Assembly: GCF_003977665.1 (NCBI RefSeq)
Contig: NZ_RYYV01000006.1
Span: 1-64,000 of the forward strand
From: Dyella choica
GTDB taxonomy: Bacteria > Pseudomonadota > Gammaproteobacteria > Xanthomonadales > Rhodanobacteraceae
DNA: 64,000 nucleotides
Direction of reading: 5' to 3'
Shown here one piece after another: positions 1 through 64,000 of this stretch (position 1 is the stretch's first letter; each line of letters opens with the position of its first letter). Under the pieces are notes generated by a model, which did not search any database, was not told the DNA's origin, and was given only the letters and a program-made list of their open reading frames with translations. Both the position numbers and the translations under genes were made by a program.

Positions 1-92
1 CATCGGCATGGCGGCACCTCCGCTTGAGGGATGCCGCCATGCTCGCCCTACCTCTGCTCACCTACTGAGACTCGACGCTAATCAAGTGCTTG

Positions 93-202
93 GCAGGGGA
101 GGGCTGGGGTGGGGTTGCACGAGCTTGTCGCAATGTTTGAGTTCGTCGCGAGGTTGCTTCACCCCACCCCAACCCTCCCCTACTACACGTAGGGGAGGGA
201 GC
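93..202. repeat. C/G-tract dispersed repeat, copy 1
   Basis: A roughly 110-bp unit opens with GGGGAGGGCTGGGGTGGGG and closes with the complementary CCCCACCCCAACCCTCCCC followed by TACTACACGTAGGGGAGGG. It can fold on itself as a long hairpin. A near-identical copy lies at 42375-42501, with the same central words (ACGAGCTTG, CGCAATGTTTGA-like, CGCGAG.TTGCTTCACC). It sits beyond the 3' end of the LysR gene. Function is unknown; it looks like a non-coding dispersed element, and the short ORFs across it are artefacts. Confidence 0.75.
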
Positions 203-233
203 TGGATGTCGCGCCGCTAGGATTTGGCGTCAG

Positions 234-1127
234 TTATGCGCCGGTGTCCTTCAATATCCCCTCGACAAAATCCGCAAACGCACGCGCCTTGGCACTCACC
301 ATGCGCCCGGTGGGGAACACCGCCCACAGATCGATGACCGGCAACTCCCAGCCCTCGAGCAGCACCTTCACTGCGCCGCTGCGGATTTCGTCCGCGAACA
401 TCCATTCCGAAGCGATGGCGATGCCCATGTCCGCCAATACCGCGGCGCGCACGCCCTCCGCGGCGGTAACCTGGATGCGCCCGGAAACCGCCACCGAAAC
501 CTCGGTCTCGCCGCGCCGGAAATTCCAGGCCGTCTGGTTGCCGCCTGGGTTGTAGACCACAGCCTGGTGCTGCACCAGCTCGGCGGGCGTTTTGGGCTCG
601 CCTTGTGCCTGCAGATAAGCCGGAGTGGCGACCACGTAGCGGTGCGACCGCGCGAGCCGTCGTGCCGTCATGCTGGAATCGTTCAACGTGCCCATGCGCA
701 AGGCGATGTCGATGCCATGCTCCAGCAGGTCGATCTGCCGATCGTCCAGCACGATTTCGATGGCCAACTCAGGATGCGCGTCCAGAAACGGCTTCAGCCG
801 CGGCAGTACGTGCAGGCGGGCGAAGGTGACTGCGCCGCATACACGCAGCCGTCCCGACAGTCCCTTGCCGGCGCCACGCGCGATCAGCTCGGCCTCGTTC
901 GCTTCCTCGATGGAACGCTTGGCGCGCTCGTAGTAATGCTGTCCTGCCTCGGTGGGAGCCAGTCCGCGCGTGGAGCGCAGCAGCAGACGCACGCCCAGGC
1001 GCTCTTCCAGCTGCGCAATCGACTTGGAAACGGCTGGCTGGCCCACGTTGAGCCGGCGCGCGGCCGCCGAGAATGAACCGGCCTCCACGACGCACACAAA
1101 GGTTTCCATCGACGCGAAACGGTCCAT
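234..1127 (-). CDS. LysR-family transcriptional regulator
   Basis: A 297-aa protein with the usual LysR layout: N-terminal winged helix-turn-helix (FVCVVEAGSFSAAARRLNVG, then QPAVSKSIAQLEERLG) at about residues 1-60, followed by a LysR substrate-binding domain to the end. I chose the ATG at 1127, preceded by GTGAGG, over an upstream TTG at 1148. It is divergent from the VanX-like dipeptidase gene, separated by about 130 bp, so it may regulate that gene or itself. The effector is unknown. The LysR family call is firm; the target is inference. Confidence 0.93.
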   Translation of the reverse strand: MDRFASMETFVCVVEAGSFSAAARRLNVGQPAVSKSIAQLEERLGVRLLLRSTRGLAPTEAGQHYYERAKRSIEEANEAELIARGAGKGLSGRLRVCGAVTFARLHVLPRLKPFLDAHPELAIEIVLDDRQIDLLEHGIDIALRMGTLNDSSMTARRLARSHRYVVATPAYLQAQGEPKTPAELVQHQAVVYNPGGNQTAWNFRRGETEVSVAVSGRIQVTAAEGVRAAVLADMGIAIASEWMFADEIRSGAVKVLLEGWELPVIDLWAVFPTGRMVSAKARAFADFVEGILKDTGA

Positions 1128-1257
1128 AGGCCTCACTCTCGAATCCAAGAGACGCTAGTTCCAAAACGTAGGGGATGATAACGCCCGGGTTAGTTTCCGT
1201 GTCGAAAAGGGAGTGCGCCGTGCTATGAGTAAAGCAACGAAACTCAAGGTGAGGCAG

Positions 1258-2040
1258 ATGATTGGCGAACGACTGATTGTGGCGGTCGGCATGATGATGT
1301 GCATGCTTGCTTCCGCTTCGGCGGGTGCCGGTCAGGACTTCAAAGTTGAAAGGCGGCGGCCGGACAATTTTGTCGACGTCGCGCGGGCGATTCCAAAGAT
1401 GCAATTCGATATCCGCTACTACTCGGCGCACAACTTCGTCGGGCGCAGGGTTCATGGCTATGAACAAGCGGCGTGCCTGCTCACCGGGCCGGCCGTTGCC
1501 GCACTCAAAAAGGTCGAGGACCAGCTGCTGCCGATGGGGCTTACCCTCAAGGCGTACGATTGCTATCGCCCGCAAAGCGCCGTAGACGATTTTGTCAGCT
1601 GGGCCGCCGATACGCAGGACAATCGCATGCAGGCCGAGTTCTATCCCTCCGTTCGCAAGGATCGGCTGTTCGAGCAGGGCTATATTGCCGCGCATTCCGG
1701 TCATAGCCGCGGCAGCACGATCGATCTCACCCTTGTTCCGGTCAATAGCGTCATTCCAGGTTTCGACGGGCGACTGGCGGATTGCGCCGCGCCGCAGGAA
1801 AAGCGAGTGCCGGACAACAGCCTGGATTTCGGCACGGGCTTCGATTGCTTCAGCCCGGCATCCCATCCCGACTATCAGGCGATTTCAGCGCAGGCAAAGG
1901 CCAATCGGCGGTTGTTGCAATCGCTGATGGGCAGCGCAGGCTTCGTGCCGCTGGAAACGGAGTGGTGGCATTTCACCCTGAAGAACGAACCGTATCCGGA
2001 TACGTATTTCGATTTTCCGGTGCGGCCTGTTTCGCCGTAG
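1258..2040 (+). CDS. secreted D-alanyl-D-alanine dipeptidase (VanX/DdpX-like, peptidase M15D)
   Basis: A zinc dipeptidase that would cleave D-Ala-D-Ala or related murein dipeptides outside the cytoplasm. The zinc and catalytic signatures are visible as HSGHSRGSTIDLTL (SxHxxGxxxD) and ETEWWHF (ExxWH). The N-terminus is a signal peptide (MIGERLIVAVGMMMCMLASA). I chose the ATG at 1258 because GGTGAGG lies just upstream and the signal peptide then starts properly; an ATG at 1225 behind AAGGGAG is a good alternative. The gene stands alone, divergent from a LysR gene. Family confidence is high; whether it serves peptidoglycan recycling or D-Ala-D-Ala scavenging is unknown. Confidence 0.88.
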   Translation: MIGERLIVAVGMMMCMLASASAGAGQDFKVERRRPDNFVDVARAIPKMQFDIRYYSAHNFVGRRVHGYEQAACLLTGPAVAALKKVEDQLLPMGLTLKAYDCYRPQSAVDDFVSWAADTQDNRMQAEFYPSVRKDRLFEQGYIAAHSGHSRGSTIDLTLVPVNSVIPGFDGRLADCAAPQEKRVPDNSLDFGTGFDCFSPASHPDYQAISAQAKANRRLLQSLMGSAGFVPLETEWWHFTLKNEPYPDTYFDFPVRPVSP

Positions 2041-2511
2041 TTGCGCAAGTTGGTACGGACACCGACTGTTATAACGTCACTACTACTCCCCAAAATCGGG
2101 AGTAGAATGCGCGCCATCCAAGGTCAACCGACTGGCCGACATGATCCGCATCTTTCAATGCCCAGCCCATCCGGACGCATCGCGAAAGACCGCCAGGCGT
2201 TAGCGGCCTGTTCGACAGGGGCAAACTTCCACTTCTCTCCTTGAAGCATGTACGACTCCAGCGCGTTCGCTCGCGTGTGGTTACAGCCATGTTCAATCCT
2301 TTTCTCTTGTGGCTCATGACGGCTCGGCGACTGCCGAGCGGACAGCGTTCGGCCGGCCGGCCTTCCGATCGACGACGACACTGAACCCGCACGCGCCCTA
2401 AGCCCCCGGACACCTTATCGCCAACAACCCGTACCGCCGGGTTGCGGCCCTTTGCGACCTGAAAACGGCCCTGACCGCGCGTCAGGTTTTTTTCCTCAAG
2501 GATATACAGCA
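2041..2511 (+). other. 471-bp leader / intergenic region upstream of the SPFH gene
   Basis: No convincing gene. It holds a CTACTCCC/GGGAGTAG hairpin at 2083-2105 after the dipeptidase gene, a GCTCGGC-GACT-GCCGAGC hairpin near 2322-2339, an AACCCG/CGGGTT hairpin around 2428-2445, and a perfect intrinsic terminator at 2470-2493. Minus-strand ORFs across it look like chance frames. The run of hairpins ending in a terminator suggests a structured 5' leader or a small RNA. Confidence 0.45.
2470..2493 (+). terminator. intrinsic terminator inside the SPFH gene leader
   Basis: Stem CCTGAC/GTCAGG with loop CGCGC followed immediately by seven T, ending 18 bp before the SPFH ATG. Its position directly in front of a start codon suggests attenuation or the 3' end of a separate small RNA rather than simple termination of the distant dipeptidase gene. 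Confidence 0.7.
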
Positions 2512-4527
2512 ATGACCATGCTGATTGCTTTGGCAGTAACCGTAGTTGTATTGGCGTTTTTGACCTACACCTCCAACGTCATCGTCTACATCCCGAATGA
2601 CCGTGTCGGTATTGTGGAACGGCTGTGGGGCGCGCGTTCGCTTAGCCGCGGCCTGATCGCCCTGGATGGCGAAGTCGGCTTCCAGCCGTACGTTTTGCGT
2701 GGTGGCCTGCATTACTTCATTCCGTTCCAGTATCGCGTGCACAAGGTCGATCTGGTGACCATTCCGCAAGGGGAGATCGGCTACATCTTTGCGCGTGACG
2801 GCCATGAGCTGACGGATGGCCAGGCGCTGGGCGGAATCGTTGACGCCGGTATTGAAGATGCCGCGGCGTTTTTGAAAGCCGGCGGGCAAAAGGGCCCGCA
2901 GCGCGCGATCCTGCGTGAGGGTACGCATGCCATCAATGTGGCGCAGTTCGCCATCATCACGGCCGCCCGCGTGCATGGCTTGCTGCTTTCGGACGAAGAA
3001 AAGGACACCGTCGATCAGATGGGCAAGGTCCTGCGCGACCGCAACGGCTTCTTGCCGGTGGTGATCGGCGGCCAGGCGTCGACCGTAGCGGCCGATAAGT
3101 CCGATCAGCCGGACAGTGATCCCCGCGACGTACTCGGCGTAGTGACCGTGCATGACGGCCCGGTGTTGCCGCCGGATGAAATCGTGGCACCGCGCGCGGG
3201 CGACGATCCTCTCAACAAGGCCACCTTCCACAACAACTTCCAGAACATCAACGCTTTTCTGCGCGCGGGCGGCCGCCGCGGCCGGCAGCATCAGGTGCTG
3301 GTGGAAGGCACGTACTACCTCAACCGCTTGTTCGCCACGGTGGAGTTCATCCGCAAGACGATGGTGCCGGTGGGCAGCGTGGGCGTGGTGGTTTCGTATT
3401 TCGGCAAGGCCGGTACCGACCGCTCGGGCGACGGTTATTCGCACGGCGAACTGGTCGACAGCGGTTGCCGCGGCGTATGGAAGGAGCCGCTGTTGCCGGG
3501 CAAGTATGCCTTCAACACTTACGCCGGCAAGGTCCTGCTGGTGCCGACCACCAACTTCATCCTGAAATGGTCGAAGGAAGTCACCGACTCGCACAAGTAT
3601 GACGAAAACCTCTCCGAGGTCGCTCTGATCACCAAGGATGCGTTCGAGCCGCTGCTGCCGCTGTCGGTGGTCGTGCATATCGACTACCGCAAGGCCCCGC
3701 TGGTGGTGCAACGCTTCGGCGACATCAAGCGCCTGGTCGACCAGACGCTCGATCCGATGGTTTCCGCCTACTTCAAGAACATCGGACAGACCAAGACGCT
3801 GATCGAACTGCTGCAGGAACGTTCCGCGATCCAGGAGAAATCGAGCATCGACATGCAGGAACGCTTCGCCGCGTACAACCTGGAACTGCAGGAGGTGCTG
3901 ATCGGCACGCCCCACGGCGCTCCCGAAGCCACTTCCGGTCAGCGCATCGACACCATCCTCAACCAGTTGCGCGATCGCCAGGTGGCGAAGGAGCAGATGG
4001 ATACCTACGACCAGCAGCAGCAGGCCGCCAACAAGGAACGTGCACTGCGGGAAGCGCAGGCCAGAAACCAGATCCAGGCTGAACTGACCAAGTCCGAAAT
4101 CAACGTGAAGATCAAGACCAACGAAGGCGACGCTGCCATTGCCGCCGCCTTCAAGGAAGCGGAAGTGATCAACATCAACGCCGAAGCGGAACGCAAACGC
4201 CAGATTGCGGTGGGCGAAGGCAAGGCCGCCGCGACGGAGGCGGTGGGCAAGGCCGAAGCCAACGCGATCCGCGCCAAGGCCGATGCACTTACCGGCGAAG
4301 GCGCCCGCATGCAGTTGATCAACGATCTCGGCCGTCAGTTTGCCGATGCCTTGCGCGAAGGCCAGATCGCCATCGTGCCGAAGATTGCCTTGGGCACGGA
4401 CGGCGGCAACGCGCTCTCCACGCTGGCGCAGCTGGCCAATGCATTCATGGCGGAGAAGCTGGAGGGATCGGCCGGCGAAAAGGGTCAAACCGAGATCAGT
4501 GGCCGGCAGCCGGAGGATCACGCTTGA
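2512..4527 (+). CDS. flotillin-like SPFH/Band 7 membrane protein
   Basis: A 671-aa protein starting with one transmembrane segment (MTMLIALAVTVVVLAFLTYT), then an SPFH core that starts at YIPNDRVGIVERLWG and resumes after an insertion at about residues 285-420. A long Ala/Glu/Lys/Gln-rich coiled coil follows (about 490-620), with a C-terminal region typical of flotillins. Flotillins form membrane microdomain scaffolds. The N-terminal half carries an extra segment (about residues 90-260) longer than in small SPFH proteins. The start at 2512 follows AAGGATATACAGCA. It is monocistronic, with a hairpin at 4546-4572 downstream. Family call is firm; the cellular partner is unknown. Confidence 0.88.
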   Translation: MTMLIALAVTVVVLAFLTYTSNVIVYIPNDRVGIVERLWGARSLSRGLIALDGEVGFQPYVLRGGLHYFIPFQYRVHKVDLVTIPQGEIGYIFARDGHELTDGQALGGIVDAGIEDAAAFLKAGGQKGPQRAILREGTHAINVAQFAIITAARVHGLLLSDEEKDTVDQMGKVLRDRNGFLPVVIGGQASTVAADKSDQPDSDPRDVLGVVTVHDGPVLPPDEIVAPRAGDDPLNKATFHNNFQNINAFLRAGGRRGRQHQVLVEGTYYLNRLFATVEFIRKTMVPVGSVGVVVSYFGKAGTDRSGDGYSHGELVDSGCRGVWKEPLLPGKYAFNTYAGKVLLVPTTNFILKWSKEVTDSHKYDENLSEVALITKDAFEPLLPLSVVVHIDYRKAPLVVQRFGDIKRLVDQTLDPMVSAYFKNIGQTKTLIELLQERSAIQEKSSIDMQERFAAYNLELQEVLIGTPHGAPEATSGQRIDTILNQLRDRQVAKEQMDTYDQQQQAANKERALREAQARNQIQAELTKSEINVKIKTNEGDAAIAAAFKEAEVININAEAERKRQIAVGEGKAAATEAVGKAEANAIRAKADALTGEGARMQLINDLGRQFADALREGQIAIVPKIALGTDGGNALSTLAQLANAFMAEKLEGSAGEKGQTEISGRQPEDHA

Positions 4528-4545
4528 CCGGTTAAGGTGGTTCCC

Positions 4546-4572
4546 GTCTTCCCGGCCTCATGCCGGGAAGAC
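4546..4572 (+). terminator. hairpin downstream of the SPFH gene
   Basis: Perfect 11-bp inverted repeat GTCTTCCCGGC / GCCGGGAAGAC with a 5-nt loop, 18 bp after the stop codon. There is no T tract, so it may act as a transcript-end hairpin or be a half unit of the CCGGAATGACGA-type repeats seen elsewhere. Confidence 0.45.
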
Positions 4573-4598
4573 GAATGATAGGTAGGGATGACGACCGC

Positions 4599-4835
4599 TC
4601 AACGGTTTTCTTTTGCCGGCTGCAGCCGCGTATCGAACGAACGCCACCGACCGTCCTGCCCTTCGATGCTGATGATCGCCTTGCTCGACTCCATCACCGG
4701 CTTTTCGTCACGAAGATGCTTCATCACGAAGGCCAGCGCGGCCATTCGGGAAGGAAAATGCATGGCCTTGGTGCCATGCACGAGAATGCTGTCAGGGGCG
4801 TTGTCCCTGCAGTAGGGGAGATAGAACTTGGACAA
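4599..4835 (-). CDS. small hypothetical protein (78 aa)
   Basis: A 78-aa protein with a balanced, protein-like composition (MSKFYLPYCRDNAPDSILVH at the start) and no membrane segment or signal peptide. The start would be TTG at 4835 with only a weak ribosome site. It is convergent with the SPFH gene. I do not recognise a family; it vaguely resembles small DUF2188-like proteins, but I would not name it so. Overlapping plus-strand frames are less protein-like. Confidence 0.45.
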   Translation of the reverse strand: MSKFYLPYCRDNAPDSILVHGTKAMHFPSRMAALAFVMKHLRDEKPVMESSKAIISIEGQDGRWRSFDTRLQPAKENR

Positions 4836-4965
4836 GGCGCTGCAACTCAGTGCGTGAGCTGCCGTTTACTCTGGCAATGGGCTTATCGAAGCCTTGTGAA
4901 AATCGCGTGACTCGCATATGAACTAGCTGAACCGGGCACGTGGAATGGATCAGAGCATCCTTAAG

Positions 4966-5307
4966 CTAAGGCGAGGCGACTTGACGACTTTCGACGGCCT
5001 CGGTTTGATGCGGGATGGTGCAGACGACGCGATACGTATTCGTCGTAACCTGCTCGTACACACAACTGCCGTTTCGTGCGGCCAGCTGTTCCACGATTCG
5101 GTACCAGGTTCCTCCTCTCCTGGCCGACGCAGCCGTTACCTTGCAGGCCAGCTTGATGCCTTGCCGAAGTCCCTGGATGCCTTGCAACTCCGGCATTTCA
5201 TCCGCCGTGATCTCAAACAGGTGGCGACCACCCTGGTTGAGGAAATCATCGAAACGCAGCACGTTTGTTAAATGCGTGACTGTCACTCGTGCACCCCGCG
5301 TCACCAC
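4966..5307 (-). CDS. hypothetical protein (113 aa)
   Basis: The minus-strand frame reads as an ordinary soluble protein (VTVTHLTNVLRFDDFLNQGG, FEITADEMPELQGIQGLRQG, TWYRIVEQLAARNGS). No family is recognised. The start would be GTG at 5307. Two plus-strand frames overlap it but are Arg/Ser-rich and look like shadows. It sits between two other small genes with no operon partner; kept as tentative. Confidence 0.35.
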   Translation of the reverse strand: MVTRGARVTVTHLTNVLRFDDFLNQGGRHLFEITADEMPELQGIQGLRQGIKLACKVTAASARRGGTWYRIVEQLAARNGSCVYEQVTTNTYRVVCTIPHQTEAVESRQVASP

Positions 5308-5590
5308 GTCGTTGGTCTGTCGAGAATACAGTCACGAGCTTTACACGCGGATTAACCGGGTGAATTAAGAGTAAAAGACGGTTCACGTAAATGAATCGGC
5401 TAAGCCGTGCTTGATTTTTGTGAATAGCAATGGGCGAACGATCGCGTCACTGCAACAAGACACGGGTAAAGGTATTCATCGCAAAACCCAAGCGTCGTCC
5501 GCAAGATCCCGTTTCGATCCCGGACACCGTCCAAGCCATGGCATGTTGACCTTCCCTTGGCAGCAAGTCGTCTTCGGGGGCGCGTGTTGT

Positions 5591-5950
5591 ATGAACATCG
5601 ATTTGGAGGCAGGCCTACATCCGACTGTCCACAGGGCGATCTCCGCCCTGCAAGGGGGGGACAAACTTGCGTGGCTGACTTGCTTCACTGCCGCGGCCAA
5701 ACTGTTCGACAACGGCAAGCGCGGCAACTTCCATCAATTCTCGCGCGACAGCGTCGGCGTGATGCACTTCATCGCCATCGAGCACATCGACAGTGACGGC
5801 CGTGGCCTACGCGGATGGTTGCATCTTGACCATCGTGAAGAGGTCATCGCCTACTTCAAGTTCCGCGTCGATAGCACCGAGATGTGCAGCCGGCTCGACG
5901 TCGCACGCCTGGAAGGGGCACAGCATCTTTCGCTGCAGGATGACCGATAG
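5591..5950 (+). CDS. NTF2-like (SnoaL-type) small protein
   Basis: A 119-aa protein from the ATG at 5591. It has the ordering of SnoaL/NTF2-like proteins: an N-terminal helix with LQGGDKLAWLTCFTAAAKLF, then FDNGKRGNFHQFSRDSVG, then strands through GVMHFIAIEHIDSDGRG and VIAYFKFRVD. Such folds serve as small isomerases or ligand binders; no catalytic residue can be assigned. It precedes the DUF1737 gene by 70 bp on the same strand, with a half REP unit between them. An in-frame longer start at 5411 is unlikely. Confidence 0.6.
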   Translation: MNIDLEAGLHPTVHRAISALQGGDKLAWLTCFTAAAKLFDNGKRGNFHQFSRDSVGVMHFIAIEHIDSDGRGLRGWLHLDHREEVIAYFKFRVDSTEMCSRLDVARLEGAQHLSLQDDR

Positions 5951-5964
5951 TTTTTCGAGCCTGT

Positions 5965-5990
5965 TGCCGGGATGGCCATCCCGGCCTACG
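5965..5990. repeat. half REP unit
   Basis: GCCGGGATGGCCATCCCGGCCTAC is a single hairpin that matches one arm of the GTAGGCTGGG double-hairpin family found at six other places in this window. It lies between the NTF2-like and DUF1737 genes. Confidence 0.55.
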
Positions 5991-6020
5991 CTGTCGAGGG
6001 TCCGCTTCAAGGAGCAGCAC

Positions 6021-6212
6021 ATGCACGATTTACCGCCCGATGGTCTTCCCCGTTATCGCTTGTTGACCGGCAAGGATGACGCAACGTTTTGCCATCGCGT
6101 TTCGGAAGCCTTGGCGCTCGGCTATGAGCTGTACGGTTCTCCCGCGGCGACGTTCAATGGCGATCATGTGGTGGTCGCCCAGGCGATACTCTGGCCGAAT
6201 CGCAAAAGATAG
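6021..6212 (+). CDS. DUF1737 domain protein
   Basis: A 63-aa protein matching the DUF1737 pattern throughout: YRLLTGKDDATFCHRVSEAL, ALGYELYGSPAATF, VVVAQAILWP. The family is a compact one-domain protein of unknown role, common in proteobacteria. The ATG at 6021 has a clear AAGGAG 6 bp upstream. It ends just before a MITE-like repeat at 6225. Confidence 0.85.
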   Translation: MHDLPPDGLPRYRLLTGKDDATFCHRVSEALALGYELYGSPAATFNGDHVVVAQAILWPNRKR

Positions 6213-6224
6213 GTTGGGGTTTGT

Positions 6225-6410
6225 GCCCTGAGGTATCCCCACGTTTTTCAATCAAGAACCTTCGATACATCAAGAAGACAGCTCATCGCGGCGATGCCTC
6301 ATGGTTTTGTTCGGCTTTCACCGGAATGACGATTCGCTCTGAAGTGGCATTGCCTGTACCGTTGATTTTTGCAGGATGCAAGTCATAAAACGTAGGGATA
6401 TGTCAGGGTC
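6225..6410. repeat. MITE-like element, copy A
   Basis: A 186-bp segment bounded by inverted ends: left GCCCTGAGGTATCCCCACG and right AAAACGTAGGGATATGTCAG, which reads as the left end on the other strand with few mismatches. Internally it has CCGGAATGACGATTCGCTCT and GTTGATTTTTGCAGG, words shared with copies at 30060-30290 and 54532-54645. There is no ORF inside, so it would depend on a transposase elsewhere. Confidence 0.6.
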
Positions 6411-6421
6411 TGTACCTCAAT

Positions 6422-7318
6422 CTACGTGCGCTCGAAGCTCGTGACCCGCGCCCGTTGCAAGCCAGGCAGCAACTGACCCGGCCAGTCGGTTGCAACGCCC
6501 ACCTGCCCATTCGAGCGCGCGGCCTTCACCGCCGCAATGTCCACTTCAGCCACCAGCCAGCCCGCCTCGGCGTCCAGTTCGGCCAGGACACCGCCATCGG
6601 GCAAGCCACGATCGGGCTGCACGTAGATCGCCGCCCGCCCGGTATTCGTATCCAGTGCCGCGCTCCAGTCGCTGTCTCCGGCAGTTACCGCGCAGAGCAC
6701 CGGAATCTGGTTTTCGAGCGCGCGCGCCTGGCAGCCAATGCGCACGCGCGCCGCGCCCGCTGGTGTATCTGTGCAACTGGGCACCAGCAGCAAGACGGCG
6801 CCGGCTTCGCTCTGGGCGCGCGCAAACAGCGGGAATTCCACGTCGTAGCAGATGTTGACGCCCACGCGGCCGAACTCGGTGTCGAAGACCTTGAGCGCGT
6901 TGCCGGGGGTGATCGCCTTGGCGTCTTTTTCAAAGCCGGTCAGGCGCAGCTTTTCCTGCCACGCGTGGCGGCCTTGCGGGTCGAACAGCAGGCTGCGGTT
7001 GCGGTAGCTGCCGTCGTCCTGGCGACGGAGAAAACTGCCGGCCAGCAAATAGATGCCGTGCCGTTGCGCGATCTCGCCGAACAACGCCCGCCACTGTGGA
7101 TAGAGCGTATTCACCGCAGCCAGCGAGCTATGCAGATCGCCGTAGACCTGCGGCCCGAACGTATAGGCCAATTCCATCGCCAGGTATTCCGGCAGCAAGG
7201 CCAGCTGCGCACCTTGTGCTACGACCGCAGCCAACTCGCGCTCGACGCGCGCGGCGAAATCATCGAAATGCGGCGGGGCACCGATCCGCCATTGGCCGAC
7301 GGCAACTTTCACTTGCAT
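6422..7318 (-). CDS. carbon-nitrogen hydrolase (nitrilase superfamily)
   Basis: A 298-aa amidase/nitrilase-type enzyme. The Glu-Lys-Cys catalytic triad is visible: Glu in LLPEYLAMELA (about residue 43), Lys in WQEKLRLTGFE (about 123) and Cys in VNICYDVEFPL (about 156). The ATG at 7318 starts the typical first strand MQVKVAVGQW; an upstream in-frame ATG at 7387 would add residues encoded by the REP repeat and is rejected. It lies 106 bp downstream of a GNAT gene on the same strand, with a REP between. Substrate unknown; omega-amidase or N-carbamoyl hydrolase activity is possible. Confidence 0.88.
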   Translation of the reverse strand: MQVKVAVGQWRIGAPPHFDDFAARVERELAAVVAQGAQLALLPEYLAMELAYTFGPQVYGDLHSSLAAVNTLYPQWRALFGEIAQRHGIYLLAGSFLRRQDDGSYRNRSLLFDPQGRHAWQEKLRLTGFEKDAKAITPGNALKVFDTEFGRVGVNICYDVEFPLFARAQSEAGAVLLLVPSCTDTPAGAARVRIGCQARALENQIPVLCAVTAGDSDWSAALDTNTGRAAIYVQPDRGLPDGGVLAELDAEAGWLVAEVDIAAVKAARSNGQVGVATDWPGQLLPGLQRARVTSFERT

Positions 7319-7355
7319 GGCGTAAGAAGCCTCTGATCCATTCCTGAGTGTCTGC

Positions 7356-7428
7356 GTAGGCTGGGTTGCAAAACCCAGCATAGCCATGCAGCAGCTCGCG
7401 CGATGCTGGGATTCTCATCCGAGCCTAC
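7356..7428. repeat. REP/BIME-like double hairpin, copy 1
   Basis: Begins GTAGGCTGGGTTGCAAAACC, then a second hairpin GATGCTGGGATTCTCATCC ending in GCCTAC. It belongs to the family with copies at 27636, 37727, 49332, 50545 and 53702. The stop codon of the GNAT gene (minus strand TAG at 7425-7427) lies inside its right end. Confidence 0.8.
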
Positions 7429-8018
7429 GGTTCCAGCGAACGCAGCCAGAACCGCAACAAATGAGGGCTGGGCTCGGCTTGCCCAAGTTCCCGCCAGGAA
7501 AGTTCGCAAAACAGATCGTGCTGGCGGTGATAGCCGCGCTGGGTCCAGAATGCGTCGTTAGAGCGATAGTCGGCCGGGCGGCGCGGATCATGTTCGTCGC
7601 GCTCGACCGCACAGAAGGCGGCCAGCTTGAAGCCATGGCGGCGCGCGTGCGTCTCGCGCTCGTCGAAAAAGCGATGGCCGAGGCCTTTTCCGCGGTACGC
7701 GTGCAACAGCACCGATTCGCCAAAGTAGAAGATCTGCTCCAGCGCCAGGCCCTTCTTGCGGAAGGGCAGCTGGAAGGCAATCTGATCATCCTGCAGCGGA
7801 ATGCCGGTGGCCACGCCCACGACCTGCTCGTCCTCCAGCGCCAGCACGAAAACGCTGCGCGGGGAGCGTGCGTAGGCGGCAAGGTAGTCGCTTTGGTAGT
7901 CCGTGCTGCCTTCGTACAAATAGGGGTAGTCGCGGAACACCGTGGTGCGCAGCCGCGCCAGATCCTCCAGGTACGGCTCCACCGCTTCGCCGGCGCAGTG
8001 GATGATGTGCAGCGTCAT
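7425..8018 (-). CDS. GNAT-family N-acetyltransferase
   Basis: A 197-aa acetyltransferase. Strands leading to VFVLALEDEQVVGVATGIPL, the acetyl-CoA loop ESVLLHAYRGKGLGHRFFDE (R-G-K-G-L-G) and the C-terminal YHRQHDLFCELSW fit the GNAT fold. The ATG at 8018 has GCAGGAA 7 bp upstream; an upstream in-frame start is less likely. The substrate is unknown. It is upstream of the nitrilase gene on the same strand, possibly co-transcribed. Its TAG stop is supplied by a REP element. Confidence 0.85.
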   Translation of the reverse strand: MTLHIIHCAGEAVEPYLEDLARLRTTVFRDYPYLYEGSTDYQSDYLAAYARSPRSVFVLALEDEQVVGVATGIPLQDDQIAFQLPFRKKGLALEQIFYFGESVLLHAYRGKGLGHRFFDERETHARRHGFKLAAFCAVERDEHDPRRPADYRSNDAFWTQRGYHRQHDLFCELSWRELGQAEPSPHLLRFWLRSLEP

Positions 8019-8239
8019 CGTTTCATTCCTGCATTCAGGCGCAGACCTGGGCAATCCAGTCAGTGAGGTTGTAGTAGTTGGGCTAACTTAAAACACCGTG
8101 CACTGCATGAAGCGCGTGAATTTGTGCCTGATTCCACTCCCAAACCGCCCCGATTGCTCAAGACGCGACCACCGGCCTTGCACTAGCTTGCAACGCTGGC
8201 GTTTTCGAGTGACTGCTGCAGGCCTGGGAGGGACTGCTC

Positions 8240-8375
8240 ATGTCCGATTGCCGATAGAGCATCGAGAGCGCCAGCGGGGACTACCTGACAGCTTATCGCA
8301 AACCATGCGGCCACCGGGTCGGCATGGCGGGAAGCCCGTTACCTCCATCTTTCGCTTCCGCAGGTAAGTGTCGCC
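8240..8375 (+). promoter_or_regulatory. structured 5' leader of the kelch protein gene, possible GEMM-like riboswitch
   Basis: Within the 400-bp gap 8019-8418 there is no credible gene. GCAAACC at 8298-8304 opens a stem CCATGC/GCATGG (8303-8327), followed by GGGAAGCC and a second stem TTACCT/AGGTAA (8339-8367), about 50 bp before the ATG at 8419. The order CAAACC-hairpin-AAGCC-hairpin with AGGTA recalls the c-di-GMP-I (GEMM) aptamer, but the canonical GACGCAAAGCC is not matched, so this is tentative. Confidence 0.3.
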
Positions 8376-8418
8376 TCCTCGTTTCACCTGAACATTCACA
8401 GATCACGAGGGAAAACCC

Positions 8419-10518
8419 ATGAAACTATCGAGATTCCTGCCCGGACTTGTATTGCTCGCGTTGTGGGCGAACGCCGCCGTAGGTCAAACGTGGACACCGC
8501 TGAAGAATGCGCCGCCCATCGACATCGGCTACATGGCGTTGGCTACCGACGGTAGCGTGCTGGCACATGCCAGAACCTACTCGGCGGCCGATTCGCAGTG
8601 GTACAAGCTCACGCCCGACATCAACGGCAGCTACGTCAACGGCACCTGGAGCCAGCTTGCTTCGATGCCCACCGGCTATGCACCCATCGACTTCGCGGGT
8701 GGCGTGCTGGCCGATGGCAAACTCCTGGTCGAGGGCGGCGAATACAACAATGCGCAGGACGTGGAGTCGAACCTGGGCGCCATCTACGACCCGGTGGCCA
8801 ATACCTGGACCTCGGTTGCGCCGCCTTCCGGCTGGAGCCAGATCGGCGATGCGTCCGGGGTGATCCTGGCCAACGGCACGTTCATGATGGGGCAGCAAGG
8901 GCTGTTCAACAGCGCGCTGTTCAACGAATCCCATCTCAGCTGGAGCATCAGCGGCACCAACAAGCCCGACTACAACATCGAGGAAAACTGGATGCTGCTG
9001 CCCGGCGGCAAGGTGCTGAACGTCGAAATCTACGCCTACTCGCTGTACAACCCCACCGGCACCGGATCGGAGCTCTATGATCCAAGCACCGGACAGTGGA
9101 GCGACGCCGGCAGCACTGGCGTGCAGTTGTGGGATTCGGCTGCCAGCTGCGGCGGCGCGAATTCCGCCAGTTATGAAATCGGACCGATGGTGCTGCGCCC
9201 CGACGGAACGGTCTTCGCCACCGGCGCCAATTCGTGCGGCGCCGGCCATACGGCGATCTACAACACGGCTACCGGCAAATGGACAGCCGGTCCGGATTTC
9301 CCCAACGGCCTGGATATCGCCGATGGCCCCGCGGCGGTGGAAACCAACGGCAATGTGCTGATGATGGCCAGCCCCGGCGCCTACCAGACGCCTTCGACCT
9401 TTCTGGAGTGGAACGGCAGCACACTGACGGTGGTGCCGGCCCCCTCGACTGCAGCGGGCGATTCCTCCTGGTACGGCGCGATGCTGGAATTGCCGAACGG
9501 CCAGATCCTGTTCTCCGACCTCAGCCAGAACCTGCAAGTGTGGACGCCGGCCGGTACGTATCAAGCTGCGTGGCAGCCCACCGTCAGCTCCGTCGCTACC
9601 ACACTGATGCCGGGTAGCACGTACCCCATTTCCGGCACGCAGTTCAACGGACTGTCGGAAGGCGCCGCTTATGGCGACGACCAGCAGATGGCGACCAACT
9701 ATCCGCTGGTGCGCATCGTCAACACGGCTACCGGCCACGTGTTCTACTCCCGCACGCATGACCACAGCAGCATGGGTGTGGCGACAGGCAATGCCATTGT
9801 GTCGACCAACTTCGACGTGCCCGCGAACATCGAGACCGGCGCCAGCGAACTGTATGTGGTCGCCAATGGCATACCTTCGAATCCGGTGGCAGTCGTCGTG
9901 GGTGGCGGCAGCTCGGGTGGCGCGGCAACTCTGAGCCCGGGCAGCATCGATTTCGGCAATGTGGCCGTCAACGGCTACAGCAGCTGGCAATCGCTGACCT
10001 TGAGCAATACGGGCAGCACCCCGGTGTCGATCAGCAATGTCGCCCTCAATGGTGCAGCGTATATCGATCAAAGCTACTGCTCGGGCACGCTCGCTCCGGG
10101 CGCGCAATGCGTCATCTACGTGGCATTCCACCCGGCGGCCAACGGTACGTTCAATGGCACCGTCAGCGTGACCGATGATGCCTCCAACAGTCCGCAAGTC
10201 GCCACCTTGACAGGTACCGCTGGAATCAGCGGAGGCAACCTCAATTTCTCGGGCAATATCGCGTCGCAAGGCGACTATGTCTTTACGTCCAACTTCACGA
10301 GCGGCGCGGGAACGGTCACGGCAACCCTCAATGTTCCTGCCGGCACCAGCTGGCGATTCGTGGCGGATGACGCCACCACCAACCAGTCCGTTGCGGAACA
10401 AGACGGTAGTGGGCCGCTGACGGTCACGTTCACGGCGGTAGCCGGCGACAACTACAACTTCTTCGTGCAGGCCACGGCAGGATCGGGAGCGTGGTCGATC
10501 GCGGGGTCGCATCCTTGA
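8419..10518 (+). CDS. secreted kelch / galactose-oxidase-like protein with a C-terminal ASH-type domain
   Basis: A 699-aa exported protein. Signal peptide MKLSRFLPGLVLLALWANA. Residues of about 25-390 form kelch-type propeller repeats (LADGKLLVEGGEYN, VLRPDGTVFATGAN, ELPNGQILFSDLSQ). A galactose-oxidase C-terminal-like domain follows at about 395-495 (YPLVRIVNTATGHVFYSRTH), then a choice-of-anchor D/ASH-type Ig domain at about 505-605 (LSPGSIDFGNVAVNG, GTLAPGAQCVIYVAFHPAAN) and a final beta-rich segment. The copper-ligand set of true galactose oxidase was not confirmed. It may bind or oxidise extracellular polysaccharide. Monocistronic, with a structured leader and a terminator-like hairpin downstream. 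Confidence 0.85.
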   Translation: MKLSRFLPGLVLLALWANAAVGQTWTPLKNAPPIDIGYMALATDGSVLAHARTYSAADSQWYKLTPDINGSYVNGTWSQLASMPTGYAPIDFAGGVLADGKLLVEGGEYNNAQDVESNLGAIYDPVANTWTSVAPPSGWSQIGDASGVILANGTFMMGQQGLFNSALFNESHLSWSISGTNKPDYNIEENWMLLPGGKVLNVEIYAYSLYNPTGTGSELYDPSTGQWSDAGSTGVQLWDSAASCGGANSASYEIGPMVLRPDGTVFATGANSCGAGHTAIYNTATGKWTAGPDFPNGLDIADGPAAVETNGNVLMMASPGAYQTPSTFLEWNGSTLTVVPAPSTAAGDSSWYGAMLELPNGQILFSDLSQNLQVWTPAGTYQAAWQPTVSSVATTLMPGSTYPISGTQFNGLSEGAAYGDDQQMATNYPLVRIVNTATGHVFYSRTHDHSSMGVATGNAIVSTNFDVPANIETGASELYVVANGIPSNPVAVVVGGGSSGGAATLSPGSIDFGNVAVNGYSSWQSLTLSNTGSTPVSISNVALNGAAYIDQSYCSGTLAPGAQCVIYVAFHPAANGTFNGTVSVTDDASNSPQVATLTGTAGISGGNLNFSGNIASQGDYVFTSNFTSGAGTVTATLNVPAGTSWRFVADDATTNQSVAEQDGSGPLTVTFTAVAGDNYNFFVQATAGSGAWSIAGSHP

Positions 10519-10552
10519 ACGGCGATTCGGGGCGGCCATCCGCCTGAACAAC

Positions 10553-10579
10553 CCCTCCCCTGCGTGCAGCAGGGGAGGG
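10553..10579. terminator. bidirectional terminator-like hairpin between convergent genes
   Basis: Inverted repeat CCCTCCCCTGC / GCAGGGGAGGG between the ends of the kelch gene (plus) and the VWA gene (minus). The same hairpin begins the C/G-tract repeat copy at 42375, so this may be a solitary unit of that family used as a transcription end. Confidence 0.5.
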
Positions 10580-10605
10580 ACCTGTCCGACATAGATCTGG
10601 CGGCC

Positions 10606-11799
10606 TCAAGCCTGTGGACGCGTCGCCGCCATACCCTGCGCCGCCGCCCATTGGTTGATGTCGTCACGCCGTATGGCTGCCGCCATCAAGCCGGGAAACG
10701 CGTCGGGTGTGCAGGCAAACGATGGCACGCCCAACGCGGCGAGCTTGGCCGCAAGCGCCGCATCGTATGACGGACGTCCCTCGTCGCTGAGGGCCAGCAG
10801 CGTGATGAATTGCACTCCCGCTGCGACTAGTTGCTGGGCGCGCGCCAGCAACTTGGTTTCGACACCACCTTCATACAGGTCGGAAATGAGCACGAGCACG
10901 GTGTTGCGCGGTTCGCGGATCAATTCCTGGCAATAGCCCACCGCGCGGCTGATGTCGGTGCCGCCGCCCAGCTGCACGCCGAACAGGAGGTCAACCGGGT
11001 CATCCAGCTGTTCGCTCATGTCGACCACGTTGGTGTCGAAAACCACCAGCTTGGTGGATACCGCCGGCAGCGATGCCATCACCGCGCCGAAAATGCTCGA
11101 ATAGACCACGGAAGCGGCCATCGAGCCGCTCTGGTCGATGCACAGGATGATGTCGCGCTGCGGGCGCCGTGCCTTGCGGCCGAACCCCACCAGTTCCTGC
11201 GCAATGATGGTGCGATGGCTTGCCTGCCAATGCTTGAGGTTGGCGCGGATGGTGCGCTGCCAGTCGATCTCCGCATGGCGCGGCCGCCGGTTGCGGCGTG
11301 CGCGATCCAGCGCACCGATGATGGCCGAGCGCATCGGCTCCTCAAGTTTGCGCATCAATTGGTCGACCACCTTGCGCACGACTTGCCGCGCCGTGTCCCT
11401 GGTTTGCGACGGGATCACACTGGCCAGCGCGATCAGGTTGGCGACGAAGTGCACGTCCGGCTGGATGCTTTCGAGCATTTCGCGCTCGAGCAGCATCTGC
11501 CGCATGTCCAGTCGTTCAAGCGCGTCGCGCTGCATCACCTGCACCACCGACGACGGAAAGTACTTGCGGATGTCGCCCAGCCAGCGCGCGACGTTCGGCG
11601 TCGAGCCGCCACGCCCGCCGCGACGCTTCAATCCCATCGCCCCTTCCGGCTCATACAGGGCGGCCATGGCCGCATCCGCTTCCTGCAAGCCGCGGTCCAG
11701 TTCGCACAGCTGCCCACTCTCGCTGCCCAGCACGAGCCGCCAGCGCTGCTCGCGGTTGGTGACGAGCGGTGTTTCGTCGTCCTGATCAGCACTGGCCAT
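10606..11799 (-). CDS. VWA domain protein (CoxE-like), last gene of the SWIM/MoxR operon
   Basis: A 397-aa protein with a C-terminal von Willebrand A domain. The MIDAS metal site is intact: DQSGSMAAS (about residue 221), Thr in GGGTDISRA (about 280), Asp in LISDLYEGG (about 308). The N-terminal 200 residues are helical and Arg-rich (GRGGSTPNVARWLGDIRKYF). VWA proteins paired with MoxR ATPases act as adaptors for metal-dependent protein remodelling. Its ATG at 11799, after GGGGA, overlaps the end of the DUF5682 gene by 14 bp, showing translational coupling. Start and family are firm; the target is unknown. Confidence 0.9.
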   Translation of the reverse strand: MASADQDDETPLVTNREQRWRLVLGSESGQLCELDRGLQEADAAMAALYEPEGAMGLKRRGGRGGSTPNVARWLGDIRKYFPSSVVQVMQRDALERLDMRQMLLEREMLESIQPDVHFVANLIALASVIPSQTRDTARQVVRKVVDQLMRKLEEPMRSAIIGALDRARRNRRPRHAEIDWQRTIRANLKHWQASHRTIIAQELVGFGRKARRPQRDIILCIDQSGSMAASVVYSSIFGAVMASLPAVSTKLVVFDTNVVDMSEQLDDPVDLLFGVQLGGGTDISRAVGYCQELIREPRNTVLVLISDLYEGGVETKLLARAQQLVAAGVQFITLLALSDEGRPSYDAALAAKLAALGVPSFACTPDAFPGLMAAAIRRDDINQWAAAQGMAATRPQA

Positions 11800-14113
11800 C
11801 GTTCATCCCCAGCAATTCGCGCAACATCGGCAAGGCACGTGCGGCGCGTGATTCATTCCATGGCGTGGTGACAGCAGCTTCGGCACTGACGTCGCCGTGA
11901 CGTTTTACGCGCTCGCCCAGATCACGGCGATCGGCGGCTTCGAATTGCGCGAAGGTGCGCCGCACCAGCGGCACTACTCGCATGAAATGTTCGTCGTGCA
12001 GGGTGCTGAGCCAATGGTCGATGAGCGACCACAGGGCATCGTCGTGCAGGAGGACGGTGGCATTGCGATTGAGGAACCCGTCCAGCCACTGGGCTGCCTC
12101 CAGGGCGTCTCGGCCTTGCGATAGATTCAAGCCCAGCAACCGGCTCGCTTCTTCGCCGGACAGAATCGTGGCGTCGAGCAGCAGGCGCGTGCACAAGCCT
12201 CGTAGCAGCGGAGTGCCGTTTTCCGCCATGGCGATGATCCGCAAGCTGTGCCGCCAGGCAGCGGTCTGTTCGTCACCCTGACGCAAACCGACAGCGCGAT
12301 CGACCGCCAGCAATGTCTCGCGTGCCCGCTCGGCTGCTTCGCCGTTCAGACCGTTTACCGCGACCGCTACGCCAATGCCGGCGCGCAGCAGGATGCTGTC
12401 GAACAGATGCGCCACGAGGGTGCCGTCCGTCTGGCGCACATTGCCATAGCGATAGATATTGGCCAAGGCCGGCAAGGCGCTGAGCAGGGAGAGCGGATCG
12501 CCGTCGGTAGCTGCGCGCTCTTCCAGTTCCTGCGCGACCGCCACGATCGCGTGCGGCAGATTGGCTAGCAGCACGCGATCTACCAGCGCCGCCACATCGG
12601 CGAGTTTTGCCGCATCGTGGGCGTGCTCGACAGCGCACGTGGAGGCGGCCAGTTCCAGCGTGTGGCCGAAACGGCTGGCGACGATCAGGTCGACCTCGAA
12701 ACGCGGTTCCCAGGCCAGGTCCCATAGTTCGTGGAAGGTGCCACGTGCCGAGCGGCCAAGCGTGGCGAGCCTGCCCCAGCCGATATCGAGCAGGCCGAGC
12801 CGATGCAGAAGATGGCTGCGCTGCAAATCGGTGTCGTTGCGCAAATCCAGGTCGAGCCGGCGCGAAAGTGCCTCGGGTTTCATTCGCAAGCGCTTTTGCT
12901 GAGCCTGCAGATCGCGTTGCAGCGGAACCGACGGAACATCGGCAGGCACCGTGCCTAGCGCATTGCCGAGCATCAACTGCGCGGCGACCAATCGCATGGG
13001 CATGTCGTCGCCGTTGCAAATGACGCAACGAGTCGCCTCGTTGAGCTCGTCGAGCCCCGGAGCAGGGCGTCCGCGCAACGACGCCAGCGTATCGGCCAGG
13101 CGCGTTGCCTCGATCAGGTGGGCGGAGGAACAGTCCAGTTCGTGCTCGCGCAGCAGATGCGCGACGCGCGCAAACCAGCCTACCGAGCGAGCGCGGCCGT
13201 CACTGCTATGCCATAGGTGTTCGTACCAGCCGGGCGAGGCGATGCCTGCGCCATAGCCGCTGCGCAGGCTCAGATGCCGGTACGTCCAGGGCACCCAGGT
13301 GGTCTGCGCCTTGAGTTTCTCCAGCCCCTTGAGCAGGCGCTGGTCAGCGGAGGCCGTGCTTTTTCCTGCAAGTGCCGGTACGTGCCATGCCCCGCAGACC
13401 ACAGCAATGCGCTGATACTGCTGTCGCGTCTCGCGCACCATGCAGCGCATGTGCGCTTCGCGAATCGCTTCGTGCCGTGCGTCGAGATGGTTGGTGAAGT
13501 GCGCGTTTTCACGCAGTTCCGTCATGGCCTGCGCGATGGCGGCGAACAGGTCGCTGCCGTCACAGCGCTCCTCGACCATCTGGTTCCACCAGCTCTCGCC
13601 GTCGTCGTAGCCCGCCGCCATGGCCAGCCAGTCGAGCGGATCGTGCGGGGGCTGTGGTTTGGTCGGTGCAGCGGCGCTCGGTTCCGCCTCCGTGCAGGGT
13701 ATGGCTGCATCGTCGTTCGACGCTTCGACAGCGGTGGACTCGGGCGCTGCCGGCGCTTGATCGGCAGCGGCTTGCCTAGCCTGCCGTTGCCACGCCAGGC
13801 TTACACCTGGGGACACGTCGATGAAGCGCACCGGTACCTTCGCCTGCAGCGCCCAGCGCAGCGCCTGCCATTCGGGCGAGAACACGGCAAAGGGATGGAA
13901 TACCGCCCATTGCGGTTCGTCGACGCTGTGCGAGAGCAAAGCCACCGGTGGCTGCATTTGCGCGTCGGCAAGATGCGCCAATAACGCTTCACAGCCAGCC
14001 GGCCCCTCGATCAGTACGCAATCGGGCCGTTGCGCTTCCAAAGCCTTGAGCAGGCTGCGTGCGCAACCCGGCCCGTGGTGGCGGATGCCGAAATAGGAAA
14101 TGTCGTCGGACAT
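11786..14113 (-). CDS. DUF5682 family protein
   Basis: A 775-aa soluble protein. The N-terminus (ISYFGIRHHGPGCARSLLKA, then CVLIEGPAGCEALLAHLADA) is the hallmark of DUF5682; a central Ala/Pro/Glu-rich linker follows at about residues 140-180, then a long helical region. GVFHPFAVFSPEW-like and VVCGAWHVPAL segments recall TraB/ChaN-like folds, but no catalysis is established. Start ATG at 14113, 10 bp after the stop of the MoxR gene. It is the fourth of five tightly packed genes, so it probably acts with the MoxR/VWA pair as substrate, adaptor or effector. Confidence 0.85.
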   Translation of the reverse strand: MSDDISYFGIRHHGPGCARSLLKALEAQRPDCVLIEGPAGCEALLAHLADAQMQPPVALLSHSVDEPQWAVFHPFAVFSPEWQALRWALQAKVPVRFIDVSPGVSLAWQRQARQAAADQAPAAPESTAVEASNDDAAIPCTEAEPSAAAPTKPQPPHDPLDWLAMAAGYDDGESWWNQMVEERCDGSDLFAAIAQAMTELRENAHFTNHLDARHEAIREAHMRCMVRETRQQYQRIAVVCGAWHVPALAGKSTASADQRLLKGLEKLKAQTTWVPWTYRHLSLRSGYGAGIASPGWYEHLWHSSDGRARSVGWFARVAHLLREHELDCSSAHLIEATRLADTLASLRGRPAPGLDELNEATRCVICNGDDMPMRLVAAQLMLGNALGTVPADVPSVPLQRDLQAQQKRLRMKPEALSRRLDLDLRNDTDLQRSHLLHRLGLLDIGWGRLATLGRSARGTFHELWDLAWEPRFEVDLIVASRFGHTLELAASTCAVEHAHDAAKLADVAALVDRVLLANLPHAIVAVAQELEERAATDGDPLSLLSALPALANIYRYGNVRQTDGTLVAHLFDSILLRAGIGVAVAVNGLNGEAAERARETLLAVDRAVGLRQGDEQTAAWRHSLRIIAMAENGTPLLRGLCTRLLLDATILSGEEASRLLGLNLSQGRDALEAAQWLDGFLNRNATVLLHDDALWSLIDHWLSTLHDEHFMRVVPLVRRTFAQFEAADRRDLGERVKRHGDVSAEAAVTTPWNESRAARALPMLRELLGMNDGQC

Positions 14114-14123
14114 GGCCAGCGGA

Positions 14124-15206
14124 TCAAGCGTGCTCGCGCAGCGCCCGATAAAGATCTTTCCATTCGGCACGCTCCTTTACCACGGTTTCGAGGTACTCGT
14201 TCCATACCACCTGGTCTTGCACCGGGTCCTTGATCACCGCCCCGATCAGGCTGGAGGCGAGATCGGCCGCGCGCAGTACGCCGTCGCCGAAGTGTCCGGC
14301 CAGCGCCATGCCGTTGTTGATCACCGAGATCGCCTCCGCGGTGGAGAGCGTGGCACTGGGTGATTTGAGCTTGGCTTTACCGTCTTCGGTCTGTCCATTG
14401 CGCAATTCGCGAAAGATATGCACGACACGCGAGATTTCCTTCAACGCGGGCGGTTCGCTCGGAAGTTCCAGGGCGCGGCCGAGTTCCGCAACGCGCTTGG
14501 CCACGATCGACACCTCCTCCTCTTGGCTTGCTGGCACCGGCAAGATCACCGTATTGAAACGGCGCTTGAGCGCACTGGACAGCTCGTTTACGCCCTTGTC
14601 GCGGTTATTGGCCGTGGCGATCACGCTGAAACCGCGCGTGGCCTGTACTTCGGCGCCCAGCTCCGGAATCGGCAGTGTCTTCTCCGAAAGCACGGTGATC
14701 AACGAATCCTGCACATCGGCCGGAATACGGGTAAGTTCTTCGACGCGCGCGAGCTTGCCGTCGCGCATCGCCCGCATCATCGGGCTGGCGACCAGGGCTT
14801 TTTCGCTGGGGCCGTTGGCAAGCAGTTCGGCGTAGTTCCAGCCATAGCGGATCTGTTCTTCGCTGGTGCCGGCTGTGCCTTGCACCAGCAGGGTGGAATC
14901 GCCGCTGATCGCCGCGGCCAGATGCTCCGATACCCAGGATTTCGCCGTGCCCGGCACACCGAACAGCAGCAGCGCGCGGTCCGTGGCAAGCGTGGCGACG
15001 GCGATTTCCATCAGGCGGCGGTTGCCGATGTATTTCGCGCTGACTTCAAAACCGTTGTCCAGACGTCCGCCGATCAGGTAGGTGACGACGGCCCAGGGCG
15101 AAAGCTGCCAGTGGGTGGGACGCTGGCGGTCATCCACTTTCTTCAACGCATCGAGTTCTTCGGCGAACTGCTCTTCGGCGTGTTGGCGCAGTACGGTTGT
15201 GCTCAT
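14124..15206 (-). CDS. MoxR-type AAA+ ATPase
   Basis: A 360-aa AAA+ ATPase. Walker A is GVPGTAKSWVSEH (about residue 84); the Walker B region reads DGKLARVEELTRIPADVQDS (about 154), where the usual Asp-Glu is replaced by Val-Glu-Glu, still leaving the catalytic acid. Sensor 1 is FSVIATANNRDKGVNELS, and the arginine-finger region is ALKRRFNTVILPVP. It falls in the MoxR branch that works with VWA proteins as a chaperone-like pair. It lies 22 bp after DUF5691 and 10 bp before DUF5682 on the same strand. Its ATG at 15206 has a weak ribosome site, consistent with coupling. Confidence 0.92.
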   Translation of the reverse strand: MSTTVLRQHAEEQFAEELDALKKVDDRQRPTHWQLSPWAVVTYLIGGRLDNGFEVSAKYIGNRRLMEIAVATLATDRALLLFGVPGTAKSWVSEHLAAAISGDSTLLVQGTAGTSEEQIRYGWNYAELLANGPSEKALVASPMMRAMRDGKLARVEELTRIPADVQDSLITVLSEKTLPIPELGAEVQATRGFSVIATANNRDKGVNELSSALKRRFNTVILPVPASQEEEVSIVAKRVAELGRALELPSEPPALKEISRVVHIFRELRNGQTEDGKAKLKSPSATLSTAEAISVINNGMALAGHFGDGVLRAADLASSLIGAVIKDPVQDQVVWNEYLETVVKERAEWKDLYRALREHA

Positions 15207-15228
15207 GGCGATGCTGGCATCCAGTGGC

Positions 15229-16734
15229 TCAGGAAAGGGGCGAGTGAAGGCTGCGCCGAATGGCGACGATGCGCTCGAACTCGCGGATGAAGTCGATCAA
15301 TGCGGGCGTCGTCTGCTCGGTCCAAGCCGGCGACCGCCAGTCGAGCAGCGCGCTGGGATGCGCGATCAGGGCAAGTTCGAGCAGCAAGGGCCGTAAGCCG
15401 CAGTCGTCGCGCAGGCGCGGACTTTCGGCTATCTGGCGTATGTCTGCCATCAAGGCGCTGGAGAAATCGGCCGACAGGGTCTCGCCCAGCGGGCATGAGG
15501 CGATCACATCACCCAGCCGGCCGTCCTGGCGAAGCTGATCGAGCGAACGTGGCCAGTACGGTTCGCGTTCGGCGACCGGCAGCCAGGCGAGCAGGCCGAC
15601 CCTATCGCCGAAGGCTTGCGCGCGCGAGGCGAGCATCGCGTGGATCCAGTCGTGGTCGGCAGCGCCCACGCGGTCGCGCCAGCCTCGGTACAGCGCGTCC
15701 ATCCAATCGCTTTTTGCCGCCCAGGCGATCAGCTGCGCCGGCGTCATGCCGGTGTCGTCGACCCACCAGGACAGTGACGCTTGCCGCACCAATTGATAAA
15801 GCCACCAGGCGCGCTCCCCCAAGCGCTCGTGTTGGGGGCGGTTGCTGTCGATGACCGCGGTTTGCCATGCGGGATCGGCAGCCGCAGGGGCGTCGATCGC
15901 CCATGTTTTGCCGAGCAGATGGCGCTTCTGGGTGAGCAGCGGCGCCAGCCATCCGGTGATGCGCCGCGCATGTACGGATCGGGGCAGCTTGGCCAGCAAC
16001 ATCGCCGCCACCGTGCGCACTTCGCGGCTGCGATCTTTCAGCAGCGGATCGAGCAGGGCTTCATCGTCGCCCTCCAGCCCGTATTCGAGCGTGGATACCA
16101 GTTCGACGCGCTCCCTGGCCGGCAGCTCGCTCAGCTGTGCCTGCAAAAGTTGGCGTGCCCTGGCTGGATCGCGTTGTCGCAATGCGCATAGATAGGCGAT
16201 GCGCTGTGCTAGGTTGCCTTCTTCCCATACATTGGGGTCGTGTTCTGACGCAGTGCCCTCGGCGGCATAGCGCCAATCGGGGTTGAATGCCGCGAGCCAG
16301 CGCCCTCGATGGCCGAGAATCTTCAGCAGCAGCGGCCGCAATGCGACGCTGCGCTTGCCGGCGTCCAGCGCGCCAGGCAGCTGCAGCGCAGGCAGGGTGA
16401 TGCCGAGCGTTGCCAGCCGGCTGCAAATTTCGTGTTGCAAGCGCACCGGCCCATCGGTGAGTACCTGCGCGAGCAGCACGGACCATGGATGGGCGTCGGC
16501 GAGGGTGTTGTCGTCGGCAGGCGAAGGCTGTGGCAGCACTGCCGAACCGGAGGGCAACGTCAATCCTGCCCGCTGGCATGCCGCCATGACGCCCGCCACA
16601 CGACTGAATGTGAGCGCTGGATCGTCCCCTTGCATGCCGATCTGCGCCAGCAGCTTGCCGACTTCGGTATCGGCGGAAAACGCCACTGCACCCTCCACAC
16701 CGACCAAAGCCTGCTTGAACCAGTCGGCTTTCAC
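15229..16734 (-). CDS. DUF5691 family protein
   Basis: A 501-aa all-helical protein, Leu/Ala/Trp-rich, beginning VKADWFKQALVGVEGAVAFS, with HEAT-like stretches (RSREVRTVAAMLLAKLPRSV). I chose the GTG at 16734: AAGGAGAT sits 6 bp upstream, and GTG overlaps the TGA of the SWIM gene as GTGA. DUF5691 is known to me only as a partner in SWIM/MoxR/VWA clusters; its biochemical role is unknown. HEAT-like repeats suggest a scaffold. An in-frame longer start at 16764 would overlap the upstream gene more and is less likely. Confidence 0.85.
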   Translation of the reverse strand: MKADWFKQALVGVEGAVAFSADTEVGKLLAQIGMQGDDPALTFSRVAGVMAACQRAGLTLPSGSAVLPQPSPADDNTLADAHPWSVLLAQVLTDGPVRLQHEICSRLATLGITLPALQLPGALDAGKRSVALRPLLLKILGHRGRWLAAFNPDWRYAAEGTASEHDPNVWEEGNLAQRIAYLCALRQRDPARARQLLQAQLSELPARERVELVSTLEYGLEGDDEALLDPLLKDRSREVRTVAAMLLAKLPRSVHARRITGWLAPLLTQKRHLLGKTWAIDAPAAADPAWQTAVIDSNRPQHERLGERAWWLYQLVRQASLSWWVDDTGMTPAQLIAWAAKSDWMDALYRGWRDRVGAADHDWIHAMLASRAQAFGDRVGLLAWLPVAEREPYWPRSLDQLRQDGRLGDVIASCPLGETLSADFSSALMADIRQIAESPRLRDDCGLRPLLLELALIAHPSALLDWRSPAWTEQTTPALIDFIREFERIVAIRRSLHSPLS

Positions 16735-18083
16735 GCGGCCATCTCCTTGCTGTTCAAGCTCCACGGCGCCATAGCGTTATCGGCGCGCCGCGCCGAAAGG
16801 GGAAGCAGGCTGTGACCGTTCCATTCGCCCATGACGTCGATCGGATGACCGCCACTGAAAGCGAGCAGCGACCACGCGCAGGATTCGGGCATATTCAGTG
16901 TCAGCACGCCGACGTCCGTTTGCAGCAACCAGGTCTGCTCGTAGATCACCGGCGTGGCATTCGTCAGCAGCATCGGTACCTGCTGCAGCCAGGGGTTTTG
17001 CGCATACCACGCAGACACCCGGTCCAACATCGCATCCGGCGCCAGCTTCGGCCAAGGAAAAGCTGCCGACGCCACACGCTCCGTAGCCAAGGCACGCAGC
17101 GATGCGCTGCCCGGATAGAAATGCAGACCAGCCCGATAACTCGATCCGTCCAGCCAGGGCATGGGCAAGGCGTTCGTGTTGTACGCAAAGTCGAGCAGCA
17201 GCGCATACCGGCCGCTATGGCCGCCATGCAGCCAGATGCGGCGTTCGGTGAGATGGGTTTCGCGCGAAAGCGTGATCTGGCCGAGCGCCAGCCAGTCGTC
17301 GGTGACCGTGTCCGGCGATGCAGCCACTTCCTCCTTGTCATGCGGCCAACCCAGTGCGGCCCGCAGGTCGGCAAGCCGTGCCGGCGAAAGCTGCTCGCGC
17401 CGGGCAACACCCTCGTTGATCAGCTGGATCAGGCCGAGCGCCTGGATGGCCTGCTCGTGCCGGCTGGACCCGGCACTCAGCATTTGCCCCGCTTCCTCCA
17501 GGCGCTGCGCCAATCCGGGCGCTTGCGCATCGATCATGCGCGCCGCCATGGTGCTCCAGTTCTTACGCTGTTCGGCACCGAATCCGGCCAGACCCTGGCG
17601 GAACTGATCGGCCATCCAGCGTTGCAGATCGGCGCTTCCCGATTCAATGCGCTTCCATCTGGCTGCTTCGCGCTTGGTTGTTGCAGCGGCGGCAGCGATC
17701 GGGTCGGCCGGCGCTTTCTCTGCGGCGGCCTGTTCTTTTTTGACGGCCTTTTCCTTGCGCGAAGCAAGCCACTCGTCGACCCAGGCCGGACGAGCGGCCT
17801 TCGCAAAGCGGGACCTGAATTGCGTGTACTGCAGCAACAACGCCAGAGCGTGCTTGCACGGAAACTTGCGGCTGGGACAAGAGCAGCGCGAGACGAGCGC
17901 TGCAAGATCGACTTGACTCTGATAAGGCTTGGCGCCGCTGCCCTTGCATTCGCCCCAAACGGCATCGTCGTCCGTGCCGAGCGACGACCAATGGCTTTGG
18001 GCCACCAAACCCGATGCAGCCTTGGCCGACGCACCGTCGGGCGCAAGCGCCAGGACCTGCTCCGTCGTCAACGACACTCCCAT
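16731..18083 (-). CDS. SWIM zinc-finger protein, first gene of the operon
   Basis: A 450-aa protein. The SWIM motif CxCxnCxH is complete as CSCPSRKFPCKH at about residues 66-77, an element that binds DNA or protein. An Ala/Lys-rich linker (about 105-145) and a C-terminal region of about 300 residues follow. The ATG at 18083 is preceded by GAGGGCAC; an upstream in-frame start at 18152 lacks support. It opens the five-gene unit that runs to the VWA gene at 10606 with overlaps or gaps below 25 bp, so all five are probably one transcript from a promoter between 18084 and 18218. Confidence 0.9.
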   Translation of the reverse strand: MGVSLTTEQVLALAPDGASAKAASGLVAQSHWSSLGTDDDAVWGECKGSGAKPYQSQVDLAALVSRCSCPSRKFPCKHALALLLQYTQFRSRFAKAARPAWVDEWLASRKEKAVKKEQAAAEKAPADPIAAAAATTKREAARWKRIESGSADLQRWMADQFRQGLAGFGAEQRKNWSTMAARMIDAQAPGLAQRLEEAGQMLSAGSSRHEQAIQALGLIQLINEGVARREQLSPARLADLRAALGWPHDKEEVAASPDTVTDDWLALGQITLSRETHLTERRIWLHGGHSGRYALLLDFAYNTNALPMPWLDGSSYRAGLHFYPGSASLRALATERVASAAFPWPKLAPDAMLDRVSAWYAQNPWLQQVPMLLTNATPVIYEQTWLLQTDVGVLTLNMPESCAWSLLAFSGGHPIDVMGEWNGHSLLPLSARRADNAMAPWSLNSKEMAA

Positions 18084-18218
18084 GTGCCCTCGGCTCCCCC
18101 AACTGCCCCTGAAGGCCCGCGAGCATAACCGAAATTCATGACGCGACCGCAACGCCTGCTGGCAAGACAGATTCGCCTCTTAGCCATCGCAAGCCATGCG
18201 CGGTTGCGGAGAGCCAAC

Positions 18219-20024
18219 TTAAAGCATGCTTGCGCGCTTTCCGGTTTGCTGGGCTTCGGCTTGATCAACCTGTTCACCACTTGCCACAAGCCGGTTGCGT
18301 CCCGTCCGTTTGGCGCTATAGAGCGCCGTATCCGCATCCTTGCTCAAGCGCTGCAAGTCATATCCGGATGCGTCGGTGCAGGCCAGCCCGAGGCTGGCGG
18401 AAAACGAGATGGATGCCCCTTCGGCATCCACCAGTGTCGCTTCGATGACCACGCGGATGCGCTCGGCTATGGCCATGCCCCGCTCGCGCTGGCAATCGAT
18501 CAGCAGGATGCAGAATTCCTCGCCGCCGAGCCGGCCGAACAAGTCGGTCGAACGCAGATGCTGTCGGCAGATGACCACCGTACGCTTCAGCACGATGTCG
18601 CCAAGCGCGTGGCCGTGTGCATCGTTGATCTGCTTGAAGTGATCGAGGTCGATGGCGATCAGGCAGGCCGTGCCTTGTCTTTTTACCAGTGACTGCAGGA
18701 GGCGTTCGGCTTCACCGAGAAAGTGTTGATGGTTGGAGATGCTGGTAAGCCCGTCCAGGCAGGACAGCTGCTTGAAGCGCAACTGCGAGCGCTTGAGACG
18801 GAACAGCCAGAACACCACCGACACCAGCACCACCAGCAACAGGGCAATATACAGCCGGCTGGTTTCGACCGCCTTGCTGGTCAGGTCATCCCGCAATTTC
18901 AGGATCCTGTTCTGCTTGCTCAGGCTATCCGCCTGCATTTTCTGCACTAGCAACTGCTGTTCGGCCATGTCATAGGCCAAAGCCCTGGCGCGGACATCGT
19001 CGACATGGCTCTTGTCCAGCGCTGCGTAGTGTTCGTAGTAAGCGAGCGCGGCGGCTGTATGGCCTTGTTTTTTTTCGATCTGGTAGAGCACCTGATAGGC
19101 GTCCATCAGCTGCTCGCTGAGGTCGCCAGGCTGGCTCATGGCCAGGGCCGATAAGGCGGACTTTTTGGCCTCGTCATCGTTGCCGAGCTGGAGGTAGGCC
19201 TGCGCACGCCGTACCTGGAATGACAACATGTGATCGTAATAATGAGCCGTCTGGATAGCGGGGCTGATCTGGTCGAGCAAGGCCATGGCTTTGCCAGACT
19301 GGTTTTCATCCAGATAGAGGTCGATCAGGATGAGCCACATGGCATTGGTGACGACTGGTTGCCGGGCGTTCGTACAGACGTCAATGGCTTTGCGCAATTC
19401 CGGGCTGGCTGACTTCAGCCGTTTGCCGTTGTTGAGCGCTGCGGCTTGCAGCATGAGCGGGCGACATGCCGTCTCCCCAGGCGGAATGGCATCCTCCGCC
19501 ATGCGCGCGTACTGGACCGCCAAATCGGTCTGGTCGGCAAGATCCACCGTCTGCGACAGATAAGTCAGCAGGGTGAAGCGTATGGATGGGTCCTTGATCT
19601 CGGGCAGGATCGAAGCCAGGTGATTGGCCAGTGCAAAGGCTTCCTCGTATCGCCTGTTGGTCGACAGGATTTTCAGGAGCAGTGAGGACGCCTTGGCGAT
19701 CAGCGCAGGGTCACCCGAACGGTCGATGATCTGGTGCAGCTGCGGCTCGGATTTGGCAGAACCGCCCTCGTAGATGGCCTCCCACGCGTCAAGGTAACGC
19801 AGATGCCATTGGTCACTCTCGGATAAAGCATCGGCTTCGGGCTGGATCTGTTCCAGCATCCGAACAAACTGCGAGTGGTCTTGCAGGCGAAGGCTTTCAG
19901 CCTGGTCAAGGAACTTGGCGGGATTCGCTATCGGGGGGGTGGCGTATCCAGGTTGCGCGAGCGCGCAGCAAACCACAGCCATCACGGCAGGCCAGAAGCG
20001 GATGCGGCTCGACAATCCGGACAC
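18219..20024 (-). CDS. periplasmic TPR - transmembrane - GGDEF diguanylate cyclase
   Basis: A 601-aa membrane protein. An N-terminal signal segment (FWPAVMAVVCCALAQPGYA) is followed by TPR-like helical repeats to about residue 375, a coiled linker, a transmembrane helix (YIALLLVVLVSVVFWLF, about 395-412) and a cytoplasmic GGDEF domain with an intact GGEEF active site in GRLGGEEFCILL (about 517-528). It would make cyclic di-GMP in response to a periplasmic signal. The start is GTG at 20024, 11 bp after the stop of the 94-aa candidate precursor gene, so the two are probably co-transcribed. That pairing with a RiPP-like precursor is unusual. No inhibitory RxxD site was clearly seen. Confidence 0.9.
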   Translation of the reverse strand: MSGLSSRIRFWPAVMAVVCCALAQPGYATPPIANPAKFLDQAESLRLQDHSQFVRMLEQIQPEADALSESDQWHLRYLDAWEAIYEGGSAKSEPQLHQIIDRSGDPALIAKASSLLLKILSTNRRYEEAFALANHLASILPEIKDPSIRFTLLTYLSQTVDLADQTDLAVQYARMAEDAIPPGETACRPLMLQAAALNNGKRLKSASPELRKAIDVCTNARQPVVTNAMWLILIDLYLDENQSGKAMALLDQISPAIQTAHYYDHMLSFQVRRAQAYLQLGNDDEAKKSALSALAMSQPGDLSEQLMDAYQVLYQIEKKQGHTAAALAYYEHYAALDKSHVDDVRARALAYDMAEQQLLVQKMQADSLSKQNRILKLRDDLTSKAVETSRLYIALLLVVLVSVVFWLFRLKRSQLRFKQLSCLDGLTSISNHQHFLGEAERLLQSLVKRQGTACLIAIDLDHFKQINDAHGHALGDIVLKRTVVICRQHLRSTDLFGRLGGEEFCILLIDCQRERGMAIAERIRVVIEATLVDAEGASISFSASLGLACTDASGYDLQRLSKDADTALYSAKRTGRNRLVASGEQVDQAEAQQTGKRASML

Positions 20025-20035
20025 GTGCGTGTCGC

Positions 20036-20320
20036 CTATTTTTTGGACGGCAACGGGACTGCATCGGGAACAGGTGCTTCCAGCGGGTCATCTTCCTCCG
20101 GTTCGTCCTCTCGAGCTGGAGACAGGATGGTTTCCACCGTTTTGTTCGCCATGAATCCGAATTCTTCGGATAAGAGTGAGCTGTCACCGGACGCCACTGC
20201 CGCAGTGAGGGCATCGGATGCCTGCGCCTGTGCCAGCATCTTGCCCAAGTCCTCCGTTGAAGCATGGCGCAAGGAAGCATCCTGGCCGATGGCTTCCAGC
20301 AGATCAATCGTGTCTGTCAT
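20036..20320 (-). CDS. candidate split-borosin precursor peptide (94 aa)
   Basis: The first ~55 residues are predicted helical (TIDLLEAIGQDASLRHASTE, then QASDALTAAVASGDSSLLSE). Their spacing (LGQDA-type start, then Ala-rich helix, then A..xGD..xL) matches my memory of the borosin-binding domains of SonA-type precursors and the OphMA C-terminal helper. Residues 56-94 are a flexible acidic, Pro-rich tail (KTVETILSPAREDEPEEDDP), where a modified core could lie. ATG at 20320 follows AGGGGAAAA. It lies 188 bp downstream of a borosin-like methyltransferase gene and 11 bp upstream of the GGDEF gene, all on one strand. The gene is firm; the precursor role is inference. Confidence 0.75.
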   Translation of the reverse strand: MTDTIDLLEAIGQDASLRHASTEDLGKMLAQAQASDALTAAVASGDSSLLSEEFGFMANKTVETILSPAREDEPEEDDPLEAPVPDAVPLPSKK

Positions 20321-20508
20321 GTCAGTTTTCCCCTGTTTTTTCTGCTTGATAGTTGTGGTGCAGCAGACAGCCCACGCAGGTGCATGCTGTTATGTCCAGG
20401 CATCGCCCGCAGGCCATTATCGCGCCTGATTATGGCGACGCGTACATCGGGTGCTGCATTTTCCCGATGCACGGCGGCCTAAGCAAAGATTGTTCCTTGG
20501 CAGGTCAC

Positions 20509-21351
20509 CTAGACTTGGACTGCCTTGCCGGCTTTCTCCAGGGCATCCAACGCGTCCAGCCGCTCCTTCATCGCGAGGTTCAACTTCAAGGGTTGCGCCG
20601 GGGGCAGGACGACCGTTTCCTCGGTAGTCAACGGGATGTTGGGCAGATCACGCAGGGCGACGCGGCGGATGCGCGGCTTCTCAATCGGGAGCGTCGCGCC
20701 TCGGTAGACGATCACCTCGTGATCCGGCGGGTAGTCCTGACTCAACCGATCCACCAGCACCTGTCGATACGCCGACCCGGTCTGGAATCGCGTCAGCGAC
20801 CAATCGCCAACCAGCCCTACTTGCCAAAGCACCAGGTAGCCGGCGTTATCAATGCGTCGCTCATAAAAAAGCAGCTGGCTGGCCTCGAAGTGCTGGCAGC
20901 CCAAGCGCCCGGGATCGATCCCCAGGTCGGCATAAAGGCAATCCTCGGCGGAAATGCCCGGCTCCATATACGCTTCGAAGCCTTCCGCGCGCGCCACCTC
21001 GATCGCCTTGTGCGGCGACCAGGCAAAAATGCCGGGGTGACCGTAAAAAACGCCGCAAACCCGCTTGCCGGCGCGCACCTCGGTCATGATCAGCGCCACC
21101 CATTCCCGATAGGTTTTCAATCGGGACTTGCCTTCCCGGTAATAGGGCTGGAGGCTGCGCACGTCCGGACGCAGGCGTTGCAACCACTTTTCCACGATGC
21201 CATCGGAAAGCGCCGCGAACACCACGTCCGCGCGCTCGATATGGCTGCGCGCCAGCGGGGTGAGGTGGGAACCCAGGGTCATGCCGAAGCCGACGCAGGC
21301 CAAGCTCCCGTGGCAAGTAGAGTTCGAAGCTGTCAACGAGGATGTTTGCAT
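20509..21351 (-). CDS. borosin-type peptide alpha-N-methyltransferase (tetrapyrrole-methylase fold)
   Basis: A 280-aa SAM-dependent methyltransferase. Instead of resembling porphyrin enzymes, it follows the fungal omphalotin enzyme OphMA and bacterial SonM closely: GSLACVGFGMTLG, YYREGKSRLKTYREW, VCGVFYGHPGIFAWSPHKA, MEPGISAEDCLYADLGIDP, GCQHFEASQLL and LVLWQVGLVG each match recalled OphMA segments position by position. These enzymes N-methylate peptide backbones. It lacks the fused C-terminal precursor of OphMA, as expected of a split system. I chose the ATG at 21351; longer in-frame starts (21384, 21558) are not protein-like. The candidate precursor gene follows on the same strand. Confidence 0.85.
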   Translation of the reverse strand: MQTSSLTASNSTCHGSLACVGFGMTLGSHLTPLARSHIERADVVFAALSDGIVEKWLQRLRPDVRSLQPYYREGKSRLKTYREWVALIMTEVRAGKRVCGVFYGHPGIFAWSPHKAIEVARAEGFEAYMEPGISAEDCLYADLGIDPGRLGCQHFEASQLLFYERRIDNAGYLVLWQVGLVGDWSLTRFQTGSAYRQVLVDRLSQDYPPDHEVIVYRGATLPIEKPRIRRVALRDLPNIPLTTEETVVLPPAQPLKLNLAMKERLDALDALEKAGKAVQV

Positions 21352-21514
21352 GGTGTGATGTGTTCGCTGTTTGCAGTGTGGCATGGTCGACAAACCAAGA
21401 GCAAAGCAACTTGCATGCCCAAAGCGAGAGAAGCGTGCTTTTGCCGTTGCTTGGGAATCACTTCGCCCGCTTGTGGGTGTATACAGGCCATGAGGCCTGA
21501 AGCGAGTAGCGCGG

Positions 21515-21805
21515 ATGAGCACCCACCTCTTTACACGGCCGAGCGCAGTGGCGCCCATCCTGATGTCCTTGGCCGCCCTTGCGATGGTGCTCGGTCATAT
21601 CGCCCTGTTTGGCACGGTACGCCAGGCCGATGAAGGCGCTGCTGCTCATCTATTCCAGCTGCTTATGGTCGGGCAAATCCCCATTGTTGCGTACTTCGCC
21701 ATCCATGGGCTGCCGCGCATGCCCAGGTTGGCGCTGGCTGTTCTAGCCACACAGCTGCTCGCTGGCTTGGCAGCATGTGCCCCGGTTTGGTACTTCCATT
21801 TGTAG
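21515..21805 (+). CDS. small membrane protein (96 aa)
   Basis: A 96-aa protein with three hydrophobic segments (ILMSLAALAMVLGHIALFG; LLMVGQIPIVAYFAIHGL; LALAVLATQLLAGLAACAPV). No family recognised. The ATG at 21515 is divergent from the methyltransferase gene. The ribosome site is weak. Overlapping minus-strand frames look artefactual. Confidence 0.6.
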   Translation: MSTHLFTRPSAVAPILMSLAALAMVLGHIALFGTVRQADEGAAAHLFQLLMVGQIPIVAYFAIHGLPRMPRLALAVLATQLLAGLAACAPVWYFHL

Positions 21806-21838
21806 TGCGTCACTTGGCGTGTGACGGTATAGCGGGCC

Positions 21839-22945
21839 TCATTCGTAGCGGCCCACGTCATGCTCATCGCTGGTCAGCAGGCGCATGAAAGTCGGATGGA
21901 TGAACAGCTTCTCCCGCCCCGCCTTCACTTCGCTCAGCATGCCGATCGCGGTCAGTTCCTTGAGGTATGCCGACGCGGTTTGACGCTTGGCGACGCCGGC
22001 ATCCACCAGGTTCTGGATGCGGCAGTAGGGTTGGACAAACAGCACGTCGATCAGCTCGTGGCTATAGATCGCGCTGGCACGTGCCTTGACGAACGCCGTC
22101 GCGTCAGCCTGCAATTGTTGGATGGCCTGGATCTTGGCGGTCGTCCACAGGGCTGTTTCCTTGATCGCCGTAAGCATGAAGTCCACCCATGGCTCCCACG
22201 CGCCATCGCGCGTTACTGCCATCAGTAGACGATAGTAGTTGGCGCGGTTACGCAGGATGTATCGGGAGAGGTATAGCACCGGTTGGGCCAACAGGCCCTG
22301 CTCCACCAGGATCAGCAGGTTGAGCACCCGGCCGGTGCGGCCATTGCCGTCGAGGAAGGGATGGATGGCCTCGAACTGGTAGTGCGCCACGGCCATGCGA
22401 ATGACCGGGTCGATCTCGGTATGGTTGTGAATGAAGCGCTCCCAGTCGGCCAGCTTCTCCCGCAGCACAGCCTCGCCGACCGGTGGCGTGTAGATCACCT
22501 CTCTGGTGGCGGCGTTGGCCAGCGACGTGCCTGGTACGCTGCGAATGCCCATGCGGACGCCTTTGATCTGACTGCAGACCTCAATAGCCGTGTTCGTACT
22601 GAGCGGCCGGTCGCGCAGGGACTGGAAGCCTCGGTACAGCGCGCCGCGATACCGCAGGGCCTCCTTCGTGGCCGGGTCTGCCGACTCTTCGTGCAGTTGG
22701 GCTGCACGAAAAAGGGCATCCGTGGTGGTGACTATGTTCTCGATCTCGCTACTGGCCTGGGCTTCCAGCAGCGGGATGGTATTGATCAGGACAGCCTGGT
22801 TGGGGATCAGGTCGCCCGCGCCCTTGAGTCCGGCCAAGGCGGATCGCGCCTCGATGCAGGCTTTGAGCAAGAGCTTGGTCTCGATGTCCTGCTTGGGGGG
22901 CAGGGGGGGGAGAGTGTTGAACGGCTGCTTAGGGTCGAAGTCCAT
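21839..22945 (-). CDS. Fic family AMP-transferase with N-terminal inhibitory motif and C-terminal winged helix
   Basis: A 368-aa Fic protein that would transfer AMP to target hydroxyls. The catalytic motif is complete: HPFLDGNGRTGR (about residue 196). An inhibitory helix motif SSEIEN ([S/T]xxxE[G/N], about residue 66) lies N-terminal to the Fic core, making it a class II Fic that is auto-inhibited in cis. The C-terminal ~80 residues (IQNLVDAGVAKRQTASAYLK) look like a winged helix, common in this branch. The ATG at 22945 follows an array of palindromes (22967-23076), suggesting autoregulation by its own DNA-binding domain. No antitoxin partner is adjacent. Confidence 0.92.
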   Translation of the reverse strand: MDFDPKQPFNTLPPLPPKQDIETKLLLKACIEARSALAGLKGAGDLIPNQAVLINTIPLLEAQASSEIENIVTTTDALFRAAQLHEESADPATKEALRYRGALYRGFQSLRDRPLSTNTAIEVCSQIKGVRMGIRSVPGTSLANAATREVIYTPPVGEAVLREKLADWERFIHNHTEIDPVIRMAVAHYQFEAIHPFLDGNGRTGRVLNLLILVEQGLLAQPVLYLSRYILRNRANYYRLLMAVTRDGAWEPWVDFMLTAIKETALWTTAKIQAIQQLQADATAFVKARASAIYSHELIDVLFVQPYCRIQNLVDAGVAKRQTASAYLKELTAIGMLSEVKAGREKLFIHPTFMRLLTSDEHDVGRYE

Positions 22946-22966
22946 ATGTTCATTTCCATGGCCGAT

Positions 22967-23076
22967 TTCGACATATCCTAGGGATCATGTCGATCGGATC
23001 GACATGTTTGATACATATGTCGATTTTAGTGATAAAAATCGACATATGCCAAGAGCGTGTCGACCGGATCGACATG
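22967..23076 (-). promoter_or_regulatory. palindromic operator array upstream of the fic gene
   Basis: Built from the half-site ATGTCGA. A lone TTTCGACATAT at 22967-22976; a perfect palindrome CATGTCGATC-G-GATCGACATG at 22986-23006; a perfect 14-bp-arm palindrome CATATGTCGATTTT / AAAATCGACATATG with a 7-bp spacer at 23014-23048; and an imperfect copy of the first palindrome at 23056-23076. All are within 132 bp of the Fic start, in an otherwise gene-free stretch. Confidence 0.8.
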
Positions 23077-23107
23077 ACGACAGGGCGTCCCTAGGGCGCT
23101 CCCCTGC

Positions 23108-23872
23108 CTAGGCCCCAATGACCCAGGCCCGAAGGACTTCGTCGAGCAAGGCCTGATCGACGTCGCTCTTGCGGGCGAGGGCGGGGCCTACAAGGGCCAG
23201 ATGCTCCAATTGAGCTTGCATCCAACGACGGAGGAACGGCGGTAAGGCGGCGCTGTCGCCTTCCCGCTGGACGGTCTTGCGCGCTTCCAGTTCGCCGATC
23301 CAGCCGCGTTCTTCGTCACTGACCCAGGGCGCGGCGATCAAGCGGGAAAACTCCGTAGGCGGCTGGGTGCGTGTGTGTTCGATCCAGCGGCAGGCCTGCA
23401 CGGAACGCAGAAAATAGAACACTTTCTTCAGGCGCACCGAGTCGCCGCAAAGATGTTCAGCGTGAGTGGACGAGGCCATGCTCAGGTAATGGAACAGGGC
23501 TCGCGCCGGCTGGAAGAACTGCGGGATCAGGCGGCGTATGGCCGAGACGAACGCCGCCTCCTCGCGGTAGACGATTGGAGAATCGAACCACTCGTTGAAG
23601 GCAAGATTGCATTTGGACATCAGCCGAAGCGCCTTGCGCAAGTCCCAGCCGCTGACATCCAAGTCGCCGGGCAGCATGCGCTCGATGACGTCCCGCGATT
23701 CGAACACCGACAGATACCAGTCCTGCGGATGCACGTACACGAAGCGCACGTCGTAGTCACTATCGGGCGACGCAAAACCCCACGCGCGACTGCCCGACTC
23801 GGCGGCATACAACACGTGCACGCCATAGTCATTTTCGATGGCGTCGATGGCCTGTTGAATAGCTTCGTTCAT
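23108..23872 (-). CDS. RlaP-type nucleotidyltransferase (first of two)
   Basis: A 254-aa protein of the DNA polymerase beta nucleotidyltransferase superfamily, RlaP/COG3541-like. The active site reads ESGSRAWGFASPDSDYDVRF (GS..W/YG..SD.D.R, about residues 24-43). Family members are often found with RNA-repair genes, including rtcB/rtcA and RNA ligases. I chose the ATG at 23872 because it overlaps the TGA of the upstream RlaP gene as ATGA, showing translational coupling. Nucleotide and substrate are unknown. The nearby rtcA gene (25341) fits an RNA-repair link. Confidence 0.85.
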   Translation of the reverse strand: MNEAIQQAIDAIENDYGVHVLYAAESGSRAWGFASPDSDYDVRFVYVHPQDWYLSVFESRDVIERMLPGDLDVSGWDLRKALRLMSKCNLAFNEWFDSPIVYREEAAFVSAIRRLIPQFFQPARALFHYLSMASSTHAEHLCGDSVRLKKVFYFLRSVQACRWIEHTRTQPPTEFSRLIAAPWVSDEERGWIGELEARKTVQREGDSAALPPFLRRWMQAQLEHLALVGPALARKSDVDQALLDEVLRAWVIGA

Positions 23873-24969
23873 GGGCGAGTGGTCTCCCAACACGTGGTGA
23901 TGTCGCTTAAGAGGCGTTCCGCCATCGAAACATCGGCCGCCGGTCGCAAGTGCGACAGGGCTGCCTTGTCCGCGCAGCGCGCCACGATTGCCTCAGTCAT
24001 GTCGATCAGTTCGTTATAGCTGTAACGGCCCTTGCGGATCGACAACAGCAGCTCCCGCTGCTCGCCCTCGAAGCGGATCAGGGGGCGGCCATGCTGAAGG
24101 ATGGATTCGCCGGATAACAACAGGCGCACCGTGTGCATGATGTTTTTGGCGTCGTAGTCCAATTCGCCGCTTTCCTGTTGGCGCCAGCGTCCCTCGTTGC
24201 GCTCGCGCCGCCAGGTCCAGTAGTTCTGATGGTCCGCGAGTGCCTGCTTCCAGGCGGATTCGTTGTAGAAGAGCAGGCCGGCGAAATGGCTGGCTTCATG
24301 CTCCAGCGGAATCGATTCGCAGGCCAGCATGCCATCACGGAACACGCCTCGTGCGTCTTCGCCATAGCGGTACAGCCGGTAGCCGTCGCGGGCATGCTCC
24401 AGTCGTGACGCGTGGAAATGGTCGAGGTTCCAGCCCAGCCGGTTAAGCGGCACCGGGCGGCAAGGAGCGGCATCGGGCGGCAGCAGGCCCTGCGCCGGGA
24501 TCACATGGCAATAGTCCTCCTTCGCCGGCGGTTGCTCCCCTTTCGGCTGGTTAATCCACTTGTTCTGGCCGCGCGCTTTCTTGATCTGGCTCAGTGCGTA
24601 GCCGATATGGGTTTGCACGCACTGTTGGGAAATGAATTCATCGCGAGACCTCAGTAGCTGGTCGAAGGCGTCCGTGCGCCAACGGATGCAGTCTTCGGGC
24701 ATGTACAGCAATTCGAGCACGTTCGGGTTTGCCGTAGAGAGAAGTTCAATGACCCGCCGCAAGCTGTAGAAGACGATGTCGTTGCGCAGATCAGAGACCT
24801 GATTCCCGGGCGCCTGCAGGTTCATGTAATCCGCGGCCGGCACGGCAAAGATCCCGCGCAGGTCCAGATCGCTCTCCGCTGTTGCTGTGCCATAGGCGTG
24901 GCTGCCGCTAACGCATTCAAACAGCAATGCGAGATCGGAATGATCAAGCAGATGTTCGAGGGTGGGCAT
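23869..24969 (-). CDS. RlaP-type nucleotidyltransferase (second paralogue)
   Basis: A 366-aa protein with the same signature, CVSGSHAYGTATAESDLDLR (about residues 19-38), and a longer C-terminal half than its neighbour (QNKWINQPKGEQPPAKEDYC). The two are distinct paralogues in one operon, coupled by a 4-bp overlap. It starts 12 bp after the stop of an rtcR remnant on the same strand, so it was probably once downstream of rtcR. The RNA-repair role is inferred from family and neighbourhood. Confidence 0.87.
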   Translation of the reverse strand: MPTLEHLLDHSDLALLFECVSGSHAYGTATAESDLDLRGIFAVPAADYMNLQAPGNQVSDLRNDIVFYSLRRVIELLSTANPNVLELLYMPEDCIRWRTDAFDQLLRSRDEFISQQCVQTHIGYALSQIKKARGQNKWINQPKGEQPPAKEDYCHVIPAQGLLPPDAAPCRPVPLNRLGWNLDHFHASRLEHARDGYRLYRYGEDARGVFRDGMLACESIPLEHEASHFAGLLFYNESAWKQALADHQNYWTWRRERNEGRWRQQESGELDYDAKNIMHTVRLLLSGESILQHGRPLIRFEGEQRELLLSIRKGRYSYNELIDMTEAIVARCADKAALSHLRPAADVSMAERLLSDITTCWETTRP

Positions 24970-24981
24970 GCGAGGTCCATC

Positions 24982-25078
24982 TCAACCAAGGGTGGCATTC
25001 CTTATCACATCCCAGTCCAGGCCGAAACGGGCGACGTATTTGCGCAGGCGGTCGGTGTCGTTGGCGCGAGGCAGCGAA
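24982..25078 (-). pseudogene. rtcR: C-terminal remnant of rtcR (sigma-54-type regulator of rtcBA)
   Basis: The minus strand encodes ANDTDRLRKYVARFGLDWD followed by VIRNATLG and a stop, as I recall the RtcR C-terminus (NDxDRLRKYLARFGLxW). FAASRQ, another word expected just upstream in RtcR, is present in a different frame at 25061-25078, so there is also a frameshift or small deletion. The AAA+ and N-terminal domains are absent. Called a remnant because nothing upstream continues the protein. Confidence 0.65.
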
Positions 25079-25169
25079 CTCGGCATCATTCCGGGAAGCA
25101 TGGGCGCAAAGAGCTTCATCGTGCGTGGCCTGGGCAATGCGGACAGTTTCCATCGCTGCAGCCGCCGCC

Positions 25170-25310
25170 CACGTCGAGTGCAGCAAGGATGCCAATGTGA
25201 TCGACGAGTCGCTCGCGGCGTACAAGTCCATCGACGCAGTGATGGCGGCACAGCAGGACCTGGTGGAAATTGTCCACACCTTGAGTCAGGTGGTGTGCGT
25301 CAAGGGTTGA
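25170..25310 (+). pseudogene. rtcB: C-terminal remnant of rtcB (RNA ligase)
   Basis: The plus strand encodes 46 residues (HVECSKDANVIDESLAAYKS, then IDAVMAAQQDLVEIVHTLSQ, VVCVKG) ending in the VVCVKG typical of the RtcB C-terminus. Sequence before 25170 does not continue RtcB; the catalytic core (Mn ligands and guanylylated His) is gone. It ends 30 bp before rtcA, the standard rtcB-rtcA order. The tail is back-to-back with the rtcR tail, as expected if one deletion removed both 5' portions and the shared promoter. Confidence 0.85.
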
Positions 25311-25340
25311 GCGAAAAGCAACGTTTCAAGGAAAGTGACT

Positions 25341-26354
25341 ATGTTGGAAATCGATGGAAAAGAAGGCGGCGGGCAGCTCTTGCGCACTGCACTCTCGCTC
25401 AGCCTGTGCACAGGCCAGGCGTTTCGCATGGAGCAAATCCGCGCGAAGCGCTCGCGTCCGGGCTTGATGCGCCAGCATTTGACGGCAGTGCAGGCGGCCC
25501 GCGAAGTAGGCGACGCGTTGGTGAGTGGCGCCGTACCCGGTTCCATGACGCTTCAATTCACCCCGCGCACCGTGCGCGGGGGCGAATACCGCTGGTCCAT
25601 CGGCACCGCCGGTTCGACCACCCTGGTATTGCAGACGATCCTGCCTGCGCTGTGGCTGGCAGGCGTCAGCGCACGACTGCACCTGGAGGGTGGCACGCAC
25701 AACCCGCTCGCGCCCAGCGCGGATTTCCTTGCCGACAGTTTTCTTCCGCTGATGCGGCGCATGGGGCTGAACGCGCAGTTGAGCATCGAGCGTCATGGCT
25801 TTTATCCGGCCGGCGGTGGTGCCCTGACGATGGGCATCGTCGAAAGCACGGCACCGGCGCCTCTGCATCTGGCAGCTCGCGGCGAACTGCTGGAAATGTC
25901 CGCGACGGCACTGATGTCGTCGATCCCAGGCCGCGTGGGCGAGCGCGAACTGGATGTCATCGCACGTCGCTTGCCTATCGCCGCCGAGCACCGGCATATC
26001 CGCCAGGCGATTGGCTCACCGGGGCCCGGCAACACGCTGATGGTGCGCGTGCAAAACGCGGAGATCGTGGAACTCTTCACCGCGTTCGGCGAGCGCGGTG
26101 TCTCCGCCGAGCGTGTGGCGGAGCTGGTCAGCTCCGAGGTGTCGCGCTACCTGGAAAGCGGCGCAGCGGTGGGGCCGCATCTTGCCGATCAGCTGTTGTT
26201 GCCTCTCGCGCTGGCAGGGGGTGGCAGCTTTAGCACGCAGACACCTACGGCGCATGCACGCAGCAATGCCGCGCTGATTGAGAAGTTCCTGCCGGTGGAG
26301 ATTGAATTCGAACAGAAGGGGAGTGATCAGTGGTGGGTCAGCGTGACTCGCTGA
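25341..26354 (+). CDS. rtcA: RNA 3'-terminal phosphate cyclase RtcA
   Basis: A 337-aa enzyme that converts RNA 3'-phosphate ends to 2',3'-cyclic phosphates via AMP transfer to a histidine. Family landmarks are all present: IDGKEGGGQLLRTALSLSL, RPGLMRQHLTAVQAA, FRGGEYRWSIGTAGSTTLVL-like (read here TVRGGEYRWSIGTAGSTT), HGFYPAGGG, GPGNTLMV and ADQLLLPLALAGGG. The C-terminal HARSNAALIEKFLP contains the histidine expected to be adenylylated. The ATG at 25341 follows AAGGAAAG. Full length and apparently intact, but its usual upstream gene and sigma-54 promoter have been lost. Confidence 0.95.
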   Translation: MLEIDGKEGGGQLLRTALSLSLCTGQAFRMEQIRAKRSRPGLMRQHLTAVQAAREVGDALVSGAVPGSMTLQFTPRTVRGGEYRWSIGTAGSTTLVLQTILPALWLAGVSARLHLEGGTHNPLAPSADFLADSFLPLMRRMGLNAQLSIERHGFYPAGGGALTMGIVESTAPAPLHLAARGELLEMSATALMSSIPGRVGERELDVIARRLPIAAEHRHIRQAIGSPGPGNTLMVRVQNAEIVELFTAFGERGVSAERVAELVSSEVSRYLESGAAVGPHLADQLLLPLALAGGGSFSTQTPTAHARSNAALIEKFLPVEIEFEQKGSDQWWVSVTR

Positions 26355-26380
26355 GCCTCACCTTGGCCAACGCTCATGCC

Positions 26381-26402
26381 GAGCCCGGCGTGCGCCGGGC
26401 TC
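26381..26402. terminator. terminator hairpin between rtcA and the AIM24 gene
   Basis: Perfect inverted repeat GAGCCCGGCG / CGCCGGGCTC with a 2-nt loop, followed by TTTGTGCCTTTG. It lies between convergent rtcA (plus) and the AIM24 gene (minus). Confidence 0.7.
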
Positions 26403-26430
26403 TTTGTGCCTTTGAGGCCTGGGCGAGCGG

Positions 26431-27231
26431 CTAGTCGTCCTTGCCGAACAACCCGCCGAGCACCGAACCGATCACGCCACCGGCGATCGCGCCACCGACC
26501 GAACTGCCCGAGTCGCCGCCCAGCACGGACGAACTGCTCCCGGCCTCACGGGCCAGGTAGGGCTCCAGCGAATGCGCCAGATTCGGCATGGTAAGGGTCT
26601 GCAGCCAGACCTGGCCCGGCCCGGTGAGATTGGCGATGAACAGGCCATCGCCGCCGAATAGCTTGTTCTTCAGGCCGGGAAGCAGGGTGATCTCGAAGTT
26701 CACCGAGCCTTCGAACATGCCGATGTGTCCGGGATGCACCTGCAGCGTTTCGCCGGGGGCCAGCGTGTAGTTGACGATTTCGCCGCCCAGCTCTACCCAG
26801 GCCCGGGCGTTGCCGGTGAGTTTTTGCAGCACGAAACCTTCGCCGCCAAAGATGCCGGCGCCGAGCGAACGCTGAAAACCGATCGCCAGCTCCACGCCTT
26901 CCGTGCCGCACAGAAAGCCGTGGCGATGAATGAAGTAGGTCTGGCCGGCATTCACCTGGACTTCGACAATAGTTCCCGGCACTTTCGCCGCGAAGGCGAC
27001 CATGCCCGGCGAGCCCGAAGTCTCGTATTCGTTCATGAACAGCCCGCCGCCCGACAGGGCGCGCCCGACCACGCCGAGAAAGCCTTTGGCACCGGCTGTC
27101 CGAGCCGAAGTCTGCAGCACGATGCTGCGGGTCATCCAGGAGAACCGGCCCGGCTCTGAAATGATTTTGTCACCTTGTTCCAGGCCCACTTCCAGGACCG
27201 GCAAGGTCGTTCCCACCATACGAGTCTTCAT
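26431..27231 (-). CDS. AIM24 family protein (TIGR00266-like)
   Basis: A 266-aa beta-rich protein of the AIM24 family (VLQTSARTAGAKGFLGVVGR, GGLFMNEYETSGSPGMVAFA, GEIVNYTLAPGETLQVHPGH, LLPGLKNKLFGGDGLFIANL). The last ~30 residues are a Gly/Ser tail (SSVGGAIAGGVIGSVLGG) ending FGKDD, often seen in this family. Role unknown; mitochondrial relatives affect membrane organisation. ATG at 27231 after AGGGGA. Monocistronic. Confidence 0.9.
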   Translation of the reverse strand: MKTRMVGTTLPVLEVGLEQGDKIISEPGRFSWMTRSIVLQTSARTAGAKGFLGVVGRALSGGGLFMNEYETSGSPGMVAFAAKVPGTIVEVQVNAGQTYFIHRHGFLCGTEGVELAIGFQRSLGAGIFGGEGFVLQKLTGNARAWVELGGEIVNYTLAPGETLQVHPGHIGMFEGSVNFEITLLPGLKNKLFGGDGLFIANLTGPGQVWLQTLTMPNLAHSLEPYLAREAGSSSSVLGGDSGSSVGGAIAGGVIGSVLGGLFGKDD

Positions 27232-27415
27232 TGCATTGTTCCCCTACATGGAATGTATCTGCCAGGCATGCTGGCATGGTCCTGGTATGCGTCCATTCTG
27301 GCCGAACAGGCTCCCTGGAGGGGAGTGCCTTGCTGCAGATATCCATCCGGCCACCGCGCACAGCTCCCATTCATCGCTGGACCAGTGCGCTCTAAACGTG
27401 CGCCTACAAATAGAA

Positions 27416-27435
27416 AGGCCCCCTTGCGGGGGCCT
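27416..27435 (-). terminator. terminator-like hairpin
   Basis: AGGCCCCC/GGGGGCCT stem with T-rich flank (TTTCTATTT) on the minus strand, 310 bp downstream of folE. The minus-strand T tract suggests termination of leftward transcription. Confidence 0.55.
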
Positions 27436-27532
27436 GTAGCTCCATCCCTAGGGGGGTGATGAAGCTTGGGGTGCTAACCGCCGGGCGCGCAGAGGAAGGG
27501 CTGTCCGGCTGCAGTAGGATGCACCGGAAGTC

Positions 27533-27590
27533 CCGTCAAGCAAATCAGAGGGTGGCCCGACTTCTTGTAGGCCTAGGACTACAAGATCCA
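27533..27590. repeat. 60-bp sequence flanking folE, left copy
   Basis: CAAATCAG, then CCCGACTTCTTGTAGG, CTAGGACTACAAGATCC. The right copy at 28436-28492 has CAAATCAG, GCGAACATCTGCAGG, CTAAGACTACAGATCC in the same order and orientation. Each contains a small inverted repeat (CTTGTAGG/CTACAAG; CTGCAGG/CTACAG). The two copies bracket folE. Confidence 0.45.
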
Positions 27591-27635
27591 AACCAAGCGG
27601 CCACCTTCGCGCGCTGCATGCGGCGCCGGCGGACC

Positions 27636-27707
27636 GTAGGCTGGGTTGCTAAACCCAGCATTGCCATGCATGCAAGTCACGCGATTGGGTTTAGCAACCC
27701 AGCCTAC
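27636..27707. repeat. REP/BIME-like double hairpin, copy 2
   Basis: GTAGGCTGGGTTGCTAAACC ... GGTTTAGCAACCCAGCCTAC. In this copy the two outer arms also pair perfectly (extended by GGACC/GGTCC), so the whole unit is one long palindrome. It sits 38 bp downstream of the folE stop. Confidence 0.85.
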
Positions 27708-27744
27708 GGTCCGTCAGACGCGCAAGCGGTGCGGCCTCAACATG

Positions 27745-28377
27745 CTAGCGGTGGATCGCGCGCAGAAACTCGTTGCGAGTCTGGGCGCAATGATCAAACT
27801 CGCCCATGTAGCATTGCGTGACAACACGTTCGTCCCCGCGGCGGTTCTCGCCCATCAGCAAGCAGAGCTGCTCGGCTTCGATCAGGCAAGCCGCGCCCCG
27901 TGCTTTGCCATGGGCAACCAGCGCTGCCGCGACCTCGTTGGTGATCCACTCCTGATACGTGAAGCGATGAGCGATCGCATCGATCATCCTGGCGATACGC
28001 CCGAAGCCATGCAGGCGCCCTCCGGGCAGGTAAGCCACATGGGCCACACCGCGAAACGGAAGCAGGTGATGCGGACAAACCCCATGCACAGCGATGCTGC
28101 GAATGATCACCATGTCTTCCCTGCGATCATCGAAGCCCACGCCCAGTGCCTCGGCAGGATCAACGTCATAGCCGTCGAGCAGGCGGCCCTGCCAGAGCTT
28201 GCGCACACGTTGCGCCGTGCGGGCCGTATGGGCGGCATCGATGTCGATACCGCTTGCCCTGAGCAGATTGCTGACTGCCATCTCGAAGGCGGCAGGATTG
28301 AACGGGCGCTTGCGCGGAATGGTTGCAAGCGGCAGGTCATGTGCATCGCACGCATGCTCGCTGTGGGTTTGCTGCAT
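27745..28377 (-). CDS. folE: GTP cyclohydrolase I, divergent (FolE-like)
   Basis: A 210-aa enzyme of the GTP cyclohydrolase I family, first step of folate/pterin or queuosine precursor synthesis. The zinc-site motif is VCPHHLLPFRG where the usual reading is CEHH, with the third ligand Cys in EAEQLCLLMGENRRGD instead of HxCMxMRG. HVAYLPGGRLHGFGRIARMI and FTYQEWITNEVAAAL match the fold. These changes place it away from housekeeping FolE, perhaps a second paralogue. ATG at 28377 follows AAGAGAGAA. No folate operon partners are adjacent; similar 60-bp sequences flank it. Confidence 0.85.
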   Translation of the reverse strand: MQQTHSEHACDAHDLPLATIPRKRPFNPAAFEMAVSNLLRASGIDIDAAHTARTAQRVRKLWQGRLLDGYDVDPAEALGVGFDDRREDMVIIRSIAVHGVCPHHLLPFRGVAHVAYLPGGRLHGFGRIARMIDAIAHRFTYQEWITNEVAAALVAHGKARGAACLIEAEQLCLLMGENRRGDERVVTQCYMGEFDHCAQTRNEFLRAIHR

Positions 28378-28435
28378 ACATTCTCTCTTTTGAGGGATGG
28401 CCGCCCCATAGCGCCAGAATGCGCCGGAGGATCAA

Positions 28436-28492
28436 CCCTGCAAATCAGTCGGCAGCGCGAACATCTGCAGGACTAAGACTACAGATCCCATT
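28436..28492. repeat. 60-bp sequence flanking folE, right copy
   Basis: Matches the sequence at 27533-27590 in word order and orientation. It lies in the 5' region of folE (60-115 bp upstream of its ATG), so it could be a regulatory element duplicated downstream, or one of two direct repeats bracketing a small insertion. Confidence 0.45.
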
Positions 28493-28600
28493 CAAACGCA
28501 TCGCTTCGCGAAGACCGGGCCAGGCAATGCTAAGGTTCGCTTTCAACCCCAGAAAGACTTCCCGGTGCAGAGCCAAAGCCAGGAAATGGATACGGAGACT

Positions 28601-29080
28601 ATGGACGAAAAGCGCTATTCGCTTCGTTATCGCTCAAGCCGCATGGAAGTCTGGAGGTGGTACTGGCGTGCCTGGCTAGCCAGGTATGGGTGGTGGCATC
28701 TGCTGATTGCAGCAGCCGTAACTTGGCTGACATTGGCCAACTCGGGCGCACGATTTGGGCCCGCTGAATACTCGCTCCGGTTTGTGTGGATAGCGCCATT
28801 GGTCATCGCCCTGATGGCTGCCTGGCCGCAGCTGGCATTCAAGAGCCAGGAACCTGTCCTGGAGGTGGGACCGGAGGGCTGGTCTTCGCGGATCGCCGGA
28901 AAAGTCGGCTCCCGAGCATGGAAAATGGTTGCGTCGATCCAGAGCAACCACGAGATCATTGCCCTCGTAAGCGATTCGGGTAATGCCTTGCTGATACCCA
29001 GGCGGGCGTTTCAAAGCGAGTCTTCGCGCGAGGCCTTTCTATCGGATATCCGGCGTTGGCACGCTGCGAAGGTCAGCTGA
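28601..29080 (+). CDS. membrane protein with YcxB-like C-terminal domain
   Basis: About 159 aa. An Arg/Trp-rich N-terminus (YSLRYRSSRMEVWRWYWRAW), two hydrophobic helices (HLLIAAAVTWLTLA; FVWIAPLVIALMAAW), then a cytoplasmic beta-rich part (VLEVGPEGWSSRIAGKVGSR, WKMVASIQSNHEIIALVSDS) as in YcxB-like proteins. Starts at 28565, 28586 and 28601 are in frame; 28601 (MDEKRYSL) has GGAG nearby. Role unknown. Confidence 0.6.
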   Translation: MDEKRYSLRYRSSRMEVWRWYWRAWLARYGWWHLLIAAAVTWLTLANSGARFGPAEYSLRFVWIAPLVIALMAAWPQLAFKSQEPVLEVGPEGWSSRIAGKVGSRAWKMVASIQSNHEIIALVSDSGNALLIPRRAFQSESSREAFLSDIRRWHAAKVS

Positions 29081-29122
29081 CACTGACTGTGAAAGCTATC
29101 CTGCAGCGATATCGAGAAGATA

Positions 29123-29395
29123 ATGAACACTCGACTGACACCCATCAAAGGGGGAAGTGTGCCTGACTACCAACGGATTGCGGTGCTGATTCTTCGGCTC
29201 GGTGGAGCTATCTGGTCCAGTGCTCTTGCAGTCATGTGGGCTTTGTATGGAGTTGAACTGGCGATGGGCCTTGCTGTGCAGCACTATCCCGCTCACACCG
29301 TCATCGGCAACTTGGCCTACGTGGGTCTGGGCTTGCTGCTCGTATTGGTGGCAAAGCCACTGGTGCGCCTGCTTGGTCGTGGCCTGGATGGCTGA
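29123..29395 (+). CDS. small membrane protein (90 aa)
   Basis: Two transmembrane helices (GAIWSSALAVMWALYGVELA; NLAYVGLGLLLVLVAKPLV). No family recognised. ATG at 29123 with GAGAAG upstream. It lies between the YcxB-like protein and an acetyltransferase, all on the plus strand. Confidence 0.65.
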   Translation: MNTRLTPIKGGSVPDYQRIAVLILRLGGAIWSSALAVMWALYGVELAMGLAVQHYPAHTVIGNLAYVGLGLLLVLVAKPLVRLLGRGLDG

Positions 29396-29466
29396 CAGCA
29401 CGTCCGCATTCGTTGAGAGCCGCAGCAGGCTCGGGGTGTCAAACCGATTCAAAACCAGGTACGCGC

Positions 29467-30015
29467 ATGTTTGAACCTGTCATTCTCGACACCAGGCGCC
29501 TCCTCCTCCGCCCTCTTCGGAAGGAGGATGCGTCCATCTTTTTCGAAGTGTGGTCTGATCCTGAGGCGGTGCGCTACTTTTCGTTTCCGCCTATGCAGGA
29601 TGTCGAGCAGGCGCATGCTCGCGTTGCCGACAAGCTGCAGTCCTCGAGCGACGGCAATAGCGTGATTTGCGTCATTGAATCGAAGGATACAGGTGAGGTG
29701 CTTGGTGACTGTGCGCTGTTCAATGGAGTTTCGCATTCCCGGCGCGCCGAGATCGGATACTGCCTCGGACGCAAATACTGGGGAAAAGGCTACATGGTTG
29801 AGGCGGCAGACGCCCTCATCGAGCATGGGTTCAAGCAGGCAGGACTGCGTCGAATCGAAGCAGACATCGATCCGCGCAACCTGCCGTCGATCCAATTGGT
29901 CGAACGCCTTGGGTTCAAACGCGAAGGGTACTTGCGTGAACGATGGATGATAGGTGGAGAGGTTGCGGATACCGTCCTGTACGGACTGATCCATAGCGAT
30001 CGTTATCAAGCCTGA
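29467..30015 (+). CDS. GNAT acetyltransferase, RimJ/RimL type
   Basis: A 182-aa acetyltransferase. The RimJ/RimL pattern is clear: TRRLLLRPLRKEDASIFFEV at the start, RRAEIGYCLGRKYWGKGYMV (acetyl-CoA loop G-K-G-Y), then PRNLPSIQLVERLGFKREGY near the end. The ATG at 29467 has AGG 7 bp upstream. Targets may be ribosomal-protein N-termini, amino acids or antibiotics. A MITE-like element follows. Confidence 0.88.
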   Translation: MFEPVILDTRRLLLRPLRKEDASIFFEVWSDPEAVRYFSFPPMQDVEQAHARVADKLQSSSDGNSVICVIESKDTGEVLGDCALFNGVSHSRRAEIGYCLGRKYWGKGYMVEAADALIEHGFKQAGLRRIEADIDPRNLPSIQLVERLGFKREGYLRERWMIGGEVADTVLYGLIHSDRYQA

Positions 30016-30059
30016 TCCAGGTTACGCGAATCCTTGAGCTTTCGATGGGAGGTTTCCAT

Positions 30060-30290
30060 GTCTGAGATTTCCCCACGTTTTACGGCTTCGAACCCTCGCC
30101 AAATCAGCGAGATAGCGTATCGATGCCATGCGTGTTTTTGCTTGTCATTCCGGCGAAGGCCGGAATCCATGCTTCGGACGTGCCATGGATTCCGGCCTTC
30201 GCCGGAATGACGAGTCGCTTTGAAACAGCATCAACGTAACGCTTATTTTGCGGGAATGATTGCAAAAAAACGTGGAGATACTTCAGTCTC
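30060..30290. repeat. MITE-like element, copy B, with internal palindrome
   Basis: Left end GTCTGAGATTTCCCCACGTT and right end AAAAAAACGTGGAGATACTT are inverted partners and match the ends of copy A (6225-6410). A long palindrome fills 30145-30212: CATTCCGGCGAAGGCCGGAA ... TTCCGGCCTTCGCCGGAATG. The 398-bp gap 30016-30413 holds nothing else credible. Confidence 0.65.
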
Positions 30291-30413
30291 CGTGCCCGCA
30301 TTCGACCTGGTGCGGACGCTAGCAACCCTATGGCCAGGACGAAGCTTCAGGCTACGCTAACGCGTTCTTGCCCAATTCCACCGAAGCCTGGCCATTCACC
30401 TAGTGGGGACGAG

Positions 30414-31346
30414 ATGAAGACCTGCGTGACATCTCTGTTGCTGTCAGTCTGTTTGTACTCCTGCCTTGTCCTGGCTCCTCCCTGTGCGCTTGGACGAACC
30501 GCAACAGACGGCGACGGTGCCCAAGCGAGCCTCCACGAGAAACCCCAGGCCGAGCCTCGGGCTTCGATGGAAGTCATGCGGATTCCCAGCCACGGGGCGC
30601 AAATGAACGCGCTGGTCTACGTCGCGGCAGGTGCCAGGCCTCATCCGGTCGTGGTCCTTCTGCACGGCTTTCCGGGCAATGAGCGCAACTTGGACCTGGC
30701 GCAGGATATCCGGCGCGCGGGATGGGATGTCGTCTACTTCGACTACCGGGGCTCCTGGGGTTCGCCTGGGAATTTTTCGTTCTCGCATGGCATCGAAGAC
30801 ACCGCTGCGGTGCTTGCCTATCTACGACAGCCGGCGAATGCCACGCGACTGCGGCTGGATCCGGCGCGTATCGTCCTGATAGGGCACAGCATGGGTGGCT
30901 TCATGGCGGTCCAGGCGAGTGCCGCAGATCCCTCCGTAAAAGGGATCGTGATGATCTCGGCGGCCGACATGGGCGGCATGCTTGAACAGATGTTGGGGCA
31001 GGAGCCCAAACAAGCTGCTTTGCATGAGGCCAGCGCAGGCTTTGCAGGGGAGGGCATGGCGCCGCTCAGCGGTTGCACGCCGGACGGACTTGCCAACGAG
31101 CTGGCGGAGCATGCGTCAGCCTGGGCCTTCCAGTCCAAGGTCGATGCGTTCAAGCGGCGACCCATGCTGGTTGTCACATCGGACGACGGTTTGGCAAGCG
31201 ACGACGAAGCTTTCGCCACGGAGCTTCGCAAGGGCGGCAATAACCAGGTGACCAGCGTGCACCTGGCGACCGACCATGCCTTCTCCGACCAGCGCATCGA
31301 GCTTTCGCATGCCGTGCTGCAATGGCTTGCGCCGCTGGCGCATTAG
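30414..31346 (+). CDS. secreted alpha/beta hydrolase
   Basis: A 310-aa exported hydrolase. Signal peptide MKTCVTSLLLSVCLYSCLVL. HGFPGNERN supplies the oxyanion hole; nucleophile elbow GHSMGGF (Ser about residue 163); acid in TSDDGLASDD; His in ATDHAFSD. The ATG at 30414 follows GGGGACGAG; a longer frame from 30330 is not needed. Substrate unknown (esterase/peptidase type). Confidence 0.85.
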   Translation: MKTCVTSLLLSVCLYSCLVLAPPCALGRTATDGDGAQASLHEKPQAEPRASMEVMRIPSHGAQMNALVYVAAGARPHPVVVLLHGFPGNERNLDLAQDIRRAGWDVVYFDYRGSWGSPGNFSFSHGIEDTAAVLAYLRQPANATRLRLDPARIVLIGHSMGGFMAVQASAADPSVKGIVMISAADMGGMLEQMLGQEPKQAALHEASAGFAGEGMAPLSGCTPDGLANELAEHASAWAFQSKVDAFKRRPMLVVTSDDGLASDDEAFATELRKGGNNQVTSVHLATDHAFSDQRIELSHAVLQWLAPLAH

Positions 31347-31512
31347 CGTCCTCCTGCCTGGTAACGAGATTGTGCTCGGACCTCCCGGATGCTGAGCGGG
31401 AAAATCAACTTTCATTTGCGGATTCAGTAAGTGCGTGCGGCGCGCTACCTAGCGGCATACACCTGTAGAGTTATCATGATGAGATCGTAGGCACATCCAG
31501 CGAGCCAGCGCG

Positions 31513-32700
31513 ATGGCAGCCCCTGTCTTTCCGGACGGCAAAGAGATCTCGTTGTTGCTGTGCGGCGACGTGATGCTGGGGCGGGGCATCGACCAGATCC
31601 TTCCGCATCCTTCGGAGCCTCGCTTGTATGAGTCACACATGAGCTCGGCGAGGGACTACGTGGCGCTGGCCGAACGCGTGAACGGTACGATCCCCATGCC
31701 GGTCGATGGCGAGTACGTGTGGGGAAATGCGGCGGCTGAGATCGGGCGCTGTGCGCCCGACGTGCGCATCGTCAATCTCGAAACCGCCATTACCACCAAC
31801 GACCGGCCCGAACCCAAGCAGATCAACTACCGCATGCATCCGGCCAACATCGGTTGCTTGCAGGCTATGCACATCAATTGCTGCGCGCTTGCCAACAATC
31901 ACGTGCTCGACTGGTCGCGTGAGGGATTGCTGGAAACGCTCGTGCACCTGGACAAGGCCGGCATCGCCCACGCGGGTGCTGGCCGGACTCTTGATCAAGC
32001 GGCTGCACCAGCCATCCTGCCGGTTGCGGACGGACGCAGGGTGCTGGTGTTCGGCTTCGGCCTGCCCAGCAGCGGCATTCCCGCTACCTGGGCGGCCAGC
32101 GAATCGAACCCTGGCATCCATCTGCTGAAGGATTTCTCCAATCCATCCATCACCCGGATCGCGGACCGGGTCCGGGCGTGGCGACAACCGGGGGATCTTT
32201 TGGTCGCCTCCATCCACTGGGGGAGTAACTGGGGGTATGACATTTCGGCCGAACAGCGTCAGCTAGCGCACGACTTGATCGACACCGCCGGCTTCGATGT
32301 CATCCACGGCCATTCCAGTCATCACCCGAAGGCCATCGAGATGTATCGGGGCAAACTGATCCTGTATGGCTGCGGAGACTTTCTCAATGATTACGAGGGC
32401 ATCGAAGGACAGGAGCCCTTCCGCAGCGATCTTGCTGTCGCCTATCTGGTGCGATGTCCCGCCGGCAACGAGGACATCCCGAACCTCGCATTGCTACCGT
32501 ACCGAATACGAAAGTTCCGTCTGCAAAGCGCGAGCGAGGCCGAGCGAAGGAGCTTGCAGCGGACGCTGGACGGCGAGAGTAGGCCGTTCGGGGTTCGGAT
32601 CCTGGAGCAGACTTTGCCATGGCCTCCCGTGAGTGGGGCATTGCTGGCCCACTTCTCTCTGAACCGGATTTCGGACGCAATGCCTGGTGGCAACGAGTGA
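31513..32700 (+). CDS. CapA/PgsA-family metallophosphatase-like protein
   Basis: A 395-aa protein of the CapA (poly-gamma-glutamate/capsule-associated) family with a calcineurin-like fold: LLLCGDVMLGRGID (GD metal ligands), NLETAITTND, ALANNHVLDW, SIHWGSNWGYDISAEQRQLA, DVIHGHSSHHPKAIE (His ligands), ILYGCGDFLNDYEG. No signal peptide is evident, so it is probably cytoplasmic. No capsule genes are nearby; the pathway is unknown. Confidence 0.88.
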   Translation: MAAPVFPDGKEISLLLCGDVMLGRGIDQILPHPSEPRLYESHMSSARDYVALAERVNGTIPMPVDGEYVWGNAAAEIGRCAPDVRIVNLETAITTNDRPEPKQINYRMHPANIGCLQAMHINCCALANNHVLDWSREGLLETLVHLDKAGIAHAGAGRTLDQAAAPAILPVADGRRVLVFGFGLPSSGIPATWAASESNPGIHLLKDFSNPSITRIADRVRAWRQPGDLLVASIHWGSNWGYDISAEQRQLAHDLIDTAGFDVIHGHSSHHPKAIEMYRGKLILYGCGDFLNDYEGIEGQEPFRSDLAVAYLVRCPAGNEDIPNLALLPYRIRKFRLQSASEAERRSLQRTLDGESRPFGVRILEQTLPWPPVSGALLAHFSLNRISDAMPGGNE

Positions 32701-32819
32701 CGAATGGCACTGTAACCGGTCATGGTCGATCATGAAGATTCCTCGCAATGCGGTACTGCTGCGCGTAGTTTGCACGGCCCGGCCTGGGCTGCATCAACGC
32801 GGTTTCCTTGGGGAAAAAG

Positions 32820-33380
32820 ATGAGCGACCGACGCTTTCCGTGGATGCGTAGCGCAGCGACAGCAGTGGTCGCTCTCGCCGAATGGATGCAGCTTGCTTGG
32901 CAGCATTTTCATGGCGGCGTGCTTGGTCACCATTTCCTGAACCGTGCCGACATGCCGGTGATTTCCAACGGGTGGGGAGGTTTGCTGCTCCCGTTGGTGA
33001 CATGGGTTCTGCTTGGTCGCGTGCAGCGGCGTATCGCGTCGCAAGACGATGTTTCGAAAGCCTATGCCCTGGTCGGCTTCGGCAGCGCCCTGCTTTTTGG
33101 CGTGCTGCTATCTGTGTTTTTCACGCTGGGCAACGACCTGGTTCCCGGCGCCATGTTCGAATCGCTGTTTCTGGTCGCGCTGGTGGCGCCGATTTATCGC
33201 GCCGAATACCTGTTAGGTTTCGTGCTGGGCATGGCTTTTACATTCGGAGGTGTCCTGCCGAGCATCGTTGGCTCGGTGATGGGGATCATCACCCTGGTGA
33301 TCCATCGCTATGTCCGGCCCATGTTGTGGCGTATCGGCTCGATGATTGCGGGAATGGCGAAAAAACGCGGGAAAACTTGA
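32820..33380 (+). CDS. integral membrane protein (186 aa)
   Basis: Four or five hydrophobic segments (GGLLLPLVTWVLLG; GFGSALLFGVLLSVFFTLG; FESLFLVALVAPIY; LLGFVLGMAFTFGGVLPS) and a basic tail (KKRGKT). No family recognised. Start ATG at 32820, close after GGGGAAAA. Confidence 0.7.
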   Translation: MSDRRFPWMRSAATAVVALAEWMQLAWQHFHGGVLGHHFLNRADMPVISNGWGGLLLPLVTWVLLGRVQRRIASQDDVSKAYALVGFGSALLFGVLLSVFFTLGNDLVPGAMFESLFLVALVAPIYRAEYLLGFVLGMAFTFGGVLPSIVGSVMGIITLVIHRYVRPMLWRIGSMIAGMAKKRGKT

Positions 33381-33462
33381 GGCTAGGGGAGCCAACAAGA
33401 AAGGTTGATCCATCCAGTCCCTGTTTGGCGTGATGGCGCGACAGGAGTGACCAGCCTGGATT

Positions 33463-35082
33463 TCATCCGTTTCTCCCGGAAACGGGCACTCCATGCGCCG
33501 CTTGCCTCCCCTCAATGAATATCCACGCACTGGCCGCACTCAGTAGCGCCAGCGCGGCGGAAACCAGCATCACGCACCGAAAGCCTGAGAGAAACGACAG
33601 GTTCACCGCATGCTTCAGCGCAGCCAAGGTTGCGTCAGGATAGCCGGCGGGCATGACGATGCCTGCAAGTTTCTGGCGTTGCCCGACAACTGCGGCAACC
33701 AGCCCTGTTGGTGCACGAAGACTGCGCAGTTCGCTGTCCAGCACGATATTGAAGACCAAGGTGAGCACGAACCCGAACAGTGCTATGGCGAGTAGAGCTG
33801 CGGCGCGCGATACCGCATTGTTGATGCCTGACGCCGTGCCGGCCAGGTCCCTACCCGCCAAGTTCATGACCGTCGTGGTCAATGGCGCCACCGTAACGCT
33901 CATGCCAAGGCCAAGGATGCAAATGGCAGGGAAAAACGCCGTCCAATAGCTGCTTTCGGTGGCAGGCAGCGCGAACATCGCGAACCCGGCCGCCGCGATC
34001 GTCGGCCCAATCACCAGCGGCAGCCTCGATCCGAACCGGTCCACCAGACTTCCTGTCCAGCGCGACAACAGGAACATGATCGCAATGAACGGCAGCAAGG
34101 CGGCACCGGCTGCCGTCGCGCCATAACCCTGCACCTGGATCAGGTTCAATGGCAGAAAGAACAGGCTGCCGCCCAGCGCCGCATAGAGCAGCAAGGTCAG
34201 CAGATTGGCGCCGGCAAAGTTGCGCTCGCGAAAAAGCGCCAACGGCAGCATGGGCGATGCTGCGTGCGCCTCGACGCGTACGAATAGCAGAAGCGCGAGG
34301 ATGCCGATAACCGCGGCCAACCAGATCGGCGCCGCCGTCCAGCCGCGAGCAGGGGCTTCGATGAAGGCGAACACCAGCCCTGCCAAGCCGATCGTCACCA
34401 GACTGGCGCCAAGCACATCGACGGGACCCTCCATGCGCCCCTTGCTCTCAGGCACTTTCGCCGCACAAATGGCCAACAACACGACGCCCACTGGCGCATT
34501 GATCAGGAAGGCCCAGGTCCACGAATAGTGTTCTACGAGAAAGCCTCCGATGACCGGCCCTATGGCAGCCGTGATGCCACTGAATGCGGACCACGTGCCG
34601 ATGGCGGCGCCTCGTTCCGACTGCGGAAATGTCGCGCTGATCAACGCCAGGCTGCCCGGCACCAGCAGCGCGGCGCCGATGCCCTGGAAGGCGCGAGCGG
34701 CAATCAGCTGCAGCACGCCCGAGGACAGGGAGCAGCCGATGGAGGCCAGCATGAACAGGCCCGCGCCAAGCATGAAAATGCGCTTGCGTCCGAACCGATC
34801 TCCGAGTGTTCCGCCTACCAGCAGCAGCGAAGCGAGAAACAGCGCATAAGACTCCATCACCCATTGGGCGTCTGAAGTGGAGGCGCCCAGCTCCCGCTGG
34901 ATGGCCGGCAGCGCCACGTTGACCACCGTGCCGTCGATGAAGGCAAGACTGGACCCAAGTATCGCCGCCACCAGCGTCCAGTGCCGCGACGGCGCGGAGC
35001 AAGGCAATGCCTGTGCACCGCCAAGGATGACACCTTCTTCACAAGGAGGCTTGCCTATCTGGCTCATGTCCGCTGCCGACAT
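33463..35082 (-). CDS. MFS multidrug exporter, DHA2 (EmrB/QacA) family, 14 TM
   Basis: A 539-aa transporter with the DHA2 signatures: motif D1/A region FIDGTVVNVALPAIQREL, GGTLGDRFGRKRIFMLG (motif A), AFQGIGAALLVPGSLALISA (motif B), and motif C-like GPVIGGFLVEHYSWTWAFLI. Fourteen hydrophobic segments are visible. It would export drugs or metabolites by proton antiport. The start at 35082 has CCAGG; a second ATG at 35067 is possible. No EmrA-type adaptor is adjacent. Confidence 0.92.
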   Translation of the reverse strand: MSAADMSQIGKPPCEEGVILGGAQALPCSAPSRHWTLVAAILGSSLAFIDGTVVNVALPAIQRELGASTSDAQWVMESYALFLASLLLVGGTLGDRFGRKRIFMLGAGLFMLASIGCSLSSGVLQLIAARAFQGIGAALLVPGSLALISATFPQSERGAAIGTWSAFSGITAAIGPVIGGFLVEHYSWTWAFLINAPVGVVLLAICAAKVPESKGRMEGPVDVLGASLVTIGLAGLVFAFIEAPARGWTAAPIWLAAVIGILALLLFVRVEAHAASPMLPLALFRERNFAGANLLTLLLYAALGGSLFFLPLNLIQVQGYGATAAGAALLPFIAIMFLLSRWTGSLVDRFGSRLPLVIGPTIAAAGFAMFALPATESSYWTAFFPAICILGLGMSVTVAPLTTTVMNLAGRDLAGTASGINNAVSRAAALLAIALFGFVLTLVFNIVLDSELRSLRAPTGLVAAVVGQRQKLAGIVMPAGYPDATLAALKHAVNLSFLSGFRCVMLVSAALALLSAASAWIFIEGRQAAHGVPVSGRNG

Positions 35083-35189
35083 CGAGACCTGGCGGAGCTT
35101 ACTCCGCTATCGGCTGCAGCGTTCGACTCCCCGATAGGCACGGGCGAAACAGTATGTTAAAACCGCGCTGTTAAAAGGGGCTGCCTGAT

Positions 35190-35756
35190 ATGAGTACGCC
35201 AAGCATCAGCAGTACGCAGCCGCCATCGGTGAGTGGTCGTTTTGCCGTTCACTACACGCGTTACAAGGCAGAACCCAATCATTCGCTTCGGCCGATATCC
35301 GCCGTATCGACGGACTCCCAGGTCGCGGCCGCGGAACGGCTGGCCGCCGCTATTGCCGCCGCATTGGCACAACTAGGGCTTACCTCAGGGGCCAACGCAT
35401 CCCGCTCCGATAGCACGACCGCAACCAGCGGCGTCCCGCTCACGTCCGCTTCGTCGCAGCAGAGAGTGTCGGCGCCGATACGGCAATATAGAAACGTCGC
35501 GTCGACGTACTCCAGTTTGGCTCAGGCATTAAGTGCCGGCCCGAGCAGTACCCCATCAACTTCAAGCGGAGCTGGCAGTTTGACGCCCGTGTTTCAAAGC
35601 CTCTGGACATCACTTGGCTCGTCACCCGATGGGGCAATCGCCGCTTCAGCCGAAGCAATGCCAAGCTTGCCATCCTTTCTTGAGACGTTGGCGCGCCACT
35701 TCAGTGAAAGCGGCATCACCGGCCTGCGCGGGATGTTTGTCGACACCACGGCTTGA
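35190..35756 (+). CDS. Ser/Ala-rich hypothetical protein (188 aa)
   Basis: Low-complexity Ser/Thr/Ala/Pro-rich protein without signal peptide or membrane segment; an ordered C-terminus (SFLETLARHFSESGITGLRG) is preceded by a disordered region. No family recognised. ATG at 35190 with AGGGG upstream. First of several orphan genes on this strand. Confidence 0.6.
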   Translation: MSTPSISSTQPPSVSGRFAVHYTRYKAEPNHSLRPISAVSTDSQVAAAERLAAAIAAALAQLGLTSGANASRSDSTTATSGVPLTSASSQQRVSAPIRQYRNVASTYSSLAQALSAGPSSTPSTSSGAGSLTPVFQSLWTSLGSSPDGAIAASAEAMPSLPSFLETLARHFSESGITGLRGMFVDTTA

Positions 35757-35789
35757 AGTCGTCCACAGACCTGCCCAGTACGGAACCCT

Positions 35790-36125
35790 ATGCGCTACCT
35801 GCCTCTGCTGCTGCTTGGTCCATGGCTCGTCATCCTCGCCTGGGCCTATTGGGCAGTGGGAAAGCGTTTTCGCCGTACTTGGCAGCTCAAGCTCTATGAC
35901 ATCACGGTCATTTTGATTGCCCTTGGCGTTGCCTACGGGGGTGCACTGGTGGCGTTTGACGATATCGCCATTCAAAACGTGGGCAGCTTTGGGCGAGAGA
36001 GCGGAGGTATCTGGAAACAGGTCATGCCGGCCCTCTACGGCTACGGTGCCTTTGCAGCGGTGATGGCCGTGGGAATGGCGGTGCGATGGTTCCTTGGAAG
36101 ACGCGAAAGCACCCGGGAAAGGTGA
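35790..36125 (+). CDS. membrane protein (111 aa)
   Basis: Three hydrophobic segments (YLPLLLLGPWLVILAWAYWA; ITVILIALGVAYGGALVA; YGYGAFAAVMAVGMAVRWFL). No family recognised. Thirty-three bp after the preceding gene. Confidence 0.65.
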   Translation: MRYLPLLLLGPWLVILAWAYWAVGKRFRRTWQLKLYDITVILIALGVAYGGALVAFDDIAIQNVGSFGRESGGIWKQVMPALYGYGAFAAVMAVGMAVRWFLGRRESTRER

Positions 36126-36157
36126 CGCTTACTGCTTTCAACTGAGCGCGAAGGAAC

Positions 36158-36472
36158 ATGACTTCATATACAGAGCAATGGAAGACCTTGAGGCGCCTTG
36201 AATGGTGCTTCTTCGGTTGGATTTGTGTTTGTCCAGCATTACTTCTCGCTGTAACGCTTGCGTTGCCGCAGCTGATTAATTTTCGAAGGGCAGCAGTCCA
36301 CGACGCGGTTGGATATATCTACTTCGGTCTTTGGGGGAGTGGCGCTTTGCTACTGAGGGTTTGGCTTGGCACCTTCAAGTGTCCAAGGTGCGCCTCCAGC
36401 TTTTACGGTGGTGAACGCGTACCGCGCAAGACATGTGTGCACTGTGGTCTTAAACGCGATGCAGAGGAATGA
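36158..36472 (+). CDS. membrane protein with C-terminal zinc ribbon (104 aa)
   Basis: Two transmembrane segments (FFGWICVCPALLLAVTLALP; AVGYIYFGLWGSGALLLRVW) followed by a zinc ribbon CPRCASSFYGGERV ... CVHC (CxxC-x15-CxxC). No family recognised. ATG at 36158 after GAAGGAAC. Confidence 0.7.
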   Translation: MTSYTEQWKTLRRLEWCFFGWICVCPALLLAVTLALPQLINFRRAAVHDAVGYIYFGLWGSGALLLRVWLGTFKCPRCASSFYGGERVPRKTCVHCGLKRDAEE

Positions 36473-36523
36473 CCGTGAATGCTCACTTTCGACCCGTGGT
36501 AAACCATTTATAGGGAGAGATGG

Positions 36524-37090
36524 ATGCGTCGTACTTCTTGGCTGGTTGGGCTTGTTCTTGCTGCGGTTTCCGGCGTGGCATCGGCCGCCGCGCAAACGAA
36601 CGCCGGCGGGCTTGCGCCTTGGCGTTTTGAAATGACCCCGCAGGAAGTTGTCGCGTTTCAGGATTATGGTCCGTATAAATCCTTCAGCAATGGCGACTTG
36701 GAAACCTATGCCGGGGTATTCAATGGCCACAAGGAGAACGTGCAGTTTTTCTTCAAGGAGGGGAAGCTGGCGCGAATCGGCATCTATCTCTATGAGGGTC
36801 AGGACATCAAGGCCGCGGCTGCCACTTGGGGCCGGGCCTACGCCAGCTTGAAATCGATGTATGGCCGGATCGAGTTGCCGGATATCCATGTTTCCGGCAG
36901 CAGTAGCGAGCTGGCACCGGATGCCGTCGCTGCCGCCGGCGGAGCCAATGTAGATGTCGCAGGGCGGTCGCAAATGGCGCCCATCAAGCAACCCTCGGAC
37001 AAATTTGTGTTTGCTAGCTTCCGGCGTCAGAACGTGCAGGGCCGCCTCTTCTACTACGTGATCGTGTACTGCGAACCGCCGCGCGGTTGA
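36524..37090 (+). CDS. secreted hypothetical protein (188 aa)
   Basis: Signal peptide MRRTSWLVGLVLAAVSGVAS (cleavage after ASAAAQ). The mature part is soluble (WRFEMTPQEVVAFQDYGPYK, KENVQFFFKEGKLARIGIYL). No family recognised; periplasmic location is inferred. ATG at 36524 after AGGGAGAG. Confidence 0.75.
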   Translation: MRRTSWLVGLVLAAVSGVASAAAQTNAGGLAPWRFEMTPQEVVAFQDYGPYKSFSNGDLETYAGVFNGHKENVQFFFKEGKLARIGIYLYEGQDIKAAAATWGRAYASLKSMYGRIELPDIHVSGSSSELAPDAVAAAGGANVDVAGRSQMAPIKQPSDKFVFASFRRQNVQGRLFYYVIVYCEPPRG

Positions 37091-37264
37091 AGGTGTTTGG
37101 GGCGTGGCCAAGGCCGAGTTTTTCCCTTGATTCGAGCAAAAATCGGAATGACGAGCAAAGAAGCACATGGCCGCGATGAGCTGTTTCTCCCGAGCCGAAG
37201 CGGTCAGCCAAGTTAACCACCGTCGCTTCCGACGCCGAGCCCGCAAACCAGGATTCTCAATCGG

Positions 37265-37723
37265 ATGAACATGACGCTGCTGATCAAGCGCATTTCCGCA
37301 TGGGTGCTCGCCGCAAGCTTCTTCTTGCCTTTGACCCAGTGCTCACAGAAACAGGGAGATTCATCGCCGCCGGCGACTCTATCGGCAAGCAATGCTTTCG
37401 ACTGGCCTGGCCTATTCTCAACCGTCGCTTTGCTTCTTTTCTTCTGGCCTTTGGCGATTGAGCTTTGGCGAATGATGAAAGGGTTGCATCCGCCAAGTCG
37501 AAAAGCATCTTGGACGGAAGTCGGCCTGAGCGTACTAAGCTTTGCGGGAATTTCCTGGCTCGTCCTGACCTGGCATTTGAATTTCGGTGCATCAATACGA
37601 TATGGCGCGTATCTGGCTTACGGCAGCGCATTTGCGTATGGCGTCACGTCGTTGGTCGAGGCGATAAAGAGCAATCCGCGACGTGAGTGCCCGCCAGGAG
37701 CCGGATCGAATTCATCTGCTTAG
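37265..37723 (+). CDS. membrane protein (152 aa)
   Basis: An N-terminal hydrophobic segment with a lipobox-like FLPLTQC, then further hydrophobic segments (LFSTVALLLFFWPLAIELW; VGLSVLSFAGISWLVLTW; SIRYGAYLAYGSAFAYGV). Whether the Cys is lipidated is uncertain. REP copy 3 begins 3 bp after the stop. Confidence 0.6.
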   Translation: MNMTLLIKRISAWVLAASFFLPLTQCSQKQGDSSPPATLSASNAFDWPGLFSTVALLLFFWPLAIELWRMMKGLHPPSRKASWTEVGLSVLSFAGISWLVLTWHLNFGASIRYGAYLAYGSAFAYGVTSLVEAIKSNPRRECPPGAGSNSSA

Positions 37724-37726
37724 AGT

Positions 37727-37793
37727 GTAGGCTGGGATGGCAATCCCAGCGCCGGGATGACGTATGGAAGCTGGGATTGTCATCCCAGCCTAC
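37727..37793. repeat. REP/BIME-like double hairpin, copy 3
   Basis: GTAGGCTGGGATGGCAATCC ... AGCTGGGATTGTCATCCCAG ending in CCTAC. It fills the gap between a plus-strand gene and the stop of the convergent WYL regulator, two bases beyond its end. Confidence 0.85.
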
Positions 37794-37795
37794 GC

Positions 37796-38737
37796 TCAAG
37801 CCATAGCCAGGCGGTTAGCCAGGTTTTGCAGGGCGTGGCGCAGCAGCGCGGGGCTGTTTACGCGAAATCCGAACGGCAAGCGAGCCAGCTCGCGTGCGAG
37901 CCAATCCAGATCATCCACCTGGCTGCGCATCAATACGCCGCGCTCAATGGGTTCAAACACGCCGATGGCATTGCCAAGGTTGTTCATGGCGTGCGGCAAG
38001 TCGGTAAACAGTTCCACCTCGGCTAGATAAGTGCGTGGTTGGGTGGCGAGGCTGTCGGCGAGATGAGCCAGGGTGTCGAAGTGGGCGGGTCGTTCAAAGC
38101 CGGTGCCAAGCGGCTGTGCAGCGGTGATGCGATCCAGTCGGAACGAACGCAGGTCCTGACGGAGATGGCAACGGCCCACGAGGTACCAATAGCTATTGCG
38201 GTAACCGAGTCCGAACGGATCGACCGCTCGCTCGGTGTGCTCATCCTGAGGCGAGCGATAACTCAAGCGTATCTGCTGCCGTTCCTGGGCAGCCTTGCTC
38301 AGCTGCATGAGCAGGGCGCCGTTCACGTTGGGAGCAGGGCGCCCACTCTCCAGGCTGACGGTCTCGGTCAATGCGCGCACTTGCTGTTGCAGTCGCTCCG
38401 GCATCACGCGCTCCAGCTTGGCTTGCGCGCTGGCCGCCACCGCGCCGGCATGGGTCATGCCCAACCGCTGGGCGGCCAGCAGGCCTACCGAAAGCGCCAG
38501 CGCTTCGTCATCGCTGAACATCATGGGCGGTAGCTTGAAGCCGGGCACCAGCATGTAGGCGCCGTGGCGCCCGCGCTCGGCCGTGATCGGAATGCCGATT
38601 TCCTCAAGAATGGTGATATACCGACGCAGGGTGCGCGGGTGGATAGCCAGCCGGCGCGCCAGTTCGCTGCCGCTGATTCGGCGGTGCGCCTGCAGCAACT
38701 CCAGGACGGCCAATGCCCGGCTGGTTGGGTGGTACAT
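37796..38737 (-). CDS. YafY/WYL-domain transcriptional regulator
   Basis: A 313-aa regulator: N-terminal HTH_11-type winged helix (LAVLELLQAHRRISGSELAR, IHPRTLRRYITILEE), then a WYL domain (YRNSYWYLVGRCHLRQDLRS; RLDRITAAQ) and a C-terminal extension. WYL domains sense ligands or nucleic acids. Divergent from the secreted DUF1579-like gene, with an ATTAGGAC palindrome between them, which is probably its operator. Confidence 0.88.
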   Translation of the reverse strand: MYHPTSRALAVLELLQAHRRISGSELARRLAIHPRTLRRYITILEEIGIPITAERGRHGAYMLVPGFKLPPMMFSDDEALALSVGLLAAQRLGMTHAGAVAASAQAKLERVMPERLQQQVRALTETVSLESGRPAPNVNGALLMQLSKAAQERQQIRLSYRSPQDEHTERAVDPFGLGYRNSYWYLVGRCHLRQDLRSFRLDRITAAQPLGTGFERPAHFDTLAHLADSLATQPRTYLAEVELFTDLPHAMNNLGNAIGVFEPIERGVLMRSQVDDLDWLARELARLPFGFRVNSPALLRHALQNLANRLAMA

Positions 38738-38757
38738 GAAGAGCCCCTGGGGAAGGA

Positions 38758-38780
38758 ATTAGGACGCAAACTGTCCTAAT
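38758..38780. promoter_or_regulatory. operator palindrome between the WYL regulator and its divergent neighbour
   Basis: Perfect 8-bp arms ATTAGGAC / GTCCTAAT with a 7-bp spacer, 21 bp upstream of the regulator ATG. It suggests autoregulation and control of the divergent gene at 38879. Confidence 0.6.
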
Positions 38781-38878
38781 GGTTGCCTAGCATGCAGGCG
38801 TCCCGTGGGTACCGCAAGCGAGCAGTGCAGTGAGCGCTGGTGGCCACTTTCGTCTTACGCCAATGGAAGGAACGCCCT

Positions 38879-39400
38879 GTGAAAACGATCGCTTATGTCT
38901 ATGCAGCATTGTTGGCCTGCAGCCTGGCTTCCCCGGCCGCCATGGCTTCCGTCGACGGTCCGCATTGCACCGACGCCGCCCATCGGCAATTCGATTTCTT
39001 TGCCGGCAACTGGGACGCTTATGACAGCGCAGGCAAGCTGCTTGGCCACAACCGCGTTGAAAAGGCGCATGACGGCTGCGTGCTGATCGAGCACTGGAGC
39101 GGGGTGGAAGGGGAGAGCGGCACCAGCCTCAACATCTATGACGCGAACCGCAAGGTCTGGAACGAGACCTGGGCAAGTAGTCACGGCACGCTGCTGACCA
39201 TGGAAGGCGGCATGCGAGGGCAGCAGATGGTGATGATCGGCACGCACGTGGAGGAAGATGGACGCGTCGCCCTGCATCGCAATATCTGGACGCCCATGCC
39301 GGACGGCGTGCATCAAGTCTGGGACTACTCGCTCGACGGGGGCCAGACCTGGATCGTCAACTATGACGGCTATCTGCGGCCGGCCAAAGCACCGCGCTGA
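38879..39400 (+). CDS. secreted DUF1579-like protein
   Basis: A 173-aa exported protein: signal peptide VKTIAYVYAALLACSLASPA, then a domain resembling DUF1579 (HRQFDFFAGNWDAYDSAGKL; CVLIEHWSGVEGESGTSLNI; YDANRKVWNETW; WTPMPDGVHQVWDYSLDGGQ). I chose the GTG at 38879 because AAGGA lies 7 bp upstream; the ATG at 38840 would spoil the signal peptide. Probably the target of the divergent WYL regulator. Confidence 0.75.
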   Translation: MKTIAYVYAALLACSLASPAAMASVDGPHCTDAAHRQFDFFAGNWDAYDSAGKLLGHNRVEKAHDGCVLIEHWSGVEGESGTSLNIYDANRKVWNETWASSHGTLLTMEGGMRGQQMVMIGTHVEEDGRVALHRNIWTPMPDGVHQVWDYSLDGGQTWIVNYDGYLRPAKAPR

Positions 39401-39431
39401 GGAAGTGCGCGTCGCGCCTTGCCCATTCGCA

Positions 39432-40055
39432 TCAATCGTGCTGGCCGCCTTCAAACTGGGCGGCCAGCTTGCGCAGCCACTTCTCGTTCCAGCTGATCTC
39501 GCCTGATTCGAGCTGCGCGATCAGGCCGTCCAGCCATTTGATCTCGGCTTTCAGCAGCACCTGCTTGTATTCGTCGTCCAGCATGCATAGCCGTGGCAGC
39601 CCTTTGCCCTGCAGCTCCTTCATGATGGCGGACGAATGGGTCAACTGCTGCTTTTGCGCTTCACGTCGCCGCAGCAATTGCGCGAGCACCACGTCCGGCG
39701 AAAGCGCCATCACCGTGGCGAGCGCTGCGGGGAATTCATTGAACTCGCGCCGCGGCTCGCCCAGCATGCCTTCCAGCCAGGCATGGAAGGTCTTCTTGCC
39801 CAGGGGCGTGATCTCGTAGATCACCCGCTCCGGCCGGCCCTCTTCCTGTTGCGTTTCGCGCACGCGTATCAGTTCGGCCGCCTGCAGCTGCGCGATGGTC
39901 TGATAGACGCTGTTGCGTTGTGCCACGTTGACGACGTTGTCCTTGCCGCGCTGCTTGATCAACTCATGCATGCGATAGGCGTGCGAGGGGGCCTCCACGA
40001 CAAAGGAGAGGATCACCATCGCCAGCGGCGACCGTTGCCGGGGGCGGGTTTTCAC
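39432..40055 (-). CDS. PadR-family transcriptional regulator
   Basis: A 207-aa regulator: N-terminal PadR winged helix (AMVILSFVVEAPSHAYRMHE; QRNSVYQTIAQLQAAELIRV; YEITPLGKKTFHAWLEGML) and a C-terminal helical dimerisation domain. Divergent from an FAD monooxygenase gene, with a strong palindrome in between. PadR proteins usually repress such targets and themselves, and respond to aromatic ligands or drugs. Confidence 0.9.
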   Translation of the reverse strand: MKTRPRQRSPLAMVILSFVVEAPSHAYRMHELIKQRGKDNVVNVAQRNSVYQTIAQLQAAELIRVRETQQEEGRPERVIYEITPLGKKTFHAWLEGMLGEPRREFNEFPAALATVMALSPDVVLAQLLRRREAQKQQLTHSSAIMKELQGKGLPRLCMLDDEYKQVLLKAEIKWLDGLIAQLESGEISWNEKWLRKLAAQFEGGQHD

Positions 40056-40100
40056 GAGTGCATCCTCAAGGACGGGAATAGGGGCTATCTTGCGTTTATA

Positions 40101-40132
40101 GTCATAATATGTCTATATAGTCATATTATGAC
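40101..40132. promoter_or_regulatory. PadR operator palindrome
   Basis: Perfect 11-bp arms GTCATAATATG / CATATTATGAC with a 10-bp spacer TCTATATAGT, between the divergent padR (40055) and monooxygenase (40155) starts. TATAGTCATA also occurs twice as a direct repeat, possibly overlapping -10 elements. This AT-rich island in high-GC DNA probably contains both promoters. Confidence 0.8.
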
Positions 40133-40154
40133 TTATGAAACCGAGGGTAAACGC

Positions 40155-41363
40155 ATGGCCGCCGTAAGACACGCACTCATCATCGGGGGTGGTATCGCCG
40201 GTTCCGCGGTAGCGCTGGCGCTGGCCAAGGCCGGCATCCGTGCAACGATTTACGAGTCCCATCCGGCTGCGGCGGACGGCGTGGGAGCCAGCCTGATGCT
40301 GGCTCCCAACGGGCTGGAGGCACTGAAAGTCATCGGCGTTGACGCTGAGCTAAGGGTAGCCAGCCGGCCTATGGCGCAGATGGTCCTGGCGAACAGCCGC
40401 GGAAAGGTACTCATCCGTTTCCATGGACTGAAAGGGATGCAAGCCAGTCGTGTGATAGAGCGCGCCGATCTCTACAAGGTACTCAACCAGGCGGTGAAGG
40501 ATGCCGGCATACCGGTGGTGTACGGGAAGCGGCTGATTGCGGCGAGCGAGACGTCTCACGACGTACGTGCGCAGTTTGCCGATGGCAGCCATGCCAAGGG
40601 CGACATCCTGATCGGAGCGGACGGTATCCGCTCGACCGTGCGCGAACTGATCGATCCGAACGCGCCATCGCCGCAGTATGCGGGGCATTTGGGGTTTGGC
40701 GGCTGCGTGCCGCATGGGACGGTCAACGTAGCTCCCGATAGCATGACCTTTGTCTTCGGCAAACACGCCTTTCTCGGCTACTGGCCGGATGCGGACCGGG
40801 GAGTCTGCTGGTTCGGCAGCCTTCCACACGATGTACCAATATCGATGACGGACGTGCGCAAGATACCTGCATCGCATTGGATCAGTCGCTTGCGCGAGCT
40901 TTATCGCGACGACCAGCCTGCGCAAACCTTCCTGAGGCACACTGATCCGGAGCAGCTCCTCGCCACGGGCGCAAGCGAGTGGATGCCGCCGGTTCCTCGC
41001 TGGCACAGTGAAAGAATGGTGTTGGTCGGCGACGCCGTGCATGCGCCCTCATCCAGCTCGGGGCAGGGTGCATCGCTGGCGATAGAAAGCGCGGTTGAGC
41101 TCGCACGCTGTGTGCGCGACCTGCCGAAGCCCTCTGCGGCGTTTACCGCTTATGAGCAGCTGCGTCGAGGACGTGTGGAAGAAGTGACAGCTCATGCCGC
41201 CAGGACCAATGGCCAAAAAGCCTCGGGGCCGTTGGCCAAGGCTCTGATGCATATCATCATGCCGATCGCGCTGAAGACGTTCTTCAATCCGGCCAAGCTG
41301 TTCGGGGCGCAGCATGGCTACCGCATCGATTGGGACGCCCCTGTGCTTGCCGCGGCGCCATGA
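40155..41363 (+). CDS. FAD-dependent monooxygenase (PHBH/UbiH-like)
   Basis: A 402-aa flavoprotein: GXGXXG in ALIIGGGIAGSAVALALAKA with the Glu of IYESH; the DG motif ILIGADGIRSTVRE (about residue 156); and the GD motif VLVGDAVHAPSSSSGQGASL (about 293). It probably hydroxylates an aromatic compound or antibiotic (tetracycline-inactivating relatives share this fold). The ATG at 40155 follows GAGGG; the ATG at 40128 lies in the operator. Divergent from PadR, its likely repressor. Confidence 0.88.
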   Translation: MAAVRHALIIGGGIAGSAVALALAKAGIRATIYESHPAAADGVGASLMLAPNGLEALKVIGVDAELRVASRPMAQMVLANSRGKVLIRFHGLKGMQASRVIERADLYKVLNQAVKDAGIPVVYGKRLIAASETSHDVRAQFADGSHAKGDILIGADGIRSTVRELIDPNAPSPQYAGHLGFGGCVPHGTVNVAPDSMTFVFGKHAFLGYWPDADRGVCWFGSLPHDVPISMTDVRKIPASHWISRLRELYRDDQPAQTFLRHTDPEQLLATGASEWMPPVPRWHSERMVLVGDAVHAPSSSSGQGASLAIESAVELARCVRDLPKPSAAFTAYEQLRRGRVEEVTAHAARTNGQKASGPLAKALMHIIMPIALKTFFNPAKLFGAQHGYRIDWDAPVLAAAP

Positions 41364-41454
41364 ATTGCGCGCATACTGGATGCACTTCGTCCGCCCGAAG
41401 TGATCAGGGGCCTCAACTCATCCATGCGGGGCAACAGCCCCAAGCGAGGTTCTC

Positions 41455-42228
41455 ATGAACACCATCCCATCCTGGCTAGTGTTGTCGTTCACGCTGTTAT
41501 CCGCCGCCGCCGTTCAAGCGGCGGACAAGAGCACTTCAACCATCATTCGGGACTACACCGATATCGTGGCTCCTGCCGATCAGCAGGCTTATGAAACGGG
41601 CGTCAAGAACTTCAATCAATGCCTGCATCAACATGGTTTCAAGTTCACGTGGAAGGCGTGGGTGCACGAGACGGGAAACACCTATGCCTATTCGTACGTC
41701 TCGGACCCGGTTCCATGGGAAAGTTTCGATGCCATGGACACGGCGGGCAAGGCATGCGACGCAACCCTCAGATCGGCGGTAAATCCTCATCTGAAAAGCG
41801 AGACCAGCGCATTTGTCGAAATGATGCCGGAATGGAGTCATATGCCCAAGAACTCCGATCCTGCATCGGCCCTGATTGAAGTTACCTTCTTCAAGCTCAA
41901 GCCCGGTCATGAAAACGCGGAAGCGTTCATGGCTGCGGCAAAGAAAATCGCGGCGGCCGCCGAAAAATCCAATTGGGCCGTCAATTACATGATCGGCAGA
42001 GTTCGCGAGGGCGATGAAGGCGCGCCTGACTTCATCCTGGTGGAGCCAGCCAAAAGCTGGGCGGAGCTTGGCAAGGAGCCCGATCCCACGGTATGGAAGA
42101 TGGTCGAAAACGTGTATGGGAAAGAAAGCGGCCAGGCGATTCGCAAATCCGTCAATGATGCTTTGCAAAGCGTGTCGTCGCATGTAGATAGCTACAGCGC
42201 CGAATTGACGTACACGGCCGGCAAGTAA
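41455..42228 (+). CDS. secreted hypothetical protein (257 aa)
   Basis: Signal peptide MNTIPSWLVLSFTLLSAAAV (cleavage near VQAADK). The mature part has two halves that read like paired alpha-beta barrel units (WKAWVHETGNTYAYSYVSDP; LIEVTFFKLKPGHENAEAFM; NWAVNYMIGRVREGDEGAPD). No family named with confidence. A terminator follows at 42250. Confidence 0.7.
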   Translation: MNTIPSWLVLSFTLLSAAAVQAADKSTSTIIRDYTDIVAPADQQAYETGVKNFNQCLHQHGFKFTWKAWVHETGNTYAYSYVSDPVPWESFDAMDTAGKACDATLRSAVNPHLKSETSAFVEMMPEWSHMPKNSDPASALIEVTFFKLKPGHENAEAFMAAAKKIAAAAEKSNWAVNYMIGRVREGDEGAPDFILVEPAKSWAELGKEPDPTVWKMVENVYGKESGQAIRKSVNDALQSVSSHVDSYSAELTYTAGK

Positions 42229-42249
42229 GAAAACTCGCATAGAACAGGA

Positions 42250-42296
42250 TCAGATTCACTCCCTGCTCGGATGTGAATCTGACCCTGAGGGTTTTT
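42250..42296 (+). terminator. intrinsic terminator
   Basis: Stem TCAGATTCAC / GTGAATCTGA followed by CCCTGAGGGTTTTT, 20 bp after the stop of the preceding gene. Confidence 0.75.
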
Positions 42297-42374
42297 CGAT
42301 GCCTTCGCGTGCATCCAGGTAACAAGCGACTCAATAGTAAGTTCAAGGCGCGATGGAAGAGTTAACCGGAAACG

Positions 42375-42501
42375 GCTCCCTCCCCTGTATGCAGGGGAGG
42401 GTTGGGGTGGGGTTGTACGAGCTTGCCGCACTGTTTGACTTCATCGCGAGCTTGCTTCACCCCACCCCAGCCCTCCCCTACTACACGTAGGGGAGGGAGC
42501 C
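42375..42501. repeat. C/G-tract dispersed repeat, copy 2
   Basis: Outer ends GCTCCCTCCCC and GGGGAGGGAGCC are inverted partners; inside, GGTTGGGGTGGGG pairs with CCCCACCCCAGCCC. Shares its central 60 bp almost exactly with the copy at 93-202, ending in TACTACACGTAGGGGAGGG in both. Confidence 0.8.
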
Positions 42502-42686
42502 GATGCCCGCCAGCAGAGACATGGCGCTAATCAGATGCAAGCAGGGGAAGAGCCTGCTTCAGGCACGGATTGAGCCATGCGATTTTGCCCCGGACAGCAG
42601 TGGGCTTTGCCCGGAATGACCGATTGCTCTGAACCAACATCAGTGTGGATCCGGGCCCTCGACACGCCGGTCGCCCACCACGGGCG

Positions 42687-44066
42687 TCAAGCCAGAGTCC
42701 GGACTCGTAGATTGCGCCCTTTGATCTTGCCGGCACGCAAGCGTTCCAATGCCCTGTTCGCCAGCGATCGAGTGATTGCTACGTAAGCGCGCGTGGCGAA
42801 AACATCGATCTTGCCGACGTCGTCCGCCTTGAGCCCTGCGTCGCCGGTCAGTGCGCCGAGGATGTCGCCGGGGCGTAGCTTGTCCTGGCGTCCGGCGTCG
42901 ATGACCAGGGTCTTCATCGGCGCCAGATTCAGTGTCTTGCCGCGCGGCGGCGAAAGCTTCAGTGGACGCCAGGGCAGCGGTCGGCCGAGCACCTGCTCGA
43001 TGTTTTCGGCCTTGGGCAGTTCGCGCGGCGTACAAAGGGTTATCGCCAGGCCTGTTTGCCCGGCGCGACCGGTGCGACCGATGCGATGGGTATGCGTATC
43101 GGGATCGTGGGCGACGTCGTAGCTGATTACCAGCGGCAGTGCAGTGATGTCGAGCCCGCGCGCCGCGACATCGGTGGCTATCAGCACGGCGCAGCTGCGA
43201 TTGGCGAACTGCACCAGCACTTCGTCGCGATCGCGTTGTTCCATGTCGCCATGCAAGGCCAGCGCGGAATACCCACGGGCATCCAACTCTTCCGCCACGG
43301 CATCCACGTCGCGTCGCATATTGCAGAACACCAGCGCATGCTGGCCACGTTCGCCGGTAAGCAGTTGGGCCAGCGCGTCGAGCTTGCGAGCAGGTTCAAC
43401 GTCAATGAACTGCTGCTCGATCGCGGGTTTGCCGTCGGCAGGTGCTTCTACGATGACCTCGACGGGGTTGCGCTGCACGCGCCGGCTCACCTCGCGGATA
43501 TCGTCCGGATAAGTGGCCGAGAACAGCAGGGTCTGGTGATGCTTGGCGATACGCCCGACTATGTCGTCGATCGCTTCGCTGAAGCCCATGTCCAGCATGC
43601 GATCCGCCTCGTCCAGCACCAGCACCTTGATGCCGCCGCCATGCAGGCTGCCGCGCTTGAGGTGCTCTTGCACGCGGCCAGGCGTGCCAACCACGATATG
43701 CGGATCGTGGGTCAGCGAGGCCAGCTGCGGGCCCAAAGGCATGCCGCCGCACAGGGTCAGCAGCTTGACGTTGGGGATGTTCGCTGCGAGCTTGCGAAGG
43801 GCCTTGCTCACCTGGTCGGCCAGCTCGCGCGTCGGACACAGCACCAGCGCCTGCAAGCGGATCGTTTCCACGCGCAGCGATTGCAGCAGGCTTAGCCCGA
43901 ATGCCGCGGTCTTGCCGCTGCCAGTCTGGGCCTGGGCGATCACGTCGCGACCTTCCAGCATGGCCGGAAGGCTTTGCGCCTGGATGGGCGTCATCTCGCT
44001 GTAGCCCAGTGTTTCGACACTGGCGAGCAAGGCAGGTTTGAGGGGAAGCGTACTAAAGGCAGTCAT
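42687..44066 (-). CDS. dbpA: ATP-dependent RNA helicase DbpA
   Basis: A 459-aa DEAD-box helicase, the length of E. coli DbpA (23S rRNA helix 92-dependent ribosome assembly). Motifs in order: Q motif TPIQAQSLP, I AQTGSGKT, Ia PTRELADQV, II VLDEADRMLD, III FSATYP, IV ALVFCN, V ATDVAARGLD, VI HRIGRTGRAG. The C-terminal DbpA RNA-binding domain is present (KTLVIDAGRQDKLRPGDILG; GKIDVFATRAYVAITRSLAN). ATG at 44066; the longer in-frame extension overlaps yaiI and is spurious. Likely last gene of the minus-strand operon starting at ykgJ (45421). Confidence 0.95.
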   Translation of the reverse strand: MTAFSTLPLKPALLASVETLGYSEMTPIQAQSLPAMLEGRDVIAQAQTGSGKTAAFGLSLLQSLRVETIRLQALVLCPTRELADQVSKALRKLAANIPNVKLLTLCGGMPLGPQLASLTHDPHIVVGTPGRVQEHLKRGSLHGGGIKVLVLDEADRMLDMGFSEAIDDIVGRIAKHHQTLLFSATYPDDIREVSRRVQRNPVEVIVEAPADGKPAIEQQFIDVEPARKLDALAQLLTGERGQHALVFCNMRRDVDAVAEELDARGYSALALHGDMEQRDRDEVLVQFANRSCAVLIATDVAARGLDITALPLVISYDVAHDPDTHTHRIGRTGRAGQTGLAITLCTPRELPKAENIEQVLGRPLPWRPLKLSPPRGKTLNLAPMKTLVIDAGRQDKLRPGDILGALTGDAGLKADDVGKIDVFATRAYVAITRSLANRALERLRAGKIKGRNLRVRTLA

Positions 44067-44112
44067 GCGACATGATCGCACAATCGGGCCTTTTGCCCGC
44101 TGAAAGCTTCGG

Positions 44113-44607
44113 CTAACCCTTCGTAGATGCGTTGTGTTGGGTGTGCTGCGCCAACCAGCGATCAAGCTGATTGGCAAAGGCCTGCCGGTCACGCATATGA
44201 AAGGCGGGCGGACCGCCGGTTTGAACGCCGGCTCCCCGTAGTTCCTCCATGAAGTTGCGCATCGACAAGCGTTCAGCCATGTTGTCGGGCGTGTAGCGTT
44301 CTCCACGCGGATGGACGGCCACACCGCCCTTCTCGATGACGCGCGCGGCAAGCGGAATGTCTTGCGTGACCACAAGGTCGTCGGCCTGCAAGCGCCTGAC
44401 GATTTCGTTGTCGGCCTCGTCAAACCCACCGCTTACCGTGACTGCACGGATATAACGCGATGGAGGGCGCGACAGCGCGTGATTGGCGATCAATGTCACG
44501 TGAATCTTGGCTCGTTCGGCGGCGCGGAACAGGATCTCCTTGATCACGCCAGGACAAGCGTCGCCATCCACCCATATCTGCGGCCCGTCGGCTTCAGGCG
44601 CATTCAC
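44113..44607 (-). CDS. YaiI/YqxD (UPF0178, DUF188) family protein
   Basis: A 164-aa protein with the family pattern: [74 protein letters not shown]. The fold is PIN/NYN-like with conserved acidic residues, so a nuclease role is possible. The start is GTG at 44607 overlapping the TGA of the upstream small gene as GTGA; it is 46 bp before dbpA. Confidence 0.9.
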
Positions 44608-44801
44608 GCAACGCCCCCGGAGGGATCTCTTCCCGTATCGTTTGACTTCGGGTTTTCGCGCTCTGCCTTCTTCTTGGCCTGCTTGGCGTCCTGTTGCTTC
44701 TTCTTGGCCAGTTCGCGCTGACGCTTTTCAAAAGAGTAGTTGGTCTTGGCCAAGGGAGGTGCCTCGTTCGATGTAATGGAAGTGACGTCGGTCCGTGCCA
44801 T
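44604..44801 (-). CDS. small basic Lys-rich protein (65 aa)
   Basis: Core [20 protein letters not shown], a form I recognise as a conserved small coiled-coil protein in Xanthomonadales and relatives. I take the ATG at 44801; many relatives start at the in-frame TTG before GCCAAGACC. It overlaps yaiI by 4 bp. Role unknown. Confidence 0.65.
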
Positions 44802-44824
44802 TTGGCATGACCGCACAGGGAAGC

Positions 44825-45055
44825 TTATTCCTGGCCGGAAGGCCGCGCGCCAGCCTTGGCAGCGCTGTTTGCCTTGGCGGGAGTTTCAGCCTCCGCGGAT
44901 TTGTGATGAAGCGGGGTGTTGCCCAACACTTCAATCCGGCCGCCGGCCTTGTTGAAGGCTGCGATATCTGCAGCAATGCGTTCGCTGGTCAGGGTTTTGG
45001 GGGAGGCGGAACCGGTGGACGGGCCGTGGGGACCGGCTTGGCGGGGGTTGGACAT
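44825..45055 (-). CDS. small hypothetical protein (76 aa)
   Basis: SPKTLTSERIAADIAAFNKA, then GRIEVLGNTPLHH and an Ala/Lys-rich tail. No family recognised. ATG at 45055 with GAGAGGA 8 bp upstream. Twelve bp after ykgJ, within the same operon. Confidence 0.65.
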   Translation of the reverse strand: MSNPRQAGPHGPSTGSASPKTLTSERIAADIAAFNKAGGRIEVLGNTPLHHKSAEAETPAKANSAAKAGARPSGQE

Positions 45056-45067
45056 GACGAAGTCCTC

Positions 45068-45421
45068 TCATTTCAGGGTGATATCGATGCTGCGGGAAGG
45101 TTGTTTTGCATAGTCGGAGCGAACGGCGCGGCAGTACGGGCCGCCCATCACGAATCGCCGGCAGGTGCTTGGGCGATCGGCATAAATTCCGCAGTTCATG
45201 TGGGTGCGATCCAGTGCCACACACCACCCGTCTTCGCCGTGGGCCATCACGTGGACGCCATTGGGAAGATAACTGGTGAGGTGGGTGGGGACGTTGTCTT
45301 CGGGCGCCAGGACAACGATCAGGCGACAGCAAACCGCAGCGCAAGTCGCGCAATTTGCGGTGCTTTTCGCTTTCTTTCCGGACGGGGTCCGGTCCGCGCG
45401 GCGATTGGAATGGTCTGGCAT
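45068..45421 (-). CDS. YkgJ-family cysteine-cluster protein
   Basis: A 117-aa protein with the YkgJ Cys pattern (CATCAAVCC; GWCVALDRTHMNCGIYADRP; STCRRF; YCRAV), which binds zinc or an iron-sulphur cluster. Probable first gene of the unit ykgJ-small-small-yaiI-dbpA; spacings are 12, 23 and -4 bp, then 46 bp. Role unknown. Confidence 0.88.
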   Translation of the reverse strand: MPDHSNRRADRTPSGKKAKSTANCATCAAVCCRLIVVLAPEDNVPTHLTSYLPNGVHVMAHGEDGWCVALDRTHMNCGIYADRPSTCRRFVMGGPYCRAVRSDYAKQPSRSIDITLK

Positions 45422-45675
45422 GGGTGCTCCCGTGGGGCGTCACCTCCCAATCGAGGTGGTTCACGCGTGGGCTGGGGGAGCGAAGCGCGCCGCTGCTGAA
45501 TGGCAGCGCGGGCCGCAAAAAGGCAGGAAATACCTGCTAAAGCATAGTACACCATGCCGGCCGGCTGAATTTGTGTACTGCCGGCGCCTAATCAATATGG
45601 AAAACAAGGGGTCTGCGCCGACTGGCGTTTAGGAGTATGGTGGATGGTCCCGCCGCCCTCCATTCAGGTGCCCGA

Positions 45676-45864
45676 ATGAACGACACACCCAAACCCCTGT
45701 CGGTAGCGACCATTCATTCGGTTTATTCCGGCGCAAAGATCACTTCGGTCGTCGAGCAGGCAAAAAATTTCAAGTCGACCAACAGCTTTGCGCGCGATGC
45801 TTCCCATTCGGGTCAGGCCCCCGAAAAAGCCAAGGTGGAAAAGAAACGGCCCGAGCGCCCGTGA
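45676..45864 (+). CDS. small hypothetical protein (62 aa)
   Basis: MNDTPKPLSVATIHSVYSGA, AKNFKSTNSFARDASHSG, basic tail KKRPERP. No family recognised. ATG at 45676 with AGG 8 bp upstream. Tentative because short. Confidence 0.45.
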   Translation: MNDTPKPLSVATIHSVYSGAKITSVVEQAKNFKSTNSFARDASHSGQAPEKAKVEKKRPERP

Positions 45865-46055
45865 GGTTCGCGGGTTTTGCCGCATCAGACGATTGGAGCG
45901 TGCCTTGACCGGGCATGCTCCAGGCTAACGTGCACCGACGTCAAAGAAAAAAAGTAAACGAGCTCGGCCAGGATGATCCTCGCGCTTGCCATCAACGATG
46001 CAAGCGCGCCCTGATGGAATGGATGGCCGAAGACGACGCTTCCAATGCCCGGCCG

Positions 46056-47003
46056 TTACGCTGCCGCTTCCGCACCATCCACCGGTGCAACGACTTGCTT
46101 GCGGCGTATCCATGCAGGCGAAACGATGCAGCCGCGTTTCAGCGCGATGATGAGCAGCACCAGCGACAGCAGCGTGCACGTAGTCAGGGCGACCACCGAT
46201 GCCTCGGCGCCGAATGAGGCGCCAGTGAGCCAATCCGGGCCGGTGCGGGTGGATACCAGCCAACCGTCCGCCGCCGTGCCCGATACCGGAATGCCATAGA
46301 CCGTACCTTGGCAGAAATTCCACGCGAGGTGCAGGCCCATGCATATTGGCAAGGAGCGCGTGACCATATAGAGCAGGCCGAACAGGAAGCCGGCCTCGAT
46401 CGCGATGGCGGCCGAACTCCATAGCGTGGCGCCCGGGTTGCCATGGTGCGCCAAGCCAAAGAACGCCGCCGAGACGAGCAAAGCCGCCCAACTGCCCAAG
46501 CCTTCCTCCACGATGCGAAAAAGCGCGCCGCGGAACAGGATCTCTTCGCCAATGCCAGCGCCGAGGCCCACCATCAGCAGCGGAGTCACCCAGTTGGCAT
46601 GCGGATTGAAACCTACAACTTGGTAGCTACCGAGTAGCCACATCACGCCTACCACGGCGCTGAACAACGCCGTGCCTATCGCCAGCCCGATCAACGCCCG
46701 GGAAAACATCGTGCGCGACAGCAGTTCGGTGGGCGTGCGACGTTCGATGAAACGAGCCAACAGCAGGAAGGCCGTCAATTCCGGTATCGTGCGTCCGAAA
46801 AATTCACCCAGCCCGTGCTGCAGCGGAGGGGCGGTATGTGTCCATCCCAAAGCATGTAACGCTTTGGACACCACCATGACGCTTGGCATGAAGATGGCGA
46901 CAAATATCACCAGCCGGGCGATCGACGAATACAACAACCAACGCTGCCAAGTCGGCACTCCGACAGGCACGGCAAATGCAACCCTCTGGCCAGAAACGAA
47001 CAT
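46056..47003 (-). CDS. CPBP-family intramembrane glutamic protease
   Basis: A 315-aa membrane protein with eight or so hydrophobic segments and all three CPBP motifs: GEEILFRG (EExxxR), FFGLAHH (FxxxH) and HLAWNF (HxxxN/B). ATG at 47003 follows AGGGGAA. These are Rce1-like; substrates in bacteria are mostly unknown, often linked to peptide processing or self-immunity. No bacteriocin gene was seen nearby. Confidence 0.9.
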   Translation of the reverse strand: MFVSGQRVAFAVPVGVPTWQRWLLYSSIARLVIFVAIFMPSVMVVSKALHALGWTHTAPPLQHGLGEFFGRTIPELTAFLLLARFIERRTPTELLSRTMFSRALIGLAIGTALFSAVVGVMWLLGSYQVVGFNPHANWVTPLLMVGLGAGIGEEILFRGALFRIVEEGLGSWAALLVSAAFFGLAHHGNPGATLWSSAAIAIEAGFLFGLLYMVTRSLPICMGLHLAWNFCQGTVYGIPVSGTAADGWLVSTRTGPDWLTGASFGAEASVVALTTCTLLSLVLLIIALKRGCIVSPAWIRRKQVVAPVDGAEAAA

Positions 47004-47156
47004 CGCTGATTCCCCTATAGACGTGATTGAAGTCTGGCGGCTAACGCAAGGGCGCACCCAGTGACGTTGGTAATCCCCTGCCGGAGGTCATTGTAGGATG
47101 ACGAATCGGCGCTTGCGAAGGACTGCGGTGCGCCTGGATCGTGCCATGCCGACGCC

Positions 47157-48701
47157 TCACCGGGCGCTCTTCAACCAATCCAGGGCGCGTCGCATCCATG
47201 CTTCGGCCCGGCCCGGGTTCCATACGAAGGTCGCCACGCTTTGCGGCGGCATCGTGTATTCGAAGCGAGTCGGGCCCTGTGCGACCGAGACGGGACGCGC
47301 AGCCGCGTTGCTGTTCACCATCACCAGCACGATCGACCCGTCGGTAACGTTCTGGAATGCCACATTGACGAAGCCCTTGTCGGTCAGCGTGGAATCCACT
47401 CTAACGGCACCGGGCAGGACGAATTTGCTGAAGTGGGCCAATGCGTAGTATTCGTCGTTGCGGCTCACATCGCCTGTGCCTGAGTCGATCGTGACCACAC
47501 CCTTGCAGGCGTCACAACCGCCGAAATGGGGACCGTGCTGCTTGTCGAGCACCAGGTTCCAGTACACGACGCCACGAGCCCACTGCCTGGTGCCGGCGAC
47601 CAGCAGCTCCTGGGTAAACCAGAGCAGCTCACCGTTCTTGCTCGATGCCCAATCGCCTCCGGAGCACTCGGTGATGTAGGTGTCCTTTTGGGGATACGCA
47701 CGATGGACGCGGCCTTGCGCATACTGGCTGCCCTCGTAGCAATGCCAGGCAACGCCATCGATATAGCGCGCGGCATCGGGGTTTGCCAGCACGCTCAGCA
47801 CCTGATCCGGCTGGCTCCAGTTGTGATCCCATTCCAGGATCTGGGTTTTTTGCTTGCGGCTGGCCAGCTTCGGGCCGAGATATTGCGCGACGATGCGTGC
47901 TCGCGTGGCCGCAGGCATTTCCATACCCGGATACGTAATGGGCACGAAGCCGGGCTCATTCTGCAAGGTCAGGGCGAAGATGGGGATGCCGTAGCCGAGG
48001 TAGGCGTCGAGATATTTGACGAGGTAGTCCGTATAGGTGCTTTCGTACTGCTCCAGCAGCTCCCCGCCGATGAGGTTTGCGCTGGTTTTCATCCACGCCG
48101 GCGCGCTCCATGGCGATGCGATGATTTGCAATCCCGGATCAATAGCCAGGATCTGGCGTACCGTCGGTATGACGTCGTGCAGATTGGGCGTGATATTGAA
48201 ATGCTGCAGCTGCGGATCGACCTGGCCGAAGGGAACATCATCCAGGGTATACGGCTTCAACGAGAAATCCGAGGCGCCAATGGTCAGGCGCATCATGTTC
48301 AGGCCAAGAGCGGGTGGCGGGCCATACAGCTCGCGCAGCAAGGCCCTGCGCTGGAAGAAATTCAGCTTGTTCCGCAGCAGCCACGCCGACGAGTCCGTCA
48401 TCGCCGCGCCGAAACCGACGATGGTTTGATATTTCTTCTGCACGTCGATGACGATATCGGCGGGCAACGAACCGCGCGCGCTCATGGCAATATCGGGCCG
48501 TTGCTGCAGCTTGAGCCGGCGATCCGCCGTGCTCAGCCACAGCTGGACAGTCGGGATGACCGGCCGCGCCGAAGGGACGGCTTTGAGTTTTGCCCTGGGC
48601 TGCTCGAAGCGTGGCGCATAAACAGCCGCCAGCGTGAGCAGAATGAGCGAAGCGATGAGGGCGATGACGGTACGATGGGAATCCGGTCCGCGCTCATTCA
48701 T
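47157..48701 (-). CDS. GH30 family glycosidase (glucosylceramidase-like)
   Basis: A 514-aa exported glycosidase. An N-terminal hydrophobic segment (TVIALIASLILLTLAAVYAP) is a signal anchor. The GH30 (beta/alpha)8 domain has the acid/base Glu in LTLQNEPGF (about residue 250) and the nucleophile Glu in YITECSGGDW (about 350), with the C-terminal beta sandwich. GFGAAMTDSSA and ASPWSAPAWMKT are further hallmarks. It probably hydrolyses beta-glucans or glucosylceramide. Confidence 0.92.
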   Translation of the reverse strand: MNERGPDSHRTVIALIASLILLTLAAVYAPRFEQPRAKLKAVPSARPVIPTVQLWLSTADRRLKLQQRPDIAMSARGSLPADIVIDVQKKYQTIVGFGAAMTDSSAWLLRNKLNFFQRRALLRELYGPPPALGLNMMRLTIGASDFSLKPYTLDDVPFGQVDPQLQHFNITPNLHDVIPTVRQILAIDPGLQIIASPWSAPAWMKTSANLIGGELLEQYESTYTDYLVKYLDAYLGYGIPIFALTLQNEPGFVPITYPGMEMPAATRARIVAQYLGPKLASRKQKTQILEWDHNWSQPDQVLSVLANPDAARYIDGVAWHCYEGSQYAQGRVHRAYPQKDTYITECSGGDWASSKNGELLWFTQELLVAGTRQWARGVVYWNLVLDKQHGPHFGGCDACKGVVTIDSGTGDVSRNDEYYALAHFSKFVLPGAVRVDSTLTDKGFVNVAFQNVTDGSIVLVMVNSNAAARPVSVAQGPTRFEYTMPPQSVATFVWNPGRAEAWMRRALDWLKSAR

Positions 48702-49034
48702 GTACGCAAATCACTCGTGCTCACGTTGGTCTGAAAGCCGTGCCGATCCTTCGAATGTCACGACGGGCTGACTTGGCGTGGAAGGATCGTACACGCAAAG
48801 GGTTTCCCGTTGGTCAAAAATTGAAAAGCCGGCAGCGCCTTATCTTTTTTAAGGGGAGGTAAGGAGGTCGGTGGCGTTCACGCTCGCTGTCACAAGCGGC
48901 GAGGCGCACGACGGGCTGGACTCAGTGGACGAACGAGGCGAGCGGCAGGGGAATCTGACCATGCGTTCCCCGTTTCGGCGCCAGCCAGCTTGGCGCGACT
49001 ATCCTCAAAAGCGGACGAGACTGGAGATGCCGCC
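48702..49034. other. 333-bp intergenic region
   Basis: Divergent space between the GH30 gene and a small coiled-coil gene. I see no gene, repeat or clear palindrome; a Shine-Dalgarno-like AAGGGGAGGTAAGGAGG occurs at 48850-48866 without a convincing ORF behind it. Confidence 0.5.
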
Positions 49035-49301
49035 ATGTCCGAGAACACGAAGACTCCGCTCGAACACGTCAACGACGCCCTTGCGCAACTCAAAGAGATG
49101 CGCCACTACGCGAAGAACAACGTCGAAACCCTGACGGCGCAGTGGCTGCTGTTCGACGGCGAGCTGAAGAAGCTCAAGCAGAGCGGATCGATCGAGACGT
49201 TGATGACACGTCAAGGCGAGTTGCACGACGCGCTGGACAAGGAAATCGCCGAGCTTGAGAAACTGGCGGCGACGCTGCAGCCGCCTCCGGAGGAAGCGTA
49301 G
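49035..49301 (+). CDS. coiled-coil small protein (88 aa)
   Basis: Mostly helical, heptad-rich (VNDALAQLKEMRHYAKNNVE; GELKKLKQSGSIETLMTRQG; EIAELEKLAATLQPPPEEA). No family recognised. ATG at 49035 with GGAG 8 bp upstream. REP copy 4 follows. Confidence 0.65.
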   Translation: MSENTKTPLEHVNDALAQLKEMRHYAKNNVETLTAQWLLFDGELKKLKQSGSIETLMTRQGELHDALDKEIAELEKLAATLQPPPEEA

Positions 49302-49331
49302 TCGGCGCTGTCCCCAAACCTGCGTTAGCGC

Positions 49332-49398
49332 GTAGGCTGGGATGGCAATCCCAGCATCAGGAAGCCGAGTGGAAGCTGGGATTATCATCCCAGCCTAC
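49332..49398. repeat. REP/BIME-like double hairpin, copy 4
   Basis: GTAGGCTGGGATGGCAATCC ... GGGATTATCATCCCAG, ending CCTAC. First of three copies within 4.5 kb. Confidence 0.85.
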
Positions 49399-49453
49399 GC
49401 ACGGTCCGGAGTAAGCTGGCCATGTCGTCCAGGTCAGTCTGGCAGGGGAAGCT

Positions 49454-50533
49454 ATGACCGTTACCTACAAAGATCGATGGCAAGCGATCCGCGCATGGGG
49501 ACTCGGCGGGAGCTACTTTTCTAATGCGACGAATAAGCTGTCTTGGGTTACCCGAATGTTGATTCTGGCCCTTACGGCCTCATGCGCGCACGCTGCCTCC
49601 AATGCATTGCCACCCGAGGCGCAACTGGCCCTCCATTCGGGAGGACAGGCTGTCATCTATTCGCTTGAGCCCTGGGATGATCCCGAGAAGAAAGTACCGC
49701 GATTGCATGGCTTCGAGATACTGGGCCAGGCGACACTTAATCCGGCGCAGGCATCCTCGGCTGTCGCTGCCTTTGACGTCGCGATTAGGGGCTTCGACAA
49801 TGTGATAGCAGCGTGTTTCGACCCTCGCCATGCGATTCGGATTCAGGCGAACGGGCACACTTATGATTTCCTGCTCTGCTATTCCTGTCACCAGCTCGAG
49901 GTGTACCGCGACGACAAAGCACTGGGAGGGGCGGGCGCCGCCGGTTCGCCGAAGAAGCTCAACGAGCTTCTGGCCAGCCTCCACATCCCGCTATCGCATT
50001 CGCTGGAAGCCCTGCAGGCCAGTGAACGGGAGGAACAGAAAAAAACGGCAGAGGCGCTGAAGCGATGGCTCCCCCAGATGCCTGCGTCGATCCGTCACGT
50101 CTGGGACGTCAACGCGCAGTTTCGCATGGGCATGAATCCGTATGGCAAAGCGTTGAGCGATCTGAACGACGCACTGAAAGCCGAAATACCTGATCGCCGT
50201 GAGCGGATTCGGCGGCTTCTGGTCTTGTACGGTTCGGGCGAGGGGCCATGGAGCGGATTTGGCGCCTATGAGCTGATCTCAGACGACCTGTTACAGGACT
50301 ATGCAACTGAAGACATCGTTGCGGTCGCGCAGGCGCCGGACGCAAACGACGCATTGCTTGAAGGCGCCGCGCGGTACCTCTGCGGGTGGAATTTCAGTCG
50401 ACACCATCCGCAAGACTTCAAATTGATTCCGACCCAGCTCAAAGCGAGGTTGCTTGAGCACACGCTGCATTCCGGCGACCTAGAGGACGATGAACGGCGC
50501 AAATGCGCGATGCAAGTGTTCGGGGGGCGCTGA
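49454..50533 (+). CDS. hypothetical exported protein (359 aa)
   Basis: An internal hydrophobic segment (MLILALTASCAHAASN) at residues 35-50 suggests export; a start at the ATG near 49556 (MLILAL) would give a standard signal peptide. The mature part has LCYSCHQLEVYRDDKALG (a CxxC pair) and a helical C-terminal half. No family recognised. A REP copy lies on each side. Confidence 0.65.
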   Translation: MTVTYKDRWQAIRAWGLGGSYFSNATNKLSWVTRMLILALTASCAHAASNALPPEAQLALHSGGQAVIYSLEPWDDPEKKVPRLHGFEILGQATLNPAQASSAVAAFDVAIRGFDNVIAACFDPRHAIRIQANGHTYDFLLCYSCHQLEVYRDDKALGGAGAAGSPKKLNELLASLHIPLSHSLEALQASEREEQKKTAEALKRWLPQMPASIRHVWDVNAQFRMGMNPYGKALSDLNDALKAEIPDRRERIRRLLVLYGSGEGPWSGFGAYELISDDLLQDYATEDIVAVAQAPDANDALLEGAARYLCGWNFSRHHPQDFKLIPTQLKARLLEHTLHSGDLEDDERRKCAMQVFGGR

Positions 50534-50544
50534 TTTTCAAAGGC

Positions 50545-50611
50545 GTAGGCTGGGATGGCCATCCCAGCACCAGGATACCAACTGGAAGCTGGGATTATCA
50601 TCCCAGCCTAC
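50545..50611. repeat. REP/BIME-like double hairpin, copy 5
   Basis: GTAGGCTGGGATGGCCATCC ... GGGATTATCATCCCAG, ending CCTAC. Located 11 bp after the preceding stop. Confidence 0.85.
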
Positions 50612-50716
50612 ACGCTATTTATCCTTGCCGAAGGCCCCTGGGGAAAGCCCTAGTTTCACCCCCTGCTTCGTCGGCCTACCTTCTTGATCGCGAAGATTGA
50701 AGGAGGTTTTGACGCC

Positions 50717-52075
50717 ATGTCTTACCCTGTCGATTCCATCGCCCCGCGCTACGAAGTTTCGGCGACCGACAACCAGGTCGATCAAACCAAGGTTGATACC
50801 GCGCTGCGCATGATCCGCCCGGATATGCCGATCAACCAGTCGCAGCTGGCCAATTTCATGCGCAATCCGAACCTGAACCAGGCCGAGCGCGACCAGATCA
50901 TCCAGACCCTGGCGCGAGAGAACGGCCAGCAGGTCCGTTTCTTTGCCAATGACGCGGTGCGCTCCGCTGCCGGCGATCAAGCCTCGCTTGAGACCGACCA
51001 GCAGACCATTGCCGATGCCGTGCAACAGGCGTACAGCGATGGTGCGATCGATAAGGACGATTTGCTGCACATCGCCGATGCCAATGGCGCGGGAAACGGC
51101 GGGCAGCGCTTCATGGCCATTCTGCAGTGGGGCACCAGCACGCGTGAGCCCAACGGAGTGTGCGAAGTGCTGGCCGACGAATTGTGGGCGCGCAATGGCA
51201 ACAGCGGCATGGATCGGGCGAGCGCAGCGATGTTCTTTACTTCCGATCCCAGCATGATGTCACGCAATCTGGCTACGCCCGATGCGCGTGCCCAGGCGTT
51301 CGAGGCCCTGGTCAGCCTCAGCGACAAAAACCCCTACAGCAAGCTGCCGGACACTCCGACCGCTACGGCGTGGCGCGACCAGGCCCTGGTCGCCGAGGGT
51401 AGATTGTTTACCGGCTATGGACAGGAACTGGTTGATCGATACACGGGTGTCGGTGCCGACGGCACGCCGATGCACACCGATGTGTTGGCCAAATTCATGA
51501 GTCAGACAGTGCTCAATCCAGACGCCAAGGGACTCTGGCTCGACCGCTCGCGCGACCTTGTGCCAGCTATCCGCACCACCATGAACCGTGCCGAGCAAAC
51601 CTTTACTGATCGTGCGCAACAACCTGGAGTCAGTACGCAGGACCAGGAGCGCGCCATGCAGCAGCTCGGCCGCTTCACCTCAGCCGTCTCCGGCGCTACC
51701 GCCATGGCATTGACCCAATACGACGCTGAGATCAACGCCAGCCAGGCCTCCAAGAAAGACTTTACCGACATGGTCAGCAAGATTGTCGGCATAACTCCGC
51801 TCGGACCGATCGTCGGCAAGATTCCCCTGGGCGAAGGCGATCAGCTGGTCCAAAATCTGGCCGGGGCACTGTACGACGCCCTGACCCAGAATCCCGATCG
51901 CCCCAGTATCGCAATGGCTCGCACGCTCTACGACTATGGCGCCGCGCAAGCCGAATCCCTGAGCAATCAGGTCCACAGCGAGGACCCAAGGATGGCCTTC
52001 GACTCCGCCTACTCGGCCGAATTGCTCAACCTGCAGCAGAGCCTCAACGTAAATCTCGGCGGGCACGCGAGTTAG
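50717..52075 (+). CDS. orphan soluble protein (452 aa), possible secreted effector
   Basis: Starts MSYPVDSIAPRYEVSATDNQ with no signal peptide or membrane helix; largely helical and Asp/Ala/Gln-rich, with an EF-hand-like stretch SDGAIDKDDLLHIAD. I do not recognise a domain. The disordered start and helical body recall effector or toxin N-terminal regions, but no T3SS, T4SS (XVIPCD) or T6SS signature was found. ATG at 50717 is preceded by a strong AGGAGG. Monocistronic. Confidence 0.7.
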   Translation: MSYPVDSIAPRYEVSATDNQVDQTKVDTALRMIRPDMPINQSQLANFMRNPNLNQAERDQIIQTLARENGQQVRFFANDAVRSAAGDQASLETDQQTIADAVQQAYSDGAIDKDDLLHIADANGAGNGGQRFMAILQWGTSTREPNGVCEVLADELWARNGNSGMDRASAAMFFTSDPSMMSRNLATPDARAQAFEALVSLSDKNPYSKLPDTPTATAWRDQALVAEGRLFTGYGQELVDRYTGVGADGTPMHTDVLAKFMSQTVLNPDAKGLWLDRSRDLVPAIRTTMNRAEQTFTDRAQQPGVSTQDQERAMQQLGRFTSAVSGATAMALTQYDAEINASQASKKDFTDMVSKIVGITPLGPIVGKIPLGEGDQLVQNLAGALYDALTQNPDRPSIAMARTLYDYGAAQAESLSNQVHSEDPRMAFDSAYSAELLNLQQSLNVNLGGHAS

Positions 52076-52188
52076 CCCTGAGCAAACAGGGGCGCGTTGA
52101 CATCACGAGGCACCCGGATAGAAAGCCTGGGTGCCTGCTTCTCTTCATTCATCAACGCGACGACTTGAATACGCGCGCACTTCAAGCG

Positions 52189-52584
52189 TCAGAAATCCGC
52201 TTTCCCGAAGCGCGCAATGCCCTGGTTCTTACCTGGCGGGTCCAGCGTTGTCAGGTCGAGTTCCAGCGGTTCTCCAATCCAATGACCCAAGGTCGTGTGA
52301 TCAGCGAGGTCGTCATCGGTAAGCGGATGAACCAGCGCCCTGAATCCCGATGCCTTGATGAAGTCGAGAATGGCTGGCAGCGCCGCTTTCAGGAAATGAA
52401 TTTCAAACTGCGGGATGGGATGCGGTCCCGCCTTGCGGTCCGTAAGCTGGCCGACGAACAGCAGCGCAGGAATTTTTTTCGACGCCATGAAATCGCGCAG
52501 GAGCGTCTGCGCCGTAGCGGCCAGGTCCCGTTGCGACGGTTCGTAATAGATATGCGCGTGGTACGGCGCGCTGTCGTCGCTCAT
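52189..52584 (-). CDS. DOPA 4,5-dioxygenase family protein
   Basis: A 131-aa protein of the small DOPA 4,5-dioxygenase family, with YHAHIYYEPSQRDLAATAQT at the start, then GPHPIPQFEIHFLKAALPAI and VHPLTDDDLADHTTLGHWIG. Conserved His residues would bind iron. ATG at 52584 follows AGAGGAG. Divergent from a LysR gene, its probable regulator; related to aromatic ring opening or an unknown detoxification. Confidence 0.85.
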   Translation of the reverse strand: MSDDSAPYHAHIYYEPSQRDLAATAQTLLRDFMASKKIPALLFVGQLTDRKAGPHPIPQFEIHFLKAALPAILDFIKASGFRALVHPLTDDDLADHTTLGHWIGEPLELDLTTLDPPGKNQGIARFGKADF

Positions 52585-52781
52585 GGCTTTTGCTCCTCTG
52601 TGGCTTTGCCGCTTGTAGAACTTCCCGAGATCAACGCAGGGTAGATCGAGATGAAAGCTTGGCACAGTGAGTCCCTGGGATAGGCGCGCCCGGGGGAGGG
52701 CAGCGCACGATGGTGCGCGACTTGGCCTGGTTGATAAACATGAGATAACTTGACCCATTCCGAACCTATGGGTTGGTAATC

Positions 52782-53669
52782 ATGAACAAGCTGGCCGGCA
52801 TGGAAATGTTCGTCCGCGTGGTCGAAAGCGGCAGTTTCGCCGCTGCCGCGGAGGCAAGCCGGGTCTCGGCAACGATGGTCGCCAAGCATATCAACGACAT
52901 CGAGCAAAGGCTGGGAGCGCGGCTGCTCCATCGCACCACGCGACGCCAGCAGCTTTCGGACGTGGGGCGGCTGTACTACGAGCGCTGCAAGCAAGTGCTT
53001 GCGGACGTTGAACTCGCCGAAGCCAGTGCATTGGAACTGCATGCGACCCCGCGCGGCCAACTGCGCGTGATTGCTCCGGTCAGCTTCGGCAGTCACATCC
53101 TCGTGCCGGTGCTGAGTGACTACATGGCCCAATATCCGGACATCAGCATCGAACTCACCCTGGACAATCGCCGCCCCCAGTTCGTCGACGGGGGCTTTGA
53201 GCTGGGCATCCACATCGGTGAAATCAACGAGCCCGGGATTGTCGCGCGCCCGTTGCGCCCTTATCGTCGCCTGCTCGCAGCATCGGCCAGCTATCTGGAT
53301 CGTCATGGCCAGCCCGAGCACCCGCAGCAATTGAGTGCCCATGACTGTCTTGGTCCCTCGTATTGGCGACGATTTGACCAATGGCTGTTCGTTGGGCCGA
53401 ATGGCGCCACCTGTCAGGTCACGGTGCGAAGTCGCTTCACCGCCAATCAGGGCAACGCGCTGCGCATCGCTGCATTGAGTGGTGCCGGCATCGTGCTGCA
53501 ACCCGAAGCCGTACTGGCTGATGATCTCGACGCTGGCCGGCTGCTCCCCGTACTGCCCGAATGGTCGCTGTTACCCTCGCCGATGTATCTGATCTACGCG
53601 CAAGATGCACGCCCAACGGCCAAGCTCCGCAGCGCGATCGATTTTCTGCTGGCCCGATTGGACGCCTAG
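52782..53669 (+). CDS. LysR-family transcriptional regulator
   Basis: A 295-aa regulator: LysR helix-turn-helix (FVRVVESGSFAAAAEASRVS; ATMVAKHINDIEQRLGARLL) plus substrate-binding domain. ATG at 52782. Divergent from the DOPA-dioxygenase gene (198-bp gap), a classical LysR-target arrangement. Confidence 0.93.
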   Translation: MNKLAGMEMFVRVVESGSFAAAAEASRVSATMVAKHINDIEQRLGARLLHRTTRRQQLSDVGRLYYERCKQVLADVELAEASALELHATPRGQLRVIAPVSFGSHILVPVLSDYMAQYPDISIELTLDNRRPQFVDGGFELGIHIGEINEPGIVARPLRPYRRLLAASASYLDRHGQPEHPQQLSAHDCLGPSYWRRFDQWLFVGPNGATCQVTVRSRFTANQGNALRIAALSGAGIVLQPEAVLADDLDAGRLLPVLPEWSLLPSPMYLIYAQDARPTAKLRSAIDFLLARLDA

Positions 53670-53701
53670 CGTCCGCCAATATTTTCGATGGCGCGTAGCG
53701 C

Positions 53702-53769
53702 GTAGGCTGGGATGGCAATCCCAGCACCGGGATGCCGCGTGCAAAGCTGGGATTAGCATCCCAGCCTAC
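53702..53769. repeat. REP/BIME-like double hairpin, copy 6
   Basis: GTAGGCTGGGATGGCAATCC ... GGGATTAGCATCCCAG, ending CCTAC. Located 32 bp after the LysR stop. Confidence 0.85.
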
Positions 53770-53863
53770 GTTGTTTTCGATGGAAGGCGGCCGACAGCAG
53801 GCAGGCTGGGAGCAGCTACGTATTTATGAGAGGCTGTCGCGGCTGACAGCCCAGGAATCTTCG

Positions 53864-54505
53864 ATGAACGACAACGCCGTGCAAACTGAATTGCTTCGAC
53901 TCTTTGAGCGCCACGGCGTGGAGCTGGAACGGGACGAAGAATGGCTCACCACGGATGGGGATTTCCCCGCCGTGCGCGGCAGCTGGCATGAGGGCGCAGA
54001 AGGCTCGCCGGGTCGGTTGGACGTGGATGTGGTAATCAGCGAAGAGCGCCACATCGAGGAGAGCTTCGCCGGCCATGGCCGGGGTGACGCCAGTGCACGG
54101 GATGCATTGAAGGCGTTTGAACGTGACGTCTTGCATGTGCTGTTGGCGGCATGCTGGTATGTCACCGACGATCGGCGCATTCAACTGCAAAGCTGGGAGC
54201 TGGGCATGCGCAGCTGGGACGTATTTGCCAGCCCGCTAAGCTTCACCCGTGACGATGTGGCTGCGCCCGAAGGCTTGTTGCCGGGGCTGCACTCTGCGCT
54301 GCAGAGCGAATCGCTCAGTGGCGAATTGCACTGGATACGCCTGTTCCATCGCCGTGCCGATGACGGCTCCGTGGTCAATGAGGCGCTGCTGGACAACCAG
54401 CCATGGCCGGCTGGCGATCGCCTGCTGGGCCAGTTGGCCTGGCCGTCGACGGAGAAGGGGTATAGCGCGCGTTGCTTTATCGCGTTGGATATTCGCGATT
54501 ATTGA
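53864..54505 (+). CDS. hypothetical soluble protein (213 aa)
   Basis: DGDFPAVRGSWHEGAEGSPG, LDVDVVISEERHIEESFAGH, FASPLSFTRDD and ELHWIRLFHRRADDGSVVNE read as an alpha/beta protein. It might belong to the DUF6348 family, but I am not sure. ATG at 53864 has AGGA 8 bp upstream. A MITE fragment follows. Confidence 0.7.
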   Translation: MNDNAVQTELLRLFERHGVELERDEEWLTTDGDFPAVRGSWHEGAEGSPGRLDVDVVISEERHIEESFAGHGRGDASARDALKAFERDVLHVLLAACWYVTDDRRIQLQSWELGMRSWDVFASPLSFTRDDVAAPEGLLPGLHSALQSESLSGELHWIRLFHRRADDGSVVNEALLDNQPWPAGDRLLGQLAWPSTEKGYSARCFIALDIRDY

Positions 54506-54531
54506 CGTAAGGCAACTACGCATTTGCTCGT

Positions 54532-54645
54532 CATTTCGGCGAAGGCCGGAATGACGATTCGTTCTGAAATGGCATGCCTGAAATGCCGATTTTTTGCGGG
54601 ACACAAGCCAAAAAAATTGGGGTTACCTGAGGGTCAGAGCCTGGC
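54532..54645. repeat. MITE-like element, right-end fragment (copy C)
   Basis: CGTCATTTCGGCGAAGGCCG, GGAATGACGATTCGTTCTGA and the right end AAAAAAATTGGGGTTACCTG match copy A and B internal words and right end. No matching left terminal repeat was found, so the element appears truncated. Confidence 0.55.
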
Positions 54646-54774
54646 ACCCAAAAGGTCTGACACCTGTCACTAGCTACAGAAATGCCTGCATTCATAATTG
54701 CGATCGGTGTCGGGGTGTCACCGCAAGCACGATATGTGCATTGTTTGCTCTTACCTAAAGACGGGGACGGGAAA

Positions 54775-55299
54775 ATGGGTTACCGGGGCGCGATTATCAT
54801 GAGTATTTTCGGGACCATCTTCATGATGGTTGCCGTCGGTTTGCTGACAACTTCACACAGCGCTCTCCTTATTCTGCCGGTCTTGGTACTAGCTGCATTT
54901 CTTGCCAATCTTTTTCGAGTTCGCCGCAGCCTGTCTGCGATCCGTCAACGCACCGAACAGGCTGGCAAAGTAGTTATGTGGAGCACCATTGGAGAAGGGG
55001 TCGGCATCCCGGTAGCGATAAACGTGGTTAAAAACTTCGGCCATCCAGAGTGGGTGCTTCCTGCCATTGCCTTGGTCGTCGGCCTGCATTTCATCCCGAT
55101 GGCTTTTGCCATCCCATTCAAGGCGTTCTACGCACTCGGTGCGGTCCTGGTGGCGGGATCGATCATCGGCATGATGCTCCCTCAGCCAATCGGCGCGGCA
55201 CTCTCAGGTCTTATTGCTGGGGCCGGACTGTGGGTGGCCTCTGTGCTTGCTACACGTAGAGAACTGAATTGGGCGTCAGCAGCCCAATCCACCGGTTGA
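54775..55299 (+). CDS. membrane protein (174 aa)
   Basis: Five hydrophobic segments (AIIMSIFGTIFMMVAVGLL; ALLILPVLVLAAFLANLFRV; WVLPAIALVVGLHFIPMAFA; ALGAVLVAGSIIGMMLP; GAALSGLIAGAGLWVASVLA). No family recognised. I take the ATG at 54775 after a GGGGACGGG stretch; a start at 54682 is not needed. Confidence 0.65.
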   Translation: MGYRGAIIMSIFGTIFMMVAVGLLTTSHSALLILPVLVLAAFLANLFRVRRSLSAIRQRTEQAGKVVMWSTIGEGVGIPVAINVVKNFGHPEWVLPAIALVVGLHFIPMAFAIPFKAFYALGAVLVAGSIIGMMLPQPIGAALSGLIAGAGLWVASVLATRRELNWASAAQSTG

Positions 55300-55362
55300 T
55301 TTGATACCCGATAAATACGCTGGCGCCGTCCCTTCGGGGCATCCGCCAGTTCGTGCAACCAC

Positions 55363-56886
55363 TCACCCAAAATCCGGGCCGTGCTTCCAGAGCTCGCTCA
55401 ATGACTTGCGCGTAGGGCCGCACACAAAGATATCGGGGTGATACTGGCTTTCCTCATTGACCACACCCAAAGCGTTGGCCGTGTGGCCGGCAAGGCGGCA
55501 GTCGGTGAAAAGCTCGTCGGCGGCCTCGTGCGAATTTCCCAGCACGATATAGGTGGTGGGTGGCGTTTGTGGATAGCCGCGCAGCCACCCTGAGTTGACA
55601 GTGGTGATGGGTGCAGGCAGGTGATACTGCTGGCCGAGCAAGGCGATAGCGCCGTATTCGCCATAGTTGCCCACGGCGATGCGAAGGTTGGCTTGTTGTT
55701 CGGCAGGCAAGGCGTCACGGATGGCGGCCACTTGCGCGACGAGTTCGTTCCAGCCGATTTCTTCGCGGAGATCGCCGTTGTTTTGGAGCACGAAATCCCG
55801 CAACGGACCGCTTGACGCGATGGGTACGATGCGAAGCGTTGCATAGAAGCCGATGGCGAAGACACCGGCAAATACCAGGGTGGCTATCCCAACACGCCAT
55901 GCGGGACGCAAGCTGCGCAACCATTGCTCGCCCACCACGGATCCCATGGCCAAAAGCATAGGGTAAGCGCCGCAGGTGTAATAGCCGCGCCCCTTGGCAA
56001 ACAGGAACAGCAGCAGCGGCACCACATACATCCAGGCAAGCATGCGATAGCGGCGGTTCTTGAAATAGGCGAACAACCCCGCCAGCCACACAGGCGCGGC
56101 GAACAGGTTGGCATTCAACAGGAACTGATCGCGCAGGAAGCCATCCGCACGCCCCTGATGTACGTCGCGCGCATGGATGCTCTGCAGGAAATGGTAGGAA
56201 ACGAAGTCGTGCCGGATGAGCCAGGCGAGGTTGGGGGCGAAGATAAGTAGCGCGACTGCACCACCGGCCCAGAACCAGCCATTGGCGACATATCGCCGTG
56301 CGTCGGTGAGCAACGCCCCCACCAGTACGCCGGCGAGCTCGAATGCGATCGAATATTTGGTCTCAAGACCAAGGCCGGCAAGCAGGCCGATCGCCAACCA
56401 CCAGCGCGGCTCATCGTCACGCAGCAGGCGAATCACACACCAGGCGATAAGCACCCACCACAACAGATCGAAGGAGGAATACTGGAATTCGGTCGCCTCG
56501 AACATCGGCAATGGCGACAGCGCAACTGCGATGGCCGCAAGGGTCTGCGCCAGTCGCCCGCCCCCCAGGTCGCGAGCCATAAGGCCGCCGGCAAGTATCA
56601 CCAGGACCTGCGCGAGCACTGAAAACAGTCGCAGCCCGACGAGTGACAAGCCGAACATCCCGAGGCCCAGGTGCTCCAGTGCCGCGGTCAAGGGAGGATA
56701 AGGCACAAAGCCCCAATCCAGATGCTGCGCATCGCTCAGGAATTGCCATTCGTCGCGATGAAAGCCGTATTGCCCGTTGGTCAACATGTGGGCTGTGCCG
56801 AAGAGCGCGGCAATGACGAGCACCGGCATAGCACTCCCCGGGCGCCGTGGCATGGTGCGTTGAACTGGAATACCGGTCGCGGTCAT
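55363..56886 (-). CDS. GT39-family (ArnT/PMT-like) membrane glycosyltransferase
   Basis: A 507-aa protein with about 11 transmembrane segments and the GT39-like first-loop acid motif YGFHRDEWQFLSDAQHLDWG, then FVPYPPLTAALEHLGLGMFG. It would transfer a sugar from a polyprenyl phosphate to an acceptor on the periplasmic side. ATG at 56886. No other glycan genes adjoin it. Family call is fair; acceptor unknown. Confidence 0.85.
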   Translation of the reverse strand: MTATGIPVQRTMPRRPGSAMPVLVIAALFGTAHMLTNGQYGFHRDEWQFLSDAQHLDWGFVPYPPLTAALEHLGLGMFGLSLVGLRLFSVLAQVLVILAGGLMARDLGGGRLAQTLAAIAVALSPLPMFEATEFQYSSFDLLWWVLIAWCVIRLLRDDEPRWWLAIGLLAGLGLETKYSIAFELAGVLVGALLTDARRYVANGWFWAGGAVALLIFAPNLAWLIRHDFVSYHFLQSIHARDVHQGRADGFLRDQFLLNANLFAAPVWLAGLFAYFKNRRYRMLAWMYVVPLLLFLFAKGRGYYTCGAYPMLLAMGSVVGEQWLRSLRPAWRVGIATLVFAGVFAIGFYATLRIVPIASSGPLRDFVLQNNGDLREEIGWNELVAQVAAIRDALPAEQQANLRIAVGNYGEYGAIALLGQQYHLPAPITTVNSGWLRGYPQTPPTTYIVLGNSHEAADELFTDCRLAGHTANALGVVNEESQYHPDIFVCGPTRKSLSELWKHGPDFG

Positions 56887-57022
56887 GGTTGCATCCCTGA
56901 AACAGGCCGACTGTTCGCCCGATCCCTGTCTGGCTTTCCGGGCGGTGATTCGTGTACCTCCCTAAGATAGCCAATGCCCGCGTCCGACTGCCAGCCGCGT
57001 CAAGGCAACTCTTTCGGGCGGC

Positions 57023-57937
57023 CTACGCGGAGGCGTCCAGTCCCAGGCTCTCTCGCAAGCGCGGTGCGGCAAAATCGATAAAGCTGCGCATCTTGAGTGG
57101 CATTTGGCCACGCAAGGCATGCAGCAGGTTGACGGGTACGGGCTCCGGCTCATAGTGCTGAAGAACGATTTGCAGAGTGCCATCCTGCACCGCGTCGGCC
57201 ACCTGATATTGCAACAGGCGAGCGACACCCACACCGCGGATCGCTGCCTGCACCGCTGCTTCCGGTGTCGTTACGGCGAGTCGCGGAAGAATCGGAACAT
57301 CATGCATGGCCTGTGACCTTGGCATACGGAAGCGCCAGGACGGTACCGGCATAGGCGTGATGACAGCCACACAGGGATACTTCAAGAGGTCGTCCGGCTG
57401 CTTGGGGACGCCGTGACCGGCGAGGAGTTTTGGGCTGGCGCAGGTCACCGTCCTCATCGAGCCCACCTGGGTGGCCACCATGGAGCTGTCCGGCAGCTTG
57501 CCGATGCGTACGGCCATGTCCACTTGGTCTTCGATCAGATCGACATTGCGATCCGTCAGGATCAGGCGAAGGTTGATCTGCGGATAGAGGGCAAGGAAGT
57601 CGATCACCACCGGCAAGACATGCAGACGACCGAAGAAGACCGGCGCGGTCACGACCAGTTCGCCTTTGGGCGTGGTGAATTCGCCCGTCGCCTCGCGCTC
57701 CGCGCCCTCCACCTCCTCAAGGATGCGCCGCGCCGCCGTTACGTAGTTAGCCCCCGCGTCAGTCAACGTAAGTTTGCGGGTCGTGCGGACGAGTAGCCGA
57801 GTACCCAAGTGCGCTTCAAGGTCGGAAATCTTGCGGCTGAGCGTGGCCAGGGGAACCCGCAGAGCCCTTGCCGCCGCGGAAAAACTGCCGTGATCGGCGA
57901 TGGCTACCAGCATCGACATGGCTTCGAGGCGGTCCAC
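57023..57937 (-). CDS. LysR-family transcriptional regulator
   Basis: A 304-aa regulator: helix-turn-helix LVAIADHGSFSAAARALRVP, LATLSRKISDLEAHLG, and substrate-binding domain. GTG start at 57937 (MDRLEAMSMLV). Divergent from the AhpD-like/PNPOx/DUF1348 gene set, which it probably controls. Confidence 0.93.
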   Translation of the reverse strand: MDRLEAMSMLVAIADHGSFSAAARALRVPLATLSRKISDLEAHLGTRLLVRTTRKLTLTDAGANYVTAARRILEEVEGAEREATGEFTTPKGELVVTAPVFFGRLHVLPVVIDFLALYPQINLRLILTDRNVDLIEDQVDMAVRIGKLPDSSMVATQVGSMRTVTCASPKLLAGHGVPKQPDDLLKYPCVAVITPMPVPSWRFRMPRSQAMHDVPILPRLAVTTPEAAVQAAIRGVGVARLLQYQVADAVQDGTLQIVLQHYEPEPVPVNLLHALRGQMPLKMRSFIDFAAPRLRESLGLDASA

Positions 57938-58056
57938 GGATTATTCCAGATTTTGCAAGGGATATTCCCGATACTGTCTGATTATCTTATCGAATGGAAA
58001 AGCGCAACATGCCTCCCAGTCAAGGCCACGCGGGCCGTCAAACTGAGGAGTTCGCC

Positions 58057-58602
58057 ATGTCTCGCTTTCCCATCCCCACCGTTGATGCGGCTCCGGCAGC
58101 GTCCAAGCCGATCCTGGATGCCGTGCACAAACAACTGGGCGTTGTGCCCAACCTGTTCCGCCTGATCGGGACCAGTCCGGCCGCCCTGGGTGCGTTCACC
58201 AGCTTTCAAGGGGCCTTGTCCAAGACGCTGGACGTCAAGACGCGCGAGCGTATCGCGCTGACCGTCGCGCAAGTGAACGGCTGCGATTACTGCCTGTCGG
58301 CGCACAGCTATCTGGGTCTGAACCTGCCCAAGCTCAGCCCCGAAGAAATCGCGCTCAATCGCCAGGGCGCATCGAAGGACGACAAAGCCAATGCGGCGGT
58401 GGGCTTCGCGTCGAAGGTAGCTTCGCAGCGTGGTCATGTCGAAGAAGCGGATATCGCTGCCGTGCGCGCCGCGGGATTCAGTGATGCGCAGATCGTGGAG
58501 ATCGTCGCCATGGTCGCCGAGAACACCTTCACCAATTACCTCAACGAAGTCGCCAAGACCGACATCGATTTCCCGGTCGTGCTGGCCAAGGATGCCGCTT
58601 GA
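58057..58602 (+). CDS. AhpD-like carboxymuconolactone decarboxylase family protein
   Basis: A 181-aa helical protein with the AhpD redox motif in NGCDYCLSAHSYLG (CxxC...H), typical of peroxidase-related members. ATG at 58057 with TGAGGAG 7 bp upstream. First of three genes; probably reduces peroxides. Confidence 0.9.
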   Translation: MSRFPIPTVDAAPAASKPILDAVHKQLGVVPNLFRLIGTSPAALGAFTSFQGALSKTLDVKTRERIALTVAQVNGCDYCLSAHSYLGLNLPKLSPEEIALNRQGASKDDKANAAVGFASKVASQRGHVEEADIAAVRAAGFSDAQIVEIVAMVAENTFTNYLNEVAKTDIDFPVVLAKDAA

Positions 58603-58661
58603 TGGACCTGGGCCGAGGGCGCGATGGCGCCCCGGCCCGGCTTCCCCGTGGGAGAGTGGCC

Positions 58662-59291
58662 ATGTCGTATGGATTCCTGGATATTGCGATGACGCCGAGC
58701 GTCCGTGCCGTGCAGGCCGAGATGGGGGCCGATCGCTTCTGGGCGGATTTCAAGGGCCACCGGGAATTCGATCGGTTCACCGAGGACGAAGCCGCCTTCA
58801 TCGCGGACCGGGACAGCTTCTATATCGCATCGGTTTCAGAGACCGGTTGGCCCTACGTCCAACATCGCGGCGGTCCACGCGGCTTCCTCAAGCTTGTCGA
58901 CGACCGGACCCTGGCGTTCGCCGACTACCGTGGAAACCGGCAATACATCAGCGCAGGTAATTTCGCCGCCAACGATCGCGCGTGCCTGTTCCTGATGGAC
59001 TATCCGCGGCGGGCGCGATTGAAGATCTACGCCCACGTCGAGAAGTTGGCGCTCGACGCCGATTCCGCACTGACCGAGCTGGTCACGGACGTCGCTTACA
59101 AAGCGAAGCTTGAGCGGATCTTCCGGCTGCGACTGAAGAGCTTCGACTGGAACTGTCAGCAACACATCACCCCGCGCTTTACCGAATCGGAGATCGCTGC
59201 GGTGATCCACCCGTTGCGGAAGCGCCTTGCCCAACTGGAGTCGGAAAACATCGCCCTGCGCGCCCGGCTCGAAGCCCCTGGAGAAATATGA
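58662..59291 (+). CDS. pyridoxamine 5'-phosphate oxidase-family (PNPOx-like) protein
   Basis: A 209-aa flavin-binding split-barrel protein: [60 protein letters not shown], and C-terminal [21 protein letters not shown] at 58662 after GGGAGAG. Overlaps the DUF1348 start by 4 bp (ATGA). Confidence 0.88.
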
Positions 59292-59761
59292 TGGACACCG
59301 CAAGACCGCCTGTGCCGCCGTTTACGCTAGAGACTGCCGTTGAGAAAGTGCGTCTTGCGGAGGACGGGTGGAACAGTCGCAACCCCGAGAAGGTAGCGCT
59401 GGCGTACACGGTCGATAGTCAGTGGCGCAATCGCGCCGAATTCGTAACCGGCCGCGTAGCCATCATCGCGTTCCTGAGCCGAAAATGGCAGCGCGAAATG
59501 GATCATCGGCTCATCAAGGAGCTGTGGGCGTTCCGCGAAAACTGTATCGCCGTGCGCTTCGCTTACGAGTGGCACGACGACAGCGGCAACTGGTTCCGCT
59601 CCTACGGGAACGAGAACTGGGAGTTCGGCGAGGACGGCCTCATGCGCAAGCGTTACGCCTGCATCAATGATGCGCCTTTGCGCGAAGCGGATCGACGTTT
59701 CCACTGGCCGCAGGGCCGGCGGCCGGATGACCACGCTGGCCTGAGCGACCTCGGGTTATAA
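59288..59761 (+). CDS. DUF1348 (NTF2-like) family protein
   Basis: A 157-aa protein with the DUF1348 pattern: [75 protein letters not shown]. Translationally coupled to the PNPOx gene by ATGA. Role unknown, probably redox- or detoxification-linked with its neighbours. Confidence 0.9.
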
Positions 59762-59930
59762 GCCGGGCGCCAGATACATCATTGCAACTACAGCAACAAC
59801 CAGCACGATCTGCCGAACGCGCCGATGCGCTTCCGACCCAAAAGCGGACACTGGCAGCAAGGCAAGATTGGCTATCCCTCCCGATCACGAAGGTTTTCCG
59901 GCAGAATCCCTTTTACCAAGGGGAGGGCAC

Positions 59931-60896
59931 ATGGACGCATTGCAGGAGAACGGGCAGCTCAACGAGCTGCCGACGCTGACGATTGCCAAATTCTGGCCGC
60001 GCTTAGGCGCCCTATTTATCGACCTGTTAATCGTTGGCGCAGTCGGTTACGTGTTGGGCATCTTTTTATTCGACACGCTTGCCAGGCTTGGCGTGTATGC
60101 GCGCATTGTCGGCTTCGTTATCGCCGTCTCGTATTTCGGGATACTTCATAGCCGTATCGGCAATGGCCAGACCCTGGCCAAGCGCTGGCTGGGCTTGCGA
60201 GTTGTCGATGGCCGTGGTTTGTGTCTCTCGTTGCCGCGCTCGCTGCTTCGCTACACCGTGCTCGGGCTTCCCTTCTTTTTAAATTACCTGCCCGTGGATT
60301 TCGGGGTAACTGCCCTATCCATCGAAACGCTGATCTCGATCATTCTGTTCGGAGGCATGCTCAGCATTTTCTATTTGTATCTGTTTAACCGGCGAACACG
60401 GCAGTCCTTGCACGATTTGATAGTGGGAACGTATGTCGTAAACGTTAATCCGCCCGGTCTGCGGATACCGTCGGTTACCCTGTGGCGTGGACACCTGCTG
60501 GTTGTCGGACTGATCGCGCTCTTCGCGCTCGTTATGCCATCGTTGGCTACCATCATCACGCGGCACCCAAGCTTTCAACCGATACTGGAAGTACAGCAGC
60601 GACTCCAGCAACAACCGCATGTGCGCAACGCCGGTTTTATGGAAGGCGAGACCGTCGTTTATTCCAACACCGGAAATCGAACCATCGGCTATCTTCAAGC
60701 CGAGCTGACGCTCGACGCCCCCATGACATCGGATCCGGATGTCGCCAAGGCTGCCGCCCGCATCATTCGAACGGCTTATCCGGAAAAATCCCAACGAGTC
60801 CCTATCGTCGTGCGCCTGGTTTACGGCTACAACATGATCATCGCGGCGCGATGGAATTCCCAGGCGTATCGGTATGAGCCTGGCGAATTACCGTAG
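59931..60896 (+). CDS. RDD-family membrane protein
   Basis: A 321-aa protein: an RDD domain of about 150 residues (FWPRLGALFIDLLIVGAVGY with the Arg-Asp signature; NGQTLAKRWLGLRVVDGRG; RQSLHDLIVGTYVV), then a further hydrophobic segment and a C-terminal soluble part (about 215-321). ATG at 59931 after AGGGGAGGG. Transport or signalling role unknown. Confidence 0.85.
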   Translation: MDALQENGQLNELPTLTIAKFWPRLGALFIDLLIVGAVGYVLGIFLFDTLARLGVYARIVGFVIAVSYFGILHSRIGNGQTLAKRWLGLRVVDGRGLCLSLPRSLLRYTVLGLPFFLNYLPVDFGVTALSIETLISIILFGGMLSIFYLYLFNRRTRQSLHDLIVGTYVVNVNPPGLRIPSVTLWRGHLLVVGLIALFALVMPSLATIITRHPSFQPILEVQQRLQQQPHVRNAGFMEGETVVYSNTGNRTIGYLQAELTLDAPMTSDPDVAKAAARIIRTAYPEKSQRVPIVVRLVYGYNMIIAARWNSQAYRYEPGELP

Positions 60897-60994
60897 GGCG
60901 GCGTGGTGGGTTTCGCGTTCGAAGGCTGCCAAGGATAAGTCAGCTTTCGACCCAAGCCCGATATCTTCGCACCGTTGATGATCCGATCACGCGC

Positions 60995-62728
60995 TCATGG
61001 CGATGGTTGCTTGGTGTCATTCTTTTCGCTTCCCGCCAAATCGATGCGATAGACATAGGTGTGCAGGCCTTCGGGACGGGCGGGCAATTGAAGATGTAAG
61101 CCATCGGCTTGCTGGTGGAATCCGATCGATGCGCCCGTGGCCAGCAGCGTTACCTTTCGAACCGGCATGACAGGCGTGATGGCATGAATCAGTGCCTGGC
61201 CTGTTGCAGGCCACTCCATCTCGATGGCATAGAGGTGGCCGAGGTGGGTGGTAAAGCGAAAGTCTTCGGCGGTAAACGGCTTGGTCTTGGTGTCCTGCAT
61301 GGTGCCGGCGGCGACCTGGGTGGGGCCTTCGCCGAAACGCTGCCACGGCCGTGAGCCGTAAATCGCTTCGCCATTTTGCTGCAGCCATTGGCCGATCGCC
61401 AACAGGATGGTTTTTGCCTCGGCGGGAAGGGTGCCGTCGGCCTTGGGACCGACATTCAGTAGCAAGTTGCCGTTCTTGCTCACCACATCGGCCAGCAAAT
61501 GGACGATCTCGTCGGGCGACTTGTACGTATCGCCCTCGGCATAACCCCAGGAATCCGGGCTCACGGACGTTTCGGTCTGCCATGGCTGCGCAAGAATGTC
61601 CGCGGCCTGCCCACGCTCGATGTTCAGTGTGCCGCTGCCTGGCATCATGTTGTCGAGCTTGTAGTTCAGCACGACACCCTGTCCACGCGATGCCGCCTGG
61701 TTGTAGTAGAAGGCCGCAAACTCGGCAAGCGCACCCCGAAAACGCGGCTGACCCACCCACCAATCGAAATACATCAGGTCCGGGTGGTAGTCCGCGACGA
61801 TTTCGGAAGAGCGCGCGAGCCAATCGTCGAGGTAGGCATCCGAAACGAGGGTCCAATCCACGTCCTTGCCGTCCGCGCCCTTGGCTCCCACGGTGGGATG
61901 CGCCGGTCCGTACAGCGAGGCGTATTTCGGGTCGTTCACATCGGAATCGAAGCGGCGGCCGTATTCGAAAAACCAGTCATGCTCCGCGCGATGGGAAGAC
62001 AAGCCAAGCTTCATGCCTTGCGCGCGAATGGCCTTGGCAAGCTCGCCGATCACGTCGCGATGAGGCCCCATTTTCACGGCGGTCCAGTCGGACAGCTTGG
62101 AGTCGTACATGGCGAAGCCGTCATGGTGCTCGGCAACGGGAACCACATAACGCGCGCCGGCTGCATGGAACAATGCCGCCCACGCTTGCGGATCGAATTG
62201 CTCGGCCTTGAAGCGCGGAATCAGGTCCTTGTAGCCGACCTTCGGCATCGGCCCATACGTGCTCACCTGATGCTGATAATAGTTGGCGTACTCGCCCGTG
62301 CGTTCATACGCATGGCGCGGATACCACTCGCCCTTGTACGCGGCGACGGAATACACGCCCCAGTGGATGAAGATGCCGAACTTGGCGTCCCGATACCATT
62401 CCGGCGTGCGGTAGGCGGTAAGGCTCTTCCAATCCGGGGACAGGGGGCCTTGCCAGGCCGCCTTATGCGTCTGCGCAAGGATGGTTTGACGCGCGGCATC
62501 ATAGGGACGATTCGCATCCACCCACTGGTGCTCGATCGTAACTGCATCCGGCGGCACAAAAGTTTGCGGCGGATTGCTGGCGAAAACCGCCGTGCTGCAT
62601 AGCGCACAAAGCATTCCAATCCAGCGGCGGCCACCGTACGTCGCGGGCGGGCGGGTGGCGGCGAACGGCGAGCCGACGACGCAGGCCCTTGGCTGACTGC
62701 TCTTCTTCCAAATCGGCATACACCCCAT
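60995..62728 (-). CDS. GH29 alpha-L-fucosidase, secreted
   Basis: A 577-aa exported glycosidase. The GH29 TIM barrel shows FGIFIHWGVYSVAAYKGEWY, VPVAEHHDGFAMYDSKLSDW, KLGLSSHRAEHDWFF, and nucleophile Asp in LMYFDWWVGQPRF (about residue 328); KNGNLLLNVGPKADGTLP ends the domain. A C-terminal beta-sandwich follows. The ATG at 62728 has AAGGG immediately upstream, too close; the in-frame ATG at 62719 is an alternative. Signal segment RRWIGMLCALCSTAVFAS. Confidence 0.92.
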   Translation of the reverse strand: MGCMPIWKKSSQPRACVVGSPFAATRPPATYGGRRWIGMLCALCSTAVFASNPPQTFVPPDAVTIEHQWVDANRPYDAARQTILAQTHKAAWQGPLSPDWKSLTAYRTPEWYRDAKFGIFIHWGVYSVAAYKGEWYPRHAYERTGEYANYYQHQVSTYGPMPKVGYKDLIPRFKAEQFDPQAWAALFHAAGARYVVPVAEHHDGFAMYDSKLSDWTAVKMGPHRDVIGELAKAIRAQGMKLGLSSHRAEHDWFFEYGRRFDSDVNDPKYASLYGPAHPTVGAKGADGKDVDWTLVSDAYLDDWLARSSEIVADYHPDLMYFDWWVGQPRFRGALAEFAAFYYNQAASRGQGVVLNYKLDNMMPGSGTLNIERGQAADILAQPWQTETSVSPDSWGYAEGDTYKSPDEIVHLLADVVSKNGNLLLNVGPKADGTLPAEAKTILLAIGQWLQQNGEAIYGSRPWQRFGEGPTQVAAGTMQDTKTKPFTAEDFRFTTHLGHLYAIEMEWPATGQALIHAITPVMPVRKVTLLATGASIGFHQQADGLHLQLPARPEGLHTYVYRIDLAGSEKNDTKQPSP

Positions 62729-63174
62729 CCCTTATCCGGCCGTTGGCCGCCCCAGGCATGGCGGCGACTTCGCTATGTTCATTGGCGAAATTAAATTTCA
62801 TATATGTTGCGCCCGGGCCGAGCACGATTGCAACGGTTTCGTGCCTGCTCGCCATTGGAGGGGTCTGGATAGCGAAATTTATTGCGACCCCGCACCATGC
62901 TTAGGTTGGCACCCTCCTGGGCTGGCGATCGGGGCATATGTGAATTCAGATATGGCTGCCTGCCCGCAGCGGGTCAATCGCGAAGCGGAAGCGGCACGTC
63001 TGCTTTCTGCGTGTGGGCGCTTAGAGGCTGATCCGCCGCAGGTTCACCTCGGCAAGATCCCGAGAGCCTGCGCGGTTCGCTCTGCCACCAACTTGGCTGA
63101 ATCCGATCCGTGGAGTCGTTGCATCTAAGGGATCAATACCGCCATGTCCGCCGGTGACCCAGGGAGCATCCTCC
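62729..63174. other. 446-bp divergent intergenic region
   Basis: Between divergent fucosidase (minus) and beta-lactamase-like (plus) genes. An AT-rich stretch AATTAAATTTCATATATG at 62789-62806 stands out and is the likely promoter area. No credible gene; short ORFs are Arg/Ala/Pro-rich shadows. Confidence 0.5.
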
Positions 63175-64000
63175 ATGATCGACCGTACCTTCATCGTCAG
63201 GGCCACGACCCGCGCGCTTCGATTCGTTCCCCTGTGCGCATCCCTCTCAATGTTCTGCGTCGCGGCTCCGTCCATGGCCACTACGTCCAAGCAAACGCAG
63301 CTGCCCGATACGCCGGTGGGCCATCTCGCCGGCGAGCTGATCCGTCAAGCCAATGACGACGGCCCTGCACGGATCACGCAATGGGCGCCCAGTGTCCTGT
63401 CCGCGTCCATGGCCTCCGACGATAAGGCCGCGTTTGTCACGGACCTGGCCTCTGCGGCGCGCGACAGCGGCGGCCTGGACGTGTTCGATGTGCGTACCGA
63501 TCCGCACCAGCCGGGGCTGCTCGAAGTTGCCGTCAAGGGACGTCGCCACGGGCAGGCCGCCCTGTTCTGGCTGACCGCCGACTCGGCCCACCCGAACCGG
63601 CTTGCGCAGGCGATGCTGGTTCCGATGGACAATCCGCTTTTTGACAGCTGGCCCAAGGGGCCGGTGTCGCATGCAGAGCTGGGAAAACAAATACACACCG
63701 TACTGGACAAACTGGTACGCGCGTCCGATTTCTCCGGCTGTGTAACGGTTTTGGATGGTGGCGAGACCGTGTTCGATGAATGCCGTGGCTTGGCGGAACG
63801 AAATTTCCATGTGCCGATCGATCACCAGACGAAGTTCCACATCGGCTCGATGGACAAGATGTTCACCGCAGTCGCTATCGCGCAGCTGGTCGAGTCCGGC
63901 AAACTGTCGTGGAACGACACACTGGCAAAGCTAATTCCGGAATATCCCGGCCAAGCGGCGACGAAGAAGATCACGGTGTGGGAACTTCTGCATCACACTT
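63175..64000 (+). CDS. serine beta-lactamase-like hydrolase, truncated by the window end
   Basis: At least 275 aa, open at the 3' end. Signal segment ALRFVPLCASLSMFCVAA, a roughly 140-residue N-terminal domain (VFDVRTDPHQPGLLEVAVKG), then a class C/serine hydrolase domain with the SxxK nucleophile motif in FHIGSMDKMFTAVAIAQLVE and ITVWELLHHT. The ATG at 63175 has GGGAG upstream. The YxN and KTG-type motifs would lie beyond the window. Confidence 0.85.
   Translation, partial: MIDRTFIVRATTRALRFVPLCASLSMFCVAAPSMATTSKQTQLPDTPVGHLAGELIRQANDDGPARITQWAPSVLSASMASDDKAAFVTDLASAARDSGGLDVFDVRTDPHQPGLLEVAVKGRRHGQAALFWLTADSAHPNRLAQAMLVPMDNPLFDSWPKGPVSHAELGKQIHTVLDKLVRASDFSGCVTVLDGGETVFDECRGLAERNFHVPIDHQTKFHIGSMDKMFTAVAIAQLVESGKLSWNDTLAKLIPEYPGQAATKKITVWELLHHT

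Follow-up and report, generated by a model that had tools for sequence, protein, structure and literature searches.

A split borosin locus in Dyella choica and the gene of a putative membrane receptor beside it are read here, with somewhat better than even confidence, as one functional unit in which the modified peptide would be the ligand of a TPR sensor that controls a GGDEF domain. The locus lies within the window, that is, the whole stretch of 64,000 nucleotides that was analysed (contig NZ_RYYV01000006.1; source genome of 5.49 Mb in 68 contigs). The reading draws on homologies, gene order and co-occurrence, on precursor-cyclase pairs that persist at a distance from the enzyme, on an exchanged output domain, on a gene fusion and on intact active-site motifs. 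The features of the locus are as follows.

20509-21351, minus strand: borosin-type peptide backbone N-methyltransferase, a putative SonM homologue of 280 aa (PF00590, SonM match, residue identities)
20036-20320, minus strand: putative separate precursor of 94 aa, with binding domain, core and acidic/proline tail (relatives at enzyme loci, SonA profile, AF2)
20156-20320, minus strand: borosin-binding-domain-like leader of the precursor, residues 1-55
20102-20140, minus strand: proposed core, residues 61-73, TVETILSPAREDE (from the SonA methylation register and the motif of relatives)
20039-20101, minus strand: acidic/proline-rich tail of the precursor (sequence; acidic tails are common in relatives)
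18219-20024, minus strand: signal peptide-TPR-TM-GGDEF diguanylate cyclase of 601 aa, with a GTG start 11 nt past the precursor stop
19068-19922, minus strand: TPR sensor region of the cyclase, residues 35-319, predicted periplasmic (AF2, alignment)
18291-18758, minus strand: GGDEF output domain of the cyclase, residues 423-578

The initial annotation had proposed a methyltransferase with a separate precursor in this place; both open reading frames lie where it put them, on the same strand, and the blocks of sequence that it quoted are present in the translations. The ATG at 21351 is the start that gives the 280-aa enzyme, and a longer frame to 21558 is also present. In Pfam the enzyme matches PF00590 at 2.7e-20. 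Against the PDB it finds SonM (7ltc_A) at an E-value of 1.3e-76 and OphMA entries near 1e-49, whereas the sole tetrapyrrole methylase below 0.01 is of corrin type (2e0k, 0.006), and the kinship with OphMA and SonM rather than with porphyrin methylases that had been claimed for it is upheld by these values. A corrin or porphyrin methylase (kin of CobA/CysG) is rejected on the difference between SonM and the best corrin enzyme. NCBIfam matches are far below their cut-offs, the best reaching 28 bits of 525. Over the stretch compared with SonM, 104 of 201 residues are identical; SonM Y58, R67, Y71, F99 and W166 correspond to identical residues of the window enzyme (Y71, R77, Y81, F109 and W176), Y93 and E146 are also identical, and Q178 is replaced by R. 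These SonM positions are described in PMC8429565 as catalytic and clamp residues. The sequence comparisons support a borosin-type alpha-N-methyltransferase akin to SonM and OphMA. Its named relatives (80 loci kept of 115) come mostly from Dyella, Rhodanobacter, Frateuria and Fulvimonas.

The 94-aa protein starts 188 nt downstream of the end of the enzyme, on the same minus strand. Searches with the two proteins gave a divided result: the enzyme led to SonM and the family profile of the small protein to SonA, but the 94-aa protein as a single query found nothing useful in the PDB, Pfam or NCBIfam. The protein or a relative of it is present at 74 of 84 enzyme loci, the window counted (tblastn). 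A profile of 39 precursor-family members, none of them Shewanella-type (profile A3), places seven SonA entries at the top of the PDB search with E-values from 1.2e-4 to 5e-4, the next and unrelated entry following at 0.22. Another profile, A1, reaches SonA at 3e-14; because it holds Shewanella-type members, the SonA match is judged on A3. Relatives of the protein matched LigA in 4 of 65 cases and Nif11 in 3 of 65. The AF2 model consists of five helices and a disordered tail, and its best fold matches are to SonA, though weak. Thus the earlier description of the small protein, a helical borosin-binding front with a flexible acidic and proline-rich tail, agrees with the SonA profile register and the five predicted helices. 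No signal peptide is evident. A separately encoded precursor with a SonA-like borosin-binding leader is supported by these comparisons, as is the assignment of the pair to the type IV split borosins; the SonM match, the identical SonM residues and the SonA profile match all favour the split borosin originally proposed.

In SonA the methylated residues are L63 and I65 (PMC8429565). The register shared with SonA places these two sites at TVETILSPAREDE in the 94-aa protein, and this segment also fits the motif of the relatives, hydrophobic pair-x-P-[AG]-x-acidic. Many C-termini of relatives from another order (that of genome G348, treated below) read VC-hydrophobic-hydrophobic-x-PAEDDE followed by an acidic run. 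A loose motif, P-[AGS]-polar-[ED], occurs in 58 of the 97 first-set tails that could be trimmed (4 of the 101 could not), against a mean of 11.6 and at most 20 in shuffles, and in 16 of the 36 nearest short open reading frames of the other order, some of which (for instance at L170, L178 and L188) look spurious, against a mean of 1.4 and at most 5; since the motif was picked after the tails had been viewed, this shuffle test is descriptive. The strict motif is found in 10 of the 97 tails and 15 of the 36 reading frames.

The third gene of the locus encodes a protein in which Pfam recognises GGDEF (2e-39) and TPR_14 (4.8e-7, above cut-off). Its AF2 model, with a mean pLDDT of 88, contains TPR helices at residues 35-319, a long helix at 323-422 and the GGDEF domain. 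A signal peptide and a transmembrane segment were read from the sequence, and because the order is signal peptide, TPR, single TM, GGDEF, the TPR part is predicted to lie outside the cytoplasm. The protein carries a GGEEF motif, the GG[DE]EF form predictive of an active diguanylate cyclase, together with RxxD. Two cysteines of the TPR part, C187 and C217, do not vary across 38 aligned cyclases, among which are Shewanella-type ones. Structure matches of the model are mostly to GGDEF domains; the TPR entries shown are eukaryotic (APPBP2, APC/C) and share general TPR shape only, and an RRNPP receptor is absent among the entries shown. Within its own genome the cyclase has only three full-length matches, which lie beside three of the four enzymes there (contigs 56, 23 and 11), and the remaining 18 matches span the GGDEF part only. 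The fourth enzyme of this genome (L087:8476-9780), of 434 aa with a C-terminal extension and no cyclase beside it, is possibly of another borosin type.

The cyclase had been singled out as worth notice, rightly, as the TPR-GGDEF gene is part of a recurring unit. A cyclase stop lies at most 2.3 kb downstream in 90 of 101 precursor reading frames (83 loci; tandem precursors share one cyclase), the commonest precursor-cyclase spacing being 11 nt (21 of 90). A long TPR-GGDEF reading frame is found in 78 of the 83 loci; of the other five, L024, L058 and L072 end with the contig, and L052 and L087 are without the gene. GGEEF is present in all 95 long cyclases (more than 450 aa) and the RxxD inhibitory site in 88. 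Among 147 genomes of the family, the enzyme was found in 94 (E 1e-20) and the TPR region in 91 (E 1e-15), and every genome of the second group belongs to the first (Fisher 7e-37, kinship ignored); no genome of the 147 has the TPR region without the enzyme. Among the 150 TPR matches listed in these genomes, 106 follow an enzyme on its own strand at a distance of up to 2.5 kb, another 16 are within 12 kb and 28 are elsewhere. Twenty of these 28 distant cyclases were read: nine have an adjacent precursor by profile, one has a precursor recognised by eye in a broken frame, and ten have no detectable precursor adjoining. The nine cases indicate that precursor and cyclase can remain paired with the enzyme far off.

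The three genomes with the enzyme only belong to one genus, and each encodes a single protein of 821-867 aa that combines TPR, GGDEF and enzyme beside a short SonA-like precursor. The TPR part of this fusion is above the Pfam cut-off in one of three, and phmmer with the L118 TPR region gives 1e-26 or better for the two of them that were listed.

L125:6571-9174, L126:8138-10711 and L127:8341-10806: fusion, signal peptide-TPR-TM-GGDEF-borosin methyltransferase

Clusters with more than one kind of precursor occur at L057, L060, L061, L066, L068 and L074; often the first has a repeated or short core, and another, adjoining the cyclase, has an acidic tail. The three precursors of units with an absent or degenerate cyclase, two at L052 and one in the second unit of L014, have short tails that lack an acidic stretch. 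L193 departs from this pattern: both of its precursors are acidic-tailed, and no cyclase lies nearby.

The enzyme was found in 9 of 369 genomes of the class, 7 of them outside the family. A TPR transducer stands beside two of the seven enzymes from other families: L119 combines the enzyme with a TPR hybrid histidine kinase and with a 67-aa reading frame that looks SonA-like by eye, and L118 has a TPR kinase before the enzyme and a TPR-GGDEF gene after it, with no precursor found. No TPR transducer lies beside the enzyme at L120-L124, L087 or L129 (a distant enzyme of G471). In the order of G348 the enzyme is present in 94 of 394 genomes, and 40 loci with 42 enzymes were chosen from it by the analyst. 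A transducer reading frame lies within 1.5 kb of 37 of the 42 enzymes (30 GGDEF, one of which, at L170, is on the opposite strand; 6 histidine kinase; 1 split, TPR only), against about 6 expected from local density. The five without one are at L179, L183 (1.7 kb from the contig end), L186 (first enzyme), L187 and L193. The profile tags a precursor at 22 or more of the 40 loci. Pfam finds TPR in all ten transducers checked, above the curated cut-off in eight (L161 and L188 fall below it), and the kinase versions have only the TPR front in common with the GGDEF cyclases. The cyclase of L175 lies upstream of the enzyme and overlaps its start. At L161, apparently in a Shewanella-type genome, the enzyme aligns with all 263 residues of SonM (1.5e-167) and the precursor matches SonA (2.4e-38); a TPR-GGDEF gene with 21% identity to the window cyclase begins at the next base after SonA. 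Borosin-type enzymes of 37-43% identity are also carried on seven plasmid or megaplasmid records (H1-H7) from Streptomyces, Bradyrhizobium, Burkholderia, Azospirillum, Sinorhizobium and Mycetohabitans.

On a quick tree of 76 enzymes, picked and labelled by the analyst, the transducer label requires 11 changes versus 22.8 in shuffles. Six transducer-less enzymes, including the fourth enzyme of the source genome, cluster apart with weak support (78); that enzyme, L120 and L124 form long branches. The fusion group (support 97) stands beside L118, L181, L175, L189 and L188; four of these neighbours have a cyclase upstream of the enzyme and L118 a TPR kinase, an order that the fusion keeps. Distances between cores covary with those between TPR regions (partial r 0.32, permutation 0.005, over 81 triads; 0.34, 0.003, over 57 single-triad loci) once enzyme, GGDEF and leader distances are removed, ancestry being handled by these partial controls only. 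The corresponding values are -0.05 and -0.13 for core and GGDEF and 0.13 and 0.15 for core and enzyme. Leader and TPR covary more strongly (0.52 and 0.41), so that the core signal may in part reflect common descent of linked genes. The covariation thus lends mild support to a pairing of peptide and TPR domain.

Accessory genes recur in the other order, where a GNAT acetyltransferase lies near the enzyme in 22 of 40 loci and a pepsin-like aspartic protease in 10 of 40 (one partial); in the other loci scanned, GNAT was seen in 8 and the protease in 1, and neither is present in the window. Both are candidate maturation factors, and the protease is possibly the leader protease. It is encoded upstream of the enzyme, with GNAT nearby, at L162, L164, L167, L172, L173, L185, L191, L193 (partial), L196 and L198, identified as PF00026 by Pfam at L162 and L164 and by phmmer at the rest. 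A search of the source genome for it gave zero matches, the control likewise matching nowhere. Upstream of the window enzyme on the same strand is a SoFic-like Fic adenylyltransferase (21839-22945), which is placed outside the unit because it had no more than a single weak match among the fetched GTDB loci (L008, other strand). Further features nearby are an RNA repair cluster at 23108-26354, in which an RNA 3'-phosphate cyclase accompanies two RlaP-type repair nucleotidyltransferases (PF10127), and a DUF5691 protein and a SWIM zinc-finger protein downstream of the diguanylate cyclase on its strand (15229-18152). Rfam gave no match at 17500-22500 up to an E-value of 1, either to a cyclic di-GMP riboswitch or to another RNA; a sigma-70 promoter scan gave 0 sites, and terminator-like sites numbered 6 versus 3.0 in shuffles, neither count being informative.

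By homology with SonM-SonA, the enzyme would bind the helical leader of the precursor and methylate backbone nitrogens of the core that follows. The matured peptide, once released and exported, or the modified precursor would then be the cognate ligand of the periplasmic TPR domain of the neighbouring protein, and binding would set the activity of the cytoplasmic GGDEF domain, such that the level of peptide is passed on as cyclic di-GMP; in some other lineages histidine-kinase signalling would be the output instead. A sensor that is kept while outputs vary, with a peptide gene that may stay beside it, is the trace expected of a ligand-receptor pair. The window cluster yielded no recognisable exporter or protease, and a signal peptide is not evident in the precursor; transport of a cytoplasmic product to the periplasmic TPR domain is thus the missing piece of this model. 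The fusion also counts against a receptor, as it joins the enzyme, not the peptide, to GGDEF. So do the stronger leader-TPR covariation, the ten distant cyclases with no detectable precursor, and the enzymes with no transducer beside them: five of the seven from other families of the class, L087, L129 and five of the 42 in the other order.

If the locus were an ordinary split borosin of type IV with a product that serves some other purpose, and the co-transcribed cyclase raised cyclic di-GMP without binding a peptide, this would also be compatible with the tight spacing and with GGEEF in every long cyclase, and the ten distant cyclases without a detectable precursor agree with it. This alternative is considered unlikely, however, in view of the nine precursor-cyclase pairs that persist at a distance from the enzyme and of a TPR sensor that persists where a histidine kinase replaces the GGDEF output, the opposite of its prediction. 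A little less likely again is a modified precursor that stays in the cytoplasm as a regulatory subunit at the GGDEF side, the TPR domain sensing something else. The lack of an evident signal peptide or exporter, the fusion of the enzyme to GGDEF on the cytoplasmic side and the three precursors without acidic tails in the cyclase-less units of L052 and L014 would suit such a subunit, but the acidic-tailed precursors of L193 have no cyclase nearby, core distance tracks TPR and not GGDEF, and the TPR front is the sole part common to the kinase versions.

Chance neighbourhood is rejected on the 106 of 150 listed TPR matches, the 37 of 42 against about 6, and the co-occurrence in 91 genomes. A single family supplies most loci, which makes its counts interdependent, and the Fisher test ignores kinship; nonetheless the occurrence in two orders, the re-ordering, the tandem copies, the fusion and the swapped output make it very improbable that the neighbours are together by chance or simply through inheritance within a lineage. 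Least credible is a porphyrin or corrin methylase beside an unrelated small protein: PF00590 spans both groups, but the SonM and NCBIfam scores given above and the SonA profile match speak against it. The preferred reading of the window, a peptide ligand with its receptor, may be extended to a broader proposal, held tentatively and a shade more apt to be wrong than right. Many bacterial split borosins may be ligands rather than antibiotics or toxins: their backbone-N-methylated peptides would be sensed by TPR receptors in the membrane, whose GGDEF and histidine-kinase outputs would be interchangeable. Such a system would be the Gram-negative equivalent of pheromone signalling by peptides, working through cyclic di-GMP, and a single enzyme would supply several unlinked pairs of precursor and receptor.

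By family the locus is a type IV split borosin; its coupling to TPR transducers is unreported in the literature searched, a scope outside which the main borosin neighbourhood studies lie. Nor did that literature yield a record of borosins together with cyclic di-GMP, or any record of shewanellamide, and the main text of PMC8429565 has no mention of cyclase, diguanylate or TPR. In 2021 none of these pathways had yet been linked to a final natural product, according to the same paper. The window shares with SonM-SonA of Shewanella oneidensis (type IV) the separate enzyme and precursor, the catalytic and clamp residues and the leader register (PMC8429565). The likeness extends to the TPR-GGDEF gene directly behind sonA in L161. 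The window precursor differs from SonA in its length of 94 aa, its PAREDE-type core and its acidic tail, SonA having 71 aa and ending in SYLVISHGNGD. A later paper reportedly describes a product of the Shewanella pathway, for which we know of no function. Fungal OphMA and the bacterial type III borosins have a methyltransferase of the same family as the window enzyme, but their core is fused to the enzyme, whereas that of the window is separate (PMC11395268 for the fused types).

Periplasmic TPR diguanylate cyclases and TPR sensor kinases have the domain order of the window cyclase. To our knowledge, no peptide partner has been described for either. A receptor gene conserved beside the precursor would suggest a testable role for bacterial borosins. 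The RRNPP receptors (Rap, PlcR, Rgg) are cytoplasmic Gram-positive proteins whose TPR domain is encoded beside a small peptide gene, the peptides not being backbone-methylated. The window TPR protein is likewise encoded adjacent to a small-peptide gene; unlike the RRNPP receptors, it has a TPR domain predicted to be periplasmic and, in its family of transducers, a transmembrane GGDEF or kinase output. If the proposed reading is true, peptide ligands would join the known inputs of diguanylate cyclases.
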